Source: Coriobacteriia bacterium (GTDB lineage: Bacteria; Actinomycetota; Coriobacteriia; Anaerosomatales; SLCP01). From it: a stretch of 64,000 nucleotides of DNA. A program made the position numbers and the translations under genes. The stretch lies in assembly GCA_030603745.1 (NCBI GenBank), contig JAUVXE010000012.1, positions 1 to 64,000 on the forward strand, in the 5' to 3' direction. Positions 1-64,000 of this stretch are shown one piece after another (position 1 is the stretch's first letter; every line of letters starts with the position of its first letter). Below the pieces are notes generated by a model. It was not told where the DNA came from, searched no databases, and saw only the letters and a list, made by a program, of their open reading frames with translations.

Positions 1-126
1 GGCGACAACGTCGAGCTGCGCGGTGAGCTCATCGCCCCGATCGCCATGGAGGAGAGCCTGCGCTTCGCCATCCGCGAGGGCGGTCGCACCGTCGGCTCGG
101 GTCGTGTCACGAAGATCCTCAAGTAA
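1..126 (+). CDS. tuf: Elongation factor Tu, C-terminal end (partial)
   Basis: The window opens in frame inside a gene whose last 41 codons match the C-terminal beta-barrel of EF-Tu, including the residues [13 protein letters not shown] just before the TAA stop. EF-Tu is the GTPase that delivers aminoacyl-tRNA to the ribosome. The start and the GTPase domain lie outside the window. Only 43 bases separate its stop from rpsJ, so readthrough from the str operon into the S10 operon is likely. The identification rests on the conserved tail and on its usual position before rpsJ. Confidence 0.93.
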
Positions 127-169
127 CCACCGAGGCACCCAGTCTCGTCTCTAAACGGAGGGTAGAAAG

Positions 170-478
170 TTGGCGAACCAGAAGATCAGGATCCGGCTCA
201 AGGGCTACGATCACGAGATCGTCGATCAGTCGACCAAGATGATCGTCGATACGGCCGGCAAGACCGGCGCGAAGGTGTCGGGCCCGATCCCGCTGCCGAC
301 GGAGCGCAATCTCTACTGCGTGATCCGCTCGCCGCACGTGAACAAGGACAGCCGTGAGCACTTCGAGATGAAGACCCACAAGCGGCTGATCGACATCCTC
401 GAGCCCACGCCCAAGACGGTCGACTCGCTCATGCGCCTCGACCTGCCCGCCGGTGTGGACATCGAGATCAAGCTGTAG
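170..478 (+). CDS. rpsJ: Ribosomal protein S10
   Basis: This encodes a 102-residue protein that begins [19 protein letters not shown], the classic S10 N-terminus, at normal family length. S10 belongs to the 30S head and also acts in antitermination as NusE with NusB. The start is a TTG preceded by a GGAGGG Shine-Dalgarno at 157-162, and no in-frame ATG fits better. It is the first gene of the S10 operon. The unusual start may moderate expression, but that is inference. Confidence 0.97.
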
Positions 479-596
479 CTGACGCATGGAATCCCGCGCC
501 CGGTGCGCCGGCGCGTGACGAGGATGCGGTCCGCTGGGACGCGGGCGCACGGTGCGCCCGACATCAAGGCCCCAAGACCGCACGGAAGATAGGAAG

Positions 597-1223
597 ATGA
601 AGATGGTAACGACGATCATGGGACGGAAGCTGGGCATGACCCAGGTCTGGAGCGAGGACGACAGACTCGTTCCGGTAACCGTCATCGAGGCAGGCCCCTG
701 CGTGGTCAGCCAGGTGAAGACCTTCAAGCGCGACGGCTACGCCGCCGCCCAGATCGCCTTCGGCGACATCAAGGAGTCGAAGGTCAACAAGCCGATGAAG
801 GGCCACTTCGACAAGGCGGGCGTTGAGCCCAAGCGCCACGTCGCCGAGGTCCGGCTCGACGAGGAAGCCACGGTCAAGCCGGGCGACACCCTGACCGTCG
901 ACATGTTCGAGGTCGGCTCGGCGGTCCACGTGACCGGCACGAGCAAGGGTAAGGGCTTCGCCGGCGTCATGAAGCGCCACAACTTCCGCGGTGGCCCCGG
1001 TGGCCACGGTTCGCACTTCCACCGCGCCACCGGTTCGGTCGGACAGGCCTCGACCCCGTCGAGGATCTTCCGCGGCTCGCGCATGGCCGGCCACATGGGC
1101 GACGAGACCGTGACGGTCCGCAACCTCGAGGTGGTCAAGGTCGACGCGGAGCAGAACCTCCTGCTGGTCAAGGGTGCGGTTCCGGGTGCGAAGGGCGCCC
1201 TGCTCACGATCCGGTCCGCCTAG
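597..1223 (+). CDS. rplC: Ribosomal protein L3
   Basis: This is a 208-residue L3 with the family opening [11 protein letters not shown] and the central loop around [12 protein letters not shown] that reaches toward the peptidyl-transferase centre of the 50S subunit. The frame stays open upstream to a GTG at 552, but conserved sequence starts only here. ATG 597 follows GGAAG at 583-587. ATG 603 follows AGGAAG at 591-596 and is nearly as good, so the start could be two codons later. It lies between rpsJ and rplD, as in the standard S10 operon. Confidence 0.96.
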
Positions 1224-1271
1224 GCGGCCGATCCGTTCCCGCACGAACCGTCTTCTCAAGGAGTAGAAACG

Positions 1272-1895
1272 ATGGCAACGATAGAGATCAAAGACGCGAA
1301 GGGCTCGAAGGTCGGCACCGCCGACCTCGCCGACGGCGTGTTCGGCATCGAGCCGCACACCTTCGCCGTCCACCAGGTGGTCCGCAGCCAGATGGCCGGC
1401 CGCCGCTCGGGCACCCATGACACCCAGACCCGCGGCGAGGTCTCCGGTGGCGGCCGCAAGCCGTGGCGCCAGAAGGGCACCGGTCGTGCCCGCCAGGGAA
1501 CCATCCGCGCGCCCCAGTGGAAGGGCGGCGGCGTCGTGTTCGGCCCGCACCCCCGTTCCTACGGGTTCAAGGTGCCGAACAAGGTCGTGAAGCTCGCGAT
1601 GCGCTCGGTCCTCTCGGCCAAGACCGCCGAGGGCGCCCTGCACGTCATCGACGGGTTCGGGTTCGACGAGCCCTCCACGAAGCGCGCCGCCGACGTGCTC
1701 GCCGCGCTCGGCATCGAGGGCAGGGTCACCGTCGTCGTCGAGAACGATGACGTCAACGCCATGCTCTCGCTGCGCAACCTCCCCAAGGTGCGGGTCATCA
1801 CCGCGTCCGAGGCGAACACGTACGACCTGGTGGACAACACCGCCGTGCTCTTCACCAAGCCGGCGCTTACCTGGCTCGAGGGGGTGCTGTCATAA
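1272..1895 (+). CDS. rplD: Ribosomal protein L4
   Basis: This is a 207-residue L4 of the 50S exit tunnel. The long loop with GGGRKPWRQKGTGRARQG is diagnostic of the tunnel-lining extension, and the length is normal. The ATG follows AAGGAG at 1258-1263. The TAA stop shares its last A with the ATG of rplW, which points to translational coupling. In E. coli L4 represses its own operon. Whether that holds here cannot be seen. Confidence 0.97.
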   Translation: MATIEIKDAKGSKVGTADLADGVFGIEPHTFAVHQVVRSQMAGRRSGTHDTQTRGEVSGGGRKPWRQKGTGRARQGTIRAPQWKGGGVVFGPHPRSYGFKVPNKVVKLAMRSVLSAKTAEGALHVIDGFGFDEPSTKRAADVLAALGIEGRVTVVVENDDVNAMLSLRNLPKVRVITASEANTYDLVDNTAVLFTKPALTWLEGVLS

Positions 1896-2188
1896 TGCAC
1901 AACACCGATCCGCGTGATATCATCCTGCGTCCGGTCGTTTCCGAGAAGTCCTACGACCTGGTCGCACAGAACCGTTACACCTTCGAGGTCGACAAGCGCG
2001 CCTCAAAGCCGCAGATCGCCGATGCGATCCAGGAGATCTTCGGCGTGACCGTCGAGAAGGTGAACACCATGAACGTCACGGGTAAGCCCCGCCGTCTGCG
2101 GACGCGCGCCGGGAGGACCCGTTCGTGGAAGAAGGCCGTGGTCACCGTCAAAGAGGGTGACTCGATCGAGTTCTTCGAGACCCACTAG
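1895..2188 (+). CDS. rplW: Ribosomal protein L23
   Basis: This is a 97-residue L23, a 50S protein at the tunnel exit and docking site for trigger factor and signal recognition particle. The N-terminus contains ILRPVVSEKSYDL, the usual L23 signature, and the basic loop RRLRTRAGRTRSWKKA is the part that contacts rRNA. It overlaps rplD by one base in a TAATG junction. A 143-base gap with several short inverted repeats separates it from rplB. Confidence 0.96.
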   Translation: MHNTDPRDIILRPVVSEKSYDLVAQNRYTFEVDKRASKPQIADAIQEIFGVTVEKVNTMNVTGKPRRLRTRAGRTRSWKKAVVTVKEGDSIEFFETH

Positions 2189-2331
2189 GGTCGCACTGCA
2201 GAACAGGTGACCGGGTACCCGCACGTCGCGGGATGGAGCCGCCCGGCACCGTGGTAGTCCGGCGTCGATGCCGCCGCATGTGAACGCCGCGTGCATGTCC
2301 CAGGCGGAACGGCAATCGGACGGAAGGAGAG

Positions 2332-3165
2332 ATGATGGGACTCAAGAGATATAAGCCGACCTCACCGGGCCGGAGGTTCCAGACGGTGTCGGACTTCGCC
2401 GACATCACGACCTCCACGCCCGAGAAGTCGCTGCTCGAGCCGCTCCCCAAGAAGGGCGGACGGAACAACCGCGGTCGCATCACCACCCGTCACCAGGGTG
2501 GCGGGCACAAGCGCCGCTATCGCCGTATCGACTTCAAGCGGAACAAGGACGGCGTCCCCGCCAAGGTCGCGACGATCGAGTACGACCCGAACCGCTCGGC
2601 TCGCATCGCGCTCCTGCACTACCTTGACGGCGAGAAGCGCTACATCCTCGCGCCGCAGAAGCTCTCCGTGGGCGACATGGTCATGTCCGGCCCCGAGGCC
2701 GACATCAAGCCCGGCAACGCGCTGCCGCTGGCCGACATCCCCACGGGTACGGTCGTACACGCCATCGAGATGCAGCCTGGCAAGGGCGCCGCGATGGCGC
2801 GCTCGGCGGGCACCTCGGCCCAGCTGATGGCCAAGGAGGCCGGATACGCGATCCTGCGTATGCCGTCGACCGAGATGCGCAAGGTGCTGCTGACGTGCCG
2901 CGCCACCGTGGGCGCCGTAGGCAACGCCGAGCACGAGGGCATCTCGATCGGTAAGGCCGGCCGCAACCGCTGGAAGGGCGTGCGCCCGACCGTCCGAGGC
3001 ACCGCGATGAACCCGGTCGACCACCCGCACGGCGGTGGCGAGGGCAAGAACAAGACCGCCGGTCGTCACCCGGTGAGCCCGTGGGGCGTTCCCACCAAGG
3101 GTCACCGCACCCGCAAGAAGGGCAAGGCCTCCGACCGCCTGATCATCCGCCGCCGCAAGAAGTAG
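2332..3165 (+). CDS. rplB: Ribosomal protein L2
   Basis: This is a 277-residue L2, a core 50S protein needed for subunit association and peptidyl transfer. Visible landmarks are [13 protein letters not shown] at the start, [17 protein letters not shown], and the conserved C-terminal region [13 protein letters not shown] with the catalytic-centre histidine. Two ATG codons in tandem (2332 and 2335) follow GGAAGGAGA at 2322-2330, and either could initiate. Length and order after rplW are standard. Confidence 0.97.
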
Positions 3166-3194
3166 CGTTCGGCCGTAGAGGGAGCTGGAAGTAG

Positions 3195-3470
3195 ATGAGC
3201 AGAAGCCTGAAGAAGGGACCTTACGTCGAGCCGCGGCTGATCGGGCGCATCCACGCCATGAACGAGGCCGGCGAGAAGAAGGTCATCAAGACGTGGTCGC
3301 GTGCCTCGACCATCTTCCCGGAGATGGTCGGTCACACCATCGCGGTGCACGACGGCCGCAAGCACGTCCCGGTCTATGTCACCGAGTCGATGGTCGGTCA
3401 CAAGCTCGGCGAGTTCGCGCCGACGCGTACGTTCCGCGGTCATGCGGCCGACAAGAAGGGCAAGAGGTAG
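3195..3470 (+). CDS. rpsS: Ribosomal protein S19
   Basis: This is a 91-residue S19 of the 30S head, near the A-site tRNA and next to S13. It opens [15 protein letters not shown] and contains [16 protein letters not shown] and [14 protein letters not shown], all strongly conserved in the family. The ATG follows GGGAGCTGG upstream. The stop is three bases before the rplV ATG, so the two genes are probably translationally coupled. Confidence 0.97.
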
Positions 3471-3473
3471 AAG

Positions 3474-3815
3474 ATGGAAGCGAGAGCTGTAGCACGCTAT
3501 GTGCGGGTGAGCCCGCGCAAGGCCCGCCTCGTCGTCGACCTCATCCGCGGTAAGTCCGTGGAGGAGGCTGCGGCCATCCTCGCGTTCACTCCGCGCGCCG
3601 CTGCCGAGGTCGTCGAGAAGGTGCTGAACAGCGCCGTGGCGAACGCCGAGAAGAACCTGAGGATCAAGCGCGACGACCTCTACGTCTCCACGACGTATGT
3701 GGACGAGGGCCCCACCCTCAAGCGGATCCGTCCGCGGGCGATGGGCCGCGCGTTCCGCGTGGACAAGCGCACGAGCCACATCACCGTCGTCGTCAAGCAG
3801 CGAGAGGAGGCGTAG
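3474..3815 (+). CDS. rplV: Ribosomal protein L22
   Basis: This is a 113-residue L22. It contains [18 protein letters not shown] near the N-terminus and the beta-hairpin residues [19 protein letters not shown] that line the peptide exit tunnel and influence macrolide response. Length is normal. The start ATG is directly downstream of the rpsS stop. No insertion or odd residue in the hairpin stands out. Confidence 0.97.
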
Positions 3816-3821
3816 GCTGAC

Positions 3822-4520
3822 ATGGGTCAGAAGGTCTATCCCGTAGGACTGAGGCTCGGCATCACCGAGCAGTGGCGCTCCCGCTGGTACGCCGGCAAGG
3901 AGTACAGCGCGACGCTCGCCGAGGACCTCAAGGTCCGCGAGTACCTGAGCAAGCGTCTCCGTCGCGCCGCGGTCTCGAAGATCGAGATCGAGCGCAAGGG
4001 CGACAAGCTGTCGGTCGAGCTGGCCACGGCGCGCCCGGGCATCGTCATCGGCAAGAAGGGCGCCGAGGTCGATGCGCTGCGCAAGGACCTCGAGAAGATG
4101 ACCGGCGCCACGGTCTCGGTGAACATCGTCGAGATCAAGCGTCCGGAGATCGACGCCAAGCTCGTGGCGCAGAGCGTCGCCGAGCAGCTCGAGGGCCGCG
4201 TGGCGTTCCGTCGCGCGATGCGCAAGGCGGTCGCCTCGGCGATGAAGAGCGGTGCCCTCGGCATCCGCATCCAGTGCTCCGGCCGCCTCGGCGGCGCGGA
4301 GATGGGTCGCCGCGAGTGGTACCGCGAGGGTCGCGTGCCGCTGCACACCCTGCGTGCCGTGATCGACTACGGCACGGCCGAGGCGCGCACCACCATGGGC
4401 GCCATCGGCGTGAAGGTATGGATCTATCACGGCGAGCTCCTGCCCGGTCAGGAGAAGCCGTCGCCGTCGGCCGAGCGTCCGCAGCGCGGCCGCCGGAACG
4501 ACCGTGGAGGGAGATCGTAG
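3822..4520 (+). CDS. rpsC: Ribosomal protein S3
   Basis: This is a 232-residue S3 at the mRNA entry channel of the 30S subunit. It begins [20 protein letters not shown], carries a KH domain with the GxxG-type loop VIGKKGAEV around residues 68-76, and ends with the conserved C-terminal domain and a basic Arg-rich tail. The start lies six bases after the rplV stop with an AGAGGAGG Shine-Dalgarno inside the end of rplV. Confidence 0.97.
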
Positions 4521-4522
4521 AG

Positions 4523-4948
4523 ATGTTGTTGCCCAAGCGAGTGAAGCACCGCAAGGTGCAGCGCGGGTCGATGAAGGGCATGGCCAAGGGAGGCACCGAG
4601 GTCCAGTACGGTGACTTCGGCCTGAAGGCCCTGGAGGCCGCGTGGATCACGAACCGCCAGATCGAGGCGGCTCGTATCGCGATGACCCGGTACATGAAGC
4701 GTGGCGGTAAGGTCTGGATCAACATCTTCCCGGACAAGCCGATCACCCAGAAGCCCGCCGAGACCCGCATGGGTTCCGGTAAGGGTAACCCGGAGAAGTG
4801 GGTCGCCGTCGTCAAGCCCGGACGCATCATGTTCGAGGTCGCCGGTGTGCCCGAGGAGGTCGCGCGTGAGGCCATGCGTCTCGCCGCGCACAAGCTTCCG
4901 ATCAAGTGCAAGTTCGTGACCCGAACCGACAGTGGCGGTGAGGCATAG
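4523..4948 (+). CDS. rplP: Ribosomal protein L16
   Basis: This is a 141-residue L16 starting [15 protein letters not shown], the invariant start of the family. The frame stays open far upstream through rpsC, but that part is a shadow. ATG 4523 follows GGAGGGAG at 4506-4513 and sits two bases after the rpsC stop. L16 organizes the A-site region of the 50S subunit. The stop codon directly abuts the rpmC ATG. Confidence 0.97.
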
Positions 4949-5164
4949 ATGAAGGCGACAGAGATCCGAGACCTTGCCGACTCCGACCTCATGGAGAAGG
5001 TCAAGGAGGCCCGCGCCGAGCTGTTCAACCTCAGGTTCCAGCTCGCCACCGGCCAGCTCGACAACCCCGGTAGGATCAAGGCCGTCAAGAAGGAGATCGC
5101 GCGCCTGCTGACCGAGCTGCGTGCGCGCGAGCTGAGCGCGTCCCGTGACGCCGCGGCCTCCTGA
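4949..5164 (+). CDS. rpmC: Ribosomal protein L29
   Basis: This is a 71-residue L29, a small helical 50S protein near the tunnel exit that helps dock trigger factor. The core [20 protein letters not shown] followed by [14 protein letters not shown] is typical. It starts immediately after the rplP stop, using a Shine-Dalgarno-like GGCGGTGAGG inside rplP. The last base of its TGA is the A of an upstream candidate ATG for rpsQ. Confidence 0.96.
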
Positions 5165-5184
5165 TGACGATGGAGAGGAACGTC

Positions 5185-5445
5185 ATGAGCAACGAGCGCA
5201 ACAGGCGCAAGACCCGCCAGGGCGTCGTCGTCTCCGCTGCCGGTGACAAGACCTGCGTGGTCAGCGTCTCCGAGCGGAAGCGCCACCCCCTGTACGGCAA
5301 GATGATGACCCACAGCACCAAGTTCCACGCGCACGACGAGGAGAACATCGCCCAGGTCGGCGACGTGGTGCAGATCATGGAGACCCGTCCGGTGTCCAAG
5401 CTCAAGCGCTGGCGCCTGGTCGAGATCGTGGAGAAGGCAAAGTAG
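5185..5445 (+). CDS. rpsQ: Ribosomal protein S17
   Basis: This is an 86-residue S17, an early-assembling 30S protein with an OB fold. It contains [19 protein letters not shown] and the conserved [17 protein letters not shown]. Three in-frame ATGs exist at 5164, 5170 and 5185. I chose 5185 because GGAGAGGA at 5172-5179 is correctly spaced before it and family homology begins there. Use of 5164 would overlap rpmC by one base and add seven residues. Confidence 0.95.
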
Positions 5446-5497
5446 CACCGCCCGTGCCGCGGAAGCGGCGCAGGACGGAACCGGTACGGAGGACGAG

Positions 5498-5866
5498 ATG
5501 ATTCAGGCAGAATCCCGGCTCAAGGTAGCCGACAACTCGGGCGCACGCCGGGTGCTGTGCATCAAGGTGCTCGGTGGCTCGAAGCGTCGCTACGCGCGCG
5601 TCGGCGACACGATCGTCGCCACGGTGAAGGAGGCCATCCCCAACGGCACCGTGAAGAAGGGCGATGTCGTCCGCGCGGTGGTCGTGCGCACCAAGAAGGA
5701 GTACAGGCGTCCGGACGGGAGCTACATCCGGTTCGATGAGAACGCCGCAGTGATAATCGACAACCAGGGCAACCCGCGGGGCACCCGTATCTTCGGCCCG
5801 GTCGCACGTGAGCTTCGCGACCGTCGCTACATGAAGATCGTCTCGCTCGCGCCCGAAGTCCTGTAA
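5498..5866 (+). CDS. rplN: Ribosomal protein L14
   Basis: This is a 122-residue L14, part of the intersubunit bridge next to L19. It starts [17 protein letters not shown] and ends in [20 protein letters not shown], both near-universal. Length is exactly that of the family. A 52-base gap with a small hairpin (GCCGC-GGAA-GCGGC) separates it from rpsQ. The ATG follows GGAGGACGAG. Confidence 0.97.
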
Positions 5867-5880
5867 GGAGGATCGAGAAA

Positions 5881-6201
5881 GTGGCCAAGTCCATGACGAT
5901 CCGCAAGGGCGACCGCGTGAAGGTGATCACGGGCAAGGACAAGGGCAAGGAGAGCCGCGTCCTGCGTGTGTACCCCCACAAGGAGCGCCTCGTGGTCGAG
6001 CACGTCAACATGATGAAGAAGCACCAGCGCCCGACCCAGCGCCAGCCCAAGGGCGGCATCCTGGAGAAGGAGGGCACCATCCACGTGAGCAACGTGATGC
6101 TGCTCTGCCCGAGCTGTTCGCAGCCCACGCGCGTCGGCCGCCGTCGCGAGGACGGCAACCGTGTACGCGTGTGCAAGAAGTGCAACAAGGACATCGACTA
6201 G
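5881..6201 (+). CDS. rplX: Ribosomal protein L24, zinc-binding form
   Basis: This is a 106-residue L24, an assembly initiator of the 50S subunit, with the KOW motif in KGDRVKVITGKDKGKE. The C-terminus carries CPSC (C76, C79) and CKKC (C98, C101), a zinc-ribbon pair present in some L24 proteins and absent from others. The start is a GTG after AAGGAGGATCG. It is followed by two tandem hairpins before rplE (listed separately). Confidence 0.96.
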   Translation: MAKSMTIRKGDRVKVITGKDKGKESRVLRVYPHKERLVVEHVNMMKKHQRPTQRQPKGGILEKEGTIHVSNVMLLCPSCSQPTRVGRRREDGNRVRVCKKCNKDID

Positions 6202-6214
6202 TCGATGCGTGACG

Positions 6215-6264
6215 CCCGTCCCCGGAGGCCCCGGGGGCGGGGCACCGGGTCGGAAATCCGGTGC
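6215..6264 (+). other. Two tandem hairpins in the rplX-rplE gap
   Basis: The first hairpin spans 6215-6241: an 11-bp stem whose core is CCCCGG-aggcc-CCGGGG. The second spans 6242-6264: GCACCGG and CCGGTGC around a nine-base loop. Neither is followed by a T-run, so a simple terminator is unlikely. In E. coli the S8 repressor site of the spc operon lies at the start of rplE. The position here is similar, but no S8 sequence signature is evident to me. Confidence 0.6.
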
Positions 6265-6291
6265 GGACAAGACAGACGGAGGTAGACCACA

Positions 6292-6834
6292 GTGGCACCC
6301 AGGTTCAAGGAGCAGTACCGCGCCGAGGTCGTCCCGGCTCTCATGGAGCGGTTCGAGTACGGCAACATCAACGAGGTCCCGCGCCTCGAGAAGATCGTCG
6401 TCAACATGGGCGTCGGCGAGGCTGCGGCCGACATCAAGCAGCTCGACGCGGCGATGAACGACCTCGCGATCGTGACCGGCCAGAAGCCGATGGTCACCCG
6501 CGCGAAGAAGTCCATCGCAGGGTTCAAGATCCGTCAGGGCATGCCCATCGGCGCGAAGGTCACCCTCCGGGGCGACCGCATGTGGGAGTTCTTCGACCGC
6601 CTGCTCTCGACCGCGATCCCGCGCATCCGCGACTTCCGCGGCTTGCCGGCGAACTCGTTCGACGGCCGGGGCAACTACTCCCTCGGCGTGACCGAGCAGC
6701 TGATCTTCCCCGAGGTCGACTACGACAAGGTCGACCGGGTGCGTGGCATGGACATCACGTTCGTGACGAGTGCGAAGACCGACGAGGAAGCGAAGGCGCT
6801 CATGGAGGCCTTCTCGTTCCCGTTCAAGCGATAG
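6292..6834 (+). CDS. rplE: Ribosomal protein L5
   Basis: This is a 180-residue L5 that binds 5S rRNA in the 50S central protuberance. It contains [18 protein letters not shown] and later [19 protein letters not shown], standard family blocks. The start is a GTG after GGAGGTAG. It lies downstream of two strong hairpins and directly before the zinc-type rpsN, as in the Gram-positive spc operon. Confidence 0.97.
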
Positions 6835-6882
6835 ATTCTACCGGTCGGCACCGGACGCGGTGCCGCGGCAAGGAGGTTTCTG

Positions 6883-7068
6883 GTGGCAAAGAAGTCGATG
6901 ATCGCCAAGGCGAAGCGTACGCCGAAGTTCGGTGTCCGTGCGGTGAACCGCTGTAACCGCTGCGGGCGTCCGCGAGCGTTCTACCGGCAGTTCGGCCTGT
7001 GCCGTATCTGCGTGCGTGAGCTTGCCAGCCGCGGCGAACTTCCCGGCGTCCGCAAGGCCAGTTGGTAG
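6883..7068 (+). CDS. rpsN: Ribosomal protein S14, zinc-binding short form
   Basis: This is a 61-residue S14 of the short zinc-containing type (rpsZ type), placed in the spc operon between L5 and S8. Cysteines 24, 27, 40 and 43 (CNRCGRP and CRICVREL) form the zinc site. It opens [20 protein letters not shown]. The start is a GTG after AAGGAGGT. No zinc-free paralogue is present in the window. Confidence 0.97.
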
Positions 7069-7098
7069 GCTGACGACGGAGGAGATCCCTCCGACAGG

Positions 7099-7121
7099 CG
7101 TATCGGCCACGGGCCGATACG
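7099..7121 (+). other. Perfect hairpin between rpsN and rpsH
   Basis: CGTATCGGCC and GGCCGATACG form a perfect 10-bp stem closed by a three-base loop, in the 98-base gap upstream of rpsH. There is no following T-run. It could be an RNA processing site, an attenuator or a protein-binding site in the spc mRNA. Only the pairing is seen directly. Confidence 0.6.
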
Positions 7122-7166
7122 AACCGTCGGGGCGGAGTCATCCCGGTCCATAGGAGGAACGAAAAC

Positions 7167-7565
7167 ATGAGCATGACAGATCCCATCGCCGATATGCTGA
7201 CGCGGGTGCGCAACGCGAACTCCGCGTTCAAGTCCTCGGCGACCATGCCCTCCTCGAAGAAGCTGGTGGAGATCGCCCGCATCATGAAGGAGGAAGGCTA
7301 CATCGAGGACTACCAGGTCACCCCTGGTGACGTCCAGGACACCCTCGAGGTGGTCCTCAAGTACGGCCCGAAGCGTGAGCGGACCATCACCGGCATCCGC
7401 CGGATCAGCAAGCCGGGTCTGCGCGTGTACGCCAAGAAGGACGAGCTTCCCCGCGTGCTCGGCGGTCTCGGCATCGCGGTCATCTCGACGTCCAAGGGCG
7501 TCATGACCGAGAAGGCCGCCCGCAAAGAGGGCGTCGGCGGCGAAGTCATCGCCTACATCTGGTAA
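7167..7565 (+). CDS. rpsH: Ribosomal protein S8
   Basis: This is a 132-residue S8, a primary 16S rRNA binder of the 30S platform and, in E. coli, the repressor of the spc operon. It starts [18 protein letters not shown] and ends with the conserved block ending in GGEVIAYIW. The alternative ATG at 7173 would drop two residues. ATG 7167 follows AGGAGGAACG. A perfect hairpin lies about 45 bases upstream of the start. Confidence 0.97.
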
Positions 7566-7594
7566 CGGACAGGACTAGGAAAGGAGGGACAGCC

Positions 7595-8131
7595 GTGTCT
7601 CGAATCGGCAAGCAGCCCATCCCGGTCCCGTCCGGGGTGGAGGTGAGGATCGACGGTTCCACCGTGACCGTGAAGGGCCCCAAGGGCGAACTCACGAGCA
7701 CGTTCAACGAGGATATGGCGATCGTCCTCGAGGAGGGCGAGGTCCGCGTGACCCGTCCTTCGGACAATCGCACCCATCGGTCGCTCCACGGCCTGACGCG
7801 CACCCTGATCGCCAACATGGTGACCGGCGTGTCGGAGGGCTTCAGCAAGAACCTCGAGATCGTGGGCGTCGGGTACCGCGCCCAGCTCAAGGGGAGCGAC
7901 CTCGAGCTCGCGCTCGGGTTCAGCCACCCGGTCACCGTGAAGGCCGAGCCGGGCATCACCTTCGAGGTGCCGGTGCCGACCAAGATCACGGTCCGCGGCA
8001 TCGACAAGCAGCGGGTCGGCCAGGTCGCGAGCGAGATCCGCGACTTCCGGCCGCCGGAGCCCTACAAGGGCAAGGGTGTGCGCTACGAGGGCGAGTACGT
8101 CCGGCGTAAGCTCGGTAAGACGGCGAAGTAA
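7595..8131 (+). CDS. rplF: Ribosomal protein L6
   Basis: This is a 178-residue L6 of the 50S subunit near the factor-binding centre. It begins [17 protein letters not shown] and carries the C-terminal block [19 protein letters not shown], both diagnostic. Length is normal for a two-domain L6. The start is a GTG preceded by AAGGAGGG. It lies between rpsH and rplR in the standard spc order. Confidence 0.97.
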
Positions 8132-8182
8132 CGTGCGACCCGGCCCGAGCGGCACGGGTGAGACGAGGAGAGTAGTGAAGGC

Positions 8183-8551
8183 ATGGAGAGACTGAAGGCG
8201 AAGACGGCGGGTCTGGCCCGCCGCAAGCGCAGGGTCCGGGGCAAGGTGAGCGGCACCGCCGAGCGTCCGCGTCTCCGGGTGACCCGCAGCAACGCCCACA
8301 TCTACGCACAGCTCATCGACGACGTGGCCGGCCGCACGCTGGTGGCCGTCTCTTCGATCGACCCTGAGCTGCGCGGCGCACTGAAGAGCGGCGCCAACGT
8401 CGAGGCCGCGAAGGTCGTCGGCGAGGCACTCGGCCGCCGTGCGGTCGAGGCCGGTGTCGAGGAGGCCGTGTTCGATCGCGGCGGTCGCCTCTTCCACGGG
8501 CGCGTGAAGGCTCTGGCGGACGGTGCGCGTAGCGCCGGGCTCAGGTTCTAG
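8183..8551 (+). CDS. rplR: Ribosomal protein L18
   Basis: This is a 122-residue L18 that binds 5S rRNA together with L5. The block [18 protein letters not shown] followed by [15 protein letters not shown] is typical, and the C-terminus ends in the usual [13 protein letters not shown]. Length is normal. It is followed 12 bases later by rpsE with GGGAGGAG in the gap. Confidence 0.97.
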
Positions 8552-8563
8552 GGAGGAGACGGT

Positions 8564-9073
8564 ATGGCGCGCAGGGAACAGCAGGTTTCCGAACTGCAGG
8601 AGAAGGTAGTCTTCATCAACCGCGTCTCGAAGGTCGTCAAGGGCGGCCGTCGGTTCGCGCTGACGGCGCTCGTGGTCGTCGGTGACGGTGAGGGCAACGT
8701 CGGTGTCGGCATGGGCAAGTCCCAGGAAGTGCCGATCGCCATCCGCAAGGGCATCGAGGATGCCAAGAAGAACATGTTCAAGGTGCCGATCATCGAGACG
8801 ACGATCCCGCACGAGGTCATCGGCCAGTTCGGCGCCGGCAAGGTGCTGCTCAAGCCGGCCGCCCCCGGTACGGGTGTCATCGCCGGCGGTCCGGTGCGCG
8901 CGCTCCTCGAGCTCGCCGGCATCAGCGACGTCCTGTCGAAGTCGCTCGGTACCGATAACGCGCTGAACATGGTCAAGGCCGCCGCCGAGGGGCTCAAGTC
9001 CCTTTCGAGCCCCGAAGAGGTCGCGCGTCGTCGCGGCAAGTCCGTGGGCCAGGTCTACGGCTGGGAGGAGTAG
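8564..9073 (+). CDS. rpsE: Ribosomal protein S5
   Basis: This is a 169-residue S5 at the mRNA entry and decoding-fidelity region of the 30S subunit. The double-stranded-RNA-binding N-terminal fold shows in [18 protein letters not shown], and the C-terminal domain carries [19 protein letters not shown]. The ATG follows GGGAGGAGACGG. The stop is two bases before the GTG of rpmD. Confidence 0.97.
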
Positions 9074-9075
9074 GA

Positions 9076-9273
9076 GTGAGCGCTGCAAAGACGACCGGCC
9101 GGATCCGCATCACGCAGGTCAAGAGCGTGATCGGTGCACCCGCCGACCAGAAGGCGACCGTGCGCGCGCTTGGTCTCAAACGGATCAACCACACGGTCGA
9201 GCAGGACGACACCCCCACGGTCAGGGGCATGGTCTTCAAGGTCAAGCACCTCGTGAGTGTCGAGCAGGTATAG
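9076..9273 (+). CDS. rpmD: Ribosomal protein L30
   Basis: This is a 65-residue L30, a small 50S protein. It contains RIRITQVKSVIGAPADQKA and a conserved NHTVEQDDTPTVRGMVFKV segment. It starts at a GTG two bases after the rpsE stop with AGGAG just upstream. The presence of rpmD between rpsE and rplO is the ordinary spc layout. Confidence 0.95.
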   Translation: MSAAKTTGRIRITQVKSVIGAPADQKATVRALGLKRINHTVEQDDTPTVRGMVFKVKHLVSVEQV

Positions 9274-9278
9274 TACGG

Positions 9279-9303
9279 TGCGCGCAGCCCGAACGGGCGC
9301 GCA
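9279..9303 (+). other. Hairpin between rpmD and rplO
   Basis: TGCGCG and CGCGCA enclose an inner CCCG-AA-CGGG stem with a three-base bulge, placed five bases after the rpmD stop. No T-run follows, so operon continuity is expected. It may mark RNA processing or stabilise the upstream message. This is inference from pairing only. Confidence 0.5.
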
Positions 9304-9378
9304 GGCAGAGTCAGCCGGCGGCGAGCGGCCGGCACCGGCGGAACCCTCCGTCGGCCAGCGAACGAAGGAGTAACACAG

Positions 9379-9825
9379 ATGCAGATCCACGACCTCTTCC
9401 CGGCCCCCGGGTCGCGCAAGCCCCGCAAGCGGGTCGGCCGCGGCCACGGTTCGGGTCACGGCGGTACGAGCGGGCGCGGTCACAACGGCCAGCTCTCGCG
9501 CGCGGGCGGCGGCAAGGGCCCGGGCTTCGAGGGTGGTCAGAACCCCCTCCACATGCGCCTGCCCAAGCTTCCCGGATTCAAGAACCGGTTCCGCACCGAG
9601 TACGCCGTGGTCAACGTCGCCCGGCTCGACGAGCGTTTCTCGGCCGGTGACGTCGTCGACATCGACGCCCTCCACGCCGCGGGCATCGTGAAGTCGAAGA
9701 CCGTGCCGGTCAAGGTCCTCGGCGACGGCGAGATCACGAAGGCGCTCACGGTCAAGGTCGACCGCGCGTCCGGTTCGGCGAAGTCCAAGATCGAAGCTGC
9801 GGGAGGGACGGTCGAGACGCTGTGA
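9379..9825 (+). CDS. rplO: Ribosomal protein L15
   Basis: This is a 148-residue L15, a late-assembly 50S protein. The glycine- and arginine-rich N-terminal part (RKRVGRGHGSGHGGTSGRG) is the hallmark of the family, followed by GGQNPLHMRLPKLPGFKNRF. The ATG follows GAAGGAGTAA. Its stop overlaps the secY start in a GTGA arrangement, so secY translation is probably coupled to it. Confidence 0.97.
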   Translation: MQIHDLFPAPGSRKPRKRVGRGHGSGHGGTSGRGHNGQLSRAGGGKGPGFEGGQNPLHMRLPKLPGFKNRFRTEYAVVNVARLDERFSAGDVVDIDALHAAGIVKSKTVPVKVLGDGEITKALTVKVDRASGSAKSKIEAAGGTVETL

Positions 9826-11075
9826 TCAACGCCCTAGCCAACGCGTTCCGGGTACCGGAGCTCAGGCGCCGGATCCTCTTCACGCTCTCGATCGTCGCGC
9901 TCTATCGCGTCGGCGCTCACATACCCGTCCCGGGTGTCGACCTGGAGCGGGTCCAGGACATCATCGAGGGGCAGGCCGCGCTCGGCCTGCTCAACCTCTT
10001 CTCCGGCGGCGCGCTGGAGAACTTCGCCGTGTTCGCACTCGGCATCATGCCCTACATCACGGCAGCCATCATCATGCAGCTGCTTCAGGGAGTGATCCCC
10101 AAGGTCGAGCAGTGGGCGAAGGAGGGTGAGGCCGGGCAGCGCAAGATCACGCAGACGACCCGCTACCTCACGCTCGCGATCGCGACCTTGCAGGCCGTGG
10201 CGATGCTCGGCCTGTTCCAGAGCGCGCTCGGCACGGCCGGCGTGACGCTCGACCTCGTGACCCGCGCGGTCATCGTCGTCACGCTCGTCGCGGGGACGGC
10301 TCTCATCATGTGGATGGGCGAGCTCATCACCCAGCGCGGCATCGGTAACGGCATGTCGCTCATGATCTTCGCGAGCATCGTCGCGCGGTTCCCGGCCGCC
10401 ATCGTGCAGACCGTGCGCCTCGGCGACCTCGTGATGACGATCGCGCTGATGGTCATCTTCGTCTTCGTGGTCGCGGCGGTCGTCACGATCGACCGCGGGC
10501 AGCGCCGGATCCCGGTGCAGTACGCCAAGCGTGTCGTCGGCCGCAAGGTCTACGGCGGCGCCGGCACCTACATCCCGCTCAAGATCAACGGCGCGAACGT
10601 CATCCCGATCATCTTCGCCTCGGCAATCCTCTTCTTCCCGGCGCAGCTCGCGACGCTGACCGGGGTCGAGTGGCTGCAGGCCATCGGCAACTCGCTCGCC
10701 CGCGGCGGCCTGTACTACTTCTTCTTCGCCGCGCTCGTCATCTTCTTCACCTACTTCTACACCGCGCTGGTCTTCAACCCGATCGATCTTGCGGACAACC
10801 TGCGCAAGAACGGCGGGTTCATCCCGGGGGTACGTCCGGGCAAGGCCACGGTCTCGTATCTTGAGAAGACGATGAACCGCATCACGCTCCCGGGCGCCGT
10901 GTTCCTCGCGGCGATCGCGATCGCACCGACCGCGCTCTTCCGCGCGACCGACGTGACCGTGCTCGAGCAGTTCGGCGGGGCGTCGATCCTCATCATGGTG
11001 GGTGTCGCGCTCGAGACGATGACCCAGCTCGAGAGCCAGTTGAAGATGCGCCACTACGACGGGTTCTTCAAGTAG
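9822..11075 (+). CDS. secY: Preprotein translocase subunit SecY
   Basis: This is a 417-residue membrane protein that forms the protein-conducting channel of the Sec translocon. It opens with RVPELRRRILFTLSIVALYR, then AHIPVPGVD, and shows about ten hydrophobic segments, as expected. The cytoplasmic loop RRIPVQYAKRVVGRK is a SecA- and ribosome-contact region. The start GTG overlaps the rplO stop by four bases. secY in the spc operon before adk and map is a classic arrangement. Confidence 0.97.
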   Translation: MINALANAFRVPELRRRILFTLSIVALYRVGAHIPVPGVDLERVQDIIEGQAALGLLNLFSGGALENFAVFALGIMPYITAAIIMQLLQGVIPKVEQWAKEGEAGQRKITQTTRYLTLAIATLQAVAMLGLFQSALGTAGVTLDLVTRAVIVVTLVAGTALIMWMGELITQRGIGNGMSLMIFASIVARFPAAIVQTVRLGDLVMTIALMVIFVFVVAAVVTIDRGQRRIPVQYAKRVVGRKVYGGAGTYIPLKINGANVIPIIFASAILFFPAQLATLTGVEWLQAIGNSLARGGLYYFFFAALVIFFTYFYTALVFNPIDLADNLRKNGGFIPGVRPGKATVSYLEKTMNRITLPGAVFLAAIAIAPTALFRATDVTVLEQFGGASILIMVGVALETMTQLESQLKMRHYDGFFK

Positions 11076-11105
11076 CCAGCGACCGACCGAGGAGGGAGCA
11101 CGTTG

Positions 11106-11747
11106 ATGAACATCGTTCTGCTGGGAGCGCCGGGTGCCGGAAAGGGAACCCAGGCCGAGAAGATGATCGCGGCATGGGGCATCCCCCACATCTCGACCGG
11201 TGACATCCTGCGCAAGGCGGTGGCCGACGGAACCCCCCTCGGCATGCAGGCCAAGGGTTACATGGACCGTGGCGAGCTCGTTCCCGATCTCGTCGTGATC
11301 GGACTGGTCAAGAGCCGCCTCGCCGAGAGCGACGCGCGCGACGGGTTCATCCTCGACGGGTTCCCCCGCACCGACGGGCAGGCCGAGGCGCTCGACCGAG
11401 CGCTTGGCGAGATGGGGATGAAGATCGACGCCGCCATCAGCATCGATGTCGATCGCGACGTCATCGTCCGCCGCCTCACCTCGCGCCGGACCTGCAAGTC
11501 GTGCGGCAAGATCTACAGCCTGCTCGATCCCACCGTCGATCCCTCGAAGTGTGCGGCGTGCGGCGGTGAGCTCTACCAGCGTGACGACGACACCGAGGCC
11601 ACGGTGCGCAACCGCCTCTCGGTCTACGACCGCTCCACCGCTCCGCTCGTGGACTACTACCGCTCGAAGGGCATCCTGCACGCCATCGATGGCGACCGCC
11701 CCGTGGACACGGTCTTCGCCGACGTCCGCCGGATCGTCGGAAGGTAG
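11106..11747 (+). CDS. adk: Adenylate kinase
   Basis: This is a 213-residue enzyme that interconverts AMP and ATP with two ADP in the cytoplasm. The P-loop GAPGAGKGT covers residues 7-15. The LID domain carries two CxxC pairs (CKSCGKIY and CAACGGEL), which indicates the zinc-stabilised long form usual in Gram-positives. A TTG at 11103 immediately precedes ATG 11106. I prefer the ATG, nine bases after GGAGGG. It lies between secY and map. Confidence 0.97.
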   Translation: MNIVLLGAPGAGKGTQAEKMIAAWGIPHISTGDILRKAVADGTPLGMQAKGYMDRGELVPDLVVIGLVKSRLAESDARDGFILDGFPRTDGQAEALDRALGEMGMKIDAAISIDVDRDVIVRRLTSRRTCKSCGKIYSLLDPTVDPSKCAACGGELYQRDDDTEATVRNRLSVYDRSTAPLVDYYRSKGILHAIDGDRPVDTVFADVRRIVGR

Positions 11748-11757
11748 TGCGCAGCGA

Positions 11758-12504
11758 GTGATCATCCGCAAGTCCGCGAGCGAACTCGAGCTCATGCGCA
11801 CGGCCGGGCGCATCACCGCCCGCGCCCTGCGCATGGTCGGTGAGGCGGTCGCGCCCGGCGTGACCACGGCGGAACTCGACCGCCTCGCCGAGCAGGTCAT
11901 CCGCTCCGCCGGCGCGGTGCCCGCGTTCAAGGGCTATCACGACTTCCCTGCGACGATCTGCGCCTCGCTCAACGAGCAGGTCGTGCACGGCATCCCCGGT
12001 CCGACCGTCCTGCGCGAGGGAGACATACTCTCCGTGGACGTCGGTGCGATCGTCGACGGCTACTACGGCGACAGTGCGATGACCTTCCCGGTCGGGGAGG
12101 TCGCGCCCGACGCCACCGCCCTGATGGACGCCACGCGGCGCGCGCTCGAGGCCGGGATCGCCGCGTGCATCCCCGGCATGCGCCTCTACGACATCTCGGC
12201 CGCGATCCAGCGGGTGGCCGAGGAGCCCGGCTACGGGGTCGTCCGCGAGTACGTGGGCCACGGCATCGGCCGCGCCATGCACGAGGAGCCGCAGGTCCCG
12301 AACTTCGGGCCCGCGGGCAAGGGGCCGACGCTGGCCGCGGGGATGGTCTTCGCGATCGAGCCGATGGTCAACGCCGGAGCCCCCGGGGTCCGCGCGCTCG
12401 ACGACGGCTGGACCGTGGTCACGGCCGACGGATCGCTCTCCGCGCACTTCGAGCACACCGTCGCGGTCACCGAGAGTGGCCCGCTCGTGCTCACACTCGA
12501 ATAG
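11758..12504 (+). CDS. map: Type I methionine aminopeptidase
   Basis: This is a 248-residue enzyme that removes the N-terminal Met from new proteins. Metal-ligand motifs are visible: SVDVGAIVDGYYGDSA with D94 and D105, then the histidine in YVGHGIGR, then the glutamates in AIEPM and FEHTV. His77 (VVHGIP) matches the conserved substrate-site histidine. The start is a GTG ten bases after the adk stop. The frame remains open upstream inside adk, but that is not coding homology. Confidence 0.96.
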   Translation: MIIRKSASELELMRTAGRITARALRMVGEAVAPGVTTAELDRLAEQVIRSAGAVPAFKGYHDFPATICASLNEQVVHGIPGPTVLREGDILSVDVGAIVDGYYGDSAMTFPVGEVAPDATALMDATRRALEAGIAACIPGMRLYDISAAIQRVAEEPGYGVVREYVGHGIGRAMHEEPQVPNFGPAGKGPTLAAGMVFAIEPMVNAGAPGVRALDDGWTVVTADGSLSAHFEHTVAVTESGPLVLTLE

Positions 12505-12508
12505 CGCC

Positions 12509-12537
12509 TGGACGGACCTGGGCAGGATAGGTATACT
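12509..12537 (+). promoter_or_regulatory. Candidate sigma-A promoter for infA and the alpha operon
   Basis: TGGACG at 12509-12514 and TATACT at 12532-12537 are separated by 17 bases, in the gap between map and infA. The -10 box is strong and the -35 matches four of six consensus bases. It would allow infA-rpmJ-rpsM-rpsK-rpsD-rpoA-rplQ to be transcribed independently of the spc operon. Confidence 0.6.
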
Positions 12538-12581
12538 ACCCATTTGCGGCTTCATGAGCTCGAGGAGGAATCAGACACCAC

Positions 12582-12803
12582 GTGAGCAAGCGTGAAGACT
12601 CGATAGAGATGGAGGGCACGGTCGTAGAACCGCTGCCCAACGCGATGTTCCGTGTGGAGCTCGAGAACGGTCACAAGGTTCTCGCGCACATCTCGGGCAA
12701 GATGAGGATGCACTACATCCGGATCCTCCCGGGTGACAAGGTCGTCGTCGAGCTCTCGCCGTACGACCTCTCGAGGGGACGTATCACCTACCGTTACAAG
12801 TAG
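12582..12803 (+). CDS. infA: Translation initiation factor IF-1
   Basis: This is a 73-residue OB-fold factor that occupies the 30S A site during initiation. It contains [19 protein letters not shown] and [17 protein letters not shown], nearly invariant in bacteria. The start is a GTG after CGAGGAGGAA. It follows its own candidate promoter and comes before a hairpin and rpmJ. Confidence 0.97.
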
Positions 12804-12828
12804 TGGTGCTCGACGCGCTCCGCGTACT

Positions 12829-12850
12829 GGACACGCCCGGAGGCGTGTCC
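12829..12850 (+). other. Perfect hairpin between infA and rpmJ
   Basis: GGACACGCC and GGCGTGTCC form a perfect 9-bp stem around the tetraloop CGGA, 25 bases after the infA stop. No T-run follows. The infA-rpmJ gap is long (136 bases) for this operon, so it may be an attenuation or processing site. This is inference. Confidence 0.55.
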
Positions 12851-12939
12851 GCGCGTGGGAGTGGGGTCACGAAGTAGAAGAACCGCACCTGCGGCTGGGT
12901 GTGCAGATAGATTCGTACCATGCCGAAAGGGTTTGAAAG

Positions 12940-13053
12940 ATGAAAGTCCGACCTTCGGTCAAGAAGATGTGTGACAAGTGCAAGGTGATCCGCCGCCACG
13001 GGCGCGTTCTCATCATCTGTGAGAACCCGCGCCACAAGCAGCGGCAAGGCTAG
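12940..13053 (+). CDS. rpmJ: Ribosomal protein L36, zinc-binding form
   Basis: This is a 37-residue protein beginning [15 protein letters not shown] and ending HKQRQG, the standard L36 of the 50S subunit. C11, C14, C27 and H32 form the usual zinc site. The ATG sits within GAAAGATG after a weak AAAGGG-type Shine-Dalgarno. It is 19 bases upstream of rpsM. Length is one residue from the most common 37-38. Confidence 0.96.
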
Positions 13054-13072
13054 GTAGGAAGGGAGCAGGTCT

Positions 13073-13447
13073 GTGGCCCGTATCTCAGGCGTCGACTTGC
13101 CGCGCGAGAAGCGCGTCGAGATCGGATTGACCTACATCTACGGCATCGGCCTCACGACTGCCAAGGCCATCCTGAGCGAGACCGGTATCGATCCGGACAC
13201 TCGCGTTCGTGACCTGACCGAGGAAGAGGTCGTCCGACTCCGCGAGTCGATCGACCGCAACCTCAAGGTCGAGGGTGACCTGCGGCGTGAAGTCGGCCAG
13301 AACATCAAGCGCCTGATGGAGATCGGCTGTTATCGCGGTCTCCGTCACCGGAGGGGCCTGCCCGTTCGCGGTCAGCGCACCCACACCAACGCGCGGACCC
13401 GCAAGGGCCCCCGCCGCCAGATCGGCGCGAAGAAGAAGGGCAAGTAA
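13073..13447 (+). CDS. rpsM: Ribosomal protein S13
   Basis: This is a 124-residue S13 at the top of the 30S head, contacting the P-site tRNA and the 50S subunit. It begins [17 protein letters not shown] and has the basic C-terminal block [19 protein letters not shown]. The start is a GTG after GGAAGGGAGCAGG. It opens the alpha operon proper, followed by rpsK after three bases. Confidence 0.97.
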
Positions 13448-13450
13448 GGT

Positions 13451-13852
13451 ATGGCAGCCAAGAAGAAGACCGCCAAGACCCGCCTGCGCCGCAGCGAGCG
13501 CAAGAACATCGCGGTCGGTCAGGCTCACATCAAGAGCACGTTCAACAACACCATCATCACGATCACGGACCCGCAGGGTAACGTGATCGCGTGGCAGTCC
13601 GCCGGCACGGTGGGCTTCAAGGGTTCGCGCAAGTCGACGCCGTTCGCCGCCCAGATGGCGGCCGAGGCGTGCGCCAAGATCGCTCAGGAGCACGGGGTCC
13701 GCAAGGTCTCCGTCTTCGTGAAGGGTCCGGGTTCCGGTCGCGAGACGGCGATTCGCTCGCTGCAGGCGGCCGGGCTCGAGATCGCGAGCATCCAGGACCG
13801 CACCCCTGTTCCGCACAACGGCTGTCGGCCGCGCAAGCGCCGCCGCGTGTAG
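13451..13852 (+). CDS. rpsK: Ribosomal protein S11
   Basis: This is a 133-residue S11 of the 30S platform near the mRNA exit. It contains [20 protein letters not shown] and the C-terminal block [16 protein letters not shown] with the isoaspartate-prone asparagine-glycine pair. Length and sequence are ordinary. It lies three bases after rpsM and 20 bases before rpsD. Confidence 0.97.
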
Positions 13853-13872
13853 CATCCGGGAGGATCAGCGAT

Positions 13873-14499
13873 ATGGCACGTTATACCGGGGCGGACTGCC
13901 GTCAGTGCCGCCGCGAAGGAATCAAGCTTTTCTTGAAGGGCGACCGTTGCTACAGCGACAAGTGCGGTGTAGAGCGTCGTCCGTACCCGCCGGGTCAGGC
14001 GGGCAAGCGTCGTCCTCGCGACAGTGAGTACCGTATCCAGCTGCGCGAGAAGCAGAAGACCAAGAGGATCTACGGCCTGCTCGAGAAGCAGTTCCGGGGC
14101 TACTACGAGCTCGCGAACCGCCAGCAGGGCATCACGGGTGAGAACCTGCTCCGCCTGCTCGAGAGCCGCCTCGACAACGTCGTGTACCGTCTCGGCTTCG
14201 CCAAGTCTCGCGATGAGGCGCGGCAGGTCGTGCGTCACGGCCACATCACCGTGAACGGCCGTCGGGTCAACATCCCGTCGTTCAGGGTGCGACCCGGTGA
14301 CACCGTCGCCGTCGCAGGGAAGTCCAAGGACCTCCTCGTCATCAAGACCTCGCTGATCTCCTCGGAGAAGATCGAGGTCCCCGGGTGGCTCGAGGTCGAC
14401 ATCGAGAAGCTGTCCGGCAAAGTGTTGTCCCTGCCCCAGCGCGACCAGATCGATGCGCCCGTCCGCGAGCAGCTCATCGTCGAGCTGTACTCGAAGTAG
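13873..14499 (+). CDS. rpsD: Ribosomal protein S4, zinc-binding form
   Basis: This is a 208-residue S4, a primary 16S rRNA binder. Cysteines 9, 12, 26 and 31 (CRQC, CYSDKC) form the N-terminal zinc knuckle of the C+ type. The S4 RNA-binding domain follows around residues 95-155 ([17 protein letters not shown]). ATG 13873 follows GGGAGGATCAG. The frame continues open upstream in rpsK without homology. Confidence 0.97.
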
Positions 14500-14534
14500 C
14501 GCACGGCACCGGACGAGCCAAGGAGGCTTCCTAG

Positions 14535-15476
14535 ATGACAGAGTTCATGAGACCGCAGGTGACCGTGGAGCAGCTCGACGACCGTGTCGCGCGCTACACC
14601 GTCGAGCCGCTCGAGCGCGGCTTCGGCTACACCCTCGGCAACTGCATGCGCCGCGTGCTGCTCTCCTCACTGCAGGGGGCGGCCGCGACGTCGATCCGTG
14701 TCGAGGGCGTGCAGCACGAGTTCACGGCGATCGACGGCGTCCGTGAGGACGTCACCGATATCGTCCTCAACGTGAAGGGCCTCGTGTTCCGCGAGACGGG
14801 GGCCGGCGCCGCCGATGCGGTCGCCACGCTCGCCGCGAGCGGACCGGGCGTCGTGACCGGCGCGGACCTCAAGGTCCCCGCCGAGTTCGAGATCGTGAAC
14901 CCCGACCACGTGATCGCCACGCTCAACGACGGCGCGAAGCTCGAGATGGGTATCCGCATCGGCGTGGGCCGCGGGTACGTCTCGGCGGACCGCAACAAGC
15001 GCCCCGAGGACCCCATCGGTGTGATCACGGTCGATTCGCTCTTCAGCCCGGTGACGCGCTGCACCTACGTGGTGGAGAACACCCGTGTGGGTCAGCGCAC
15101 CGACTACGACAAGCTCATGCTCGAGGTCGAGACCGATGGTTCGCTCGAGCCCGGCGATGCCGTGGCCCGCGCCGGACGCATCATCGACGAGCACATGCTG
15201 CTCTTCACCGAGCAGGCGAGCACCGCTCTGGGCGACGACGGCGGGATCTTCAAGCCGCAGGAGGACGAGGGCGACAGCGTCCTCGACACGCCCATCGAGG
15301 AGCTCGATCTCACGGTGCGCTCCTACAACTGCCTCAAGCGGCAGGGAGTCAACACCATCGGCGCGCTCACCGAGTGCTCCGAGGCCGACCTGCTCAACAT
15401 CCGTAACTTCGGCGCCAAGTCCATCGAAGAAGTGAAGGACAAGCTTCAGGCGATGGGCCTGGGCCTCAAGCAGTAG
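14535..15476 (+). CDS. rpoA: RNA polymerase alpha subunit
   Basis: This is a 313-residue alpha subunit that nucleates RNA polymerase assembly and, through its C-terminal domain, contacts UP elements and activators. The N-terminal domain contains [22 protein letters not shown]. The C-terminal domain ends with [17 protein letters not shown], the helix-hairpin-helix block. Residues about 235-250 are the acidic flexible linker. ATG 14535 follows AAGGAGGC, and a second in-frame ATG at 14544 is less well spaced. Confidence 0.97.
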
Positions 15477-15492
15477 TAGGAGAACGCAGATC

Positions 15493-15846
15493 ATGAGACA
15501 TCTCAAGAAGGGCCGTAAGCTCGGCACCGATGCGAGCCACACCAAGGCGATGCTTCGCAGCCTCGCGGTCGCGGTGCTGGCGAACGAGCGCATCAAGACG
15601 ACCGAGACGCGCGCCAAGGAGGTTCGCGGCCTCGTCGACAAGATCATCACCTGGGGCAAGCGCGGCGACGTCCACTCCCGTCGGCTGGCCATCTCGGCCC
15701 TCGGCGACAAAGAGGTCGTCCACAAGGTCTTCTCAGACATCGCGCCGCGCTTCGAGGGCCGCGACGGTGGCTACACCCGCATCCTCAAGCTCGGCCCGCG
15801 CAAGGGCGACGCCGCCCCGATGGTCATCCTGGAGCTCGTGGAGTAG
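15493..15846 (+). CDS. rplQ: Ribosomal protein L17
   Basis: This is a 117-residue L17 at the base of the 50S exit tunnel. It starts [20 protein letters not shown] and includes [15 protein letters not shown], typical of the short bacterial form. It is the last gene of the alpha operon, 16 bases after rpoA, and a strong hairpin lies 50 bases downstream. Confidence 0.97.
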
Positions 15847-15896
15847 TCGAGCCCCCGGGAGCCCGCACATCGTGGCGGAGGGCACCGTATCCGACG

Positions 15897-15930
15897 GGGA
15901 GGGTCTTGGTCGCTTCGGCCAGGCCCTCCC
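15897..15930 (+). terminator. Terminator hairpin after rplQ
   Basis: GGGAGGG at the start pairs with CCCTCCC at the end. The stem extends inward through TCT/AGG and GGTC/GGCC pairs with one bulge and a five-base loop. The tail TGTTCGTT is only modestly T-rich. Its position at the end of the 16-kb ribosomal block supports a terminator role, though ecfA1 starts only 54 bases later. Confidence 0.7.
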
Positions 15931-15983
15931 TGTTCGTTCGCCGAGCAGGGAGTCCCAGCAGGGAGTGGAGGGGTGAGTCGCCG

Positions 15984-16793
15984 ATGATCGAGTTCGCAGG
16001 CGTGACGTTCGCCTACCCGTCGCCCGGCGGGGACGTCGTGGCGCTCCGCTCGGTCAGCCTGTCGGTCGCACCCGGGGAGAGCGTGGCGGTCCTCGGCGCG
16101 AACGGCTCGGGCAAGTCCACGCTCGCCCTGCTCGCCAACGGGTTGCGGCTTCCCCGGGAAGGTTCGGTCCTGGTGGACGGTATGGACACCAGTGACGGCG
16201 CGCACGTGTGGGACGTCCGCATCCGGGTGGGACTCGTGCTGCAGAACCCGGACAATCAGATCGTGGCGACCACCGTCGAGGAGGACGTGGCGTTCGGCCC
16301 CGAGAACCTCGGCGTGGAGCCGGAGCTGATCCGCGAACGAGTCGCGCGCGCGCTCGAGACCGTGGGGCTCGGGGGTCTCGAGGGACGAGAGCCGCACCAC
16401 CTCTCCGGCGGCCAGCGCCAGCGGCTCGCCATCGCGGGCGCGCTCGCGCTCGAGCCGGCGTACCTGGTCCTCGACGAGCCGACCGCGATGCTCGACCTGC
16501 AGGGCCGAGCCGACGTGCTCGGCGTGCTCGACACCCTGCGCGAGCGCGGCACCGGCATCCTCCACATCACGCACCACCTCGCCGACGCCGCCCGCGCCGA
16601 CCGCGTGGTCGTGCTCGACCGCGGGGAGGTCGCGCTCTCCGGCACGCCGGTCGAGGTGTTCGCCGAGGAGTCGCTCTCTTCACTCGGCCTCGCGGCGCCT
16701 CCGATCGGGGAGCTCGCGGACGCACTGCGGGCCGCCGGCGTCCCCGTCCCCGCCGCCGCCTACACCGCCGAGTCCGTGGTGGAGGCGTTGTGA
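15984..16793 (+). CDS. ecfA1: ECF transporter ATPase EcfA1
   Basis: This is a 269-residue ABC ATPase of the energy-coupling-factor type that powers uptake of vitamins or metals by separate S components. The Walker A GANGSGKST is at residues 38-46, with the signature HHLSGGQRQRLAIAG, Walker B YLVLDEPT, and the switch histidine in ITHHLADA. The C-terminal tail is typical of EcfA. ATG 15984 follows GGAGGGG at 15967-15973. It is coupled to ecfA2 by overlapping codons. No S component is in the window, so the substrate is unknown. Confidence 0.93.
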   Translation: MIEFAGVTFAYPSPGGDVVALRSVSLSVAPGESVAVLGANGSGKSTLALLANGLRLPREGSVLVDGMDTSDGAHVWDVRIRVGLVLQNPDNQIVATTVEEDVAFGPENLGVEPELIRERVARALETVGLGGLEGREPHHLSGGQRQRLAIAGALALEPAYLVLDEPTAMLDLQGRADVLGVLDTLRERGTGILHITHHLADAARADRVVVLDRGEVALSGTPVEVFAEESLSSLGLAAPPIGELADALRAAGVPVPAAAYTAESVVEAL

Positions 16794-17632
16794 GTCTCGG
16801 CTTCTCAGACGTGGGCTACATCTACGGCGACGGCACCGCGTACGCGACGCGCGCGCTCGGCGGGGTGACCCTCGAGCTGCCGCGGACCGGCCTCACCCTC
16901 GTGCTCGGCGCGACGGGGTCGGGCAAGTCGACCCTCCTGCGCCTCGCCGCGGGACTGCTCCTGCCCACCACCGGGTCGCTCACCTACGACGGGGCGCCGG
17001 TCACCGGCCCCCTTGCCACCGCGGCGCGTCCCGTGGGCCTGGTCTTCCAGTCGCCCGAGACCCAGCTGTTCGCCGAGACGGTCATCGAGGATGTCGCGTT
17101 CGCCCCGCGAAACCGCGGCCGCGCCGCCTCGGAGTCGCGTGCGGCGGCGGAGCGCGCGCTTCGGACCGTCGGCCTCGATCCCGCGAGCTTCGCCGACCGC
17201 TCTCCCTTCTCGCTCTCGGGAGGCGAGGCACGCCGGGTCGCCATCGCCGGCGTGCTCGCGATGGAGCCCGCGACCCTGCTCTTCGACGAGCCCACCGCGG
17301 GACTCGACGCCTCGGGCCGCCGCGCGGTCCGCGAGGTCGTCGCCTCGGCCCGCCGCGACGCGGGCGTGGTGGTCGTCACCCACGACGCCGAGGAGTTCCT
17401 CGGCGTGGCCGACCGCGCGGTGCTGCTCAAGGACGGCGCAGTGACGTTCGACGGCCCGGCAGCGACGCTCGTCGGGGAGCCGGACCGTTTCGCCGAGGCG
17501 GGCCTGCGGATGCCCGAGGTGCTGCGCGCCCAGGTGCTCGCGCGCGAGGCGGGCTTCCCGGTCGAGCGCTTCTCGGCCGACCCCGCCGAGGCGGCCGCCC
17601 TGCTCGGTGATGCCCGGGGGGCGAGCCGATGA
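16790..17632 (+). CDS. ecfA2: ECF transporter ATPase EcfA2
   Basis: This is a 280-residue second ABC ATPase, which forms a heterodimer with EcfA1. The Walker A GATGSGKST is at residues 40-48, the signature LSGGEARRVAIAG follows, and Walker B is TLLFDEPTAGLD. The start GTG overlaps the ecfA1 TGA by four bases. The frame stays open inside ecfA1, but homology begins at MSLGFSDVGYIY. It is followed by ecfT with another four-base overlap, so the three proteins are made together. Confidence 0.92.
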   Translation: MSLGFSDVGYIYGDGTAYATRALGGVTLELPRTGLTLVLGATGSGKSTLLRLAAGLLLPTTGSLTYDGAPVTGPLATAARPVGLVFQSPETQLFAETVIEDVAFAPRNRGRAASESRAAAERALRTVGLDPASFADRSPFSLSGGEARRVAIAGVLAMEPATLLFDEPTAGLDASGRRAVREVVASARRDAGVVVVTHDAEEFLGVADRAVLLKDGAVTFDGPAATLVGEPDRFAEAGLRMPEVLRAQVLAREAGFPVERFSADPAEAAALLGDARGASR

Positions 17633-18426
17633 AGGCGCGGATGCCCTTCGGCCAGTACGTGCCCGGCGACTCGCCGGTCCACGGTCTCGAGCCGCGCGCG
17701 AAGATGGGCCTCGTCGCCGCCTTCATGTTCATGCTCTTCGCGGTCGACGGCTTCGCGGGCCTGTCGGCCGCGGCCGCCATCTCCCTCGCCGCCGTGCGTA
17801 TCGCCGACGTCCCGCCGCGCCTCGTCCTGCGCGGCGTGCGGGCGCTCTCGGTCATCCTCGTCTTCACCCTGCTCGCCCACGCGCTTCGCTGGAACCCGGC
17901 CACGGTCGCGCTCGTCCGGCTCGGCCCGCTCGCCGTCGACCCGTACGGGCTGCGCACCGGCGTGTTCTTCGCCCTCAGGATCGTACTGCTCGTGGTCGGC
18001 ACCTCGCTCCTCACGCTCACGACCTCCCCGGTGCGCCTCGCCGACGGGCTCGAGCGCCTCATGCGGCCCCTCGAGGCGGTGCGTTTCCCGGCGGGCGAGG
18101 TCGCGATGATGCTCACCGTCGCGCTCCGCTTCATCCCCACCACCGCCGAGGAGGCCGAGAAGGTGATCGTCGCCCAGGTCGCCCGGGGGGCGCGCTTCGA
18201 CCGCGGCGGACCGGTCGCGCGGGCGCGCGCGTACGTGCCGGTGCTCGTCCCGTTGTTCGTGGGGCTCTTCCGGCGTGCCGACGAGCTCGCGACGGCGATG
18301 GAGGCCCGGTGCTATCGTGGGGGCGAGGGGCGCACCCGGATGCGCGAGAGCGTGATCGGGCCCGGTGACTGGGGTGCGCTCCTCGTGGCCGGTTCGCTCA
18401 TGATCGCCGTGGGGGTGTTCTTCTAG
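17629..18426 (+). CDS. ecfT: ECF transporter transmembrane subunit EcfT
   Basis: This is a 265-residue membrane protein that couples the two ATPases to interchangeable substrate-binding S proteins. There are four to five hydrophobic segments between residues 25 and 130, and one at the C-terminus. The two coupling-helix motifs are visible as VARGARFDRGG and AMEARCYRGG, where the usual Ala-Arg-Gly of the second motif reads Ala-Arg-Cys. ATG 17629 overlaps the ecfA2 TGA. truA begins immediately after its TAG. Confidence 0.92.
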   Translation: MKARMPFGQYVPGDSPVHGLEPRAKMGLVAAFMFMLFAVDGFAGLSAAAAISLAAVRIADVPPRLVLRGVRALSVILVFTLLAHALRWNPATVALVRLGPLAVDPYGLRTGVFFALRIVLLVVGTSLLTLTTSPVRLADGLERLMRPLEAVRFPAGEVAMMLTVALRFIPTTAEEAEKVIVAQVARGARFDRGGPVARARAYVPVLVPLFVGLFRRADELATAMEARCYRGGEGRTRMRESVIGPGDWGALLVAGSLMIAVGVFF

Positions 18427-19230
18427 ATGCCGGTCGGCCCGGACGCAGCGGCGGACGCACGCGCCACCTACGCGCTCACCGTGTCCTACCGCGGCGCGCC
18501 CTTCTCCGGCTTCGCCCGGCAGCCGGGGCTCGACACGGTGCAGGGCCGGATCGAGTCCGCGCTCGCCATCGCGCTCCGCGAACCCGTCGAGACCACCGGC
18601 GCGGGACGGACCGACGCGGGCGTCCACGCGCTCGGCCAGGTCGTCTCGTTCGAGGTCGCGGGCGCGGCTCCCGACCCGGCGGCGCTGCTCCGGTCCCTCA
18701 ACGCCCTCGTGGGCGGCGGCGTGACGGTCACCGGTGTCAGGCGCGCCGTCCCGGGCTTCTCGGCCCGCTTCGACGCCGAGTCACGCGAGTACCGCTACCG
18801 GATCGTCGACGGCCCGGTGCCCCCGCTCTTCCTCGGCGAGCTGGCGTGGTGGGTCCGCGCCCCGCTCGACCTCGGCGCGATGCGACAGGCCTCGGCGGCG
18901 CTCCTCGGCGAGCACGACTTCGCCTCGTTCTGCGTGACCGAGAGCGCACGGGGGAAGCGCACGCACCGTCGGCTCGACGTGCTCGAGATCACCGCCGAGG
19001 AGGTCCTCGGCGAGCGGTGCGTGACGGTGCGGGTCGTGGGCAACGCGTTCCTGCACTCGATGGTGCGGGTGATCGTCGGCTCGCTCGTCGAGGTGGGGAC
19101 CGGGAGGCGGGAGCCCGGATGGCTCGCCGAGGCCCGGGCCGCCTGCGACCGCGCGGCGGCCGGACCGACCGCTCCCGCCCACGGGCTCACGCTGTGGCAC
19201 GTCGCGTATCCGGGGGAGTGCTGGCTGTAG
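18427..19230 (+). CDS. truA: tRNA pseudouridine(38-40) synthase TruA
   Basis: This is a 267-residue enzyme that converts uridines 38-40 of the tRNA anticodon arm to pseudouridine. The catalytic aspartate D63 lies in TGAGRTDAGVHALGQ. Other family blocks are YRGAPFSGFARQPG and NAFLHSMVRVIVGSLVEVG. The ATG abuts the ecfT stop. The ecfA1-ecfA2-ecfT-truA-rplM-rpsI order is common in Gram-positive genomes. A run before the first conserved block is Ala- and Asp-rich and not conserved. Confidence 0.95.
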   Translation: MPVGPDAAADARATYALTVSYRGAPFSGFARQPGLDTVQGRIESALAIALREPVETTGAGRTDAGVHALGQVVSFEVAGAAPDPAALLRSLNALVGGGVTVTGVRRAVPGFSARFDAESREYRYRIVDGPVPPLFLGELAWWVRAPLDLGAMRQASAALLGEHDFASFCVTESARGKRTHRRLDVLEITAEEVLGERCVTVRVVGNAFLHSMVRVIVGSLVEVGTGRREPGWLAEARAACDRAAAGPTAPAHGLTLWHVAYPGECWL

Positions 19231-19302
19231 GGGGCCGCGGCCCGCTCGCCCGGCGGTCGTCTGGGGACCCTTCGGATGGACACGCCCGGGTGCGTGGCTT
19301 GG

Positions 19303-19331
19303 TTGACAGTCCGGTGGCCGCTGGCTAGAGT
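19303..19331 (+). promoter_or_regulatory. Sigma-A promoter of rplM-rpsI
   Basis: A perfect TTGACA at 19303-19308 and TAGAGT at 19326-19331 are separated by exactly 17 bases. Transcription would start near 19338 and give a leader of about 70 bases before rplM. This is one of the best promoter matches in the window. Confidence 0.85.
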
Positions 19332-19343
19332 GTAAGGGTTCGC

Positions 19344-19368
19344 TTCTAGGCCCCGTGAAACCTAGGAA
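19344..19368 (+). promoter_or_regulatory. Hairpin in the rplM leader, candidate L13-type autoregulatory element
   Basis: TTCTAGG pairs with CCTAGGAA, with one bulged G, around a ten-base loop in the short leader between the promoter and rplM. Leaders that let L13 control its own mRNA are known in Bacillus. I cannot confirm that this one matches that family, so the call is structural only. Confidence 0.4.
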
Positions 19369-19406
19369 CAGGGAACACACCGCATATCAGCTCGTTTGGA
19401 GGACCA

Positions 19407-19841
19407 TTGAAGACCTACCATGCCAAGCCCGGCGAGGTGGAGCGCGAGTGGCTCGTGGTCGACGCCACCGACATGGTGCTGGGCCGGCTCGCCAGCCAGG
19501 TCGCACAGATCCTCAAGGGGAAGCACAAGCCGCAGTACACTCCCCACGTCGACACCGGTGACTTCGTCATCGTCGTCAACGCGTCGAAGATCCGCCTGAC
19601 CGGCAACAAGATGACCGACAAGTTCAAGTACCGCTACAGCGGTTTTCCGGGCGGCCTCAAGGAGGTCCCGATCGCGACCCTGCTCGAGAAGCGTCCCGAG
19701 CGCGTGATCGAGATGGCCGTCAAGGGCATGCTGCCCAAGAACACCCTGGGCCGCGCGATGGGCAAGAAGCTCAAGGCCTACGCCGGTCCTGAGCACCCGC
19801 ACGAGGCTCAGAAGCCCCGCGAGATCACCCTGGAGGGTTAG
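19407..19841 (+). CDS. rplM: Ribosomal protein L13
   Basis: This is a 144-residue L13, an early assembly protein of the 50S subunit. It contains [20 protein letters not shown] and [19 protein letters not shown]. The start is a TTG (TTGAAGACC) four to five bases after TTTGGAGGA, and no upstream in-frame ATG is compatible with the leader. It is followed by rpsI after three bases. Confidence 0.96.
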
Positions 19842-19844
19842 CGA

Positions 19845-20243
<399 letters not shown>

Positions 20244-20272
20244 TCGTTCGCGAGGACATCACTGGGATCCGG

Positions 20273-20301
20273 ACAGGGCCCGCCCTCGTGGCGGGCCCTG
20301 T
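20273..20301 (+). terminator. Terminator hairpin after rpsI
   Basis: ACAGGGCCCGCC and GGCGGGCCCTGT form a perfect 12-bp stem with a five-base loop, followed by GCTTTG. The T content is low, as is common for terminators in GC-rich genomes. It lies between rpsI and glmM. Confidence 0.75.
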
Positions 20302-20322
20302 GCTTTGACGGGAGGACCACCT

Positions 20323-21657
20323 ATGACCCGCCTCTTCGGCACCGACGGTGTTCGCGGCATCGCGAACACCGACCTGACCCCCGAGCTCGCGTTCCGGCTC
20401 GGCGAGGCCGCCGGCCACTTCCTCGGCGACAAGGGGCGGGGCAGGATCGTCGTCGGCCGCGACACGCGCCGCTCGGGGGACATGTTGGAGGCCGCGCTCG
20501 TGGCGGGCATCTGTTCTGGCGGGGCCGACGCGCTGCTCGCCGGCATCGCACCCACGCCGGCGGTCGCCTACCTGACCCGCGCGCTCGGCGCCGACGGTGG
20601 CGTCGTGATCTCCGCGTCGCACAACCCGGCGGCCTACAACGGCATCAAGTTCTTCAGCCGGGAGGGTCTCAAGCTCCCCGACGACCTCGAGGACGAGATC
20701 GAGGCGTTCACCCTCTCCGAGCGTGACTGGGAGCGTCCGCAGGGCGAGGGCGTGGGTCGCGTCCGGCACCTCGCCGACGGCGTCGCCCGCTATATCTCGC
20801 ACGCCATCGACACGATCGAGCACGACCTCACCGGCATGACCATCGCGGTCGACTGCGGGCACGGCGCCGCCGCGGTCGCGACCCCGCAGGCGCTTCGCGA
20901 GCTCGGCGCCGAGGTCATCACGCTCAACTGCGAGTGGAACGGCATGGACATCAACGACGGGTGCGGCTCGACCGACCTCACGCACCTCTCCGAACTGGTC
21001 CGCACCCACCGGGTCGACCTCGGCATCGCGCACGACGGCGACGCCGACCGGGTGATCGCCGTCGACGAGAAGGGCGACGAGGTCGATGGTGACGTCATCA
21101 TGGCGGTCTGCGCTGCGATGATGAAGGAGCGCGGCGAGCTGCCGCACGACACGATCGTCAGCACGGTCATGTGCAACCTCGGCCTCGAGGTCGCCATGCG
21201 CGAGCGGGGCATCACCGTGATCAAGACCAAGGTGGGCGACCGCTACGTGCTCGAGCAGATGCAGGCCTCCGGCGCGGTGCTCGGCGGCGAGCAGTCGGGC
21301 CACATCATCTTCATGGAGCACAACACCACCGGTGACGGACTCGTGACCGCGCTGCAGGTCGCCCGCGCGGTGCGCGCCTCCGGCCGGCCGCTCTCGGAGC
21401 TGCGTCAGGTGATGAGGCGCTACCCGCAGGTCCTCGTGAACGTCCCGGTCACGGACAAGGGCCGCCTCGGCGTGAGCGCGGCGGTCTCCTCGGCGATCCA
21501 CGAGGCGGAGCAGGAGCTCGGCGACACGGGCCGAGTGCTGGTGCGCGCCTCGGGCACCGAGCCCATCGTGCGCGTGATGGCCGAGGCCGAGAGCGAGGAG
21601 GCGGCGCGCGCCGTGGTCGACCGTCTCGTGGAGGTCGTCAGGGCCGAGTTGGGGTAG
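20323..21657 (+). CDS. glmM: Phosphoglucosamine mutase
   Basis: This is a 444-residue enzyme that converts glucosamine-6-phosphate to glucosamine-1-phosphate for UDP-N-acetylglucosamine and peptidoglycan. It opens RLFGTDGVRGIAN. The phospho-serine is S99 in VVISASHNPAAYNG, the metal loop is HDGDADR, and the sugar-binding loop is GGEQSGHII. The C-terminal phosphate-binding block contains RASGTEPIVRVM. ATG 20323 follows GGGAGGACC. glmS, the preceding pathway step, lies 550 bases downstream. Confidence 0.96.
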   Translation: MTRLFGTDGVRGIANTDLTPELAFRLGEAAGHFLGDKGRGRIVVGRDTRRSGDMLEAALVAGICSGGADALLAGIAPTPAVAYLTRALGADGGVVISASHNPAAYNGIKFFSREGLKLPDDLEDEIEAFTLSERDWERPQGEGVGRVRHLADGVARYISHAIDTIEHDLTGMTIAVDCGHGAAAVATPQALRELGAEVITLNCEWNGMDINDGCGSTDLTHLSELVRTHRVDLGIAHDGDADRVIAVDEKGDEVDGDVIMAVCAAMMKERGELPHDTIVSTVMCNLGLEVAMRERGITVIKTKVGDRYVLEQMQASGAVLGGEQSGHIIFMEHNTTGDGLVTALQVARAVRASGRPLSELRQVMRRYPQVLVNVPVTDKGRLGVSAAVSSAIHEAEQELGDTGRVLVRASGTEPIVRVMAEAESEEAARAVVDRLVEVVRAELG

Positions 21658-21666
21658 GAACCTCCC

Positions 21667-22047
21667 ATGGACGACTACATCGCGGTCATGGAGAGCGATC
21701 TGCTGGAGGACGGGGAGATGACCGCCGTGGTCGTCGACGGTCACGACCTGCTCGTTGCGCGGGTCGACGGCCGGTTCCTCATCACCGACGAGCGCTGCCC
21801 CCATCTCGGCGGGCACCTGGTGAAGGGCGAGCTGACGGGCACGGTCGTCCGCTGCCCGCGCCACGGCTCCGAGTTCGACCTCGCCGACGGACGCGTGCTC
21901 CGGTGGACGGGGTTCGACGGCGCGGCGGCCTCGATCGCGGCGCTCGTGCGCCATCCGCGCCCGCTGCGCACCTACGAGGTCGAGGTCCGCGACGGCACGG
22001 TCTGCGTCGGCCCCGAGCGCACGCCGCCCGCCCCCGCCCGGCCGTGA
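21667..22047 (+). CDS. Rieske-type [2Fe-2S] protein
   Basis: This is a 126-residue soluble protein with a Rieske iron-sulfur motif: C44 and H46 in CPHLGGHL, and C63 and H66 in CPRHGSEFD. It resembles small Rieske ferredoxins of the NirD or dioxygenase-ferredoxin type. No signal peptide or membrane segment is seen, so it is likely cytoplasmic. It starts nine bases after glmM and may be co-transcribed with it. No oxygenase or nitrite reductase partner is nearby, so its redox partner is unknown. Confidence 0.82.
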   Translation: MDDYIAVMESDLLEDGEMTAVVVDGHDLLVARVDGRFLITDERCPHLGGHLVKGELTGTVVRCPRHGSEFDLADGRVLRWTGFDGAAASIAALVRHPRPLRTYEVEVRDGTVCVGPERTPPAPARP

Positions 22048-22078
22048 CCCTCCCGTAACCGCCGCCGCGGCCGCACCC

Positions 22079-22087
22079 TGGTATAAT
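22079..22087 (+). promoter_or_regulatory. Extended -10 promoter of glmS
   Basis: TGGTATAAT contains a perfect TATAAT at 22082-22087 with the TGn extension just upstream. No -35 box of quality is present at 17 bases, which fits an extended -10 promoter. It would give a leader of about 107 bases before glmS. Confidence 0.7.
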
Positions 22088-22163
22088 CCCCGGCAGACGG
22101 CCGAGCCCGGGCCTTCGAAGCGGCCCCTCGCGGCGTCGTGCCGCGCACATCCCCGAACTGTGA

Positions 22164-22181
22164 CGCCACGCGGGCGTGGCG
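22164..22181 (+). promoter_or_regulatory. Hairpin near the glmS ribosome binding site
   Basis: CGCCACG and CGTGGCG form a perfect 7-bp stem around CGGG, ending a few bases before the Shine-Dalgarno GAAAGG of glmS. It could influence ribosome access. No glmS ribozyme core is recognisable in the leader. Confidence 0.4.
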
Positions 22182-22201
22182 CGTGAAGAAAGGTCCGACC
22201 C

Positions 22202-24027
<1,826 letters not shown>

Positions 24028-24031
<4 letters not shown>

Positions 24032-24531
24032 CCGTGCCGGTCACGGGCCTCGGGGTCGATATCGTCGAGATCGAGCGGATGCGCCGGGCGCTCGAGCGGC
24101 GCCCGCGGCTGCGCGAGCGCGTGTTCTCCGAGGCGGAGCGCGCGTACTGCGAGGCGCGCAAGAAGCCCGAGATCCACTACGCGATGCGCTTCGCGGCCAA
24201 GGAGGCCGTGCTCAAGGCGCTCGGCACGGGCTTCACCGGCATGCGCTTCACCGACGTCGAGGTCGTGCGCGACGAGCGCGGCCGCCCTCGGCCGCACCTC
24301 ACCGGGCGGGCTGCCGAGGTCGCCGCGGAGCGCGGCATCGTCGAGATGCACCTCTCGCTCTCCTTCACGCACTCCACGGCCGTCGCCTCGGCGGTGGCCA
24401 TCACCGAGGAGTGCCGCCCGCACGCTCCCGAGGTCGCGCCCGACCCCCGCGCGGAGCTCGCGGCCTCCTTCAAGGAGGCGCGCGCGCTGCTCGACGAGGT
24501 CGAGGTGGGGGATACTCCACAGGAGACGTGA
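24028..24531 (+). CDS. acpS: Holo-[acyl-carrier-protein] synthase with C-terminal extension
   Basis: This is a 167-residue enzyme that transfers phosphopantetheine from CoA to acyl carrier protein. Mg ligands D11 (GLGVDIVEIERM) and E59 (RFAAKEAVLKALGTG) are present, as is the LSLSFTHS segment. AcpS usually ends near residue 125. Here about 40 extra residues, acidic and partly helical, follow the family fold. The start GTG overlaps the glmS TGA, and GTG 24034 is an alternative. Confidence 0.9.
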
Positions 24532-24578
24532 CGCCGCGGGCCGGATGACGCCCGCTCGACGACGACGGGAGCAGGGCT

Positions 24579-26111
24579 GTGATCCACGCACTGACCGCCG
24601 CAAGCGCGCGTGCCGCCGAGGAGCGCGCGGTCGAGGCGGCCGCGGTCACCCTCGGCGAGCTCATGGAGCGGGCCGGGACGCAGCTCGCCGCCGAGGTCGC
24701 CCGCCGCGCGCCCTACGGCGAGGTCGCGGTGCTCGCGGGACGAGGCAACAACGGTGGCGACGGCTGGGTCGCGGCGCGCGAGCTCGCGCTCGCCGGCCGT
24801 GACGTGCGGGTGGTGACCCCCGGCGACCCCGACGAGCTCGAGGGCCTCTCCGCCGGGGCCGCACGGTCCGCGGTCGAAGCGGGCGTGACGGTGAGGGTCG
24901 TCGGCGACGAGCCGCTTGAGACCGACACGTTCCGGGGCGCGGCCGCGATCGTCGACGCGCTGTTCGGCATCGGCTTCAGCGGCGAGGTCCGGCCGCCCTA
25001 CGCGACCTGGATCGAGGCGGTGAACGCGGCTGACGCGCTGGTCGTCTCGGCCGACGTGCCCTCGGGGGTCGACGCCTCCACGGCCGCGGTGGGAGAGCAC
25101 GCGGTCCGTGCCGACGTCACGGTGACCTTCTCGGCGCCCAAGGTCGGCACCGTCCTCTATCCGGGCGCGGAGTTCGCCGGCGAGCTGATGGTCGCCGACA
25201 TCGGGATCGGTTGGGAGCTCCTCGGCGAGCCCGGCGACCCGGAGATCTGGGACGCCGAGGACTACCGGACGCTGCTGCCGGTCCCCGAGCCCGAGGCGCA
25301 CAAGAACTCGCGCGGCCGGGTGCTCGTGGTGGCCGGTTCCGGCGCGTTCCCCGGCGCGGCGGCGCTCGCGGCGATGGGAGCCCAGCGCATGGGGGCCGGG
25401 TACGTGACCGTGGCGGTCCCCGAGTCGGTCGTGGGGGTGCTGCAGGCAAAGCTCACCTCGGCGGTGGTGATGGGGCTGCCCGAGAACCCGTCGCGGACCG
25501 TCGCGAGCAAGGTCATCGACGCGGTACTCGACATCGCGCGGGAGTTCGACGCGGTCGTGCTCGGGCCCGGGATGACCGTAGCCCACGGCGCGGTGCACGT
25601 CGCGCGCGCGCTCGTGAGCGAGCTCGACGTCCCGCTCGTGGTGGACGCGGACGGCCTCAACGCGCTCGTCGAGGCGGTCGGGACGATCACCTCGCGCACC
25701 GCGCCCACCGTCATCACCCCGCACCCCGGCGAGCTCGCCCGGCTGCTCGAGACCTCGCCCGCGCAGGTCCAGGCGGACCGCATCGGGTACGGCCGCGAGC
25801 TGAGCGGGCCGCGACTCGCCTGCGTGCTCAAGGGCGCGCGCACGCTCGTGTCGGGCCGGGGACGCCAGGTCGTCACCGTGGCGGGTAACCCGGGGCTGGC
25901 GACCGCCGGCACCGGCGACGTGCTCGCCGGCATGATCGGCGCGCTGCTCGCCCAGGGCCTCGAGCCGCTCGAGGCCGGCGCGCTCGGCGCGTACCTGCAC
26001 GCCCGGGCGGGAGACCACGCGAGCGCCGACCTGACCGCGCTCTCCGTGCTCGCCGAGGACATCCCGGCGTATCTCCCCGGCGCGATCCGGGAGTTGGACG
26101 GTACAATCTGA
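24579..26111 (+). CDS. nnrD: Bifunctional NAD(P)H-hydrate epimerase and dehydratase
   Basis: This is a 510-residue metabolite-repair enzyme. The N-terminal YjeF-N half (about residues 1-210, with GRGNNGGDGWVAAREL) epimerises damaged NAD(P)H hydrates. The C-terminal ribokinase-like half (about 230-510, with NPGLATAGTGDVLAGM) dehydrates the S form using ADP or ATP. The start is a GTG at 24579, after a weak GGGAGCAGGG. It follows acpS by 47 bases. The fused two-domain form is usual in bacteria. Confidence 0.93.
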   Translation: MIHALTAASARAAEERAVEAAAVTLGELMERAGTQLAAEVARRAPYGEVAVLAGRGNNGGDGWVAARELALAGRDVRVVTPGDPDELEGLSAGAARSAVEAGVTVRVVGDEPLETDTFRGAAAIVDALFGIGFSGEVRPPYATWIEAVNAADALVVSADVPSGVDASTAAVGEHAVRADVTVTFSAPKVGTVLYPGAEFAGELMVADIGIGWELLGEPGDPEIWDAEDYRTLLPVPEPEAHKNSRGRVLVVAGSGAFPGAAALAAMGAQRMGAGYVTVAVPESVVGVLQAKLTSAVVMGLPENPSRTVASKVIDAVLDIAREFDAVVLGPGMTVAHGAVHVARALVSELDVPLVVDADGLNALVEAVGTITSRTAPTVITPHPGELARLLETSPAQVQADRIGYGRELSGPRLACVLKGARTLVSGRGRQVVTVAGNPGLATAGTGDVLAGMIGALLAQGLEPLEAGALGAYLHARAGDHASADLTALSVLAEDIPAYLPGAIRELDGTI

Positions 26112-26161
26112 CCCACGCCGACCGGCGATGCGGTGAGGTGGCCACGAGGAAGGACTGCGAG

Positions 26162-26626
26162 ATGTCTGAGATGACCGTACGGGAGATCATGACGGCCGAC
26201 CCCGTCACCGTGACGCCCGAGATGAGCGTGACCGAGGCGGCGCGGCTGATGGTCGACCGGGGCTTCGGCGCCCTGCCGGTGCTCGAGGGCGACCGGCTCA
26301 TCGGCATCGTGACCGAGGGCGACCTGATCATGCAGGACGTCAAGCTCGAGTTCCCGACCTATCTGCACCTGCTCGACGGCTACATCCTCTACCCCCCGGC
26401 CACCGCGCGCTTCGAGAGCGAGCTCAAGAAGGCGGTCGCGGCGACCGTGCGCGACGTCATGACCGCCGATCCCATCACCGTCGAGGCGGACTCCTCGGTC
26501 GAGGACGCGGCGACGCTCCTCGTGGAGCGGGACGTCAGCCGGCTTCCGGTGCTCGACGCCGGCCGCCTCGTGGGGATCGTGAGCAAGCGCGACGTCGTGC
26601 GCTCGCTCGTGTCGGGCGAGGAGTAG
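26162..26626 (+). CDS. CBS-domain pair protein
   Basis: This is a 154-residue soluble protein made of two CBS domains: about residues 4-60 (TVREIMTADPVTVTPEM) and 90-150 (VRDVMTADPITVEAD). Such pairs bind adenosine nucleotides or S-adenosylmethionine and act as sensors. A segment of about 30 residues with YLHLLDGYILYPP separates them. ATG 26162 follows GAGGAAGGA at 26145-26153. An upstream GTG at 26138 lacks a good site. It sits four bases before alr, and no target is evident. Confidence 0.85.
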   Translation: MSEMTVREIMTADPVTVTPEMSVTEAARLMVDRGFGALPVLEGDRLIGIVTEGDLIMQDVKLEFPTYLHLLDGYILYPPATARFESELKKAVAATVRDVMTADPITVEADSSVEDAATLLVERDVSRLPVLDAGRLVGIVSKRDVVRSLVSGEE

Positions 26627-26630
26627 CGGG

Positions 26631-27749
26631 ATGGGCCGCGACCGTGCCGCCGGGGTCGAGGTCGACCGGGGCGCCATCGAGCACAACGTGCGGTCGCTCA
26701 AGGCGCTCACGCGTCCCGGCACGCTCTTCATGGCGGTGGTCAAGGCCGACGGCTACGGGCACGGCGCCCTCGAGGCGGCCCGCGCGGCGCTGCGCGGCGG
26801 GGCGGACCGCCTCGGCGTGGCGACGGTGGCCGAGGCGATCGAGCTGCGTGACGCGGGGCTGAGCACGCCGCTGCACGTCCTCTCCGAGCCGCCCGCCGAG
26901 ACGGCCGAGACGCTCATCGCCCGCGACATCGTCCCCACCGTGACGACCCGGGAGTTCGCGGGCGCGCTGGGCAGGGCGGCGGCCGTGCGCGGGGTCGACG
27001 CGCGTTATCACCTCAAGATCGACACCGGCATGAACCGCATCGGCGTGCGCGCCGAGGAGGCACACCTCGTGGCGAGCGCGCTCCACGGGTTCCCGGGCCT
27101 GCGCCTTGAGGGCGTCTTCACGCACTTCGCGACCGCCGACGTGCCCGGGGACTGGGACTTCGACGACCAGCTGCGCCGCTTCCTCGAGGCGGTCGCGCGC
27201 ATCCGGTCCGAGGGCGTCGACCCCGGGATCGTGCACGCGTGCAACAGCCCGGCTACGATGCTCCACCCCGAGGCGTACCTCGACATGGTCCGCTGCGGCA
27301 TCGCGATCTACGGACTCCCGCCGTCGTCCGCGTGCGAGGGCGTCGTCGACCTGCGCCCGGCGATGCGGGTCGCCGCGCGCGTCTCGCTCGTGAAGCGCAT
27401 CGGCATGGGGGAGGGGGTCAGCTACGGGCTGACCTGGCGTGCCGCAGCGCCCACCACCATCGCCACGTTGCCGCTCGGGTACGCCGACGGGGTCCACCGC
27501 GTGCTTTCCGGCTCGATGGAGGTCCTTCTCGGCGGGGTGCGCTGCCCCCAGGCGGGCCGGGTGTGCATGGACCAGTTCATGGTCGAGGTGCCCCGCGGGG
27601 TCGAGGTCTCTCTCGGCGACGAGGCGGTGCTCGTGGGCACGCAGGCCGGCGAGACGGTCACCATGGAGGAGCTCGCCGAGAAGGCGGGCACCATCAACTA
27701 CGAGATGGCGTGCGCGTTCGGCATGCGCCTGCCGAGGTCGTACCGCTGA
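26631..27749 (+). CDS. alr: Alanine racemase
   Basis: This is a 372-residue PLP enzyme that makes D-alanine for peptidoglycan. The PLP lysine is K38 in AVVKADGYGHGA and the catalytic tyrosine is in GVSYGLTW. The barrel and C-terminal beta domain are both present, with VCMDQFMVEVP and GTINYEMAC in the latter. ATG 26631 is four bases after the CBS gene. It ends the envelope and cofactor block that begins at glmM. Confidence 0.96.
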   Translation: MGRDRAAGVEVDRGAIEHNVRSLKALTRPGTLFMAVVKADGYGHGALEAARAALRGGADRLGVATVAEAIELRDAGLSTPLHVLSEPPAETAETLIARDIVPTVTTREFAGALGRAAAVRGVDARYHLKIDTGMNRIGVRAEEAHLVASALHGFPGLRLEGVFTHFATADVPGDWDFDDQLRRFLEAVARIRSEGVDPGIVHACNSPATMLHPEAYLDMVRCGIAIYGLPPSSACEGVVDLRPAMRVAARVSLVKRIGMGEGVSYGLTWRAAAPTTIATLPLGYADGVHRVLSGSMEVLLGGVRCPQAGRVCMDQFMVEVPRGVEVSLGDEAVLVGTQAGETVTMEELAEKAGTINYEMACAFGMRLPRSYR

Positions 27750-27786
27750 TCCGTCCGGGTCCCTGACCTCCCGTTCCACGTCCGCG

Positions 27787-27815
27787 GATATTCGCTTGTG
27801 AACGATTGGAATATC
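27787..27815. promoter_or_regulatory. Operator-like palindrome upstream of the V-ATPase operon
   Basis: GATATTC at 27787-27793 and GAATATC at 27809-27815 form a perfect 7-bp inverted repeat with 15 bases between, so the half-site centres are 22 bases apart, about two DNA turns. It is AT-rich compared with its surroundings. It sits about 100 bases upstream of the first ATPase gene. A regulator binding site is the simplest reading, but no regulator gene is adjacent. Confidence 0.5.
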
Positions 27816-27917
27816 TTGCAGGAGCCCCCACCCCCGAGGAGAAGTAAGCCGGTGTAGGGCCGGTCGCGTCAGCGCGAGCGTGCCCGGCTCTCGAGACGGT
27901 GACACAGGGGGTGTCTG

Positions 27918-28286
27918 GTGGACGAGAAGGTCCTCGAACAGATCCAGTTCCATACCGACACGGTTGAGGCTGACTCAAACTCGCCGCTCCATCTCATCCG
28001 CGAGAAGGAGATGGAGATCTCCGGCCGGGTACTGGCCGCCAAGAAGCAGGCCGAGGAGATCGTGGCCGAGGCCCGTAAGGCCGCGGTCAAGGTCATCGAG
28101 GCCGCCGAGGTCGAGGGCCAGAAGCTCTCGGCCGAGCAGGAGAAGCTGATCCAGGCCGAGGTCGAGAAGGACCTCGAGCGGATCGGGCGGGAGACGGCGA
28201 AAGAGGTCGAGGAACTCGGCGGTCTTGTCGAGGAGCGGATCGACACGGCCGTCGAGTTTGTTGTGGGAGCAGTGACGCGCGGGTAG
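27918..28286 (+). CDS. V/A-type ATPase peripheral stalk subunit G/H
   Basis: This is a 122-residue, strongly charged, almost entirely helical protein with long coiled-coil character from about residue 25 to 110 (REKEMEISGRVLAAKKQAEE). It heads the operon, where archaeal and bacterial V-type clusters often place subunit G/H (ahaH or NtpF type), the partner of subunit E in the peripheral stalk. The start is a GTG. The call depends on position and coiled-coil form, as these subunits are poorly conserved. Confidence 0.8.
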   Translation: MDEKVLEQIQFHTDTVEADSNSPLHLIREKEMEISGRVLAAKKQAEEIVAEARKAAVKVIEAAEVEGQKLSAEQEKLIQAEVEKDLERIGRETAKEVEELGGLVEERIDTAVEFVVGAVTRG

Positions 28287-28328
28287 CGGTCCTGTCCTGA
28301 CGTGCGGGAACCTCGGGGGGTGTCGTAA

Positions 28329-30359
28329 GTGCTGGTCCCAATGGCCAAGGTGGAGATCATCGGCCCGAAGAGTGACTTCTTCGAGGTCGTGAGCATGCTC
28401 CACGATCAAGGCAAGCTGCACATCGAGGACCTGTCTCGGAAGATCCAGGCAGGCGAGGTGCCGCTTGAGCGCATGGAGCTCTACGAGCAGCAGCAGGTCG
28501 ACCAGGAGCGGATGGAGGAGCTGCTGATCCGCGTCCGGTCGATCGTCAAGGCGCTGCACCGCGATGACCTTCCGAGCGACCCCGCGAAACGGCGCGCCGA
28601 GTACGATCGCCTCTTCGCGATGGACGCCACCGAGCTGCAGGACGAGGTGGCCCGGGTCGTCGAGGAGGTCGAGGAGCGCACCGCGAGCCTCGCGGCCGAG
28701 CGCACGAACCTCGAGTCGGAGTCCTCGCTGCTCACCCGATACGAACCCATCCTTCAGAAGATCCAGCCGCTCGCGAAGCAGATCGTGACCACGGGCGCTT
28801 ACGAGTCGGTCGCGCTCCTCGTGGAGCGGCGCTACAAGCAGGGACTCGAGCTGCTCAAGGAGGAACTGGACAAGATCACGCACAAGCAGTGCGAGATCGT
28901 CTCCACCGACGTCGACGAGGACACGACCGCGGCCATCGTGGTCTTCAGTAAGACCTACTCCGATCCGGTCCACAAGTTCCTCGCGATGGAGAACGTGAAC
29001 CAGATCCGCATGCCTTCCTCCTTCGAGGACATGCCGTTCGATGTGGCCTACGAGACGCTCAAGGAACGGCAGAAGCACCTGCCCGCCGAGCTCGAGAAGG
29101 TCACCATCGAGCTTGAGGAGCTCTCCAAGGCGTGGCTGCTCCGGCTCTCGACCGTCCGCGACGTGCTCATCGACAAGATCGAGGAGATCTCCGCGATCCC
29201 CAAGTTCGGACGCACCGAATACGCCTTCGTGATCAACGGGTGGCTCCCGGCGGCCGACGTCGACGAGCTTCGCCGGGCGCTCGCCGCCACGTGGGGCGAC
29301 GACATCATCGTCACGCAGACCGAGATCCGGGACAGCGAGTTCGCCGAGACACCGGTGGCGGTCAAGAACCCGAAGCGGGTCGCGCCCTTCGCTAAGCTCG
29401 TGGGGGTCCGCGGGGTGCCCAAGTACGGGACCGTCGACCCGACCTTCATGCTCTTCATCTTCTTCCCGATCATCTACGGCATGATCGTCGGCGACTTCGG
29501 CTACGGCGCCGTGATGCTGGCCGTGGTGTTGTGGCTGAGGAGGAAGTTCAAGGAGAACGAGATGGTCCAGGTCGCGACCTCGATCCTGGGCCCGGCGGTG
29601 ACGATGGTCATCGTCTTCGGCATCGCGTACGGCGAGGGCTTCGGCGACGTGCCATACCGGTTCGGGTGGGTGTACTCGGTGACGAACTCCTCGTTCCCCT
29701 GGTTGGCCGACGGGACATACGCGTGGTTCGGCTTCCTGCCCGTGTTCCACCGGGTCAAGGAGATCATGCCGTTCCTGATCATCGCGATCGCGGCCGGAGT
29801 GTTCCACGTCTGCATCGGCCTGGTCGTGGGCGTCATCAACGCGATCAAGACCAAGAGCAAGAAACACCTGCAGGAGAAGGGTGGCATCCTCGTCCTGCTG
29901 ATCGCGCTCCTCGCGATCGTGGCGCTGTTCTCGCAGGGGGCCGAGGAACTGCTCGGCGAGACCGGGCTCCTTGCCGCGCAGTCTGGCATCGCCCTCATCG
30001 CGGTCGCAGGGTTCATCTACGCGCTCAAGGGCGGCGGCATCATGGGCGCCGTCGAGACGCTCGAGACCTTCATCCACATCGCGAGCTACATCCGTATCAT
30101 GGCCGTCGGCCTGGCCGGCGCGCTGTTCGCCGATGCGATCAACGCGATCATGGTCATCCTGAGCCCGGACGGCGGCATCTCGATCGTCGGGATCCTCATG
30201 GGCGTCGTGCTGCACTCGCTGCACGTGCTCATGGCGGCGTTCAGCCCGATGATCCACGCACTGCGTCTTAACTTGCTGGAGTTCTTCGGCAAGTTTTACG
30301 AGGTAGGAAAACAGCAGTACAGCCCGTTCACGAAAACCGGAGGTGAAGAGAGCGCATGA
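28329..30359 (+). CDS. V/A-type ATPase membrane subunit I (a-subunit homologue)
   Basis: This is a 676-residue protein with a cytoplasmic N-terminal half of about 360 residues, rich in coiled coil, and a C-terminal half with seven to eight membrane segments (YGTVDPTFMLFIFFPIIYGM marks the start). It carries the ion half-channels beside the K ring and anchors the peripheral stalk. HIASYIRIMAVGLAGALF contains the essential arginine region. The start GTG 28329 follows GGGGGG, and ATG 28341 is an alternative. It overlaps the K gene by four bases. Confidence 0.93.
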   Translation: MLVPMAKVEIIGPKSDFFEVVSMLHDQGKLHIEDLSRKIQAGEVPLERMELYEQQQVDQERMEELLIRVRSIVKALHRDDLPSDPAKRRAEYDRLFAMDATELQDEVARVVEEVEERTASLAAERTNLESESSLLTRYEPILQKIQPLAKQIVTTGAYESVALLVERRYKQGLELLKEELDKITHKQCEIVSTDVDEDTTAAIVVFSKTYSDPVHKFLAMENVNQIRMPSSFEDMPFDVAYETLKERQKHLPAELEKVTIELEELSKAWLLRLSTVRDVLIDKIEEISAIPKFGRTEYAFVINGWLPAADVDELRRALAATWGDDIIVTQTEIRDSEFAETPVAVKNPKRVAPFAKLVGVRGVPKYGTVDPTFMLFIFFPIIYGMIVGDFGYGAVMLAVVLWLRRKFKENEMVQVATSILGPAVTMVIVFGIAYGEGFGDVPYRFGWVYSVTNSSFPWLADGTYAWFGFLPVFHRVKEIMPFLIIAIAAGVFHVCIGLVVGVINAIKTKSKKHLQEKGGILVLLIALLAIVALFSQGAEELLGETGLLAAQSGIALIAVAGFIYALKGGGIMGAVETLETFIHIASYIRIMAVGLAGALFADAINAIMVILSPDGGISIVGILMGVVLHSLHVLMAAFSPMIHALRLNLLEFFGKFYEVGKQQYSPFTKTGGEESA

Positions 30360-30694
30360 TCAAGAATCGGCTCGCAAAGTGGGTGTTCGGTAGTACGTTC
30401 GTGGTGACTACGCTCATTCCGACCGTGGCGTTCGCCGCTGAGGCGGAGGCGGCCAGCGGTGAGTGGCAGTCGTACGTCGCCAAGGCGTTCGCCGCAGCGT
30501 TCGCGATCGGCGTCTCGGCCCTTGCGGCCGGCTACGCGATGGCTCGGATCGGTTCCGCAGGCGCCGGTACCCTGGCGGAGCGCCCCGAAGTGGCGACGTT
30601 CGTCATCGTTCTGCAGGCACTCGCCGAGCTGATCGTCCTGCTGGGCTTCGTCGCCGCGATCCTGATCGTCAACATGCCAGTCACGCCTGCCTAG
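30356..30694 (+). CDS. V/A-type ATPase rotor subunit K (single-hairpin proteolipid)
   Basis: This is a 112-residue rotor-ring protein. Residues about 8-27 form a hydrophobic N-terminal segment ending in VAFAAEAEA that looks like a signal peptide or extra helix. One helical hairpin follows at about 45-105. The ion-carrying carboxylate is E91 in LQALAELIVLLGF, with Q87 nearby. Many V-type K subunits are duplicated double hairpins of about 156 residues, so this is the short form. Ion type, H+ or Na+, cannot be decided from the sequence alone. Confidence 0.9.
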   Translation: MIKNRLAKWVFGSTFVVTTLIPTVAFAAEAEAASGEWQSYVAKAFAAAFAIGVSALAAGYAMARIGSAGAGTLAERPEVATFVIVLQALAELIVLLGFVAAILIVNMPVTPA

Positions 30695-30745
30695 CGCACA
30701 CGTGAAGGCACGTAAGACGATCGATGGGAGAGAGGTCCAGGTGCT

Positions 30746-31324
30746 ATGGCCCTAGAAGATATTTTCCGCGCACTCGATGAGCAGGCCCAAAAGGAATGCG
30801 AGGATATCCTCTCCGCGGCTCGCGCGCAGGCTGATGCCATCGCCGAGGATGCCGCGGACCAGGCCGGCGGCATCTGCACCGAGTGCGTCGACCAGACGGA
30901 CACGGCGGTCAGGCTGAAGGCGGCCAAGACCACCAACGCGGCCAAGCTCGAGGGCAAGAAGAGTGTCGCCGCCGTCAAGGAGACGGCGATGGACGCGGCC
31001 TTCGACAAGGCCGGTGCGCGACTCGCCTCGATCAGGGGCACCGACGCATACGCTGGGATCCTCGAGATGCTCACGGCGGAGGCCGCCGCGGGCGTCACCG
31101 GGGAGATGGCGGTGCTGGTCGATCCCGCCGATGAGGCGCTCGCCAAGCAGGTGGTCGCGGGACTCGGGATCCAGGCCGAGGTCAGGCCTGAGCTCTCGAC
31201 GAGCGGGGGAGTGGTCGTCGTCACCGGCAACGGCCGGATCGTGCGACGTAACACCTTCGAGGATCGCCTCGAGAAGGTCAAGCAGACGGTGCAGTCCGAG
31301 GTGGCGGAGATCCTGTTCTCATGA
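30746..31324 (+). CDS. V/A-type ATPase peripheral stalk subunit E
   Basis: This is a 192-residue protein with an N-terminal helical half (about residues 1-100, Ala- and charge-rich) and a globular C-terminal half typical of subunit E (GGVVVVTGNGRIVRRNTFEDRLE near the end). It pairs with G/H in the stalk that links I to the A3B3 head. Two cysteines (C44 and C47, within GICTECVD) are unusual in this helical part. It overlaps the C gene by four bases. Confidence 0.88.
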   Translation: MALEDIFRALDEQAQKECEDILSAARAQADAIAEDAADQAGGICTECVDQTDTAVRLKAAKTTNAAKLEGKKSVAAVKETAMDAAFDKAGARLASIRGTDAYAGILEMLTAEAAAGVTGEMAVLVDPADEALAKQVVAGLGIQAEVRPELSTSGGVVVVTGNGRIVRRNTFEDRLEKVKQTVQSEVAEILFS

Positions 31325-32418
31325 GTGACGTAGCCACCAAGGCCCGCACACGGACCGTTCCCGCGGGAGGGGACTACGGGTACGCGAACGCCCGCATCCG
31401 CGGCATGCGTTCCCGGCTTCTCGACCGGTCGTACCTCGATATGCTGATCGAGGCACCCGACGTGAAGCGCATGGTCCAGGACCTGGCCGACACGGAGTAC
31501 GGCCCGGACCTTGAGGAGACGCTGATCCACGGGGTGGACGCTGCCAACGTGGACATCGCCCTCAAGAACAACATGGTCCGGACCTTCCAGAAGGTCCTCG
31601 GCTTCCTGAACGACGATGCGCTCTATCTTGTGACCACGCTGCTCGGCCGGTGGGACGTCTTCAACCTGAAGACGATCCTGCGCGCCAAGCATATGCATCT
31701 CGAGGTCGACGAGATCGCCGACGGGCTCTTGCCCGCCGGCCAGCTCAACGAGGTCGACCTTGAGGCGCTCTCCTCGGTGGAGGACGTCAGGGCGGTGGTC
31801 GACACGGCGGCGACGTGGGGACTCGCGTTCACGGCCCCGCTTCGTGAGGGCTACACCGAGTACATGAAGACGGGCGACCTGGTCTCCATCGAGCTCGCGC
31901 TGGACCGCTACTACGCCGAGTGGGCGTCACGGCGGCTCGCGAGGCGCGGTGCGAACGCCAAGCTCGCTCGTCGGGTGCTGGCGACGCAGATCGACGTAGG
32001 CAACCTCGTGATGGTGCTCCGGCTGCAGAAGGAGGACGTCGAGGACATCGACGTCGCCGACTTCTTCCTGCCGGGAGGCGCGATCGTCGGGATCGACCTC
32101 TACCAGGAGCTTGCCGGCATGTCCGACATCGACGAGGTCCTCGACCGTCTCAGGGGCACCCCCTACGGCAGGACGCTCGACGAGGCGGCCACGCTCTTTC
32201 TCGAGCAGAACTCGATCGCCGTGTTCGAGCGGGCGCTCGAGGACCTGCTCACGCGTCGTACCCTCGGCCTGGCCAAGGGTGACCCACTCGGCGTGGGCGT
32301 GAGCGTCGCGTACCTGTGGGCGAAGCAGAACGAGGTCACCAACCTCCGGATCATCGTCAAGGGTAAGGCCGTCGGGATGCCGACGAGCCGGGTGAGGGAG
32401 GAGCTGATCCTTGTATAA
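31321..32418 (+). CDS. V/A-type ATPase subunit C
   Basis: This is a 365-residue, mainly helical subunit that forms the socket between the central shaft and the K ring. Repeated helical blocks such as GYANARIRGMRSRLLDR, YLDMLIEAPD and YLWAKQNEVTNLRIIVKGK are typical of archaeal and bacterial subunit C (d-type). The ATG overlaps the E gene stop. Length is normal for the family. Confidence 0.92.
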   Translation: MSDVATKARTRTVPAGGDYGYANARIRGMRSRLLDRSYLDMLIEAPDVKRMVQDLADTEYGPDLEETLIHGVDAANVDIALKNNMVRTFQKVLGFLNDDALYLVTTLLGRWDVFNLKTILRAKHMHLEVDEIADGLLPAGQLNEVDLEALSSVEDVRAVVDTAATWGLAFTAPLREGYTEYMKTGDLVSIELALDRYYAEWASRRLARRGANAKLARRVLATQIDVGNLVMVLRLQKEDVEDIDVADFFLPGGAIVGIDLYQELAGMSDIDEVLDRLRGTPYGRTLDEAATLFLEQNSIAVFERALEDLLTRRTLGLAKGDPLGVGVSVAYLWAKQNEVTNLRIIVKGKAVGMPTSRVREELILV

Positions 32419-32743
32419 GCTCATGGTCCTCACCGACTCCGACACGGCCGACGGGTTCAGGCTCGCCGGCGTCGACGTCGCGGTCGCCGACTCGCCCGAG
32501 ATGGCGCGCAAGACCTTGAACGCGCTGCTCGACGACGAGGCAAGTGGCATCATCGCGGTGAACGAGAAGATGATGGCCGAGATCGATGAACGGACGCAGC
32601 AGAAGATCGACAGCATCTACCGCCCGATCGTGATCTCGCTCCCGATCCGGGAGCAGTTGACGATCGGCGAGGACCACCGGGCGTATCTTGCACGCCTGAT
32701 CAGAAGAGCGATCGGATTCGACATAACGCTGAGGCGAGGCTGA
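32411..32743 (+). CDS. V/A-type ATPase central stalk subunit F
   Basis: This is a 110-residue subunit of the rotating central shaft, with a Rossmann-like N-terminus [20 protein letters not shown] and a C-terminal segment with [12 protein letters not shown]. The start is a TTG at 32411, eight bases inside the end of the C gene. ATG 32423 is possible, but the family usually begins with MYK. The stop overlaps the A-subunit ATG by one base. Confidence 0.92.
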
Positions 32744-34494
32744 TGATTGCAGGAACCATCCACAAGATCACCGGACCGGTCGCAGTCGCGCAGGGCATGA
32801 CCGGGGCCAAGATGTACGACATCGTGCGTGTCGGCAAGGAGGGCCTCATGGGTGAGGTCATCCGGCTCGAGGGCGACCGCGCGACGATCCAGGTCTACGA
32901 GGACACATCCGGCCTGAAGGTCGGGGACCCGGTCGAGTCGACCGCCGGTCCGCTGCTCGTCGAGCTCGGACCGGGGCTGCTGTCCTCGATCTACGACGGC
33001 GTGCAGCGCCCGCTGCCGATCGTCGCCGAAGCCGGCGACTTCATCGAGCGCGGCACCGTGGCGTCCGCTCTCGACCGGGAGAAGCTCTGGGACTTCACGC
33101 CTGTCGCGACCGTCGGACAGCAGGTCGTCGGCGGCGACGTCATCGGCACGATCCCGGAGGGGCAGACCATCCTTCACAAGGTCATGGTCCCCCCCAACGT
33201 GAAGGGCACGATCGCGTCGGTCGCCGATGCGGGCCAGTACAACGTCGATGCCACGATGGCCACCCTCGAGGACGGCACCGAGATCAAGATGTCGCAGTGG
33301 TGGCCGGTCCGCCAGGGCCGTCCCTACACGCGCAAGCTCGACCCGACGCACCCCTTCACCACCGGGATGCGGATCCTCGACACCTTCTTCCCGATCGCCC
33401 TGGGCGGCAACGCCATCATCCCGGGCGGGTTCGGGACGGGTAAGACGGTCACCCAGCAGTCGCTCGCGAAGTGGGCCGACGTCGACATCATCGTCTACGT
33501 GGGCTGTGGTGAGCGCGGCAACGAGATGACCGAGGTCCTCGTCGAGTTCCCCGAACTCGAGGACCCGCGCACGGGCGCCCCGCTGATGGACCGCACGGTG
33601 CTCGTCGCCAACACGTCCAACATGCCGGTCGCCGCGCGAGAGGCGTCCATCTACGTGGGCGCTACGCTCGCCGAGTTCTACCGTGACATGGGCTACAGCG
33701 TCGCGATGATGGCCGACTCCACCTCGCGGTGGGGCGAGGCGCTCCGTGAGGTCTCCGGACGACTCGAGGAGATGCCCGGCGAGGAAGGCTATCCCGCCTA
33801 CCTCTCCACCCGTCTCGCGGCGTTCTACGAGCGTTCGGGTCGCGTACGACCGCTCGGGAGCGACGATGAGCGCGTCGGGTCGGTCACGATGGTCGGCGCC
33901 GTCTCGCCGGCCGGCGGCGACATGTCCGAGCCGATGACGCAGAACTCACTGCGGGTCACCGGCGCGTTCTGGGCGCTCGACACCTCGCTCGCCCAGCGCC
34001 GTCACTTCCCGGCCATCTCGTGGACCAAGAGCTACACGCTCTTCCTCGGCCAGGTCGGAAGCTGGTTCGAGGAGAACGTGGCCGGCGACTGGCAGGCCGC
34101 CCGCGACCAGGCGATGTCGATCCTGCAGAAGGAGACCGAGCTGCAGGAGATCGTGCAGCTCGTGGGCCCGGACGCGCTGCCCGAGTCGGAGAAGATCATC
34201 CTCGAGGTAGCGCGTATGCTTCGCGAGGACTTCCTCCAGCAGTTCGCGTTCGACGCGATCGACGCGTACTGCCCGCCCAAGAAGCAGTACCTCATGCTCA
34301 AGGCGATCCTTGCGTTCCACGATGCCGCCGTCGCCGCACTCAATCGCGGCGTCTCGCTCAGGCAGGTCCTCGAGCTTCCGCTCAAGGAGACCATCGCCAC
34401 CATGAAGACGACAGAGCACGACGAGGCGATCGAGATGCTCCCTGGCTTCACCGCCAAGATCGCCGAGGACATCGCCGGAATCGAGGTGTACTGA
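32743..34494 (+). CDS. V/A-type ATPase catalytic subunit A
   Basis: This is a 583-residue catalytic subunit of the A3B3 head that binds and hydrolyses or makes ATP. The P-loop GGFGTGKT is at residues 228-235, Walker B appears in [19 protein letters not shown], and the V-type-specific bulge region (about residues 110-190) is present, separating it from F-type beta. The DELSEED-like C-terminal helices are intact. ATG 32743 overlaps the F stop. Confidence 0.96.
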
Positions 34495-34495
34495 C

Positions 34496-35932
34496 GTGAC
34501 GCCAGCCACGATGGCCCCCGCCGAGGAGGTCAAGAAGCGTTCCCTGGTCTCGACGGACTATCGGACGATCAGTTACGTGACGGGTCCGCTCATCTTCGTC
34601 GAGAACGTGCAGGGGATCGCGTACAACGAGATGGTCGCGATCCGCATGCCCGACGACACCGTCCGCAGCGGCCAGGTGCTCGAGGTCAGCGGCCAGACGG
34701 CGGTCATCCAGGTCTTCGAGGGCACGCAGGGCATCGACGTCGATGCGACCGAGGTCCGCTTCCTGGAGGAGGTCGCGAAAGTCGACGTCTCCTCGGAGCT
34801 CCTCGGCAGAGTGCTCAACGGGACGGGCAGGCCGATCGACGGCGGGTCGCCGATCCTGCCCGAGGCGCGCCTCGATATCACCGGCGCACCGATCAACCCG
34901 TACACCCGTGAGAAGCCGGCCGACTACATCGAGACGGGCATCAGCGCGATCGACGCGCTCACCACGCTCGTTCGCGGCCAGAAGCTGCCGATCTTCTCCG
35001 GGTCGGGCCTGCCCGCCAACGAGCTCGCCGCCCAGATCATCCGCCAGGCGCGGGTCAAGAGCGGCGAGGAGTTCGCGATCGTCTTCGGCGCGATGGGCAT
35101 CACGCACCGCGAGGCCGCGTACTTCATGAACCAGTTCGAGACGACCGGCGCGCTCGAGCGCGTCGTGTTCTTCCTCAACCTCGCCGACGACCCCACGGTC
35201 GAGCGGCTGCTGACGCCCAAGGTGGCGCTCACGGTCGCCGAGTACCTCGCGTTCGAGAAGGACATGCAGGTGCTCGTGGTCCTCTCGGACATGACCAACT
35301 ACTGCGAGGCACTGCGCGAGGTCTCCACCGCGCGTGAAGAGGTCCCGGGCCGGCGCGGTTACCCCGGCTACATGTACACCGACCTCTCGATGATCTACGA
35401 GCGCGCCGGCCGTATCAAAGGCCGCAAGGGCTCCGTGACGCAGCTCCCGATCCTCACCATGCCCGACGACGACATCACGCACCCGATCCCCGACCTCACG
35501 GGCTACATCACCGAGGGGCAGGTCGTGCTCTCGCGGCAGCTGCACCGTCGCGCGGTCTTCCCGCCCATCGACGTGCTGCCGTGCCTCTCGCGACTGATGA
35601 ACCTCGGTATCGGTGAGGGCAAGACGCGCGAGGACCACCGCGAGGTCGCCAACCAGCTCTACGCCGGTTACGCGCAGGGGCGCGACCTCCGTAAGCTCGT
35701 GGCGATCGTCGGTGAGGAGGCGCTCTCGGACAACGACCGCGCCTACCTCCGATTCGCCGACGAGTTCGAGAAGCGGATCGTGGGCCAGGGCGACGAGGAC
35801 CGCACCATCGAGGAGACCCTCTCCATCGGGTGGGAGCTGATGGCGGGACTGCCGATGAGCGAGCTCAAGCGCGTCCGCAAGTTCATCGACACGTACCACC
35901 CGAACGCCGGCGAAGCCTCCGAAGACCTCTAG
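34496..35932 (+). CDS. V/A-type ATPase non-catalytic subunit B
   Basis: This is a 478-residue regulatory nucleotide-binding subunit of the A3B3 head. It has no P-loop and instead reads [15 protein letters not shown] at the equivalent place, as all V-type B subunits do. [21 protein letters not shown] and [13 protein letters not shown] are typical. The start GTG lies one base after the A stop. ATG 34511 is an alternative that would shorten a variable N-terminus. Confidence 0.96.
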
Positions 35933-35940
35933 GGGGGACG

Positions 35941-36591
35941 ATGGAGGAAGTACGTCCGACACGATCAGAGCTTCTCGAGCGCAAGCAGCAGATCGCGCTG
36001 GCCGAGCAGGGCATGGACCTGCTGAAGCAGAAACGCGACGCGCTGCTCATCGAGTTCATGGGCGTCATGGACGAGACGCTGCGCCTCTCCGAGTCGCTCC
36101 AGAAGACGGTGGCCGAGGCGCAGTACTCGCTCGCCGTCGCCAAGGCCGTCGACGGTACGGTGACGCTGCGCTCGGCCGGCATGGCCACCAAGAGCGAGAT
36201 CGTGGTGGACATGACCGGGACCAAGATCATGGGCGTCTCGGTCCCGGTGGTCACCAAGGGCGAGAGTCCGATCCGCTCCTCGTTCACTCGGGGCTACGCC
36301 GTCACCGGCGTCACCTCACGCGTCGATGAGACCGCCGACAAGTTCGAGCGCATCCTCGACGTGATCATCGAGTATGCCGACATCGAGACGCGTCTCAAGC
36401 GGCTCGGCGAGGAGATCCAGAAGACCAACCGGCGCGTGAACGCGCTCGAACAGGTCACGGTGCCCGGGCTCAAGGAGCAGGTCAACTACATCCGCCAGAC
36501 GCTCGACGAGCGCGCGCGCGAGGACCTCTTCCGGCTCAAGAAGGTCAAGAAGAAGATCGAGCGCAAGAAGGCCGCCCCCCGCACATCCTAG
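35941..36591 (+). CDS. V/A-type ATPase central stalk subunit D
   Basis: This is a 216-residue central shaft subunit, made of two long helices (about residues 1-75 and 130-205) with a short beta segment between. RPTRSELLERKQQIALAEQG and RRVNALEQVTVPGLKEQV are conserved blocks. The very basic C-terminus is usual. ATG 35941 follows AGGGGGG. It is the last gene of the nine-gene operon. The frame is open upstream in the B gene without homology. Confidence 0.94.
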   Translation: MEEVRPTRSELLERKQQIALAEQGMDLLKQKRDALLIEFMGVMDETLRLSESLQKTVAEAQYSLAVAKAVDGTVTLRSAGMATKSEIVVDMTGTKIMGVSVPVVTKGESPIRSSFTRGYAVTGVTSRVDETADKFERILDVIIEYADIETRLKRLGEEIQKTNRRVNALEQVTVPGLKEQVNYIRQTLDERAREDLFRLKKVKKKIERKKAAPRTS

Positions 36592-36635
36592 GGGAGCGGC
36601 TCTCCGGCCGGCTGCCGGGCGTTCGACGACATTGT

Positions 36636-36675
36636 GGGGCGGCGTCTTCGACCGGGGGGTTCCGGACGCCGCCCC
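36636..36675 (+). terminator. Hairpin after the V-ATPase operon, probable terminator
   Basis: GGGGCGGCGTC and GACGCCGCCCC form a perfect 11-bp stem with an 18-base loop, 44 bases after the subunit D stop. No T-run follows. It lies between convergent genes and could act on both strands. The rest of 36592-36842 holds no gene I can support. Confidence 0.5.
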
Positions 36676-36842
36676 GCGGTATGCCCGGAGCCGATGTGTC
36701 CGGATCGACGTGGCGTGTGCATGCGTGGTGGGTCGACCGGTCCCCGAGCATCGCCTCGGGCGCGGACGACACAGGCCGCCCGGCCGGTCTCCCGGCGGCG
36801 GCCCGTGTGTGGTGCGCGAGCGGGGAACCCCCGAACCCCGCG

Positions 36843-37184
36843 TTACGCCTTATCGACGACCACCTGTGCGACGTCGTTCAGGACGTCGACGGCGTTGCGT
36901 GAGTGCCTGCGCAGTTCGCGTCCGAACAGAAGGATCCTTCGCAGGTCGTGCATCGCGAGGTGCCCGAAGCGCAGGTCGTCCCATTGCGCCCGGGCGATGT
37001 AGGCCCAGAGCTCTCCGAGGATCCATTCGAGCTCCTCGATGTCGGAGTTCGAAAGCTGCGGCCACTCGTCTTTGAGCCCGTGGCGCAGCCGCTCCATCGC
37101 ACGCTCGACCGCCTTCGCCTTGCGCAGGTGGAACGTGCGCATGCCAAGATCCTCGTCGGTGACGTCAGGTCGCTGACTGATCAT
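36843..37184 (-). CDS. Small helical hypothetical protein
   Basis: This 113-residue protein has no recognised family. It looks entirely helical and mixed-charge, for example LRKAKAVERAMERLRHGLKD and ELEWILGELWAYIARAQWDD, with no cysteine, signal or membrane segment. The start is convincing: on the minus strand AGGAGGTGAA lies eight bases before the ATG. It faces the V-ATPase operon convergently and diverges from the nitroreductase gene. I do not assign a function. Confidence 0.7.
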   Translation of the reverse strand: MISQRPDVTDEDLGMRTFHLRKAKAVERAMERLRHGLKDEWPQLSNSDIEELEWILGELWAYIARAQWDDLRFGHLAMHDLRRILLFGRELRRHSRNAVDVLNDVAQVVVDKA

Positions 37185-37284
37185 GATCGGCCTTCACCTC
37201 CTGCCTGGACTATTCGTCGCCGGCCCGGCGCTCCCTTTGTTTTAGAATACGCGGTGTGACTGTATCTTCCCCGGAAGGAAGCCG

Positions 37285-37800
37285 ATGGAGTTCGCCGAGG
37301 TCCTCTCCCGTCGCCGCAGCGTGCGGCACTTCAACAGCAAACTCAACGTGAGCGAGGAGGACGTTCGCGCCCTGCTCCTGGCGGCGGTCAGCGCACCGAG
37401 CGCCGGCAACATCCAGCCCTGGCGCTTCACGGTCGTGCGCTCCACGGAGGCGCGCGAGCGGCTCGCCGGTGCGTTGCAGCAGCGGTGGGCGACCGCCGCG
37501 CCCGTGGTGATCGTGGTCTCGGTCGACCCACGCCCGTGCGGGGCGCGCTTCGGCGAGCGGGGCGAGCGGCTCTACTCGATCCAGGACACGGCCGCCGCGG
37601 TCTCCAACATGCTGCTCGCTGCCGTCGACCGGGGTCTCGCGTCGTGCTGGGTCGGTGCGTTCGACGCCGTGGCCGTGCGCGAGGCGATCGGCCTCGCAGA
37701 CCCCGTGACGCCGATCGCGGTCCTGCCCGTGGGATACTCTGCCGAGTCCTCGGCGAAGCCTGCCCGCAGGCCGCTCGAGGAAGTCACGACCTGGCTGTGA
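37285..37800 (+). CDS. Nitroreductase family protein
   Basis: This is a 171-residue FMN-dependent nitroreductase fold. The FMN site shows at the N-terminus in RRRSVRHFN and in [16 protein letters not shown]. The C-terminal region contains [11 protein letters not shown] and PIAVLPVGY. Such enzymes reduce nitro groups, quinones or related acceptors with NAD(P)H. The natural substrate is unknown. It is slightly short but complete. The ATG follows GGAAGG. A uracil-DNA glycosylase gene starts four bases after the stop. Confidence 0.88.
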
Positions 37801-37804
37801 GGAT

Positions 37805-38419
37805 ATGCGCACCCTGACCGAACTGCGTGACCATATCGGCGACTGCCATCGCTGTCCCCTCGGCGAGACGCGCACGTGCCTCGTCTTCGGGGTCGGCCGC
37901 GAGGATGCCGACGTGATGATCATCGGCGAGGCGCCCGGCCGCAACGAAGACCTGCGCGGCGAGCCGTTCGTGGGGGCCGCGGGCACGCTGCTCGACGAGC
38001 TGCTCGCCTCGATCGGGCTTGAGCGCGACGAGGTCTACATCGCCAACATCCTCAAGTGCCGTCCGCCCGGGAACCGCGATCCCCAGGCGGGCGAGATCGA
38101 GACATGCACGCCCTTCCTCCGCGAGCAGGTCGCCCTCGTCGCGCCGCGGGTCATCGTCACGCTCGGCAACTTCGCGACCCGGTTCGTCCTGCGCACCGAC
38201 GCCGCCATCACGCGCTTGCGCGGCACGGTCCAGCACGCCGGGCGCTTCGAGGTGCTGCCGGTCTTCCACCCCGCCGCCGCGCTCTACGACCGTACCAAGC
38301 GCGACGTCCTCTTCGACGACTTCCGGCTCCTCGGGGACCTGCTCGCCGCGGGGCCGGACGGTCCCGCGCCCGAGCCGGTCCAGACGGCTCTCTTCGGCGG
38401 GGAGGGGGAGGAGCGATGA
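37805..38419 (+). CDS. Family 4 uracil-DNA glycosylase with 4Fe-4S cluster
   Basis: This is a 204-residue repair enzyme that removes uracil from DNA. Four cysteines (C14, C17, C85, C101) match the iron-sulfur cluster of type 4 UDGs. The catalytic motif is GEAPG at residues 41-45 and the second active-site motif is VFHPAAAL. The last 25 residues are variable. The stop overlaps the tsaE ATG by four bases, linking repair with t6A genes, an arrangement seen in other bacteria. Confidence 0.94.
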
Positions 38420-38910
38420 GCGCGTCATCGACCATCGCCACCGGCTCCGCCGAGGAGACCCGCGCCGCCGGTCATCTGCTCGGCACGCTGGCGCACGCGG
38501 GCGACGTGGTCGTGCTCACCGGTGACCTCGGCGCGGGCAAGACTGTGCTCGCGAAGGGCGTCGCGACCGGGCTCGGCGTCACCGACCCGGTCACGAGTCC
38601 CACCTTCAACATCCTGCTCATGCACCGTGGACGGTTCGAGCTCGCCCACTTCGACCTCTACCGGCTCGACTCGGCCGTCCAGCTCGAGGACATCGACTTC
38701 TGGGGAGTCCTGGAGAGCGGCGCCGTGGCGCTCGTCGAGTGGGGCGACCGCTTCGCCGACGAGCTTCCCGACGACGTACTCACGGTCACCCTCACGATCA
38801 CCGGCGACGAGGCCCGCGCCATCGAGGCGCGTCCCTCCGGGCCGAGGAGCGCCGCGCTCGCGGACGCATGGGCGGACGCCTGGGCCGGACGGGAGACGTG
38901 CGATGGCTGA
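38416..38910 (+). CDS. tsaE: tRNA t6A biosynthesis ATPase TsaE
   Basis: This is a 164-residue P-loop ATPase that drives the t6A cycle with TsaB and TsaD. The Walker A GDLGAGKT is at residues 36-43 with the usual LTGDLGAGKT context, followed by SPTFNILLMH and FDLYRL, which are family blocks. The ATG overlaps the UDG stop. The last 30 residues are a variable Ala-rich tail. It overlaps tsaB by eight bases. Confidence 0.95.
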   Translation: MSASSTIATGSAEETRAAGHLLGTLAHAGDVVVLTGDLGAGKTVLAKGVATGLGVTDPVTSPTFNILLMHRGRFELAHFDLYRLDSAVQLEDIDFWGVLESGAVALVEWGDRFADELPDDVLTVTLTITGDEARAIEARPSGPRSAALADAWADAWAGRETCDG

Positions 38911-39652
38911 CCTCGTGCTCGCCTTCGACACGGCGACCGACCGGTGCGCGCTCGCGCTCGGCGAGTTCGAGGACGGCCGCCTCGTCCGCGTGCTCGCCGC
39001 CGACCTCGACGCCCCGCGCGCCGCGCTCGGCCGGCTCCTGCCCGCGGTCGCCCGGCTCCTCGCCGAGGAGGGCCGCACGCCGGCCGACCTCTCCTGCGTC
39101 GTCGTCGGACGCGGGCCCGGCTCGTTCACCGGGGTCCGCATCGGTGTCGCGAGCGCCAAGGGGCTCGCTCACGGCCTCGGCGTCCCGCTCTTCGGCGTGG
39201 GCACGCTCGACGCCCTCGCCTGGGGGTGCGCCACGCAGGCGAGCGGACTCCTCGGCGTGGTGGCCGACGCGATGCGCGGCGAGGTCTACCCGGCGCTCTT
39301 CCGGCTCGCCCACGGGCGCGCGGAGCGCCTGACCGACGACACGGTGCTCAGGCCCGCGCACATCGGTGACGCGTGGGGGGCGCTCGACGAACCGCTCCTC
39401 CTCGCGGGCACGGGCCTTGAGAAGCACGGCGACGCGATCCTCGGCGCGCTCGGGCCCCGCGCGGTCGACCGGGTGCTCCCGGCGTCGTGCTGGCTGCCGA
39501 CCGGCGCCGGCCTGCTCGCGGCGTTCGAGGCCGCGCGTGCGACCGGATCCTCCGGCGACGGCGACCCCGCGACCCTGCTCCCGATCTACACCCGGCTCTC
39601 CGACGCCGAGGAGGCGGAGCGCGAGCGCGCCCGCGAGGGAGGAGCGCGATGA
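38903..39652 (+). CDS. tsaB: tRNA t6A biosynthesis protein TsaB
   Basis: This is a 249-residue member of the ASKHA fold that dimerises with TsaD to make N6-threonylcarbamoyl adenosine at tRNA position 37. The start LVLAFDTATDRCALAL and the GRGPGSFTGVRIGVASAKGLA block are characteristic. It lacks the metal-binding histidines of TsaD, as expected. It overlaps tsaE by eight bases and rimI-tsaD by four. ATG 38903 was chosen from conserved sequence. Confidence 0.95.
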   Translation: MADLVLAFDTATDRCALALGEFEDGRLVRVLAADLDAPRAALGRLLPAVARLLAEEGRTPADLSCVVVGRGPGSFTGVRIGVASAKGLAHGLGVPLFGVGTLDALAWGCATQASGLLGVVADAMRGEVYPALFRLAHGRAERLTDDTVLRPAHIGDAWGALDEPLLLAGTGLEKHGDAILGALGPRAVDRVLPASCWLPTGAGLLAAFEAARATGSSGDGDPATLLPIYTRLSDAEEAERERAREGGAR

Positions 39653-41160
39653 GCGTCACGGTCCGCACGATGACCCCGGCCGACCTCGACGCGGCGCTCG
39701 CCATCGAGCACGAGTCGTTCCCCGCGCCATGGAGCCGGGGCATGTTCGCCGATGAGCTCACGCGGCCCGGGCGCATCTGGCTCGCGGCCGTCGACGACAC
39801 CGGGGCGCTCGTGGGCTACGGGGGCGTCATGCGCGTCGCCGAGGAGGTCCACCTCATGAACCTCGCCGTGGCCGCCGGGTGCCGCCGCACCGGGGTCGCC
39901 CGGGCGCTCCTCGGCGAGTTGCGGACGCGTGCGGCGACCGCGGGCGGGCGCCATCTGACCCTGGAGGTGCGAGAACGCAACGAGTCGGCGCGTGCCCTCT
40001 ACGCCGCCGAGGGCATGATCGTCACCGGGCGCCGTCCGGGCTACTACGAGACCGGGGAGGACGCGCTGATCATGGGAGCCGACCTGCCAGCCGTGGCCGT
40101 CGGCCAGCCCGGTCCCGCGGCCGGCCCGCCGGTCGCCGCGGCCGATGCCGGGAGAGAGCTCGTCCTCGCGATCGAGACCTCCTGCGACGAGACCGCGGCC
40201 GCCGTGATGCGCGGCGGCGCCGAGCTGCTCTCGAGCGTGGTGGCGAGCCAGGTCGACTTCCACTCGCGCTTCGGCGGCGTGGTGCCTGAGATCGCGTCGC
40301 GCAAGCACACCGAGGCGATCGTGGGCGTGGTCGACGCCGCCCTCGAGCAGGCCGGCGTCTCCCTCGCCGATCTCGACGCGCTCGCGGTGACCCACGGTCC
40401 GGGGCTCATCGGCGCGCTCGTGGTGGGCGTGGCATACGCCAAGGGGCTCGCGCTCGCGACCGGCCTGCCGCTCGTGGGCGTGAACCACCTCGAGGGCCAC
40501 ATCTTCGCGAACGTGCTCGACGACCCCACGGTCGGCCCGCCGCTCATCGCGCTGGTGGTCTCCGGCGGGCACACCTCGCTCATCCACGTACCCGAGTGGG
40601 GCGTCTACCGCACCCTCGGCGAGACGCTCGACGACGCGGCGGGGGAGGCGTTCGACAAGGTCGCCAAGGTGCTCGGCCTCGGCTATCCGGGTGGGCCGGT
40701 CATCTCCCGCCTGGCCGAGGAGGGCGACCCGGCCGCTATCGACTTCCCGCGCGCGATGCTGCGCTCAGGCGACTACCGGTTCTCGCTCTCCGGCCTCAAG
40801 ACCGCCGTCATCAACCACGTCCGTCACGAGCGGGAGGCGGGCCGCGAGATCCACGCCCCCGACCTCGCCGCCTCCTTCCAGGCCGCGGTCGTCGACGTGC
40901 AGGTCGCCAAGACCGTGCGCGCCGCTCGCGAGCATGGGGTCGCGGTGGTCTGCCTCGCCGGCGGGGTCGCGGCCAACCCGTCGCTGCGCGAGTCGCTCCG
41001 TGCCGCGCTTGCCGCCGAGGGGATCCGCCTGTCGGTCCCGCCCTTCGCGCTCTGCACCGACAACGCGGCGATGATCGCGGCAGCCGGCACCTGGCGGTTC
41101 CGCCGAGGAGAACGGCTCGGGCTCGACGCCGAGGCCGTCTCCGACCTGCGGCTGGGCTGA
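39649..41160 (+). CDS. tsaD: RimI-TsaD fusion: N-acetyltransferase plus t6A transferase
   Basis: This is a 503-residue two-domain protein. Residues 1-150 are a GNAT domain of RimI type, which acetylates ribosomal protein S18 in E. coli (VHLMNLAVAAGCRRTGVARAL, then NESARALYAAEGM). A short Ala- and Pro-rich linker follows. Residues 168-503 are TsaD, the transferase that places threonylcarbamoyl on A37, with metal histidines H280 and H284 (NHLEGH) and VVSGGHTSL. One frame covers both, with no stop between. The separate genes are neighbours elsewhere, so fusion is plausible. It overlaps tsaB by four bases. Confidence 0.95.
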   Translation: MSVTVRTMTPADLDAALAIEHESFPAPWSRGMFADELTRPGRIWLAAVDDTGALVGYGGVMRVAEEVHLMNLAVAAGCRRTGVARALLGELRTRAATAGGRHLTLEVRERNESARALYAAEGMIVTGRRPGYYETGEDALIMGADLPAVAVGQPGPAAGPPVAAADAGRELVLAIETSCDETAAAVMRGGAELLSSVVASQVDFHSRFGGVVPEIASRKHTEAIVGVVDAALEQAGVSLADLDALAVTHGPGLIGALVVGVAYAKGLALATGLPLVGVNHLEGHIFANVLDDPTVGPPLIALVVSGGHTSLIHVPEWGVYRTLGETLDDAAGEAFDKVAKVLGLGYPGGPVISRLAEEGDPAAIDFPRAMLRSGDYRFSLSGLKTAVINHVRHEREAGREIHAPDLAASFQAAVVDVQVAKTVRAAREHGVAVVCLAGGVAANPSLRESLRAALAAEGIRLSVPPFALCTDNAAMIAAAGTWRFRRGERLGLDAEAVSDLRLG

Positions 41161-41225
41161 TCGTCGGACCGTCCTCGGCCCGTCCCCGGCGCAGCAGCCT
41201 GGTGCCGAGACCTGAGTCTCACGCA

Positions 41226-41263
41226 CTCAACCCCCTCGGCGAAATCGCTGTTGAGCGGGGTTG
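41226..41263. repeat. Alternative inverted repeats overlapping the groES -35 box
   Basis: CAACCCC at 41228-41234 pairs with GGGGTTG at 41257-41263. Alternatively CTCAAC at 41226-41231 pairs with GTTGAG at 41250-41255. The first arm pair overlaps the -35 box of the groESL promoter. It could be the end of the upstream transcript or a second operator. Confidence 0.4.
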
Positions 41264-41289
41264 AACGTGTCGGAGCCCCGCGCTAGAAT
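41261..41289 (+). promoter_or_regulatory. Sigma-A promoter of groES-groEL
   Basis: TTGAAC at 41261-41266 and TAGAAT at 41284-41289 are separated by exactly 17 bases. The expected start point is near 41296, only a few bases before the CIRCE element, so repressor binding would block initiation or early transcription. Confidence 0.85.
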
Positions 41290-41299
41290 CCATACCTGG

Positions 41300-41326
41300 C
41301 TGGCACTCGAAGCGTGAGAGTGCTAG
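41300..41326. promoter_or_regulatory. CIRCE operator (HrcA binding site)
   Basis: CTGGCACTC, nine bases, then GAGTGCTAG match the CIRCE consensus of nine-base half-sites with a nine-base spacer, with one mismatch between the halves. In other bacteria HrcA binds it and represses groESL until heat shock. hrcA itself is not in the window. Confidence 0.92.
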
Positions 41327-41451
41327 CAGGCGTGACCTTCGGCTGCGAACGGGTAGATACCTACTCGCACCAGGGCACGCGCGGGCCGCGACAGGCCCGT
41401 TCCTATCACGTTTACCTGTCAGGACGGACGAACGACACAGGAGGGCAGCAG

Positions 41452-41739
41452 ATGAAGCTCAAGCCGCTGGGCGACCGCGTGGTCGTCAAGGCCGCCGAGG
41501 CCGAGGAGCAGACCGCGAGCGGACTGTTCATCCCCGACACCGCCAAGGAGAAGCCCCAGAAGGGCACCGTCATCGCCGTGGGCGAGGGCCGGTTCGAGGA
41601 CGGCAACCGCGTGCCGCTCGATGTGAACGAGGGCGACACTATCATCTACAGCAAGTACGGCGGCACCGAGATCAAGCTCGAGGGCGAGGAGTACATGATC
41701 CTCTCCGAGCGCGACATCCTCGCCGTCGTCGAGGGCTAG
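41452..41739 (+). CDS. groES: Co-chaperonin GroES
   Basis: This is a 95-residue lid of the GroEL chamber. It begins [19 protein letters not shown] and carries the mobile loop [16 protein letters not shown]. The ATG follows AGGAGGGCAGC. The leader is about 155 bases and carries the CIRCE element at its start. The frame is open upstream but only this part is conserved. groEL follows after 48 bases. Confidence 0.97.
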
Positions 41740-41787
41740 TCGCCCCGACACCCAGACCACCGACCCGAGAAGGAGGGGATACCTTAG

Positions 41788-43422
<1,635 letters not shown>

Positions 43423-43461
43423 CACGCGGCAAGGGCCGCGCTCGGCTTCGCCCCATGCTTC

Positions 43462-43498
43462 CAGGAAGGCCCCCGGCGATCCGCCGGGGGCCTTCCTG
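43462..43498 (+). terminator. Terminator hairpin after groEL
   Basis: CAGGAAGGCCCCCGGCG and CGCCGGGGGCCTTCCTG form a perfect 17-bp stem with the three-base loop ATC. No T-run follows, but the stem is the strongest in the window. It separates groESL from the next gene on the same strand. Confidence 0.8.
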
Positions 43499-43589
43499 CG
43501 TCACGACGGCGCGTGCCGGAGGCGGAGGCTTGTGGCGGGAGGCCGCGTGCCGGGCTACACTGGACCGGCCGACGATCGGGGAGGTTCGA

Positions 43590-43931
43590 ATGGACGCCGA
43601 GTTCATGCGGGAGTGGACCCGCATCAGGACCGAGCACACGCACGACCGCGACGCCGCGAACAACTACGGGTGCTTCAACGTCGAGGCGTGCCGCAACTGC
43701 AACTACGTCTACAACTCGCGTGGATGCATCAGCTGCCACAACTCCGACAGCGTCATCGAGTGCGTGCAGTGCGTTGACTGCCGTGACTGCGCCTACTGCG
43801 TGGGGCTCAACGGGGCGCGGTTCCACATCCTGAACAAGGAGTACTCCGAGCAGGACTACTACGCGAAGCTCGCCGAGCTCGGTGTCGATCCGAACGTCGA
43901 AGCGTTCGATCCGCTGCTCGACGCCTTGTGA
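43590..43931 (+). CDS. Cysteine-rich protein of unknown function
   Basis: This 113-residue protein has ten cysteines between residues 28 and 70 (positions 28, 34, 37, 46, 49, 58, 61, 64, 67, 70), in CxxC-like spacing such as CVQCVDCRDCAYC. The last cysteines form a run with exact three-residue periodicity. The C-terminal part reads FHILNKEYSEQDYYAKL, which recalls orphan families with Cys-rich repeats ending in NKEYS. No signal or membrane segment is seen. It may bind zinc or an Fe-S cluster. The start follows GGGGAGG. It converges on the glycosyltransferase. Confidence 0.75.
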   Translation: MDAEFMREWTRIRTEHTHDRDAANNYGCFNVEACRNCNYVYNSRGCISCHNSDSVIECVQCVDCRDCAYCVGLNGARFHILNKEYSEQDYYAKLAELGVDPNVEAFDPLLDAL

Positions 43932-43952
43932 TCGGGCCTTCGCCTGAGGGGC

Positions 43953-45110
43953 TCAGCGGGTCGCGGCGGCCCTGCGCGAGGCGATGAGTGAGCGATAGTG
44001 GCCGAGCATCTCCTCGGCCATGATGCGGATGTCGTAGCGCGCCGCGGTCTGTCCGGCGGCTGCGGCCATACGGGCGCGCAACGCTCCGTTCGCGGCGAGC
44101 TCGCCCATGCGGGCCGCGAAGGCGTGCTCGTCCTCGGCGGTGAGGAAGCCGGTCACGCCGTCCTCCACGATGTCGCCGACCCCCGGCGAGGTGATCCCCA
44201 CCGCCGGCAGTCCGGCGGCGAACGCCTCCATGACCACGAGCGGGTGGACCTCGGAGACCGAGGCCGTCACGAAGACGTCGGCCGCGGCGAGGTGGTTCGG
44301 GACCTCGGCGTAAGGGGTGAGGCCCGCGAAGTGCGCGCGGTCCGCCAGTCCCGCGGCGGCGATCGCCTTCTCCGATGCCGCCCGGGCGGTGCCGTCGCCG
44401 AGCACGAGCAGGCAGGCGTTCTCGTGCGCATCGGCGGTCTCGATGAAGGCCCTGACCAGCAGGCCCATGTTCTTCTCCTCGCTCACCCGACCGAGGTAGC
44501 AGAAGACGACCGAGTCGTCGGCGAACCCGTACCGCGCGTGGTCGAGCGGCGCCGCGGGGTGGCGGAAGGGCTCCGTGTCGACACAGTTCGAGAGCAGCAC
44601 CGCGCTGTCGGTGATGCCGAACTCGCGCAACCACTCCTGGATGCCGGGCGACGGGCTGATGACGAGATCGATGTCGTCGGCGAACTCGCTCAGGTAGTGC
44701 TTGATGTAGGCGTAACGCATGCTCTTGGGGACGAACCACGCGTAGGTGTCCGAGTACAGGTCGTAGCGGGTGTGGTTCGTGAAGACGATCGGGACCCCCG
44801 CCTCGCCGCACCGCTCGAGCGCGACCCGGCCCGAGACGAACGGATGGTGCACGTGGGCGATGTCGAGCGTGGGGATGACGCGCTTGGCCTCGGCGGAGAG
44901 CACCAGCCCCATCTGCCAGCCGGTGTCGCCCCATGGGATCGCGGGCGAGCGCACGACGTTGGGCTCGGTGTCCTCGTACTCGGTATTGCCGAAAGTGAAT
45001 ACCCACACCTCGTGGCCGAGCGCCTCGAAACGGCGCTTGTACAGGTCGATGTAGTTCGTGACGCCGCTCAGGTGCGGCTTGTACATGTCGGCGAACATGC
45101 CGATTCGCAA
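43953..45110 (-). CDS. GT4-family glycosyltransferase
   Basis: This is a 385-residue two-domain (GT-B) glycosyltransferase. The N-terminus [21 protein letters not shown] is typical of lipid- or sugar-transferring GT4 enzymes such as diacylglycerol glucosyltransferases. The donor-site motif is [17 protein letters not shown] near residue 300. The start is a TTG (read on the minus strand) seven bases after AAGGAGG. A longer upstream frame lacks homology. Acceptor and product are not predictable. It diverges from ychF. Confidence 0.87.
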
Positions 45111-45147
45111 CGGACATCCTCCTTGCGAGCTGGGCGGGCCGTGCGTC

Positions 45148-45167
45148 GCTGGCGGCCGCTGGCGGCC
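45148..45167. repeat. Tandem 10-base repeat in the ychF-glycosyltransferase gap
   Basis: GCTGGCGGCC occurs twice head to tail in the 133-base intergenic region between two divergent genes. It could be a slippage product or a binding site. Nothing else supports a function. Confidence 0.4.
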
Positions 45168-45243
45168 TGCGGGCGCGTCGAGTAGCATACGTACGGCGCG
45201 CCCCGGCCCGGGACGTGAAGAAGCATATACCGAGGAGATACCC

Positions 45244-46308
<1,065 letters not shown>

Positions 46309-46348
46309 CCTCTCCGCGAAAAAACCCGGTTCCGTTGCGGCTTTGCGG

Positions 46349-46377
46349 TTCACCTCGTGGGGCAAAGCGCATAGAAT
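46349..46377 (+). promoter_or_regulatory. Candidate sigma-A promoter of guaB3-guaA
   Basis: TTCACC at 46349-46354 and TAGAAT at 46372-46377 are 17 bases apart. The -10 is the same as that of groESL and the -35 matches four of six. Transcription would start near 46384 and give a leader of about 170 bases. Confidence 0.6.
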
Positions 46378-46384
46378 ACGAAGA

Positions 46385-46555
46385 CCGAGTGCGGCGCACC
46401 CCGCCGCAAGCCATGACACAGCCCACATCAGACCAGGCCAGCGCTCGCTCGCGTCATCCGTGCGCGCCCCGGCTTGGTCTTGTGCTATCGGCACGGCATC
46501 GGTATCAGAGCAGCGCCCTGCGGGGCGGAGTGGATCAGAGGAGGCGGCTGTACAG
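46385..46555 (+). promoter_or_regulatory. Structured 5' leader of guaB3
   Basis: The leader has a hairpin at 46390-46408 (TGCGGCG and CGCCGCA). It also has a 10-bp stem pairing AGACCAGGCC at 46430-46439 with GGCTTGGTCT at 46471-46480 (one G-U) around a loop of about 31 bases. The length and pairing suggest a regulatory leader. No known riboswitch is recognised. The last part carries the GAGGAGG Shine-Dalgarno. Confidence 0.4.
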
Positions 46556-47728
46556 ATGGAGATCGAGATCGGACGGGGCAAGACCGCACGCAGGGCCTAC
46601 GGGTTCGACGACATCGCCATCGTGCCGAGCCGGCGCACGCGCGACCCGCGCGACGTCGACATCTCGTGGAACTTCTCCTTCCGCGGTACGGACCACTCCT
46701 TCCCGCTGCCCGTCCTCGCCTCGGCGATGGACGGCGTGGTCGACCCCGCGTTCGCGGTGGCCATGGGCAAGCTCGGCGGCCTGGCCGTCCTCAACCTCGA
46801 GGGCATCCAGACCCGCTACGCCGAGCCCGGCCCGCACCTCGATGCCATCGCCTCCTTCACCAAGGAGGAGGCCACGAGCAAGATGCAGGAGATCTACCGG
46901 GAGGACGTCAAGCCCGAGCTGATCACCCAGCGCGTGAAGGAGATCAAGGAGGGCGGCGTGGTCGCCGCGGCCTCGCTCACGCCGCAGAACGTGGAGCGCT
47001 ACATCGAGCCAGCCCTCGCCGGCGGCCTCGACCTGCTCGTCATCCAGGGCACGGTCGTCTCGGCCGAGCACAAGTCGAGCTTCGACGAGCCGCTCGACCT
47101 CAACGCGTTCGTCCGTGACCTCGACATCCCGTGCATCATCGGCGGCTGCTGCTCGTACCAGGGCGCGCTGCACCTCATGCGCGCCGGAGCCATCGGCGTG
47201 CTCGTGGGCGTGGGCCCCGGCCACGCGTGCACCTCGCGCCGTGTGCTCGGCATCGGCGTGCCGCAGTGCACCGCCATCGCCGACGCCGCCGCCGCCCGCA
47301 TGCGCCACCTCGACGAGACCGGCGTCTACGCGCACGTCATCGCCGACGGCGGCATGCGCACCGGCGGTGACCTCGCGAAGGCGGTCGCCGTGGGCGCCGA
47401 CGCCGTGATGATCGGCTCGCCGCTCGCCTCGGCGAGCGAGGCGCCCGGCCGCGGCTTCCACTGGGGCATGGCGACCTTCCACCCCGACCTGCCCCGCGGC
47501 ACCCGCGTGCGCGCCGGCGTCAAGGGCTCGCTCGAGGAGATCCTCCTCGGCCCGGCCCGCGAGAACGACGGCACCTTGAACCTGCTCGGCGGATTGCGGA
47601 CCTCGATGGCCACGTGCGGCTACGAGAACCTCAAGGCGTTCCAGAAAGCCGAGGTCATGGTCGCACCCTCGCTGCAGACGGAGGGCAAGGTCCTCCAGCA
47701 GTCGCAGGGCGTGGGCATGGGCTGCTGA
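46556..47728 (+). CDS. GuaB3 family IMP dehydrogenase-related protein
   Basis: This is a 390-residue member of the IMP dehydrogenase barrel family without the CBS domains of ordinary GuaB. The catalytic loop is [15 protein letters not shown] near residue 230, with the nucleophile cysteine in place of the usual [30 protein letters not shown] is the phosphate-site block. GuaB3 proteins occur in actinobacteria and cyanobacteria. IMP dehydrogenase activity is plausible but not certain. It is followed two bases later by guaA. ATG 46556 follows GAGGAGG. Confidence 0.9.
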
Positions 47729-47730
47729 GC

Positions 47731-49287
47731 ATGACCGCAGTCGACTACCACGAGCAGCAGCCGACCGTCCTCGTCCTCGACTTCGGGGCGCAGTACGCGC
47801 AGCTCATCGCCCGCCGCGTGCGCGAGGCACGCGTCTACTCCGAGATCGTGCCGTTCGACATCTCCGCCGAGGAGATCGCCCGTCGCAAGCCCGCCGCGCT
47901 CATCCTCTCCGGGGGGCCGGCGAGCGTCTACGCCGAGGGCGCACCCCGGATGGACGCGCGCATCTTCGACCTCGACGTGCCCACGCTGGGCTTCTGCTAC
48001 GGCATGCAGCTCATGGCGCTCGAGCTCGGCGGGACGGTGCCGCGCACCGACATCGGCGAGTACGGGTTCGCCGAGCTCGAGGTCGTCGCGCCGGGTTGCC
48101 GCCTGCTCGAGGACGTGCCCGAGCGCAGCCAGGTGTGGATGAGCCACCGTGACAGCGTGGGCGAGGCGCCCGACGGGTTCACCGTGACCGCGCGCACCGC
48201 CACCACCGCGGTCGCTGCGATGGAACACGTGGAGCGCGGGCTGTTCGCCACGCAGTTCCACCCCGAGGTCGCTCACACCGAGTTCGGCCAGGAGATCATC
48301 AAGCGGTTCCTCCACGACGTCGCGGGCATCCCGCCGGTCTGGACGATGGTCAACATCATCGACGAGACCGTGGCGGCCGTGCGCGAGCAGGTGGGCGAGG
48401 GCCGGGTGATCTGCGGGCTGTCGGGCGGCGTGGACTCGAGCGTGGTGGCGGCGATGCTGCACCGCGCGATCGGTGACCAGCTGACCTGCGTCTTCGTGGA
48501 CCACGGCATGTTGCGCCAGAACGAGGCCGCCGAGGTCGTGCGGGTCTTTCGCGACCAGTTCCACGTCGACCTCGTGCACGTGGACGCCGAGGAGCGCTAC
48601 CTCGCCCTGCTCGCCGGGGTGACCGACCCCGAGGAGAAGCGCCGCATCATCGGCGAGGAGTTCTGGCGGGTGTTCTTCGAGGAGGCCGAGAAGCTCGAGG
48701 GCGTGCGATGGCTCGCCCAGGGCACCCTCTACCCCGACGTCATCGAGTCGGGGAGCAAGACCGCCGCGAAGATCAAGAGCCACCACAATCTGATCCCCTT
48801 CCCCGAGGGCGTGCACTTCGACCTCATCGAGCCGCTCAAGGCGCTCTTCAAAGACGAGGTCCGCGCGGTGGGCGCCGAGCTCGGGCTGCCCGACGAGATC
48901 GTCCACCGGCAGCCGTTCCCCGGACCCGGGCTGGCGGTGCGCATCATCGGCGAGATCACCCACGAGAAGCTCGAGCTGCTGCGCGCGGCTGACGCGATCG
49001 TGCGCGAGGAGATCGCCGCGTGGGACCGGGACCGCGAGGTCTGGCAGTACTTCGCGGTGCTGCCCGACATCCGCAGCGTGGGCGTCATGGGCGACGAGCG
49101 CACGTACGGGCACCCGATCATCGTGCGCGCGGTCTCCTCGGCCGATGCGATGACCGCGGACTGGGCACGCCTCCCGCACGACCTGCTCGCGAGGATCTCC
49201 AACCGGGTCATCAACGAGGTCGACGGGATCAACCGCGTGGCCTACGACATCACGAGCAAGCCTCCCGGCACCATCGAGTGGGAGTGA
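47731..49287 (+). CDS. guaA: GMP synthase (glutamine-hydrolysing)
   Basis: This is a 518-residue enzyme that aminates XMP to GMP. The N-terminal glutamine amidotransferase has its catalytic cysteine C89 in GFCYGMQLM and its histidine-glutamate pair in [11 protein letters not shown]. The PP-loop of the synthetase domain is [11 protein letters not shown]. The C-terminus ends with the dimerisation domain and [10 protein letters not shown]. The ATG lies two bases after the guaB3 stop, so guanine nucleotide synthesis is one operon. Confidence 0.97.
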
Positions 49288-49366
49288 GCAGGCCGACGAG
49301 GGCATACACAAGGCGACACGTCACAGACGGTGGCGTGGAGCGGACCACCCAAGGGGGCGACCCGAG

Positions 49367-49651
49367 ATGACCGACCAGCCGTCCGCCGAGGCGCAGGCAC
49401 AGATCGAGAAGCACCGCACGCGCATCGACGAGATCGACTGCCAGCTCGTGGCGCTGCTCAACGAGCGCGCCGCGGAGTCCCTGGCGATCCGGGGGCTCAA
49501 GCCGCACGTGCACTGGGGGCTCTACGACCCCAAGCGCGAGGAGGAGATCTTCGCGAACCTCGCCAAGTGCAACGAGGGCCCGCTCTACGCGGAGAACCTG
49601 CGCGAGATCTACGAGGCCATCCTGCACGTGATGAAGGAGCTTCGAGGATGA
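49367..49651 (+). CDS. Chorismate mutase, AroQ class
   Basis: This is a 94-residue all-helical AroQ-type domain that converts chorismate to prephenate. The block [20 protein letters not shown] carries the conserved arginine and aspartate, and [12 protein letters not shown] is the second active-site segment. The usual final glutamine of E. coli-type enzymes is not obvious. Its stop overlaps the DAHP synthase ATG by four bases. In several bacteria such a small mutase binds DAHP synthase as a feedback sensor, so a regulatory role is likely. Confidence 0.9.
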
Positions 49652-50457
49652 GCGCCGCAGACACGAAGGGGACGGCCGCAGCTATCGGCGCGGTCACCCG
49701 CGATGGAGGCGTCACCATCATCGCCGGGCCGTGCTCGGTGGAGAGCCGCGCGCAGATGGACGAGGTGGGAGCGGAGCTCGTCGAGCTCGGCGTGAAGGTC
49801 CTGCGCGGCGGCGCCTACAAGCCGCGGACCAGCCCCCACTCGTTCCAGGGGCTTGAGGAGGAGGGCCTCAAGATCCTCCGCGAGACCGCCGACAAGCACG
49901 GGTTGCTCTTCGTCACCGAGGTGACCGATTCGGCGCACGCCGAGATCGTGGACGCCTACGCCGACGTGCTGCAGATCGGTACCCGCAACATGGCGAACTT
50001 CAGCCTGCTCAAGAAGATCGGCCAGATCACCGCGGAGACCCGCAAACCCGTGGTCTTCAAGCGCGGCATGGCCGCCACGATCCAGGAGTGGCTCCAGGCG
50101 AGCGAGTACATCTCGATGCTCGGCAACGACAACGTCATCCTCTGCGAGCGCGGGATCCGCACCTTCGAGACCGCGACCCGCTTCACGCTCGACATCTCCG
50201 CGGTACCGGTCGTCAAGAAGCTCTCGCTCCTGCCGATCATCGTCGACGTCTCGCACCCCACCGGCTCCGCCGATCTCGTGCCCGCGGTCTCGCGCGCGGC
50301 CGTGGCGGTGGGCGCCGACGGGATCATGGTCGAGGTCCACCCGGACCCGCGAGCCGCGCTCTGCGATGGCCCGCAATCGCTCGACCTTGCAGGACTGAGG
50401 GCGCTTGTGAGCGAACTTAACCCAGTAGCGGCCGCGATCGGCACGAGGCTCGTCTAG
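49648..50457 (+). CDS. aroF: DAHP synthase, type I-beta
   Basis: This is a 269-residue enzyme that condenses phosphoenolpyruvate and erythrose-4-phosphate, the first step of the shikimate pathway. It has the KDO8P-synthase-like short barrel without a regulatory domain. Motifs are [40 protein letters not shown] and VFKRGMAAT. It overlaps the chorismate mutase gene by four bases. Feedback control by prephenate could come through that partner. The symbol is aroF by common use for this type. Confidence 0.93.
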
Positions 50458-50525
50458 CGGGTCCGGCCGCCGCCAGGGACGGCTTTCGGACCGCGGCGCG
50501 ACCGGGCGCCGTCGGGAGGAGAGCG

Positions 50526-50735
50526 GTGAGCAGCACCGGGGGCGTGTCCAAGAAGTTCTGTCCGCACTGTGGTGCGTTCGGCACCGCACGGCTCGGCGCG
50601 TGCCGCGTCTGCGGGCTGTCGGTCTGCGAGTCGTGCGGCAACATCCAGCACATCAAGGGCGAGCGGCAGCCCATCCACGACGCGTGCCTGCGCGAGTCCG
50701 GTGACTCCTTCTCGATGATCAAGTTCGTGAAGTAG
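50526..50735 (+). CDS. Small zinc-ribbon protein
   Basis: This 69-residue protein carries three CxxC knuckles (C12/C15, C26/C29, C34/C37) plus H42, H51 and C54, enough for two zinc sites. It starts at a GTG after GGGAGGAGAG. No catalytic domain is present. The length and the FCPHCG, CRVCG and CESCG pattern suggest a zinc-ribbon adaptor. Its end overlaps the flavodoxin-like gene on the other strand by 17 bases. Function unknown. Confidence 0.75.
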   Translation: MSSTGGVSKKFCPHCGAFGTARLGACRVCGLSVCESCGNIQHIKGERQPIHDACLRESGDSFSMIKFVK

Positions 50736-51255
50736 GCGGCACGCAGCCGGTCTCCTCGGCGAGGGAGAGCGCGAGCGTGACGCTCCACTCGCGCACCGCG
50801 TCCCAGTCGCGGTAGTCGCCGTCGTCGATCCTCGAGAGCCACACGAGCAGCCGCTGTCCGCCCGCGAGCTTGGAGCGGTCGAGCGCCCCGGGGAAGGTCG
50901 CGGCGGCGATGGGGGGTGCGAGACGGTTCGCCGGCTCCATCCATCCGTCGATGATCCGCTCCTTCTTCTTCGAGGCGTTGAGTATGCTCAGGCAGACCTG
51001 GAAGAAGGCCGAGGGCACCGAGCGGATGTGCTCGGCGTGCTCCTTGAGGTAGCGGGTCGCCTCGGGCATCCAGCGGGCGTTGTAGATCGCGCTGCCCACG
51101 ACCACGGCGTCGTAGCCGTGAGCCGCGGGCGCGTCCGCTACCGCCCGGACGTCGACCTCGAAGCCCGCCTCGGCGAGGATCGCGCCGACCGCCTCGGCCA
51201 CCCCGGCGGTCGACCCGAACCGGGTCGCGTACACCACGAGCACGCGGCATCCCAT
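50719..51255 (-). CDS. Flavodoxin-domain protein
   Basis: This 178-residue protein has an FMN-binding flavodoxin fold. The phosphate loop YATRFGSTAGVAEAVG follows the first strand MGCRVLVV. Later blocks, VVVGSAIYNARWMPEATRYL and WMEPANRLAPPIAAATFPG, resemble flavodoxin proteins related to menaquinone-dependent protoporphyrinogen oxidase HemG. Function as HemG is a guess, as no haem genes are nearby. The start ATG 51255 follows GGGAGGGA. An upstream GTG at 51273 is less likely. It diverges from pcrA. Confidence 0.8.
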   Translation of the reverse strand: MGCRVLVVYATRFGSTAGVAEAVGAILAEAGFEVDVRAVADAPAAHGYDAVVVGSAIYNARWMPEATRYLKEHAEHIRSVPSAFFQVCLSILNASKKKERIIDGWMEPANRLAPPIAAATFPGALDRSKLAGGQRLLVWLSRIDDGDYRDWDAVREWSVTLALSLAEETGCVPPTSRT

Positions 51256-51354
51256 CGACGTCCCTCCCGTCACCGCGGTCCACTACCGGGTACGTACCCG
51301 AAGGGCGGACCCCCCGTGGTCTCGACGCTTCCGAACGGCTAGACTGTACTGCCT

Positions 51355-53601
51355 ATGGCTATCGACCTCTCAGACCTCAATCCGGCGCAGCACGACGCCG
51401 CCACCACGACCGAGGGACCGCTCCTCGTGCTCGCCGGGGCCGGCTCGGGCAAGACGCGCGTGCTCACCTACCGGATCGCGCGGCTCGTGGGGGAGCGCGG
51501 GGTCTCGCCAGCCGAGATCCTCGCCATCACCTTCACCAACAAGGCCGCCGAGGAGATGCGCTGCCGCCTCGGCGAGATCTGTGGCGCGGGCGTGCGGGCG
51601 ATGTGGGTCATGACCTTCCACTCGATGTGCGTCCGCATGCTGCGCGCCGACGCCGAGCGCCTCGGCCTCACGCGCTCGTTCACCATCTACGACGCCGACG
51701 ACGCCAAGCGCATGATCACCCAGGTCATGAACGACCTCGAGCTCGATCCCAAGCGGTATCCGCCCAACGGGATCGCCAACCGGATCTCCTCGGCGAAGAA
51801 CGAGTTGATCGAGCCCGAGGAGTTCGCGCAGTCCGCGGTCAGCCCGCTCGACAAGGCGGCGGCCAAGGTCTACCCCCGCTACGTGAAGCGGACGCGCGAG
51901 GCCAACGCGCTCGACTTCGACGACCTGCTCGTCGAGGCGCACCGCCTGCTCGCCGAACACCCCGGCGTGCTCGCCGCCTACCAGGACCGCTTCCGCTATC
52001 TGCACGTCGACGAGTACCAGGACACCAACCACGCGCAGTACCGCATCGTGAAGCTGCTCGCGGCCAAGCACCGAAACCTCATGGTCGTGGGCGACGACGA
52101 CCAGTCGATCTACGGCTGGCGCGGCGCCGACATCCGCAACATCCTCGAGTTCGAGCGCGACTACCCGGACGCCACGGTGGTCAAGCTCGAGCAGAACTAC
52201 CGCTCGACCGCCACGATCCTCGCCGCCGCCAACGCGGTGGTCGCCAACAACGCCGGCCGCAAGCCCAAGACGCTGTGGACCGCGAACGCCGGCGGCGAGT
52301 CGATCAGCCGCTACCACGCGGCCGACGAGCGCGACGAGGCCCGGTTCGTGGCGACCGAGATCGAGCGGCTGCTCCGCGAGGAGGGCCGCTCCTACGCCGA
52401 TATGGCGGTCTTCTACCGCACCAACGCGCAGTCCCGCGTGGTGGAGGACGTGTTCCTGCGCGCCGGCGTGCCCTACCAGATCGTGGGAGGCACCCGCTTC
52501 TTCGACCGCGCCGAGATCCGCGACGTCATGGCCTACGTGCGCGCGGTGGTCAACCCCGCCGACGAGATCGCGCTGCGCCGTATCGTCAACAAGCCCAAGC
52601 GCGGCATCGGCGATTCCACGCTCGAGAAGGTCGCGTTCGAGGCCGCCCAGCGCGGCATCGGCTTCGAGGACGCGTTGCGCGCCTCGGCCGCCGAGGAGTG
52701 GCTCGCGACCGCGCCGCGCACGCGCATCGCGGCGTTCCTCGGCCTGCTCGACGAGATGCGCGATCTCGCCGCGGCCCCCGGCACCGACCTGCGCGACCTG
52801 GTGGAGGGCATCGTCGAGCTCTCCGGGCTCGTGCGCGCGCTCGACGCCGAGCGCACCACGGAGGCGGCCGGCCGGGTCGAGAACATCCGCGAGTTCTTCG
52901 GCGTGGTGGGCGAGTTCGCCGAGACGCACGACAGCCCCGACCTGCCCGCCTTCATGGAGTGGGTCGCGCTGCGTACCGACATCGACACGCTCGCCGAGGG
53001 TGAGCGCGCCGTCACCCTCATGACGGTGCACACCGCCAAGGGCCTCGAGTTCCCGGTGGTGTTCATCGTGGGGCTCGAGGACTCGATCTTCCCGCACGCC
53101 AACTCGATGTTCGACGAGTCCGGGCTCGAGGAGGAGCGTCGCCTCGCCTACGTGGGCATCACCCGCGCGCGCGAGCGCCTCTACCTCACCCACGCCCACT
53201 CGCGCAGCCTCTTCGGCTCCACCCAGCACAACATGCCGAGCCGATTCCTCGGCGAGATCCCCGAGGAGCACATCACGGCGACCGGCGCTGGTTCGGTGGG
53301 CATCTCGGGCACCGGGTTCTCGCGTCGCGGCGAGGGCTCGCGGGGCTCGTCGTACGGCGTGGGCGGCCGCGGCGCGATCCCGGCCGGCGAGGGGCGCGTG
53401 TACGGCTCCGGTCAGCCGAGGGCGCCCAGGCCCGCCGACGAGATCGAGTCCTTCGAGGTGGGGGCGACCGTCGAGCACAAGGTCTTCGGGCTCGGGAGGG
53501 TCGTCGAGGTCGACGCCGACAAGGTCACGGTGGCGTTCCGCAACGGCACGACCAAGAAGCTGCTCGCGGGTTTCGCGCCGCTCAGGAACGTGCGAGACTA
53601 G
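51355..53601 (+). CDS. pcrA: ATP-dependent DNA helicase PcrA/UvrD
   Basis: This is a 748-residue superfamily 1A helicase with 3' to 5' polarity for repair and replication. The Walker A GAGSGKT is at residues 28-34, motif II is VDEYQDTNH, motif III is VGDDDQSIYGWRGA, and motif V appears in MTVHTAKGLEFPVV. A C-terminal Tudor-like domain (about 700-745, GATVEHKVFGLGRVVEV) contacts RNA polymerase in PcrA. The spacer before it is Gly- and Arg-rich. It opens on a short intergenic region with the divergent flavodoxin gene. Confidence 0.95.
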   Translation: MAIDLSDLNPAQHDAATTTEGPLLVLAGAGSGKTRVLTYRIARLVGERGVSPAEILAITFTNKAAEEMRCRLGEICGAGVRAMWVMTFHSMCVRMLRADAERLGLTRSFTIYDADDAKRMITQVMNDLELDPKRYPPNGIANRISSAKNELIEPEEFAQSAVSPLDKAAAKVYPRYVKRTREANALDFDDLLVEAHRLLAEHPGVLAAYQDRFRYLHVDEYQDTNHAQYRIVKLLAAKHRNLMVVGDDDQSIYGWRGADIRNILEFERDYPDATVVKLEQNYRSTATILAAANAVVANNAGRKPKTLWTANAGGESISRYHAADERDEARFVATEIERLLREEGRSYADMAVFYRTNAQSRVVEDVFLRAGVPYQIVGGTRFFDRAEIRDVMAYVRAVVNPADEIALRRIVNKPKRGIGDSTLEKVAFEAAQRGIGFEDALRASAAEEWLATAPRTRIAAFLGLLDEMRDLAAAPGTDLRDLVEGIVELSGLVRALDAERTTEAAGRVENIREFFGVVGEFAETHDSPDLPAFMEWVALRTDIDTLAEGERAVTLMTVHTAKGLEFPVVFIVGLEDSIFPHANSMFDESGLEEERRLAYVGITRARERLYLTHAHSRSLFGSTQHNMPSRFLGEIPEEHITATGAGSVGISGTGFSRRGEGSRGSSYGVGGRGAIPAGEGRVYGSGQPRAPRPADEIESFEVGATVEHKVFGLGRVVEVDADKVTVAFRNGTTKKLLAGFAPLRNVRD

Positions 53602-53652
53602 GGACGACGTTCGCGTCCGCCGATGCGGGCGTGCGTGAGGAGCAGGGACGGC

Positions 53653-55278
53653 ATGAGCCAGGTACTCGTCTTCGGCCACAGGAACCCCGACAACGACTCC
53701 GTCTGTTCGGCGGTCGCCTACGCGCACCTCAAGAACCTCACCGACACCGACAACGTCTACGTGCCCGCCCGCCTCGGTCCGGTGCCGCCGGAGACCGCCT
53801 GGGTGTTCGAGCGGTTCGGCGTGCAGCTGCCCGAGGAGATCGGCCACGTGCACACGCGCGTGCGCGATGTGATGACCTCCGACGTGGTCACCGTCGACGC
53901 CGGCCGTACCATGCTCGACGCCGGCCGTGTGATGCGCGAGCAGGACGTGCGCGCGCTGCCGGTCCTCGAGGACGGCGTGGTGCGCGGGCTCGTGAACCAG
54001 CGGATCCTCGCCGAGGCATACCTCGGCGAGACCGAGATCCGGGGCTTCGCCCGGGTGCCGGTCGCCGTGAAGCGGCTCGTGGCGGTGCTCGACGGCGACC
54101 TCGTCACGGGCGACCCCGAGCTGGTGCTCGCGGGCGACGTGCTCATCGGCGCGATGGAGCCCTCGACGATGCTCGGCTACATCAAGCCGGGCGACACGCT
54201 CATCGTGGGCGACCGCAAGCGCACGCAGCCCATGGCGCTCGACGCCGGCGTGGCGTGCCTCATCGTGACCGGCGGCTCGCGGCCCGACGAGGCCGTGATC
54301 GAGCTCGCGCGCGAGCGCGACGCCGTGGTGATCTCGACGTTCCACGACACCTTCGCCGCCGCGCGTCTCGTGAACCTCTCGCACACGGTGGGCGACGTCA
54401 TGGACACCGACGTCCTGCGCTTCGACCCCGACACGCTGCTCGCCGAGGCGCTCGAGGACCTCCTCGGCTCGGTGCACCGCGAGGCGGTGGTGGTGGACGC
54501 CCCCGGGCGACCCCTCGGCATCCTCACCCGCACGAACGTGGCGCGGGGCACGCGTCGCCGCGTCATCCTCGTCGACCACAACGAGACCGCGCAGTCCGCT
54601 CCCGGCATCGAGGAGGCCGAGGTGGTCGAGGTGGTCGACCACCACCGGATCGGCGACGTGCAGACCTACGGTCCGATCCTGTTCCTCAACATCCCCGTGG
54701 GCGCGACCGCGACCGTGGTCGCGACGCGCTACGCCGAGCTCGGCATCGAGGTCCCCGACGCGATGGCGGGGATCCTTCTGGGCGCCGTGCTCTCCGACAC
54801 CGTGCTCCTCAAGTCGCCCACGACCACCGACACCGACCGCCGGATGGCTGCCGAGCTCGCCGCGCGACTCGACCTCGACGTGACCGAGTTCGGCATGGAG
54901 ATGTTCAAGGCGCGCACCGCCGGACAGGTCTTCTCGGCCGAGCGCGCGGTCAAGGGCGACCTCAAGGAGTACCGCGCCGGAGACACGCTCGCCGCGATCG
55001 GCCAGGTCGAGACGGTCGACGTGGGCGAGATCATGGAGCACGCCGAGGAGATCCGCCGCGTGATGGAGTCGCTGCGGGAGGGGCGCGGCTACGACCTCGT
55101 GCTGCTCATGGTGACCGACGTGGTGCGCGAGGGGAGCGAGATCGTCGCGGTGGGCAGGACTCGGCTCGCCGAGCGCGGCCTCGGTGTCTCGCTCGCGGAC
55201 GGCTCGGCGTGGATGCCGGGCGTGCTCTCGCGCAAGAAGCAGATCGCCGCGCGCCTCGTCGACGCGGCCGGGTCCTGA
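53653..55278 (+). CDS. CBS-DRTGG family II inorganic pyrophosphatase
   Basis: This is a 541-residue manganese-dependent pyrophosphatase with a regulatory insert. The DHH part begins GHRNPDNDS, with ligands H9, D13 and D15, and resumes with VVDHHRIGD. Between them lie a CBS domain (about 65-125), a DRTGG domain (about 130-240) and a second CBS domain. The DHHA2 part ends with SRKKQIAARL, the catalytic Lys segment. In related enzymes AMP or ADP inhibits and diadenosine polyphosphates activate. ATG 53653 is the best start. Confidence 0.92.
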   Translation: MSQVLVFGHRNPDNDSVCSAVAYAHLKNLTDTDNVYVPARLGPVPPETAWVFERFGVQLPEEIGHVHTRVRDVMTSDVVTVDAGRTMLDAGRVMREQDVRALPVLEDGVVRGLVNQRILAEAYLGETEIRGFARVPVAVKRLVAVLDGDLVTGDPELVLAGDVLIGAMEPSTMLGYIKPGDTLIVGDRKRTQPMALDAGVACLIVTGGSRPDEAVIELARERDAVVISTFHDTFAAARLVNLSHTVGDVMDTDVLRFDPDTLLAEALEDLLGSVHREAVVVDAPGRPLGILTRTNVARGTRRRVILVDHNETAQSAPGIEEAEVVEVVDHHRIGDVQTYGPILFLNIPVGATATVVATRYAELGIEVPDAMAGILLGAVLSDTVLLKSPTTTDTDRRMAAELAARLDLDVTEFGMEMFKARTAGQVFSAERAVKGDLKEYRAGDTLAAIGQVETVDVGEIMEHAEEIRRVMESLREGRGYDLVLLMVTDVVREGSEIVAVGRTRLAERGLGVSLADGSAWMPGVLSRKKQIAARLVDAAGS

Positions 55279-55292
55279 GGAGCGGCCCGCCG

Positions 55293-55991
55293 ATGCGGCC
55301 GAGGAGCGCGCACCCGTGGAGCCGCGACCCCGTCCCGGGGATCGCCGTCATCGTGGCGGGCGTGGCGCTCGCCGCGTTCCTCACGCTGACCGCCTCGATC
55401 CTGTTCTTCCCGGCCTTCCAGGGCCTTGACGCGCGCATCACCGCGGCCATCCGGGGCGTAGGACCCGCCCCGCTCGAGGCGCTCGCCCGCGGACTCACCT
55501 TCCTCGGCGCGCCGCTCACGATGACCGTGCTCACGGTCGCCGGCGTGGCGTGGCTGCTCGCGCGCCGCAGGTCCGCCGAGGCGGTCCTCCTCGGCGTGAC
55601 GATGGCGGCGGGAACGAGCGCCGGCAGCGCCCTCAAGGCGCTCATCGAGCGCGCGCGGCCGGGCATCGAGTACGCGCGGATCCCGGTACCCGAGAGCTAC
55701 AGCTTCCCGTCCGGGCACGCGCTCGCGGCCTTCCTCTACTTCGGGATCGTCGCGTTCCTCTTCTTCGTGCTGGCGAGGACCCCGCGCGTCAAGCTCGGCG
55801 CGTGGGCGCTCTGCTCGCTCATCGCCTTCGGGGTGGCGCTCTCGCGCGTCTACCTCGGAGTGCACTACCTCGGCGACATCATCGCGTCGTGGATGCTCGG
55901 CTCGGCCTTCCTCACCGCGTTCGTGGGCGCCTACGTGTGGTGGGTCACCCGCGAGGCGCGCGAGCGCAGGGCTACGCGCGCGGGAGCGTGA
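55293..55991 (+). CDS. PAP2-family membrane phosphatase
   Basis: This is a 232-residue integral membrane phosphatase with about five to six membrane segments. The three PAP2 motifs are present: KALIERARPG, PSGHALAAF and SRVYLGVHYLGD, with the catalytic histidines in the last two. Such enzymes often dephosphorylate lipid phosphates such as undecaprenyl pyrophosphate. The exact substrate is open. It starts 14 bases after the pyrophosphatase stop. Its last 20 bases overlap the phoR end on the other strand. Confidence 0.88.
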   Translation: MRPRSAHPWSRDPVPGIAVIVAGVALAAFLTLTASILFFPAFQGLDARITAAIRGVGPAPLEALARGLTFLGAPLTMTVLTVAGVAWLLARRRSAEAVLLGVTMAAGTSAGSALKALIERARPGIEYARIPVPESYSFPSGHALAAFLYFGIVAFLFFVLARTPRVKLGAWALCSLIAFGVALSRVYLGVHYLGDIIASWMLGSAFLTAFVGAYVWWVTREARERRATRAGA

Positions 55992-57732
55992 CGGTGAAGG
56001 TCGTGCCGCTCTCCGTCGCCGAGGAGACCTCGATGCCGCCGGCCGACCGCTCCACCACGTGCCGCACGAGCGAGAGCCCGAGCCCGGTGCCGCCGCTCGC
56101 GCGGGAGCGCGCGCGGTCGACGCGGTAGAAGCGCTCGAAGATCCTCGGCAGGTCCTCTTCGGGGATGCCGATGCCGGTGTCGGTCACCGAGATCCGCACC
56201 TCATCGGGGTCGGCGTCGAGGGTGACCGTCACCGAGCCGGCCTCGGTGTACTTGATGGCGTTGTCGAGCAGGTTGTCGAGCGCGATGGCCACGTCGGTGG
56301 GGTCGGCGCGCACGAACACGTCCTGGCCGGCGACCGCCTCCTCCTCCACGCGCAGCTCCAGGCCGCGCTCCGTGGCCGCGATGCGGTGGCCGAGGAGCGC
56401 GTTGGCGACCGCGTCGCGCACGTCGGTGAGCGTGCCGGGCGCGGGCGTGGACTCGAGGCGCGAGAGGTCGAGCAGGTCGCCCACGAGGCGGCCGAGCCGG
56501 GCGGACTCCTGCTCGATCTGGACCGCGAACGCGAGCGCCTGCTCGGTGTCGCCGTCGCCGGCGGCGTCCATCGCCGAGGTGGCGAGGAGGTGGATCGCGG
56601 CGGCCGGTGTCTTGAGCTCGTGGCTCGCGTTGGCCACGAAGTCGCGCCGCACGCGCTCGAGCCGGGTGCGCTCCGTGGTGTCCTCGATCACCACGAGGGT
56701 GCGCCGGTAGGCGTCGGTGGGATTGAGCGGCATCACCGAGATTCGGAGCGTGCGGCCCGAGGGGTCGGGGCCGACCTCGGCGACCTGGTCCTCCTCGGCG
56801 AGGGAGAGGGTGGTCACCGTGGAGACCACGGGCGCGGGAAGCTCGGTCTCGCCGAGCTCGCGGCCCTGCCAGCCGGTGACCGGCGCGCGGAAGAGGCGGC
56901 CGGCGGCGCTGTTCGCGAAGGCGACGCGGTCGTCATGGAGCAGGAAGACGGCGTCGGTCAGTCCGTCGAGCACGCCGCGCAGCGAGTGCTTCTCGGCGCT
57001 GAGCTCCTCGATGCGCCGCCGCATCTGCTCGCGCAGCTCGCCGAGTGCGTTCGACAGCCCCGCGAGCTCACCGCGCTCCTGCGGGACCGGCGCGCGCAGG
57101 TCGCCTCCGGCCATCGTCTGGGCCGCCGAGGAGAGCCGCTCGACCGGGCCGGCAGCCACCGCCGCGAGCCGCAGCGCGAGGACGCCGGCCGCGATCAGCG
57201 CGCCTGCCAGCAGCACGAGGCCGGTGCGGCGCGAGCGCGCGGCGAGCTCGTTGATCTCCTCGAGCGGCTCGCTCACGCGCAGCGCCACCCGGGCGCCCTG
57301 GAGGCTGGCGGGCACGGCGACGTAGATCTGCTCGATGCCCTGCGTGTCGCTCACCCGGCGGTCGAACCCCACGGCGCCGGCGAGCGCCTCGGCGACCTCG
57401 GGCCGTGAACCGTGATTCTCCATCGCGGCGGGGTCGCCCTCGGAGTCGGCGATGACCGTCCCGTCGGCCGCGACGATCGTCATGCGCAGGTCCGTGCGCG
57501 CGACGAGCCGCCTGAGCGCGTCCGGGGCGCTGCGCTCGGTCTCGCCGAGGACGAGAACCCCCGCCTGGGCGACCGCGAGCAGGTGGTCTTGCTGCTGCTC
57601 GATCACCGTGTCGGTGAGCGGGCCGTAGAGGCTCCACGTCCAGGCGCCCGCGACGATCGCCACCGTGAGCAGGAACGCGAGCGCGAGGCGCGCGCGGTAG
57701 GAGCCCGCGAGCCGCTGTGCGGTCTCGGTCAC
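55972..57732 (-). CDS. phoR: PhoR-type sensor histidine kinase
   Basis: This is a 586-residue membrane kinase. It has a TM1 (RLALAFLLTVAIVAGAWTW), an extracytoplasmic sensor of about 130 residues, a TM2 (RTGLVLLAGALIAAGVLALR), HAMP, PAS, the HisKA domain with phospho-acceptor H371 in ANASHELKTPAAAIH, and a HATPase domain with the DTGIGIP box. The start GTG overlaps the phoB TGA. Its position beside pstSCAB across a candidate Pho box makes phosphate sensing likely. Confidence 0.9.
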   Translation of the reverse strand: MTETAQRLAGSYRARLALAFLLTVAIVAGAWTWSLYGPLTDTVIEQQQDHLLAVAQAGVLVLGETERSAPDALRRLVARTDLRMTIVAADGTVIADSEGDPAAMENHGSRPEVAEALAGAVGFDRRVSDTQGIEQIYVAVPASLQGARVALRVSEPLEEINELAARSRRTGLVLLAGALIAAGVLALRLAAVAAGPVERLSSAAQTMAGGDLRAPVPQERGELAGLSNALGELREQMRRRIEELSAEKHSLRGVLDGLTDAVFLLHDDRVAFANSAAGRLFRAPVTGWQGRELGETELPAPVVSTVTTLSLAEEDQVAEVGPDPSGRTLRISVMPLNPTDAYRRTLVVIEDTTERTRLERVRRDFVANASHELKTPAAAIHLLATSAMDAAGDGDTEQALAFAVQIEQESARLGRLVGDLLDLSRLESTPAPGTLTDVRDAVANALLGHRIAATERGLELRVEEEAVAGQDVFVRADPTDVAIALDNLLDNAIKYTEAGSVTVTLDADPDEVRISVTDTGIGIPEEDLPRIFERFYRVDRARSRASGGTGLGLSLVRHVVERSAGGIEVSSATESGTTFTVTLPRA

Positions 57733-58457
57733 TCGGACCCCTCCGCCCGCGCGTGCTCGGACTCGCTCTTGAGCACCGGCTCGAACCGGTAGCCCATCCC
57801 GTGCACGGTGTGAACGTAGAGGTACTCGCTCGGGTCCTCGATCGCCTGACGCAGGCGGCGGATGTGCACGTCGATCGTGCGCGAGGAAGGGAGGAACTCG
57901 TAGCCCCACACCTGTTGGGCGAGCTTCTGGCGCGTCTGCAGCGCGCCCTCGTTGGTCGCGAGCGTGACGAGGAGCTGGAACTCCTTGAGGCGCAGGCGCG
58001 CCGGCGCGCCTGCCACCGTCAGCCGGAGCTCGCTCGGCTCGATGACGAGGTCACCGGTGCGGATCTCCTCGTCCTTCGCGAGCACCTCGCGCTCGCGGAC
58101 GCGCCGCAGGTTCGCCCGCACCCGTGCGAGGAGCTCCTCCATCGAGAACGGCTTGGTGATGTAGTCGTCAGCGCCCGCGTCGAGCCCGCGCACCTTGTCG
58201 CGCTCCTGGTCGAGCGCGGTCACCATGATGATCGCCGTCTCCTTGTCGAGGCGGCGGAAGTGCTCGGCGAAGGTGTAGCCGTCCATCCCGGGGAGCATGA
58301 TGTCGAGCAGGATGAGGTCGGGCAGGGCCTCTCGGCTGGCCTCGAGCGCTGCCGCGCCGTCGTGGCAGAGCTCGGTCTCGAACCCGGCCCGGCGCAGGGC
58401 GTAGTCCACGGTCTGCCCGATGATCGGATCGTCTTCCACGATCAGGATGCGTGCCAT
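57729..58457 (-). CDS. phoB: PhoB/PhoP-type response regulator
   Basis: This is a 242-residue OmpR-family regulator. The receiver domain carries the acidic pocket VEDD at residues 7-10, the phospho-acceptor D52 in LLDIMLPGMDG, and K in YITKPFS. The winged-helix domain (about 135-230) ends VWGYEFLPSSRTIDVHIRRLR and GMGYRFEP. It is cotranscribed with phoR and diverges from pstS. The final 15 residues are variable. The start ATG is on the minus strand near 58457. Confidence 0.93.
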   Translation of the reverse strand: MARILIVEDDPIIGQTVDYALRRAGFETELCHDGAAALEASREALPDLILLDIMLPGMDGYTFAEHFRRLDKETAIIMVTALDQERDKVRGLDAGADDYITKPFSMEELLARVRANLRRVREREVLAKDEEIRTGDLVIEPSELRLTVAGAPARLRLKEFQLLVTLATNEGALQTRQKLAQQVWGYEFLPSSRTIDVHIRRLRQAIEDPSEYLYVHTVHGMGYRFEPVLKSESEHARAEGSE

Positions 58458-58526
58458 GTCGGCGGTCCCTTCACTCTCGGTGCTGCGCCCACATCATTGC
58501 ACGGTTCGAGCACGATTCCATCGCGT

Positions 58527-58601
58527 TTAACAACCCTTTTACATAGGTGTGCCCGAAGTTAACAGGGGTGCAACCACCGTCCTCGTGCCGCCGCATAGCA
58601 T
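58527..58601 (+). promoter_or_regulatory. Candidate Pho box and promoter of pstSCAB
   Basis: TTAACA at 58527 and TTTACA at 58538 are 11 bases apart. A second TTAACA at 58559 and TGCAAC at 58569 continue the approximate 10 to 11-base phase. A TAGCAT -10 box lies at 58596-58601 with no good -35. In Bacillus PhoP binds such repeats upstream of phosphate genes. The 210-base gap also serves phoB on the other strand. Confidence 0.65.
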
Positions 58602-58667
58602 GACACTCGTCACCGGTCCGATGCCGGTGGCATCTGTGCAGAATGACGGAGTGAGGAGAGGGATTCA

Positions 58668-59558
58668 GTGAAGGCGAAGAAGTTCCTTGCGTTCGCCCTC
58701 GTCGCCGTGCTCGCCCTGGGCACGCTCGGCCTTGCCGGCTGCGGCAACGGTGACGAAGAGGCGCCCGAGACCCCCGCGGAGGAGCCGGCTGCTGAGCTGA
58801 CCGGTTCGATCACCGTCGAGGGCTCGGACACCATGGTCAACCTCGGACAGGCGTTCGCCGAGGCGTTCATGGACGAGTTCGACGGCGTGGACATCTCGGT
58901 CGCGGGCGGTGGCTCGGGTACCGGCATCGCCTCGCTGATCAACGGCACGGTCGATTTCGCCAACGCCTCCCGTGCCATCAAGGACGAGGAGGAGGAGCAG
59001 GCCGGAGCGAACGGGATCGACGTCACCGAGTTCGTGGTCGCCTATGACGGCATCGCCATCGTGGTCAACCCGAGCCTCGACGTCGAGGACCTCACGTTCG
59101 AGCAGCTGGGTGCGATCTACCGCGGCGAGATCACCAACTGGAGCGAGGTCGGCGGTCCGGACCTCGACATCGTGCTGCTCTCGCGCGACACCTCCTCGGG
59201 CACCTACGGCTTCTTCCTGGAGCACGTGGTCCAGCAGGACGACAAGGACGCGGTCTTCTCGGCCGACGCCCGCCTGCTCCCCTCGACCCAGGCCATCGTG
59301 GACGAGACCATCGCCAACGAGGCCGCGATCGGCTACGTCGGACTCGGCTACGTGGTGCCCGAGGTCAACGTGCTCAAGATCGACGGTGTCGAGGCCGGCG
59401 TGGACGCGGTCAAGGACGGCAGCTACAACGTCGCCCGCCCGCTGTTCATGTACGCCGCGGGCGCGCTCAGCGAGGCCGCCCAGGCCTACATCGACTGGAT
59501 CCAGAGCGCCGATGGTCAGGCCGTCGTCTCCGAGCTCGGCTTCGTTCCGACGAACTAA
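58668..59558 (+). CDS. pstS: Phosphate-binding lipoprotein PstS
   Basis: This is a 296-residue substrate-binding protein of the high-affinity phosphate ABC importer. The lipobox LAGC with C25 follows a signal peptide (KFLAFALVAVLALGTLG), so it is membrane-anchored outside. The phosphate site shows in VEGSDTM, GGGSGTG and SRDTSSGTYG. An acidic linker follows the cysteine. The start is a GTG after GAGGAGAGGG. It should be the most expressed gene of the operon. Confidence 0.94.
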   Translation: MKAKKFLAFALVAVLALGTLGLAGCGNGDEEAPETPAEEPAAELTGSITVEGSDTMVNLGQAFAEAFMDEFDGVDISVAGGGSGTGIASLINGTVDFANASRAIKDEEEEQAGANGIDVTEFVVAYDGIAIVVNPSLDVEDLTFEQLGAIYRGEITNWSEVGGPDLDIVLLSRDTSSGTYGFFLEHVVQQDDKDAVFSADARLLPSTQAIVDETIANEAAIGYVGLGYVVPEVNVLKIDGVEAGVDAVKDGSYNVARPLFMYAAGALSEAAQAYIDWIQSADGQAVVSELGFVPTN

Positions 59559-59561
59559 GAC

Positions 59562-60485
59562 ATGCTGACGCCCCCCTCTTCGAGGCGGCGTCTCGGCCGC
59601 CCGGTCTCAAGCCGGGCGGCCGACGGCGTTGTCAAACGGATCATCTCGCTCAGCGGCGTGCTGGCGATCGTCATCCTCGCCGCCATCGGCATCTTCCTCG
59701 GACTGAACGCGGTGCGCGCGCTGCACGACGTCGGATTCTGGACGATGGCGACCGGCACCGAGTGGTATCCCACGATCGCCGAGCCGCGCTTCGGGTTCGT
59801 CCCGCTGCTCGCGGGTTCTGCCGCGGTCACGCTCACGGCACTCCTCCTCTCCGTGCCGGTGAGCATCGCCGCGGCGCTCTTCATCTCCGAGTTCGCCAAC
59901 CGCAGGGTCAAAGACGTCGCGAAGTCGATCATCGAGTTCATGGCGGCGGTGCCCTCGGTCGTCTACGGCCTGGTGGGCATCGCGATCGTGGTGCCCTGGG
60001 TCAAGGAGACATTCGAGCTCGACAGCGGGCTCTCCGCGCTCTCCGGCGCGATCGTGCTCGCCTTCATGATCGCTCCCACCATCGTCTCGATCTCTGAAGA
60101 CGCGCTGCACGCGGTCCCCGACGAGCTGCGGCAGGGCTCGCTCGCGCTCGGCAACACGCGGTGGCAGACGTCGTACAAGGTGGTCTTGCCCTCGGCGTCC
60201 TCCGGCATCCTCGCAGCGGTGATGCTCGGCATGGGCCGCGCCATCGGGGAGACCATGGCGGTCCTGATGTTGACCGGCAACGCCGCGCGCATCCCGGGCT
60301 CCCTCTTCGACTCGGTGCGCACCATCACCGGGACGATCGCCGCCGAGATGGGCAGCGTGGTCCAGGGCGGGCTGCATCAGTCGGTGCTCTTCGCGCTCGG
60401 CCTCGTGCTCTTCTCGATCACCTTCGCGATCAACCTCGTCGCCGACCTCGTGCTCGAGAAGCAGCGGAAGAGGTGGCGCCGATGA
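59562..60485 (+). CDS. pstC: Phosphate ABC transporter permease PstC
   Basis: This is a 307-residue inner-membrane permease with about six membrane segments and the EAA-type loop [14 protein letters not shown]. The ATG lies three bases after the pstS stop and lacks a clear Shine-Dalgarno. A strong hairpin falls at codons 11-21 of the frame. If translation began later, the next in-frame start, GTG 59658, would cut the first membrane helix, so ATG 59562 is preferred. It overlaps pstA by four bases. Confidence 0.92.
59594..59622 (+). other. Hairpin between pstS and the pstC coding core
   Basis: CGGCCGCCCGG and CCGGGCGGCCG form a perfect 11-bp stem with a seven-base loop, 35 bases after the pstS stop and inside the start of pstC. 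It could stabilise pstS mRNA or attenuate the downstream genes. Confidence 0.6.
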
Positions 60486-61342
60486 ACCGACGCATCCGGC
60501 AGGCTCGCATCGCGCAGACCGTCGCCGTGGCCGTGACCGGCACGGCGGCCGCGCTCGTGGTGGCCGCGGCTCTCTTCCTGCTCGTCTACATCACGGTCCG
60601 CGGGCTTCCCGCGATCAGCTGGGAGTTCCTGACCGACGTCCCCCGCCAGCAGATGAAGGCGGGCGGGATCTTCCCGGTCATCATGGGCACGCTCGCGCTG
60701 ACACTCGCCACCGCGGCGCTCTCGTTGCCGGTCGGGGTCGCGGCGGGCATCTACCTCTCGGAGTATGCGCCGAGGAGCAGGTTCACGCGGGTCATCCGCC
60801 TCTCGATCAGCAACATGGCCGGCGTCCCCTCGATCGTCTACGGTCTCTTCGGCCTGGCGCTCTTCGTGATCCTCATGGGTATCGGCAAGTCGATCCTCGC
60901 TGGGGCGCTCACGCTCGCGTGCCTCACGCTGCCCGTGATCATCACGGCGACCGAGGAGGCGCTTCGGCAGATCCCGACCGACCTGCGGCAGGCCTCGCTC
61001 GCCCTCGGCGCCACCCGGTGGCGCACGATCTACAAGGTCGTGCTTCCCGCCGCCGCGCCGGGGATCGTGACCGGTTCGATCCTCGGCCTGTCGCGCGCGG
61101 CAGGCGAGACCGCCCCGATCCTCTTCACCGCGGCGGTCTACTACAAGCGGCAGCTGCCCGATTCGGTCTTCGCCGACGTGATGGCGCTGCCCTACCACAT
61201 ATTCATTCTCGCCACGCAGGTCACCGGCCGTCCCGACGACATCATCTGGGGCACGGCGTTCGTGTTGGTGGGCGGGGTCACCGCCATCAGCGTGGCCGCC
61301 GCGGCGTGGCGTTCGGCACAGAGACGGAAGGTGAGATGGTGA
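60482..61342 (+). CDS. pstA: Phosphate ABC transporter permease PstA
   Basis: This is a 286-residue permease partner of PstC with six membrane segments. The EAA loop reads [14 protein letters not shown], close to that of Pst[16 protein letters not shown] is the conserved C-terminal block. The ATG overlaps the pstC TGA. It overlaps pstB by seven bases, so all four proteins are translationally linked. Confidence 0.93.
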
Positions 61343-62136
61343 CAGGACCGGCGAACAACGGCGCAAAGGGGAGTTTCGACCTGAAGGAGGTCTCGGTCAC
61401 GTACGGCTCCGAGACCGCGGTCGCCGGCGTGTCGATGCACATCCCTCCCTGCGCGGTCACGGCGCTGATCGGCCCCTCGGGGTGCGGGAAGTCCACACTG
61501 CTGCGCTGCCTGAACCGCATGAACGACGAGCTCGGCAACGCCACGGTGGGCGGCACGATCCTGCTCGACGGGGTGGACATCTACGGCAAGGAGCTCGACC
61601 CTGTCGAACTGCGCACCAAGGTGGGGCAGGTGTTCCAGAAGCCCAACCCGTTCCCGATGTCGATCTATGACAACGTCGCGTACGGGCCGCGGACGCAGGG
61701 CATCCGCAGGCGCGCCGAACTCGACGAGGTCGTGGAGCGCTCACTCAAGCGCTCGGCGCTGTGGGGCGAGGTGAAGAAGGACCTCAAGAAGCACGCCTTC
61801 GAGCTCTCCGGCGGACAGCAGCAGCGGCTCTGCATCGCGCGGGCGCTCGCGACCCAGCCCGAGGTCGTGCTCATGGACGAGCCCGCCTCCTCGCTCGACC
61901 CCATCTCGACCCAGCAGATCGAGGACACCATCGCCGAACTCAAAGAGCACGTCACGATCGTGATCGTCACGCACAACATGCAGCAGGCCGCGCGGATCTC
62001 GGACCAGACCGCGTTCATGCTCCGCGAGAGCATGGAGGCGCCGGCGGAACTCATCGAGGTCGGAGAGACGCGCGTGATGTTCACGAACCCGCGCGACAAG
62101 CGCACCGAGGCCTACATCACGGGCAGGTTCGGCTAG
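61336..62136 (+). CDS. pstB: Phosphate ABC transporter ATPase PstB
   Basis: This is a 266-residue ATPase that powers phosphate import. The Walker [10 protein letters not shown] is at residues 46-54, the signature [13 protein letters not shown] and Walker [13 protein letters not shown] follow, and the switch histidine is in [29 protein letters not shown] is the Q-loop block specific to PstB. ATG 61336 follows GGAAGGTGAG. No phoU follows; the operon ends at a hairpin. Confidence 0.95.
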
Positions 62137-62168
62137 GCGTACGCGGACCGACAGGCCCGGGAACGACA

Positions 62169-62199
62169 ACAGGACGCGCTGAGGGGGAGCGCGTCCTGT
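62169..62199 (+). terminator. Terminator hairpin after pstB
   Basis: ACAGGACGCGC and GCGCGTCCTGT form a perfect 11-bp stem with a nine-base loop, 32 bases after the pstB stop, followed by CATGTCG. The T content is low. It closes the phosphate operon. Confidence 0.7.
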
Positions 62200-62266
62200 C
62201 ATGTCGTGAGCGGCGGTGCCCGCCCCGAGGGGGGAGGAGAGAGGACGGGTCGCCGTGCTCTGCCGG

Positions 62267-62272
62267 TATACT
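62267..62272 (+). promoter_or_regulatory. Candidate -10 box for the acetyltransferase gene
   Basis: TATACT lies about 50 bases before the next ATG. No convincing -35 is present 16-18 bases upstream. It is recorded because the gene follows a terminator and needs its own start. Confidence 0.4.
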
Positions 62273-62320
62273 AGCAACGGGTATGCCAGAACTCTCACCG
62301 AGCCGAGGGGGGATCCACCG

Positions 62321-62833
62321 ATGCCCGACGTCACCGTGCGGACGGCCGAGCGGACGGACGCGGCGGCCATCGCCGACATCTACAACCCGTACGTGACCGG
62401 CTCGGCCGCCACGTTCGACACCGAGCCCGTCACCGAGGCCGACCGGGCCGCGTGGATCGCCACGCACGGCCCCGAGCACCCGGTCCTGGTCGCCGAGGTG
62501 GACGGCGAGGTGGTGGGGTGGGGCTCGGTGAGTCCCTGGGCGCCGCGACCGGCGTGGCACCGCACGGTGGAGCTCTCCGTCTACGTACACGCCGACGTCC
62601 GCGGGGAGGGGATCGGGACCGCGCTGATGACCGAGATGATCGAGCGCGCGCGGGCAGCCGGCCACCACGCCCTCATGGCGCAGATCGTCGCCGGCAACGA
62701 GGCGAGCCTCGGCATGGCGCGACGCCTCGGCTTCGAGGTCGTGGGCGTGATGCGTGAGGTCGGCGACAAGTTCGGCCGCTGGCACGACCTCGTGCTCGTG
62801 GAACGGGTGCTGCGCGCCGAGGCGACCCCTTAG
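62321..62833 (+). CDS. GNAT N-acetyltransferase, phosphinothricin-acetyltransferase type
   Basis: This is a 170-residue acetyltransferase. It starts VTVRTAERTDAAAIADIYNPYV, the usual opening of the PAT group, has the catalytic-site glutamate-rich strand VELSVYVHADVRGEGIGTAL that binds acetyl-CoA, and then MAQIVAGNEASLGMARRLGF. Relatives acetylate methionine derivatives, amino acids or the herbicide phosphinothricin. The substrate here is unknown. ATG 62321 follows GGGGGGATCC. Its stop overlaps the SDR stop by four bases. Confidence 0.88.
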   Translation: MPDVTVRTAERTDAAAIADIYNPYVTGSAATFDTEPVTEADRAAWIATHGPEHPVLVAEVDGEVVGWGSVSPWAPRPAWHRTVELSVYVHADVRGEGIGTALMTEMIERARAAGHHALMAQIVAGNEASLGMARRLGFEVVGVMREVGDKFGRWHDLVLVERVLRAEATP

Positions 62834-63594
62834 AGCGCGGTGAACCCGCCGTCGACCGGCAGCGTGGCGCCGGTCGTGAACGACGCCCCGTCGGAGAGCA
62901 GCCAGATCGCGGCCTCGGCTATCTCCTCGGGCGTGCCGAGGCGACCGGCCGCATGCTTCTCGGTGACGAACGCCTGGATCTCCGAGCCCGCGGTGACGCC
63001 GGCCTCGGTGAGCAGCGAGGTCTCGAGGATGCCGGGCGCGACGGCGTTCACGCGTACGCCGCGCGGGGCGTACTCGACCGCAGCGGCCTTGGTGAGCCCG
63101 ATGACGCCGTGTTTGGCGGCGACGTAGGCCGGCGCCTGGGGCCAGGCCACGAGGCCGAGGACCGAGGCGATGTTGACGATCGCGCCACCGCCCGAGCGGA
63201 TGATCGCGGGGATCTGCGCGCGCATGCAGTAGAAGACCGCGTCGAGGTGGGTCGAGATGACCTCGCGCCACTCCTCGGGCGGGAAGTCCGCGGTGAGCGC
63301 CGCGTGCGAGCCGGCGCCGAGGCTGTTGGCGACCATGTGCACCGCGCCGAACGCGCCGAGGGTGGCGTCCACGAGCGTCTCGCACTCGGTGGGGTCGGTG
63401 GTGTCACAGGCGTGGAAGACGGCGTGTCCTCCGGCGTCGAGGATCGACCGGACGGTGTCGTGCCCGCCCTCGGCGTCGATGTCGGAGATCATCACGTGCG
63501 CGCCACGCCGCGCGAGCCCGACGGCGATCGAGCGGCCGATGCCTGCCGCCGCGCCGGTCACGAGCCCGACCCTGCCGTGAAGGGTGCCTTCCAT
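62830..63594 (-). CDS. Short-chain dehydrogenase/reductase
   Basis: This is a 254-residue classical SDR oxidoreductase using NAD(P)H. The nucleotide-binding GAAAGIGRSIA is at residues 14-24, the strand-4 motif is MVANSLGAG in place of the common NNAG, and the catalytic tyrosine and lysine are in APAYVAAKHGV, preceded by the conserved serine in VNIASVLG. It ends PVDGGFTAL. The substrate is not predictable. It converges on the acetyltransferase. Confidence 0.9.
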   Translation of the reverse strand: MEGTLHGRVGLVTGAAAGIGRSIAVGLARRGAHVMISDIDAEGGHDTVRSILDAGGHAVFHACDTTDPTECETLVDATLGAFGAVHMVANSLGAGSHAALTADFPPEEWREVISTHLDAVFYCMRAQIPAIIRSGGGAIVNIASVLGLVAWPQAPAYVAAKHGVIGLTKAAAVEYAPRGVRVNAVAPGILETSLLTEAGVTAGSEIQAFVTEKHAAGRLGTPEEIAEAAIWLLSDGASFTTGATLPVDGGFTAL

Positions 63595-63696
63595 CGGTGC
63601 GCCTCTCTGCCGGGGGACTTTACCGGTTCATACCCTGTTTCCCGGGTGCGCGGGGTATCATCCTTCCGAGGTCCTCGCGACGTCCCAGGGGCGCAT

Positions 63697-64000
63697 ATGT
63701 CAGGGTTCCACGTCACGAACACCGGTGGGAGCATCGTCTCCTCGGCGCTGCACGCGGGTCACGAGCTGCGGCCCTCCCTGCGTCCCTGGTGCGCCCTCGG
63801 CCCCACGGAGCGCATGCGCGAGGAGGATCCCTACACCGACGTGATCGCCGCGCTCGGCACGGGGATGCTCGCCGGCCGGCACTCGCGCTTCGAGGTCGAC
63901 CTCAACCGGCCGAGGGGGGCCGCCGTGTACCGGGGGCCCGAGGACGCCTGGGGCCTCGAGGTGTGGCGCGCCCCGCTCCCCGACGCCGAGGTCGCGCGTT
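63697..64000 (+). CDS. N-formylglutamate amidohydrolase-like protein, N-terminal part (partial)
   Basis: At least 101 codons run to the window edge. Residues such as SALHAGHELRPSLRPW, REEDPYTDVIAAL, SRFEVDLNRPRGAAVY and PEDAWGLEVW fit the N-formylglutamate amidohydrolase (FGase) family, a zinc hydrolase of amino-acid amides. The first ATG at 63697 follows a weak CAGGGG. The catalytic remainder is outside. It diverges from the SDR gene. Confidence 0.75.
   Translation, partial: MSGFHVTNTGGSIVSSALHAGHELRPSLRPWCALGPTERMREEDPYTDVIAALGTGMLAGRHSRFEVDLNRPRGAAVYRGPEDAWGLEVWRAPLPDAEVAR

Follow-up and report, generated by a model that had tools for sequence, protein, structure and literature searches.

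A gene lying downstream of groESL in the window (the whole stretch of 64,000 nucleotides analysed) encodes a protein of 113 residues with ten cysteines in a single phase modulo 3, conserved within the host's order (Anaerosomatales) and related to a family of larger repeat proteins in the ultra-small Patescibacteria. The function considered most probable, at roughly 0.36, is that of a cytosolic thiolate metal buffer, a reading prompted by heavy-metal exporter genes beside or near some copies.

A conserved gene with its cysteines in one phase

Cysteines occur at positions 28, 34, 37, 46, 49, 58, 61, 64, 67 and 70, neighbouring ones being 3, 6 or 9 residues apart, and the translation bears out the preliminary description, which had noticed ten cysteines within residues 28-70, the last five spaced by three. 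When residues 28-70 were shuffled, none of 200,000 permutations matched the placement of all ten in one phase, while the corresponding values were p = 0.007 for the run of five cysteines at i+3 taken alone and p = 0.0015 for the number of CxxC pairs. A pattern lacking conservation had been named as grounds for giving up the idea; the pattern proved to be conserved in an alignment of 23 sequences (the reference protein and 22 orthologues, with L014 omitted as a duplicate of L013), where each sequence has 9-11 cysteines, none is out of phase, and seven positions (28, 49, 58, 61, 64, 67 and 70) are invariant. C34 is replaced by Ser in two sequences, C37 by Ser in four and C46 by Ala in three, and position 52, a Ser in the reference, is Cys in 12 of the 23. 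The four proposed core residues of coil 4 (Table 1) are all Cys, each invariant in 23/23 sequences. Conservation extends beyond the cysteines, with 47 invariant columns overall and, in the EHTHDRD motif, E15, H16, T17, D19, R20 and D21 invariant and H18 almost so.

Compared with 23 orthologues, the frequency of differences is 0.30 at third codon positions and 0.11 and 0.08 at the others, and codon differences comprise 485 synonymous and 326 non-synonymous changes; since third positions are the most divergent, the sequence behaves as protein-coding, and it is a genuine conserved gene. Its start codon is supported by the GGGGAGG site and by the onset of orthologue conservation. Together with the TACACT box and the stem-loop after groEL, this site makes a separate transcript for the gene probable; a similar TACAAT/TACACT box is found upstream at about the same place in many orthologues (by eye, no statistic).

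Table 1. Coordinates of the cysteine-repeat gene, the segments of its product and neighbouring elements in the window.
Feature	Coordinates	Strand	Basis or remark
Gene, 113-aa Cys-repeat protein	43590..43931	+	Stop codon included; translation, orthologue conservation
N-terminal segment, residues 1-24, with EHTHDRD motif	43590..43661	+	23-sequence alignment
Repeat coil 1, residues 25-36, proposed core N25 C28 V31 C34	43662..43697	+	Period; fold inferred
Repeat coil 2, residues 37-48, proposed core C37 V40 S43 C46	43698..43733	+	Period; fold inferred
Repeat coil 3, residues 49-60, proposed core C49 S52 V55 C58	43734..43769	+	Period; fold inferred
Repeat coil 4, residues 61-72, proposed core C61 C64 C67 C70	43770..43805	+	Fold inferred
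C-terminal cap, residues 73-96 (LNGARFHILNKEYSEQDYYAKLAE)	43806..43877	+	Common to Patescibacteria family
TACACT, likely -10 element	43556..43561	+	By eye, no statistic
GGGGAGG, likely ribosome-binding site	43578..43584	+	Sequence
GC-rich stem-loop between groEL and the Cys-repeat gene, possibly groEL terminator	43468..43492	+	Sequence
groEL	41788..43422	+	At most 2.4 kb upstream of the Cys-repeat gene in 22/32 genomes

A scan of genome contigs returned 24 loci, of which 23 are orthologues (74-90 % identity) and the last is a remote Patescibacteria protein. The gene is present in 32 of the 69 genomes of the Anaerosomatales set, and these remain the only positives among 99 relatives (the same 69 and a further 30 from the class). 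Among 296 genomes drawn from the host's phylum there were five positives, four belonging to the host's order and the fifth being G136, whose copy (L078) is a 621-aa Patescibacteria-type open reading frame on a contig of less than 10 kb and perhaps reflects binning contamination. Searches of plasmids gave no match to the protein up to E 1, and scans of viral contigs turned up a fragment (L079) and a phage (L119). A second match in the host genome was rejected, the open reading frame being multihaem cytochrome-like with repeated CxxCH.

Relatives in Patescibacteria and, probably, in Campylobacter phages

No profile in Pfam or NCBIfam, including those for metallothioneins and 4Fe-4S ferredoxins, matches the 113-aa protein up to E 10, so the view of it as an undescribed conserved protein stands, and the profile search proposed alongside that view led to no well-characterised family. 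The NKEYSEQDYYAKL block had been said to recall other Cys-repeat proteins, and this impression is supported by hhalign, which aligned the family with nine Patescibacteria proteins at 97.4 % (E 1.5e-11) across residues 60-97, a span that takes in the non-Cys cap. The two groups have in common the cysteine phase, a cap resembling GLxxKxYCILNKQYxKEEYEKL and perhaps the 12-residue unit. However, the Patescibacteria proteins are much longer (546-643 aa in 25 of the 28 collected), mostly have two repeat modules ending in the cap, and carry CxxC pairs near both ends, which give treble-clef matches below the cut-off, whereas the 113-aa protein is one module without such ends. Judged by sequence, it is thus a single-module relative of this double-module family and not a full member.

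Matches to the family were found in 12 of 192 Patescibacteria genomes (centre G099 included), with 1 to 21 per genome, the 21 occurring in G394, a genome of about 0.9 Mb. Four loci (L073, L074, L178 and L179) each hold 5 to 8 diverged Cys-repeat proteins, mostly of about 550-610 aa and largely in tandem. The double-module family is, we take it, often annotated as 'CaiB/BaiF family protein'. No published description of the repeat family was found among the papers listed from the open PMC full text (print beyond them may differ), where the phrase 'baif family protein' led to no paper on Patescibacteria, as judged by title.

The gene contexts of the Patescibacteria copies were read in 17 loci from the 12 genomes, all selected for holding the family, and the neighbours are TrmB-type regulators and ATPases of T4SS-coupling type, not metal genes. 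A TrmB-type regulator lies alongside the Cys-repeat gene in ten loci (L073, L075, L181, L184, L185, L187, L189, L190, L074 and L178), eight of them assigned through one similarity group, L074 by Pfam and L178 by its similarity to L074, and a large ATPase of the coupling type (TrwB/DUF87) is present in seven; Pfam was run on three representatives of each. At one locus (L188, 1582-6668), groES, groEL, a TrwB-like ATPase and a Cys-poor repeat protein stand in a row, the groESL pair being named by eye; groESL precedes the repeat gene there, as it does the 113-aa gene.

A more distant resemblance is seen in PHROGs, where the 113-aa protein matches phrog_15341 (unknown function) at E 4.6e-6, two further matches lying above E 3. 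The match covers the Cys-rich region only (residues 27-74 of 113, profile positions 38-85 of 276). The profile in turn matches both Campylobacter phage records searched, with E down to 3.6e-74, and tblastn of the 113-aa protein against phages hits seven records, all Campylobacter phages, with a best E of 0.03. Cys at each third residue and a stretch with matching non-Cys residues (NSxSxIECVxCVxC) are common to the 113-aa protein and the phage proteins, of which the two read have period 3 but not the 12-residue unit. Cysteine makes up 62 of 231 residues in one phage protein (L081, 1366-2061), 60 of them in one phase, and 76 of 284 in another (L119, 3001-3852), 73 of them in one phase. Because the phage matches are of low complexity and tblastn reaches E 0.03 at best, homology appears likely but not secure. 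In phages WX1 and CPt10, the Cys-repeat copy sits between the portal and DNA ligase genes, and the copy in CPt10 is interrupted by an in-frame stop.

Repeat unit and proposed fold

The statistical evidence for a repeat unit comes from the Patescibacteria relatives, in which Cys-Cys distances were counted over residues 111-430 of 28 proteins picked for at least 20 Cys and the cap motif. Enrichment is confined to lags divisible by three and extends to lag 39 (3.12 times expectation at lag 3, 2.00 at 6, 2.90 at 9, 2.81 at 12 and 2.47 at 15), and all other lags stay at or below 0.59 times expectation. The peaks at 3, 9 and 12 with the lower value at 6 indicate a CxxC that recurs each 12 residues. 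The 113-aa protein can be cut into coils of the same length (NYGCFNVEACRN / CNYVYNSRGCIS / CHNSDSVIECVQ / CVDCRDCAYCVG), although for this protein the unit is a tiling and not a statistical result. Within residues 25-76, 17 of the 18 positions in the best phase are C, S, V, I, L, A or T, the exception being N25, and none of 50,000 shuffles equalled this.

The Cys-poor relative at L188 (5946-6668), which matches the 113-aa protein family at E 1.6e-5, has residues of the same set at 30 of 31 best-phase positions (93 residues), again equalled by none of 50,000 shuffles, with Cys at six of the 31 and the phase kept mostly by Ser and aliphatic residues. That a Cys-poor relative keeps the core phase suggests that the every-third periodicity is first a packing pattern: each third residue looks buried, with Cys as one among several permitted core residues. 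The earlier proposal of stacked repeats thereby gains support from the core residue at each third position and from the 12-residue unit of the relatives. The AlphaFold models are of low confidence both for the 113-aa protein with the 23-sequence alignment (mean pLDDT 53.5) and for one phage relative alone (pLDDT 36.9), so the solenoid is a fold that we infer.

Known repeat classes and structures were also considered. Left-handed hexapeptide repeats follow a 2+4 pattern; these and pentapeptide repeats were rejected, as the period is 3 and not 5 or 2+4 and Pfam gives no match. The nine sequences matched in a PDB search were likewise all rejected: their matches cover only residues 89/91-113, and the score of the best, a designer PPR protein at E 5e-7, is the sum of eight repeats at about 2.6 bits each. 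PDB profile searches yielded nothing useful, with one match for A1 (triosephosphate isomerase, E 0.79) and eight weak matches for A2 (best E 0.004), five of the eight being LIM-type and lying on A2's C-terminal Cys pairs.

Gene neighbourhood and candidate functions

The groESL neighbourhood pointed out in the preliminary description is confirmed at the gene's own locus, and groEL is near in 22 of 32 genomes. Among these 22, ychF lies downstream in 20 (two of the matches being weak and 6 kb off) and guaB in 18, within flanks of up to 7 kb that are shorter at contig ends or in short loci. In five genomes (L010, L011, L015, L070 and L095) the ychF match begins 46-64 bp past the Cys-repeat match on the same strand, a spacing suggesting that the two genes may be co-transcribed there.

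A heavy-metal P1B ATPase gene adjoins the Cys-repeat gene or lies about 1.2 kb from it in five of the 32 genomes, which belong to two families (G010 and G025 in one, G024, G038 and G009 in the other), corresponding to two events or perhaps one. In G025 (L022) and G010 (L024) the order is ArsR, P1B ATPase and Cys-repeat gene, the last two on the same strand and separated by 46 and 49 bp, respectively; in G024 and G038 the ATPase gene is the next one after the Cys-repeat gene and has the same orientation, and in G009 it is found about 1.2 kb downstream, accompanied by an ArsR gene. Pfam bears out both regulator and pump at L022 (ArsR, HMA and P-type ATPase domains) and, at L020, the ATPase. The host genome carries an ArsR-ATPase pair on another contig (L116), and in all five linked genomes the nearby ATPase is the best match of this ArsR-linked host ATPase. 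By simple arithmetic, the chance of lying so close to one given ATPase is about 0.2 % per genome. All five linked ATPases exceed the cut-off of TIGR01512 (Cd type), alone or joined with in-frame neighbouring pieces, but this model is unspecific: more than one or two ATPases of a genome clear it, and it also matches in 14 of 14 control genomes, in 13 of them above the cut-off. The Zn/Cd/Pb assignment therefore leans also on sequence motifs that we take to mark this type.

The other 27 gene contexts, some with short flanks, have no heavy-metal P1B ATPase nearby. Co-occurrence with particular pathways had been suggested as a check, and it did not bear out a tie to the P1B ATPase: a match at E 1e-60 exists in 67 of the 69 genomes of the order, and strong matches (E 1e-190 or better) are no commoner among carriers of the Cys-repeat gene (22 of 32) than among the remaining genomes (27 of 37; Fisher p 0.79), leaving ten genomes in which the Cys-repeat gene is present and a strong ATPase match is absent.

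On the favoured reading, the protein would be a mini beta-solenoid in the cytosol, its roughly four coils of 12 residues each surrounding a thiol-lined core and closed by the C-terminal cap. The reducing cytosol would leave the core thiols free, and these could bind a soft or borderline metal, with Zn or Cd as first choice and Cu(I) as second. The protein might then serve as a small metal buffer or donor, from which surplus metal would pass to the ArsR-controlled P1B-type exporter. Counted against this reading are the dispensability of each of C34, C37 and C46 among the 23 sequences, the core phase that the L188 relative keeps mostly by other residues, the lack of a 12-residue unit in the phage proteins and the Patescibacteria neighbours, which are not metal genes. 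It is the gene contexts and the absent co-occurrence, together with the unspecific TIGR01512 model and the ten genomes without a strong ATPase match, that hold the metal buffer at the probability given above and put a purely structural solenoid next, as an unlikely explanation but the foremost of its rivals.

In such a structural solenoid, metal would play no part and Cys would be a small, well-packing core residue; the protein would be a scaffold or a binding adaptor that holds another protein or a nucleic acid through its cap and its outer faces (Asn, Arg, Asp, Tyr and Glu). The small or aliphatic core of the L188 relative fits this, as do the invariant off-phase residues N24, Y26, N30, R35, N36, N38, Y41, N42 and R44 in the 23 sequences and the terminal CxxC pairs of the Patescibacteria copies, with their sub-threshold treble-clef matches. 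However, seven invariant Cys, four of them filling one coil, go beyond the needs of packing, and the exporter neighbourhood in five genomes also speaks against it.

Improbable, by comparison, is a protein holding an Fe-S cluster or another redox cofactor in the CxxCxxCxxCxxC run. CxxC repeats would suit this order if it is OPB41/Anaerosomatales, whose cultivated members pass electrons to Fe(III) or sulfur compounds, according to an excerpt of the published account (PMC9686372), but ferredoxin-type profiles in Pfam and NCBIfam give no match even at E 10 and no redox enzyme recurs as a neighbour in the contexts read by eye. One open reading frame in L093 is ferredoxin-like in appearance (by eye). 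Least probable is a thiol redox buffer or sensor with reversible core disulfides, tied to chaperone and YchF stress functions, for which the proximity of groEL and the closely spaced ychF could be cited, although related genomes often keep their gene order around housekeeping genes, which makes such proximity weak evidence, and lag 6, that of the beetle disulfides discussed below, is rarer than 3, 9, 12 and 15 in the Patescibacteria relatives.

If the fold is correct, bacteria have a solenoid with a core made mostly of cysteine, and the 113-aa protein, being among the smallest forms seen here and hence an easy target to express and solve, would offer a first handle on a large Patescibacteria gene family and also on a functionally uncharacterised phage family. 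If the protein does buffer metal, it would represent a new kind of thiolate buffer, placed beside a heavy-metal exporter in some genomes.

Two known systems invite comparison. A crystal structure shows the antifreeze protein TmAFP of a beetle as a right-handed beta-helix with 12 residues per coil, and in its modelled relative DhbAFP6 residues 2, 5, 8 and 11 point inward, as stated in an excerpt of the source (PMC8038014). The 12-residue repeat, the inward residue at each third position and the core Cys, as that excerpt presents them, would have counterparts in the 113-aa protein, for which a TmAFP-like coil reached by convergence would be a plausible model; kinship in sequence is not claimed. 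In contrast, the beetle fold relies on disulfides between Cys spaced by six residues, and the TCT/TxT motif of its ice face is absent from the repeat region of the 113-aa protein. The likeness to the Csp copper storage proteins, as far as excerpts of the literature describe them, lies in the idea of a Cys-lined core serving as a cytosolic metal store; those proteins are four-helix bundles, whereas the Cys of the 113-aa protein are 3, 6 or 9 apart. A bolder proposal, with the odds clearly against it, is that thiolate-cored beta-helices would form a separate class of intracellular metal stores, the beta counterpart of the copper-storage four-helix bundles, with a core of Cys layers stacked at coil spacing: as few as four coils in these Actinobacteria, two modules in Patescibacteria and at least 60 in-phase Cys in Campylobacter phages, where metal would be bound during infection.
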